Below are positions 1 through 7,083 of a stretch of 7,083 bases of DNA, piece by piece. The position numbers were made by a program, and so were the translations under genes. Position 1 is the first letter of the stretch. The number at the start of each line of letters is the position of its first letter. The stretch is from Planctomycetota bacterium. GTDB lineage: Bacteria > Planctomycetota > Phycisphaerae > SM23-33. The notes under the pieces were generated by a model, which saw nothing but the letters and a program-made list of their open reading frames with translations, did not search any database and had not been told where the DNA came from. Location of the stretch: the NCBI GenBank assembly GCA_003644335.1, contig QNCB01000062.1:1-7083 (forward strand), given 5' to 3'.

Positions 1-137
1 GACCAGAGGAGTGTCGGCCTCGGCTGAGGCTGACAGCGAGGCCTTTCGAATCTCATGCATCCAAGACCCAACCATCGAGGCCGGTTATATATCCGCTGCT
101 GGACAACCATGATAATATGAAGAGCCAATTGCAAAAA

Positions 138-226
138 TGTAGCCTAGCCGCCCTCGGCTGGGAAGGTCATGTAAAAAACACTGGAAATATAGCAAGTTCG
201 ACACAGCCGAGGGCGACTGTGCCACA
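138..226. repeat. Inverted-repeat element with CGCCCTCGGCTG arms
   Basis: The perfect 12-nt arms CGCCCTCGGCTG (149-160) and CAGCCGAGGGCG (204-215) extend outward as an imperfect 23-nt inverted repeat (138-160 against 204-226, 19 of 23 matching). About 43 nt lie between the arms. GC-rich arms around a short AT-rich centre fit a non-coding interspersed repeat (REP- or MITE-like). No transposase and no clear target-site duplication are visible. Its abundance elsewhere in the genome cannot be judged from one window. Confidence 0.55.
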
Positions 227-430
227 TTCCCGAATAGTTATGCCATTAGCTCTGAAGAGAAGGATTTTGAAATATCAGCCGGCAGGAATCACTAGGGTGC
301 CGTTGATATTGCAGCGATACAAAATGTTCCCAACTACGAAAGGATGCCTTCGAAGCAGGAATTTGAAGGGTCGTGAAACGTCTATACTCGACTCCTCGCC
401 CTTCATAGGCGGCACCCGGCGGTAAATTTT

Positions 431-452
431 GCATGGCCATAAACGGCTATGC
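431..452. repeat. Short hairpin GCATGGCC/GGCTATGC
   Basis: GCATGGCC (431-438) pairs with GGCTATGC (445-452) through a 6-nt loop, with one G-U wobble. No T-run follows, so it is not a classical terminator. It sits in the repeat-like flank and may be part of the same kind of interspersed element as 138-226. Confidence 0.4.
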
Positions 453-510
453 CTACTCATATTGTTGCGAAATGCTACAATTTTTGCTTCTGTAAGTTGT
501 TGTAGCTTGA

Positions 511-538
511 TTTTGCGACAGTCTTGCCAATATGCGAC
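511..538 (+). promoter_or_regulatory. Candidate activator-binding site, copy 1
   Basis: TTTTGCGACAGT (511-522) is followed after 9 nt by ATGCGAC (532-538). The same arrangement recurs at 1258-1285, and both copies lie upstream of sigma-54-type promoters. Here the site centre is about 95 bp upstream of the -12 element at 620-621, a usual distance for an enhancer-binding protein site. The two TGCGAC half-sites start 19 bp apart. A related TTGCGAA lies at 465-471 and TTGTTGTA at 497-504 (compare TTGTCGTA at 1242-1249). Function is inferred from repetition and position only. Confidence 0.4.
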
Positions 539-606
539 TTTTTATCATTGTCTCTAAACGTCTTAACAGCAGGGGGTTGTGGTGTTTGTTTATAATTATA
601 GTGATA

Positions 607-622
607 TGGCATGGTAATTGCA
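607..622 (+). promoter_or_regulatory. Sigma-54 (-24/-12) promoter, near consensus
   Basis: TGGCATG-GTAA-TTGCA matches the sigma-54 consensus TGGCACG-N4-TTGCW except for one C to T change. The invariant GG (608-609) and GC (620-621) are separated by the required 10 nt. Transcription would start near 633. That is just before the leader hairpin and about 60 nt ahead of the receiver-like gene. Sigma-54 promoters need an ATP-dependent enhancer-binding protein, and the repeated sequence at 511-538 is a candidate site for one. Confidence 0.6.
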
Positions 623-647
623 CAGTATTGGGTGTGTCGAGGGACGC

Positions 648-669
648 CCAAGCCCTGAGCCGGGCTTGG
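648..669 (+). other. Leader hairpin before receiver-like gene
   Basis: CCAAGCCC (648-655) and GGGCTTGG (662-669) form a perfect 8-bp stem with a 6-nt loop. It begins about 15 nt after the predicted sigma-54 start and ends 25 nt before the GTG start. No T-run follows, so it is unlikely to be an intrinsic terminator. It may stabilise the 5' end of the message or modulate translation. Confidence 0.45.
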
Positions 670-694
670 TACAGGTTTGGAGTGGAGAAAAGTT

Positions 695-1123
695 GTGAAA
701 CCGAGAAGCCTACGAGGGTTGGCCTGCGGGCCTATGGGATTTGGGGTCTGCCTGTGCGCGGTAGTTGGCAATGACAGGACGGGCGAAGCGTCTCAAGTCA
801 GTAAATCTCTGGCAGCGAGTCTGCGAGACGGTTGCGTTCTGGAGTTTAGCTCCTTGGCGGACATCGTCAATTGCACCCCAGCTGGTAGTTTGGACCTGCT
901 GGTGCTGACAGCGGGGCAAAGCCCAGCGGAGACGGGGGAGCTATTGCGATGGGCGCGGTGCAATTGGCCTGGCTGTCGTACAATAGTGCTCTGCCAAGAC
1001 AGCGATCTTGAACTCGAACGAGTGGTACGGAGCAATGGCGGGCTGTTTTTCGTTCGCTCCGTCAGTCCAGAACAATGGCATGCCCTGTTGCAAAATGTGG
1101 ATCGCACCAGGCTTGGCGTCTGA
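695..1123 (+). CDS. Small receiver-like (CheY-fold) protein lacking the phospho-acceptor
   Basis: The product is about 142 residues. Its pattern alternates strands and helices as in a (beta/alpha)5 receiver domain: GVCLCAVVG, a helix ending SLAASL, CVLEFSS, LADIV, LDLLVLTAG, a helix at AETGELLRWA, RTIVLCQDS, a helix at ELERVV, LFFVRSV, then PEQWHALLQNV. The strand-3 position that carries the phosphorylated Asp in true receivers reads VLTAG, and the strand-5 Lys is replaced (FFVRSV). It is therefore best called a pseudo-receiver; partner and output are unknown. I chose GTG 695 because GGAG (684-687) lies 7 nt upstream. TTG 677 and ATG 734 are in-frame alternatives, and ATG 734 would begin almost at strand 1. 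It stands alone behind a sigma-54-type promoter. The fold call is my reading of the sequence, not a database match. Confidence 0.6.
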   Translation: MKPRSLRGLACGPMGFGVCLCAVVGNDRTGEASQVSKSLAASLRDGCVLEFSSLADIVNCTPAGSLDLLVLTAGQSPAETGELLRWARCNWPGCRTIVLCQDSDLELERVVRSNGGLFFVRSVSPEQWHALLQNVDRTRLGV

Positions 1124-1131
1124 AACCAGGC

Positions 1132-1158
1132 TCACCATGAAGCGCATGAAGAGCATGA
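1132..1158. repeat. CATGAAG interspersed repeat, copy 1
   Basis: This 27-nt block is built from 9-nt units containing CATGAAG. It matches 4284-4310 at 26 of 27 positions. It begins 9 nt after the stop codon of the receiver-like gene and is followed by a T-rich stretch (1163-1167). The other copy also lies just 3' of a gene, so the element may be a 3'-end repeat. No hairpin is evident within it. Confidence 0.6.
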
Positions 1159-1257
1159 GGGGGTTTTTGCAGCCCCAGGCCTGTCGCGGCCTCTGTAATT
1201 TTTTCCCAGCCAACCGGAGCTATGATTCCTTTTCTGCGTTTTTGTCGTACTATCGCA

Positions 1258-1285
1258 TTTTGCGACAGTGCAACACTGATGCGTC
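1258..1285 (+). promoter_or_regulatory. Candidate activator-binding site, copy 2
   Basis: TTTTGCGACAGT (1258-1269), 9 nt, then ATGCGTC (1279-1285) repeats the layout of 511-538, with one difference in the second block. The site overlaps two dyads: TCGCA-TTT-TGCGA (1253-1265) and CAGTG-CAA-CACTG (1266-1278). A further ATGCGTC lies at 1302-1308. The centre is about 170 bp upstream of the -12 element at 1444-1445, within the range for enhancer sites. Binding by a sigma-54 activator is inferred; I recognise no NtrC-type consensus. Confidence 0.4.
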
Positions 1286-1430
1286 GGCCTGTTGCAGCAG
1301 GATGCGTCAACCCAGGGCTTGCCAAAACCACAGGCCTGCATGATAGCCTGGCCCGTTTGGAATATGTAAACCCTGTTTATAGCGAGGGATATAAGAAATT
1401 GCATTTTTCTTTTCTTTCGCTTAGCCCAAC

Positions 1431-1446
1431 TGGCACGCAGGTTGCA
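1431..1446 (+). promoter_or_regulatory. Sigma-54 (-24/-12) promoter, full consensus
   Basis: TGGCACG-CAGG-TTGCA fits the sigma-54 consensus exactly and is preceded by the preferred C at 1430. GG (1432-1433) and GC (1444-1445) are 10 nt apart. Transcription should begin near 1457. No recognisable gene follows. The transcript would instead run through the structured region ending at the terminator at 1862-1909. An AT-rich stretch just downstream (ATATATA, 1446-1452) would ease melting. Confidence 0.7.
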
Positions 1447-1456
1447 TATATACTAG

Positions 1457-1909
1457 CGAAGCAAGGCGGCGAGTTGCAACGGTGCAGCAAGCTGAAAAAC
1501 TTAAAAGAGGCAGTATTTTTGACAAGTGAATAATCCGTCTTAGGACGGAAAGTCGAGGAGCCTATAACGGGTGTCGCTTGCAAGAGTGGCGTTCGTTACC
1601 CGACGAAGAGGTTTTTGAGCCTCTAACGGGGATTCTCACTATCGGCAACGCATACAGCGGAGATGAGCGCCTGCTGGTCGCGATAACTATCTCACCCCTC
1701 CTTTCTTGGGATAGTTCTGTCGGAGAAACCCCCGATGGGTAGAGTACCTCGTTGTTAAAGAACACTGCGGGATTGAGCACCCGCGGGATTTGGCTGGTCT
1801 CTCCTCCTACCAGTCATGTTCGTAAAACAGCGTGTTTGAGAGGGGTCTCTACCAAGGCGAAGGGCGATAATGTCAGGTCTGAGCAGCCTGCGTATCGCCC
1901 CCTTTTTTT
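1457..1909 (+). ncRNA. Candidate sigma-54-driven structured RNA, about 450 nt
   Basis: The region lies between a consensus sigma-54 promoter and a strong intrinsic terminator. It has no plus-strand ORF of credible size; the frame open to 1533 shows no domain pattern. Local helices are dense: TCCGTC/GACGGA (1534-1549), CGGGT/ACCCG (1568-1602), AGAGG/CCTCT (1607-1624), AACTATC/GATAGTT (1685-1716), GCGGG/CCCGC (1767-1784), CTGGT/ACCAG (1794-1813), AGAG/CTCT (1839-1850) and the terminator stem. A possible pseudoknot lies at 1720-1740. GAGCCTATAACGGG (1558-1571) recurs with one change at 1617-1630. I do not recognise it as tmRNA, RNase P RNA, 6S RNA, SRP RNA, rRNA or a riboswitch. The 5' end is inferred from the promoter, and processing near 1530 is possible. 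Confidence 0.5.
1862..1909 (+). terminator. Strong Rho-independent terminator
   Basis: GGGCGATA (1862-1869) pairs perfectly with TATCGCCC (1893-1900), followed by CC and seven T residues (1903-1909). An inner arm CAGG/CCTG (1874-1877 with 1887-1890) caps the stem. This is the best terminator in the window. It lies at the end of a region with no ORF, which implies that an untranslated RNA is made and ended here. Confidence 0.85.
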
Positions 1910-1930
1910 GCGCTGAGCGAGAAAAAACGC

Positions 1931-1979
1931 CAGCTGCCAGTAACCAGCCTTCAGCAAAAACAGCTGGGAGTATCCAGCC
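1931..1979. repeat. Two degenerate 19-bp direct repeats
   Basis: CAGCTG-CCAGTAA-CCAGCC (1931-1949) and CAGCTG-GGAGTAT-CCAGCC (1961-1979) match at 16 of 19 positions and are spaced 30 bp apart. They follow the terminator directly, in a stretch with no gene. Nearby GTTGG-TAT-CCAAC (2000-2012) is a small perfect dyad. I infer no function. Confidence 0.4.
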
Positions 1980-2050
1980 AGGAGCGGCTGTCTTGATTGG
2001 TTGGTATCCAACTCACTCAAAAAACATTCGTGGTTTGCTGTTTTTGATTT

Positions 2051-2074
2051 TTACGCGAAAACCGCGTAATTTTT
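2051..2074 (+). terminator. Weak terminator-like hairpin
   Basis: TTACGCG (2051-2057) pairs with CGCGTAA (2063-2069) around a 5-nt loop, followed by TTTTT (2070-2074). The form fits an intrinsic terminator, but no gene or promoter clearly feeds it. It may back up the terminator at 1862-1909 or be a relic of the interspersed repeats around it. Confidence 0.35.
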
Positions 2075-2119
2075 CTCCAGCGTTTGAGGGGCTTTGGACG
2101 ATAAGTCGGTAAGACGATA

Positions 2120-2273
2120 TGTAACCGTTCAGGGGTACATCATAAAAAACAAAAAACTATCGCGAAAGAACGCGTAGAACACAAAGAGAGACCGTTTTTG
2201 TTGTTCACAAAAAACATCTATGCGATCTTTGTGTTCTTTCGTGGTAAATTTTTTGTGGCTGTGAACGGTTACA
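2120..2273. repeat. Long imperfect palindromic repeat upstream of cdaA
   Basis: The outer arms TGTAACCGTTCA (2120-2131) and TGAACGGTTACA (2262-2273) are perfect 12-nt inverted repeats. Inside them, GAACACAAAGA (2177-2187) mirrors TCTTTGTGTTC (2226-2236), and CGAAAGAAC (2163-2171) mirrors GTTCTTTCG (2233-2241). The structure looks like two copies of one repeat meeting head to head. CGCGAAAGAACGC (2161-2173) recurs with one change at 4266-4278, and GAACACAAAG recurs at 4427-4436, so the motif is dispersed. No gene lies within it. Confidence 0.6.
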
Positions 2274-2290
2274 ACGGTCTTTTGTCAGGC

Positions 2291-2314
2291 TTCGCGCGAC
2301 GGATACGCGCGGAA
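2291..2314 (+). other. GC-rich hairpin just upstream of cdaA
   Basis: CGCGCG (2293-2298) pairs with CGCGCG (2306-2311) around a 7-nt loop. Flanking TTC and GAA can extend the stem past a bulge. It ends 28 nt before the cdaA start and is probably in the 5' untranslated region. No T-run follows. No clear Shine-Dalgarno site lies between it and the ATG, so it could influence translation or message stability. Regulation is inference only. Confidence 0.35.
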
Positions 2315-2342
2315 CGTAAACAGTGAACGGACGCACGAACCC

Positions 2343-3182
2343 ATGGAAGCTATCACAATCTATCTTCAGCGAGTAGCTACCTACAATCCGCTGGTAGTTG
2401 CGACTCAGCTTGTGCTTATCGGCATTGTGGTTTGGCTGGTGATGCGGTTTCTGCGGGGCACGCGCGGAGCCGGGCTGGTAAAAGGAGCGGCACTGCTCCT
2501 GGCGGCGGTTTTTATTTTCATCCGCCTGCTGCCAAAGACCGACGAGTGGAAACGCATCGAATTTCTCTACGGCAACTTCCTCCTCTTCGCCTTCATGGCC
2601 TTCGTGGTCGCCTTCCAACCCGAACTGCGACGAGCACTGATATCCATAGGCCAGGCCCGGCTGTTCCGCAACCGCCATGTCGAAATCGAAGACATGGTGG
2701 ACGAAATTATCCACAGCCTGGGGTTTTTGTCCCGCAATAAAATCGGAGCTATAGTCGCTATGGAGCGGTCGGTTGGGCTAGGGGCGCTTATCGAGTCCGG
2801 CGTGCAAATCGACGCTGAGGTTACCTCGGACTTGCTCAGCACGATTTTCTATCCAGGTTCAGCGATGCACGACCTGGGCGTAATCATTCACAACCAACGG
2901 GTAGCCGCGGCTGGTTGCCAGTTCCCGATAGCAGAAAGCGAAGAGGTCGACGCCTCGCTTGGCAGCAGGCACAGGGCAGCTCTGGGGTTGTCCAACGACT
3001 CCGACGCGGTGGTGTTGGTCGTCAGCGAAGAAACCGGCAGAATATCGCTAGCCTGCGAGGGTCAACTCTACATAGGCTTGGATATTACGGGCGTACGCGA
3101 CATGTTGCTGGACCTCCTGGCTCCGGGCCGGGCCAGGCCTCGCCGAGGTCAAGTATCCTCAGCCAAGGGGGGTGCAGCATGA
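2343..3182 (+). CDS. cdaA: Diadenylate cyclase CdaA (DisA_N domain)
   Basis: This membrane enzyme condenses two ATP molecules to cyclic di-AMP. The product is 279 residues. Three predicted membrane helices lie at about 18-37, 43-63 and 76-91, followed by the family signature FQPELRRAL (91-99). The catalytic DisA_N domain spans about 110-250: IGAIVAMER (134-142), SGVQIDAEV (152-160), SAMHDLGVII (173-182), GSRHRAALG (207-215) and SEETG (228-232). The RHR motif is intact. The usual DGA triad after the histidine reads D177-L-G, which keeps the metal-binding Asp but changes its two neighbours. Length and order fit CdaA. ATG 2343 lacks a clear Shine-Dalgarno site. The stop overlaps the cdaR start by ATGA, so the two genes form an operon. 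glmM, the usual third gene in Firmicutes, is not found downstream in this window. Confidence 0.93.
   Translation: MEAITIYLQRVATYNPLVVATQLVLIGIVVWLVMRFLRGTRGAGLVKGAALLLAAVFIFIRLLPKTDEWKRIEFLYGNFLLFAFMAFVVAFQPELRRALISIGQARLFRNRHVEIEDMVDEIIHSLGFLSRNKIGAIVAMERSVGLGALIESGVQIDAEVTSDLLSTIFYPGSAMHDLGVIIHNQRVAAAGCQFPIAESEEVDASLGSRHRAALGLSNDSDAVVLVVSEETGRISLACEGQLYIGLDITGVRDMLLDLLAPGRARPRRGQVSSAKGGAA
3165..3172 (+). promoter_or_regulatory. Ribosome binding site of cdaR
   Basis: AAGGGGGG lies within the 3' end of cdaA, 6 nt before the ATG at 3179. It is the strongest such site in the window and decides the cdaR start against upstream in-frame codons inside cdaA, the earliest at 2915. Confidence 0.7.
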
Positions 3183-4246
3183 TGGCGCGACACGAACGCA
3201 AGCCCGCCGAGGTGTCCCGCTTCTCACGCCGATGGTGGGTATCAGGCCTGCATACCCTCTTCTGGGTCGTGCTGGTAACGGTGCTGATTTGGATTTACGC
3301 GGACATGGAATTCACTGACACCGCCAAGATTATCGCTACGATAAAACTCGACACGGGCGAGTCTGGGCAGCTGGAGTTGCTGTCGAGAACCGAGTTGCCC
3401 GTCGAGTTCGAGATATCGGGAAGCCGATCTTCGCTGGAGGATTTTCAGCGCGAGCTTGACGAAACGGGAGCCTTGCTGTCGTACGACGTCTCCCGCCAAT
3501 ATAAACGTGCTGGCAAGCATCTGCTGCCCCTGGCTGAGGTGCTGGACTACTCCGCTGGGCTGGCCAAGCGCGGTATTTCGCTCAAAAATCCCAGGCCCGG
3601 TGCTGTGGAAGTTCAGCTCGATACGATAATCGAGGTGCACGACGTGCCGGTCGAACTCAAGACCACCGGCGCGACAGCCCAGCCTGCGACCAGGCCTAAG
3701 GTTTCCCTGTTTGTACCCACCAGCCGATGGCAACTTATCCAGGCCAGGCTTGGCGGTAACCCGCCCAAGCTGCAAACCAGACCTGTCGATTTAAGCCATC
3801 TCCAACCAGGGGTATCCAGCAAAGTTACAGCCGAGATTTTGCCAGCTATCGAGGGTGTCGCGGTCAGACCTACGCCCGCCAGCGTAACGTTCGACGTGCA
3901 GATTCTCCGCTCCGCTACTACCAAAACCCTGCCTGTTTCCGTGCAAGTGCTAGGCCCAGCAAGCTGGGCTGAAACCGACGATACGACCTGGCAGGAGTAT
4001 GTGCTGGTCCGTCAAGCTCCCGCTGACTGGAGGCCTAGGCTGCGAATCGAAGGAGCGAAAAAAGACCTCAAGCCCGAAAACGTCATCGCGTATATTCAGC
4101 TGACCGACGAGGACAAAAAACCCATCAGCTGGGTCGAGCGAGAGGTAACCGTCTGCTTCCCGCCGGGGCTGGGACTAAAACTCCTAAGCCCACGCCCAAA
4201 ACTAAAGTTCCGCCTGGAAAAAAGAAAACCCGCTGCGACAAATTGA
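3179..4246 (+). CDS. cdaR: YbbR-domain protein, CdaA regulator CdaR
   Basis: CdaR proteins are membrane-anchored, extracytoplasmic partners of CdaA that adjust its cyclase activity. The product is 355 residues. A basic N-terminus is followed by one membrane helix (about 23-41, rich in V, L and W) and then a long beta-rich soluble region. YbbR-like segments are visible at LPVEFEISG, VPVELKTTG and LPVSVQVLG, suggesting about three degenerate YbbR repeats, fewer than the four of the Bacillus protein. The C-terminus is basic (KLKFRLEKRKP). I chose ATG 3179 because a strong ribosome site precedes it and it overlaps the cdaA stop by four bases; an immediately following ATG (3182) is equivalent. Sequence conservation is low, as usual for this family, so the assignment rests on repeats, topology and the cdaA neighbour. 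Confidence 0.85.
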   Translation: MMARHERKPAEVSRFSRRWWVSGLHTLFWVVLVTVLIWIYADMEFTDTAKIIATIKLDTGESGQLELLSRTELPVEFEISGSRSSLEDFQRELDETGALLSYDVSRQYKRAGKHLLPLAEVLDYSAGLAKRGISLKNPRPGAVEVQLDTIIEVHDVPVELKTTGATAQPATRPKVSLFVPTSRWQLIQARLGGNPPKLQTRPVDLSHLQPGVSSKVTAEILPAIEGVAVRPTPASVTFDVQILRSATTKTLPVSVQVLGPASWAETDDTTWQEYVLVRQAPADWRPRLRIEGAKKDLKPENVIAYIQLTDEDKKPISWVEREVTVCFPPGLGLKLLSPRPKLKFRLEKRKPAATN

Positions 4247-4265
4247 AAAGTTATCAGTAATTCAC

Positions 4266-4323
4266 CGCGAAGGAACGCACAGTTCACCATGAAGCACATG
4301 AAGAGCATGAAGTTGTTTTTTGG
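4266..4323. repeat. CATGAAG interspersed repeat, copy 2, with CGCGAAGGAACGC block
   Basis: CGCGAAGGAACGC (4266-4278) matches 2161-2173 at 12 of 13 positions. It leads into three 9-nt units with CATGAAG (4284-4310), which match 1132-1158 at 26 of 27 positions. A T-run follows (4315-4320). The element begins 20 nt after the cdaR stop. Two kinds of dispersed block occurring together suggests a composite interspersed repeat rather than a gene. Confidence 0.6.
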
Positions 4324-4369
4324 TGAAGTTCTTGTGTTTTTTGATGTGCATATATTAGCGACAAATAGT

Positions 4370-4405
4370 TTTGTGGTGCATTTTTTCGGAATTTTGCAAC
4401 ACAAA
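4370..4405. repeat. Inverted repeat in cdaR-proA spacer
   Basis: TTTGTGGTGC (4370-4379) pairs with GCAACACAAA (4396-4405) at 9 of 10 positions, with a 16-nt AT-rich loop. TTTGTG and CACAAA recur at 4410-4415 and 4430-4435. The stretch resembles the repeat family at 2120-2273. A TATATT at 4351-4356 could be a -10 element for proA, but I find no matching -35 box. Confidence 0.4.
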
Positions 4406-4447
4406 CTCATTTGTGCAGCATTTATTGAACACAAAGTTGGGATATCC

Positions 4448-4452
4448 AGGAG
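4448..4452 (+). promoter_or_regulatory. Ribosome binding site of proA
   Basis: AGGAG lies 6 nt before the ATG at 4459 and supports that start. Confidence 0.65.
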
Positions 4453-4458
4453 TAGTCG

Positions 4459-5739
4459 ATGGACCCTATCAAACAGGAAGTGTTAGACATAGCGACCCGG
4501 GCCAGGCAGGCGGGGGGGGTGTTGGCTTGTAGCACGGGTCAACAGCGAGACGACGCGCTCCGCTCCTGCGCCAAAGCTATCCGCCAAGCCCGCGAGCAAA
4601 TCCAGGCTGCCAATGCTGAGGACTTGGCCCGCTCGGACGAGCTGGGCCTGAGCGAAGCTATGGTGGACAGGCTGGCGCTGACCGACACGCGGATCGAGGG
4701 CATGGCCAGGGCGTTGGAGCAGATAGCAAGCCAGGTCGACCCGGTTGGCCAAACTATCTCCGCAGCCAACAGGCCAAACGTACTTCGAGTCGAGAAACGG
4801 CGCGTGCCGATCGGCGTGGTGGGGATTGTTTTTGAATCTCGGCCAAATGTTACCGCAGACGCGGCTGGCCTGTGCATCAAGAGCGGCAACGCGTGCATTC
4901 TCCGCGGCGGGAAGGAAGCTGTCCACTCCAATCTCGCCATCGCCTCTGCCATCCGCACAGGCCTGGGCGAAGCGGGGTTGCCGGCGGAGTGCGTAACGGT
5001 GCTGGACAAGACCGACCGGGCGTTCGTTCCAGCCCTGGCCACAGCTTGCGGATATATCGACCTGATAATTCCCCGTGGCGGCGAGAGCCTGATCCGGGCG
5101 GTCGTGGAGGCTGCGACTATTCCGGTTATCAAACATTACACGGGCAACTGTCATGTCTACATCCACGCCGCAGCAGAGCCTGACATGGCTCGGCGAATCA
5201 CGCTAAACGCCAAGACGCAAAGGCCCGGCGTGTGCAACGCAGCGGAGACTCTGCTGATAGACCAAACAATCGCCCAGGTCCAGCTGCCAGGTTTGGCGAA
5301 GGAACTTATAGCCGCGGGGGTCGAGCTGAGAGTCTGCGAGCAAAGCGCGAAAATACTCGCCCAGGCTGGGATTGACAGCGAGAAAATCAGGCCCGTCTGC
5401 GACGAAGACTGGGCGGAGGAATTTTTGAACCTTACACTGGCGGTGAAAATCGTCGATGGGCTGGAAGCAGCCATCGCCCACATCAACAAGTATGGTTCGA
5501 AGCACACCGACGCGATAATCACCGCCGATATGTCAGCAGCCAACCGGTTCGCCCAGGCGGTGGACACCGCCAGCGTCATGGTCAACGCATCGACGCGATT
5601 CAGCGATGGCGGCGAGTATGGCTTGGGCGCGGAGATCGGAATCAGCACCGACAAGCTCCACGCCCGAGGCCCGATGGGCGCAGCAGACCTGACAACCTAC
5701 AAATGGATCGTTACAGGCCAGGGCCAGGTGCGAAAGTAA
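4459..5739 (+). CDS. proA: Glutamate-5-semialdehyde dehydrogenase (gamma-glutamyl phosphate reductase)
   Basis: ProA reduces gamma-glutamyl phosphate with NADPH to glutamate-5-semialdehyde, the second step of proline synthesis in the cytoplasm. The product is 426 residues, normal for the family. The nucleotide-binding half contains RRVPIGVVGIVFESRPNVT and SGNACILRGGKEA. The catalytic cysteine is C259 in RPGVCNAAETLL. The ProA signature spans about 332-353 (VDGLEAAIAHI followed by NKYGSKHTDAI), and the C-terminal RFSDGGEYGLGAEIGISTDKLHARGPMG is intact in pieces throughout. The start is supported by AGGAG at 6 nt. An eight-G tract at codons 18-20 (4512-4519) is in frame but prone to slippage. 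No proB lies in the window. The gene follows cdaR after 212 bp of repeat-bearing spacer and probably has its own promoter. Confidence 0.97.
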   Translation: MDPIKQEVLDIATRARQAGGVLACSTGQQRDDALRSCAKAIRQAREQIQAANAEDLARSDELGLSEAMVDRLALTDTRIEGMARALEQIASQVDPVGQTISAANRPNVLRVEKRRVPIGVVGIVFESRPNVTADAAGLCIKSGNACILRGGKEAVHSNLAIASAIRTGLGEAGLPAECVTVLDKTDRAFVPALATACGYIDLIIPRGGESLIRAVVEAATIPVIKHYTGNCHVYIHAAAEPDMARRITLNAKTQRPGVCNAAETLLIDQTIAQVQLPGLAKELIAAGVELRVCEQSAKILAQAGIDSEKIRPVCDEDWAEEFLNLTLAVKIVDGLEAAIAHINKYGSKHTDAIITADMSAANRFAQAVDTASVMVNASTRFSDGGEYGLGAEIGISTDKLHARGPMGAADLTTYKWIVTGQGQVRK

Positions 5740-5747
5740 ACTATTTC

Positions 5748-5789
5748 AGATTTTGGATTGTGGATTGTGGATTGTGGATTGCGGATTTG
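5748..5789. repeat. Heptamer tandem repeat GGATTGT
   Basis: Consecutive 7-nt units read GGATTGT three times (5755-5775), then GGATTGC (5776-5782) and GGATTTG (5783-5789), preceded by the related AGATTTT (5748-5754). The array starts 9 nt after the proA stop and covers the most likely start codon of the next gene. Such arrays vary in copy number by slippage, and each 7-nt change would shift the frame upstream of the GTG. Confidence 0.75.
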
Positions 5790-7083
5790 AAAATATAGAT
5801 ATCCCCTGCCGGGCTAATGAGCTGGAGGAGTTGCTCTGGAAGGAATGGCTGCGCGCGAATCGGCTTGGGGCTTATAGTTCGTCGACAATAATAGGTTGTA
5901 ATACCCGCCGATACCATGGGCTGCTCGTCGGAGCTGCGACCCCGCCGGTGGCCAGGCTGATGACACTTTCCACGGTTATGGAGCAGCTTGTCGTGGGGGA
6001 AAATACATACGACCTGGCTACCAACGAGTTCCGCGACACCTTCAGCCCGCGCGGGTTCGAGTATCTCAAAACCTTCCGCGACGATACCGCTGCGACGTTC
6101 GTATACGAGGTCGCCGGCGTCAAACTGACCAAGCAGGTTCTGCTGGCCCAGGACGCCAGTGCTGTGGCTGTTCGCTACGAACTTTCCGACCCGCAACACT
6201 CAGCCAGGCTTATCCTCAGGCCCTTTACCGCCATGCGAGACTTCCATTCGCTCCGCAGCGTCGAAGAGCCTCACAACATGGCTTGGGACAAGTCAGCTGA
6301 CGGGATCGTGGTTTTGGATCACGCAGCAGCAGCTCCGCCGGTGTATATTTCCTGTACCCCAGCTGACTTCCGAGCCGAGGAGCAGTGGTGGTATCGTTTT
6401 TTGTATCGAGCTGAAGCTGCCCGAGGCCAGGGGTGCTATGAAGACCTTTACTCGCCCGGCGTGTTTGTCGTTCATTCAAGCTCCGCGGGGGTATCTCAGC
6501 TGACCGCGTCGCTTGGCGAGCGGGTTGAGGTGGACTTCGACAAGACTCTCAAACATCGCCGAGATAAACTCACATCACTCGCCGCCCCCGTTGCACACCT
6601 TGGCGGCGGTGCCCGGCGATTGGCCATGGCAGCGGATGCGTTTATTGTCACCAGGCCTGGCAGGTCCGGGACTGGCTCGTCGATATTGGCGGGTTTTCCG
6701 TGGTTCGCTGACTGGGGCCGAGATACTTTCATCGCCCTGCCAGGGCTGCTGTTGACGACGGGCCAATTCGCCCAGGCCCGGCAGGTCTTTAGCACCTATG
6801 CCGAGAATATCAGCCTGGGCATGATACCGAACCGGTTTGACGACTATGGTGGCGAGGCTCATTATAATAGTATCGACGCGTCGCTGTGGTTTATCATCGC
6901 AGCCGAGCGATACATGCAGGCCATCGAGGCCGACGCACCGCCGAGCGACAAACGAGCCAAGAACTTTTGGCCTGGCGTGTTGCTGCCCGCTTGCGAAACC
7001 ATCCTCGCCAACTACCGGGCTGGCACGCGGTTCGGCATTGCCGCTGACGCCGACGGGCTGCTCGCTGGCGGGTCGTATCAGAC
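5774..7083 (+). CDS. Glycogen-debranching-type amylo-alpha-1,6-glucosidase, N-terminal part
   Basis: The enzyme family hydrolyses alpha-1,6 branch points in glycogen or related glucans. The frame stays open to the right edge, giving about 436 residues with the C-terminus missing. Counting from GTG 5774, the N-terminal domain shows EWLRANRLGAYSSST (from residue 24) and NTRRYHGLL (from 43). The (alpha/alpha)6 catalytic domain starts with WFADWGRD (310-317), then MIPNRFDDYGGEAHYNSID (350-368) and a segment ending ADGLLAGGSYQ just before the expected LTWMD motif. No in-frame ATG precedes EWL and a TGA at 5690-5692 limits the frame. Possible starts are GTG 5774, TTG 5765, TTG 5753 and TTG 5831. 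GTG 5774 gives the usual distance to EWL, but the start lies within the heptamer array and has no Shine-Dalgarno site. It lies 34 bp after proA and may be co-transcribed. Confidence 0.9.
   Translation, partial: MDCGFENIDIPCRANELEELLWKEWLRANRLGAYSSSTIIGCNTRRYHGLLVGAATPPVARLMTLSTVMEQLVVGENTYDLATNEFRDTFSPRGFEYLKTFRDDTAATFVYEVAGVKLTKQVLLAQDASAVAVRYELSDPQHSARLILRPFTAMRDFHSLRSVEEPHNMAWDKSADGIVVLDHAAAAPPVYISCTPADFRAEEQWWYRFLYRAEAARGQGCYEDLYSPGVFVVHSSSAGVSQLTASLGERVEVDFDKTLKHRRDKLTSLAAPVAHLGGGARRLAMAADAFIVTRPGRSGTGSSILAGFPWFADWGRDTFIALPGLLLTTGQFAQARQVFSTYAENISLGMIPNRFDDYGGEAHYNSIDASLWFIIAAERYMQAIEADAPPSDKRAKNFWPGVLLPACETILANYRAGTRFGIAADADGLLAGGSYQ

Follow-up and report, generated by a model that had tools for sequence, protein, structure and literature searches.

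A structured RNA family with repeated loop motifs and sigma-54 boxes in one order of the Phycisphaerae

What is transcribed from a sigma-54 promoter with no evident gene behind it is the question raised by a stretch of planctomycete DNA 7,083 nucleotides in length, referred to here as the window. A sequence-only reading had proposed that a perfect TGGCACG-N4-TTGCA element drives an inducible structured RNA of about 450 nt that ends at a strong intrinsic terminator and belongs to no assignable family. The element is an exact match (1431-1446, plus strand; TGGCACG-CAGG-TTGCA, identified by pattern and shuffle scores), with CAGG as the spacer between its -24 and -12 parts, and the pattern TGGCAYRN4TTGCA occurs twice in the window (at 607 and 1431) compared with 0.01 expected from 200 shuffles. 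The other occurrence, TGGCATG-N4-TTGCA at 607-622 on the plus strand, lies upstream of a gene we call pRec; this first sigma-54 unit (unit 1; box at 607, ORF at 695-1123) is absent from the earlier reading. Judged from the -12 GC, transcription from the second box would start at ~1457, and the RNA (~450 nt, 1457-1909, plus strand) would end in a T tract.

The segment 1457-1911 has a predicted folding energy of -171.3 kcal/mol, compared with -148.4 +/- 6.2 for 100 shuffled versions (z -3.7, with 1 of 100 as good). By parts, the z scores are -4.2 for 1530-1625, -4.2 for 1737-1856 and -4.1 for 1862-1903, and only -0.4 for 1631-1735 taken alone. The earlier description of some 400 nt dense in local helices agrees with the score for the whole RNA and with the strong covariation of its helices (see below), and the terminator is present as described (1862-1909, plus strand), with a hairpin at 1862-1899, an apical UGAGC loop at 1880-1884 and seven T residues at 1903-1909. 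Four plus-strand ORFs of 15 codons or more fit completely inside 1457-1909; they are 15, 15, 19 and 54 aa long and all have GTG or TTG starts, and tblastn comparison of these four with the other 49 copies of the RNA gave nothing better than E 0.28. A mechanically called ORF of 103 aa (1222-1533) reaches into the RNA leader, and its start is upstream of the promoter. The Rfam 15 covariance models (4227 families) gave no match to the window at E ≤ 5, and at the loci of eight relatives the only match was a sub-threshold one to a microRNA (27.8 bits, gathering threshold 54). A known Rfam class, a conserved small ORF or a lack of covariation among homologs would each speak against a structured RNA; all three were looked for and none was found. 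We judge the structured RNA family to be almost certainly real.

The RNA contains two modules, A and B, with a shared plan in which a closing helix holds first a UGAGC-loop hairpin and then one whose loop is rich in C and U (often CUCCUCC); UGAGC also occurs in the loop of the terminator hairpin, which follows both modules. All elements are on the plus strand. Module A (1628-1732) has a closing helix at 1628-1637/1723-1732 with one mismatch, and includes hairpins H1 (1655-1676, loop AGAUGAGCGC at 1661-1670) and H2 (1685-1716, loop CCCCUCCUUUCU at 1695-1706, which resembles a 16S rRNA 3' tail). Module B (1738-1853) is closed by helix P0 (1738-1744/1847-1853) and includes hairpins H3 (1765-1786, loop AUUGAGCA at 1772-1779) and H4 (1791-1816, loop CUCUCCUCCU at 1799-1808), and a conserved linker, AAGGCGAA (1854-1861, from the alignment and pattern counts), precedes the terminator. 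The 5' part of the RNA contains a leader element, TTGACAAGT (1519-1527), a conserved motif, GAGGAGCC (1555-1562), and a 15 bp hairpin, H0 (1565-1598), at the position of which the relatives have variable hairpins (by eye). RNAalifold recovers only two hairpins in the 5' part. The GAGGAG of GAGGAGCC is complementary to the CUCCUC loops, and we have considered that the two might pair over a long range within the RNA.

Covariation among homologs is strong in both modules. In an alignment of 43 copies of module B and the terminator, 95.8% of cells are in standard pairs, 30 of the 35 pairs have changes on both sides, and the covariation score is 0.585 compared with 0.228 for shuffled and 0.06-0.10 for slid controls; fitting this alignment to the model favours pairing, but the effect is large. 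RNAalifold finds much the same helices in this alignment. Module A, aligned with MAFFT in 22 copies (out of 30 chosen from 50), is 94.5% paired, with both-side changes in 14 of 17 pairs and a score of 0.506 compared with 0.255 shuffled and 0.09-0.14 slid, the covariation of its helix 1 being partly circular because the helix ends were picked for complementarity. Cognate strands of the module A closing helix pair better than non-cognate ones (8.95 compared with 7.04), but for 7 of 36 copies, that of the window included, roughly half of the non-cognate partners or more pair equally well. The corresponding values for H1 are 6.34 and 5.21 (0 of 5000 permutations), its motif being present in 29 of the 48 copies examined.

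Five copies were used to build a covariance model (R1) for the 3' half of the RNA, which identified 51 places in 31 of the 397 genomes in a sample of the class Phycisphaerae. When applied to a single order it matched 31 of 38 genomes, the same 31 as in the class sample; all 38 are within that sample, and therefore none of the 359 genomes outside the order matches. The seven order genomes without a match are counted as they stand, whatever their completeness. Only one of 392 genomes in a sample of the phylum is matched, by R1 and by model R2 alike, and it is the seed genome (G001). As far as these large searches reach, the RNA is thus specific to one Phycisphaerae order, with the proviso that they used strict filters and scored six candidates per genome, such that distant relatives could be missed. 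Several genomes have multiple copies. Under R2, 19 family copies score 44.8-128.9 bits, bar one L084 copy at 26.5; a viral origin was considered and rejected, the 4 and 7 pattern matches in IMG/VR scoring at most 18 bits with this model, which is the level of chance. A weak partial copy (L017:6195-6329, on contig C9 of G001; 48.7 bits) retains the terminator part and is located after unrelated genes. Genomes G058, G095 and G204 (loci L073, L078 and L081) contain three successive units, spaced by ~390 nt and apparently transcribed together, with a T tract only on the last. By pattern match, the first units at L073, L078 and L081 have neither the UGAGC loop of H3 nor the CUCC loop of H4, as if the two were lost together. 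The family is previously uncatalogued in that it has no match among the Rfam 15 families and that none of the titles listed in literature searches concerns this RNA. A Rhodopirellula-1 motif is listed for Proteobacteria and Planctomycetes in a passage of PMC2864571 that gives no Rfam number for it.

The pRec gene (695-1123, plus strand) codes for a 142 aa pseudo-receiver protein and has a GTG start and a Shine-Dalgarno sequence, GGAGA, at 684-688. The protein matches nothing in Pfam or NCBIfam, and searches of 5.8 billion proteins returned 7 members (E ≤ 1) and 63 members (E ≤ 0.001), with the family profile weakly matching the receivers of NtrC-type regulators (E 4e-4). An AlphaFold2 model has a (beta-alpha)5 receiver fold (mean pLDDT 80.5), for which the best Foldseek match has an E value of 5.7e-5, and TadZ/CpaE and CikA pseudo-receivers are among the matches listed. 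Residue 72, which ends strand 3 of the model and occupies the phospho-acceptor position, is Thr in the window; at least 90% of 41 sequences have Ala there. As modelled, pRec is a receiver-fold protein that lacks the phospho-acceptor Asp and is predicted to be phosphorylation-dead. It has the receiver fold in common with NtrC-type receiver domains, TadZ/CpaE and the CikA pseudo-receivers, but unlike those domains it is free-standing, has no phospho-Asp and has no Pfam or NCBIfam match. In unit 1 of L016 (5681-6613) the first codons of pRec overlap GAGGAGCC and the last codons overlap TTGACAAGT, the bases of which there encode the C-terminus (LTS); on this reading of the sequence, pRec appears to overlap the RNA's 5' part or to be inserted into it, as though it lay nested within the gene for the RNA. 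The start of pRec likewise overlaps GAGGAGCC in L051 and, in the window, its counterpart GAGAAGCC (703-710, plus strand, inside the first codons; seen in the sequence).

A pRec gene is upstream of the RNA in 29 of the 38 loci examined, mostly 100-400 nt before the model match, and in many it seems to share one sigma-54 unit with the RNA; the claim that the promoter serves no gene is therefore right for some copies and wrong elsewhere. Two of the other nine loci begin at the RNA (L061, L074) and seven have no pRec nearby (L052, L053, L055, L069, L071, L083, L085). By genome, 29 of the 38 order members have both RNA and pRec and six have neither; the three discordant genomes have RNA alone (G083, and also G220, where it lies at the start of a contig) or pRec alone and with a stop (G012). 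The window is a derived form, with one sigma-54 unit for pRec (607; 695-1123), to which no RNA is attached, and another for the RNA alone, R2 finding only 1738-1913. Further upstream, 17 of the 38 loci have a gene for a sigma-54 activator, and a Pfam check of two of these activators (L066, L070) shows Sigma54_activat and HTH_8 domains without a receiver. Next to these, at the two loci checked (L066, L068), are a histidine kinase and a GGDEF response regulator oriented away, and at least 12 of the 38 loci have a cluster that contains a GGDEF response regulator. The window contains no activator gene, nor was one clustered at L015, L016, L051 or L054 (the L015 and L051 contigs end close to pRec), so an activator would act in trans there.

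The -24/-12 box that characterizes sigma-54-dependent sRNAs as a functional class (Qrr/GlmY type) is found in the window and in six other RNA-only units (L015, L016, L051, L052, L054, L085), in all seven with a score reached by at most 1 of 300 shuffles. Among the 29 regions upstream of pRec, 16 exceed the pooled 95% shuffle level (15.5) by sigma-54 score, L065 and L078 at another site; by eye 24 of the 29 loci have a GGC-type box close to the start of pRec (GGCA in 21), located just 3' of the mechanically called start in L062, L067 and L080. Many of these boxes have TTGT in place of TTGC, often as TGGCACG-N4-TTGT. The RpoN DNA-binding domain is encoded by 33 of the 38 genomes of the order. 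Sigma-54 control is not universal to the family because no box was found at five copies without pRec (L053, L055, L069, L071, L083), which are possibly paralogues under other promoters. L069 and L071 have TTGACG/TAGAGT pairs that match the sigma-70 consensus at 9 of 12 positions, a weak signal because the best scores at sigma-54 units also reach 8-9. Where the box is present it makes sigma-54 control of the RNA likely, and together with the neighbouring sigma-54 activator in relatives it leads us to infer that the RNA is inducible.

Downstream of the RNA the window contains dacA (2343-3182, DAC domain), a YbbR-like gene with a match under the cut-off, and an aldehyde-dehydrogenase-family gene taken for proA. 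The nearest relatives of the dacA product are from Phycisphaerae/Planctomycetota genomes, in keeping with the planctomycete look of the window. A link between the RNA and this c-di-AMP cyclase gene was considered and set aside; the neighbourhood is probably coincidental because the two nearest dacA relatives, L001 and L002, lack the RNA upstream of dacA. Whole-genome DNA searches of the same two genomes locate tandem pairs of the RNA's 3' part at other sites, where there are copies that have sigma-54 boxes of their own and end in the same terminator. No tRNA or tmRNA was found in a search of the window. Other small features include a repeat, CACCATGAAGCRCATGAAGAGCATGA, after pRec (1133-1158) and again ahead of the proA-like gene (4285-4310), a 37-nt imperfect inverted repeat (73% complementary) at 2151-2253 between the RNA and dacA, and short direct repeats of GGATTGTGGATTGTGGATTGCGGATT type (5755-5787) at the start of the last ORF, which runs open-ended from 5753 to the window end.

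The loops are the most regular feature of the family. Fifty copies were compared, namely the window's and 49 of the 51 R1 places (omitting the lone copy on G001:C9 and G181:C302). Counted as simple patterns in each region, with no loop-by-loop check, UGAGC is present in the H3 region of 43 and the terminator region of 46, a CUCCU-like string in the H4 region of 44, the linker in 44, and the T tract in 39. In the 47 copies used for enrichment, UGAGC occurs 3.13 times per copy compared with 0.74 in shuffles and UCCUCC 2.74 times compared with 0.17, exceeding 95% of shuffles in 31 and 32 individual copies respectively. The window RNA by itself is enriched in UGAGC (4 compared with 0.59) and not in CUCC (3 compared with 1.78, P 0.26). 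The C/U loops resemble an anti-Shine-Dalgarno sequence.

We tentatively favour an order-specific, sigma-54-induced regulatory RNA. It would be transcribed as a stand-alone molecule of ~450 nt from a start near 1457 to the terminator at 1862-1909. The locus of which it would be the output can, in relatives, also include genes for a histidine kinase and a response-regulator diguanylate cyclase, as well as for a sigma-54 activator that has no receiver and a pseudo-receiver detached from it. Firing of the activator would make the RNA accumulate, supposing that it is expressed and that this activator acts on this promoter. Its repeated loops would make it a multi-site binder, since identical loops on freely varying stems, in repeatable units, are expected of a titrating or multi-site pairing RNA; the UGAGC loops would most likely capture an RNA-binding partner, and the CUCCUC loops may pair with purine-rich, Shine-Dalgarno-like sequences in target RNAs, by titration or direct pairing, thereby retuning translation. 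The UGAGC loops could instead be tertiary contacts. A more ambitious version, which we regard as possible and rather less probable, is a new class of signal-coupled modular RNA, in which a dedicated activator and the detached pseudo-receiver would control repeatable two-hairpin units (one UGAGC loop and one anti-Shine-Dalgarno loop each), the dose would be set by the number of gene copies and of units per transcript, and the RNA would form an arm of a two-component/cyclic-di-GMP pathway, with pRec possibly its RNA-binding partner.

The closest of the known systems is Qrr/LuxO of the Vibrionaceae. Qrr sRNAs are ~100 nt in length, have C-rich pairing regions and are present in several copies per genome; this family resembles them in the latter two respects, and the layout of sigma-54 box and adjacent activator recalls LuxO-Qrr. 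The RNA could thus act solely as a Qrr-type trans-acting sRNA, its CUCCUC loops blocking the Shine-Dalgarno sequences of several mRNAs and its UGAGC hairpins being structural, a reading in keeping with the CUCCU-like motif in 44 of 50 H4 regions and the strong UCCUCC enrichment. We consider it somewhat unlikely: UGAGC is conserved as well as the C/U loops are, and the window RNA, with no Rfam match to a Qrr or any other model, is roughly four times longer than Qrr, has two repeated covarying modules and often adjoins a pseudo-receiver gene. As is proposed for this family, a sigma-54 activator controls a sigma-54-dependent regulatory RNA in the case of Qrr1, the expression of which requires sigma-54 as well as LuxO and SypG as activators according to PMC10162802. 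The position of pRec, upstream in 29 of 38 loci and mostly at 100-400 nt, would also suit a cis-acting 3' element governing stability or translation of the pRec mRNA, with RNA-only copies as duplication by-products; yet RNA-only units retain the structure and their own sigma-54 boxes, the window and L051 have separate boxes for pRec and RNA with none of the RNA attached to pRec, and G083 has the RNA without a pRec match, which makes this improbable.

OLE, GOLLD and ROOL are large, complex, conserved structured bacterial RNAs, and in those respects the family is like them. Its size, modular repeats, tandem units and complementary GAGGAG/CUCCUC motifs would fit such an ornate scaffold or multimer, to which we give little credence: there is no Rfam match (and so none to OLE, GOLLD or ROOL, assuming that Rfam 15 includes these), three units in a row occur in only 3 of 31 genomes, and the family differs from them in its sigma-54 linkage and its limitation to one planctomycete order within what was searched. 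CsrB/RsmZ sponges have repeated identical loops on variable stems and a variable number of sites, all of which this family shares. A sponge for CsrA would also accord with the presence of CsrA in 33 of the 38 order genomes and with the tie of csrA to sigma-54 promoters in Planctomycetota reported in PMC12316311. But the repeated loop here is UGAGC and not GGA, and such a sponge is very improbable because GGA (9.21 per copy compared with 9.75 shuffled) and ANGGA (3.87 compared with 4.38) are not enriched in the 47 copies while UGAGC and UCCUCC are; at H1, moreover, the first G of GGA is A in 5 of 22 copies, and we dismissed the sponge on these counts. Least probable by far is a chance fold or functionless mobile repeat: multiple copies in several genomes could suggest the latter, but both are already contradicted by covariation exceeding both controls, and retention in 31 of 38 order genomes and conserved neighbours stand against them as well.

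To our knowledge, few regulatory RNAs have been described in the planctomycete phylum, to which this locus adds a large, highly structured RNA family that has covariation support and is present in 31 of the 38 genomes of one order. Because the RNA is associated with a sigma-54 activator, with a histidine kinase and diguanylate cyclase at the loci checked, and with a receiver predicted to be phosphorylation-dead, it would provide a concrete and testable example of a pathway in which signalling yields an RNA and not a protein.
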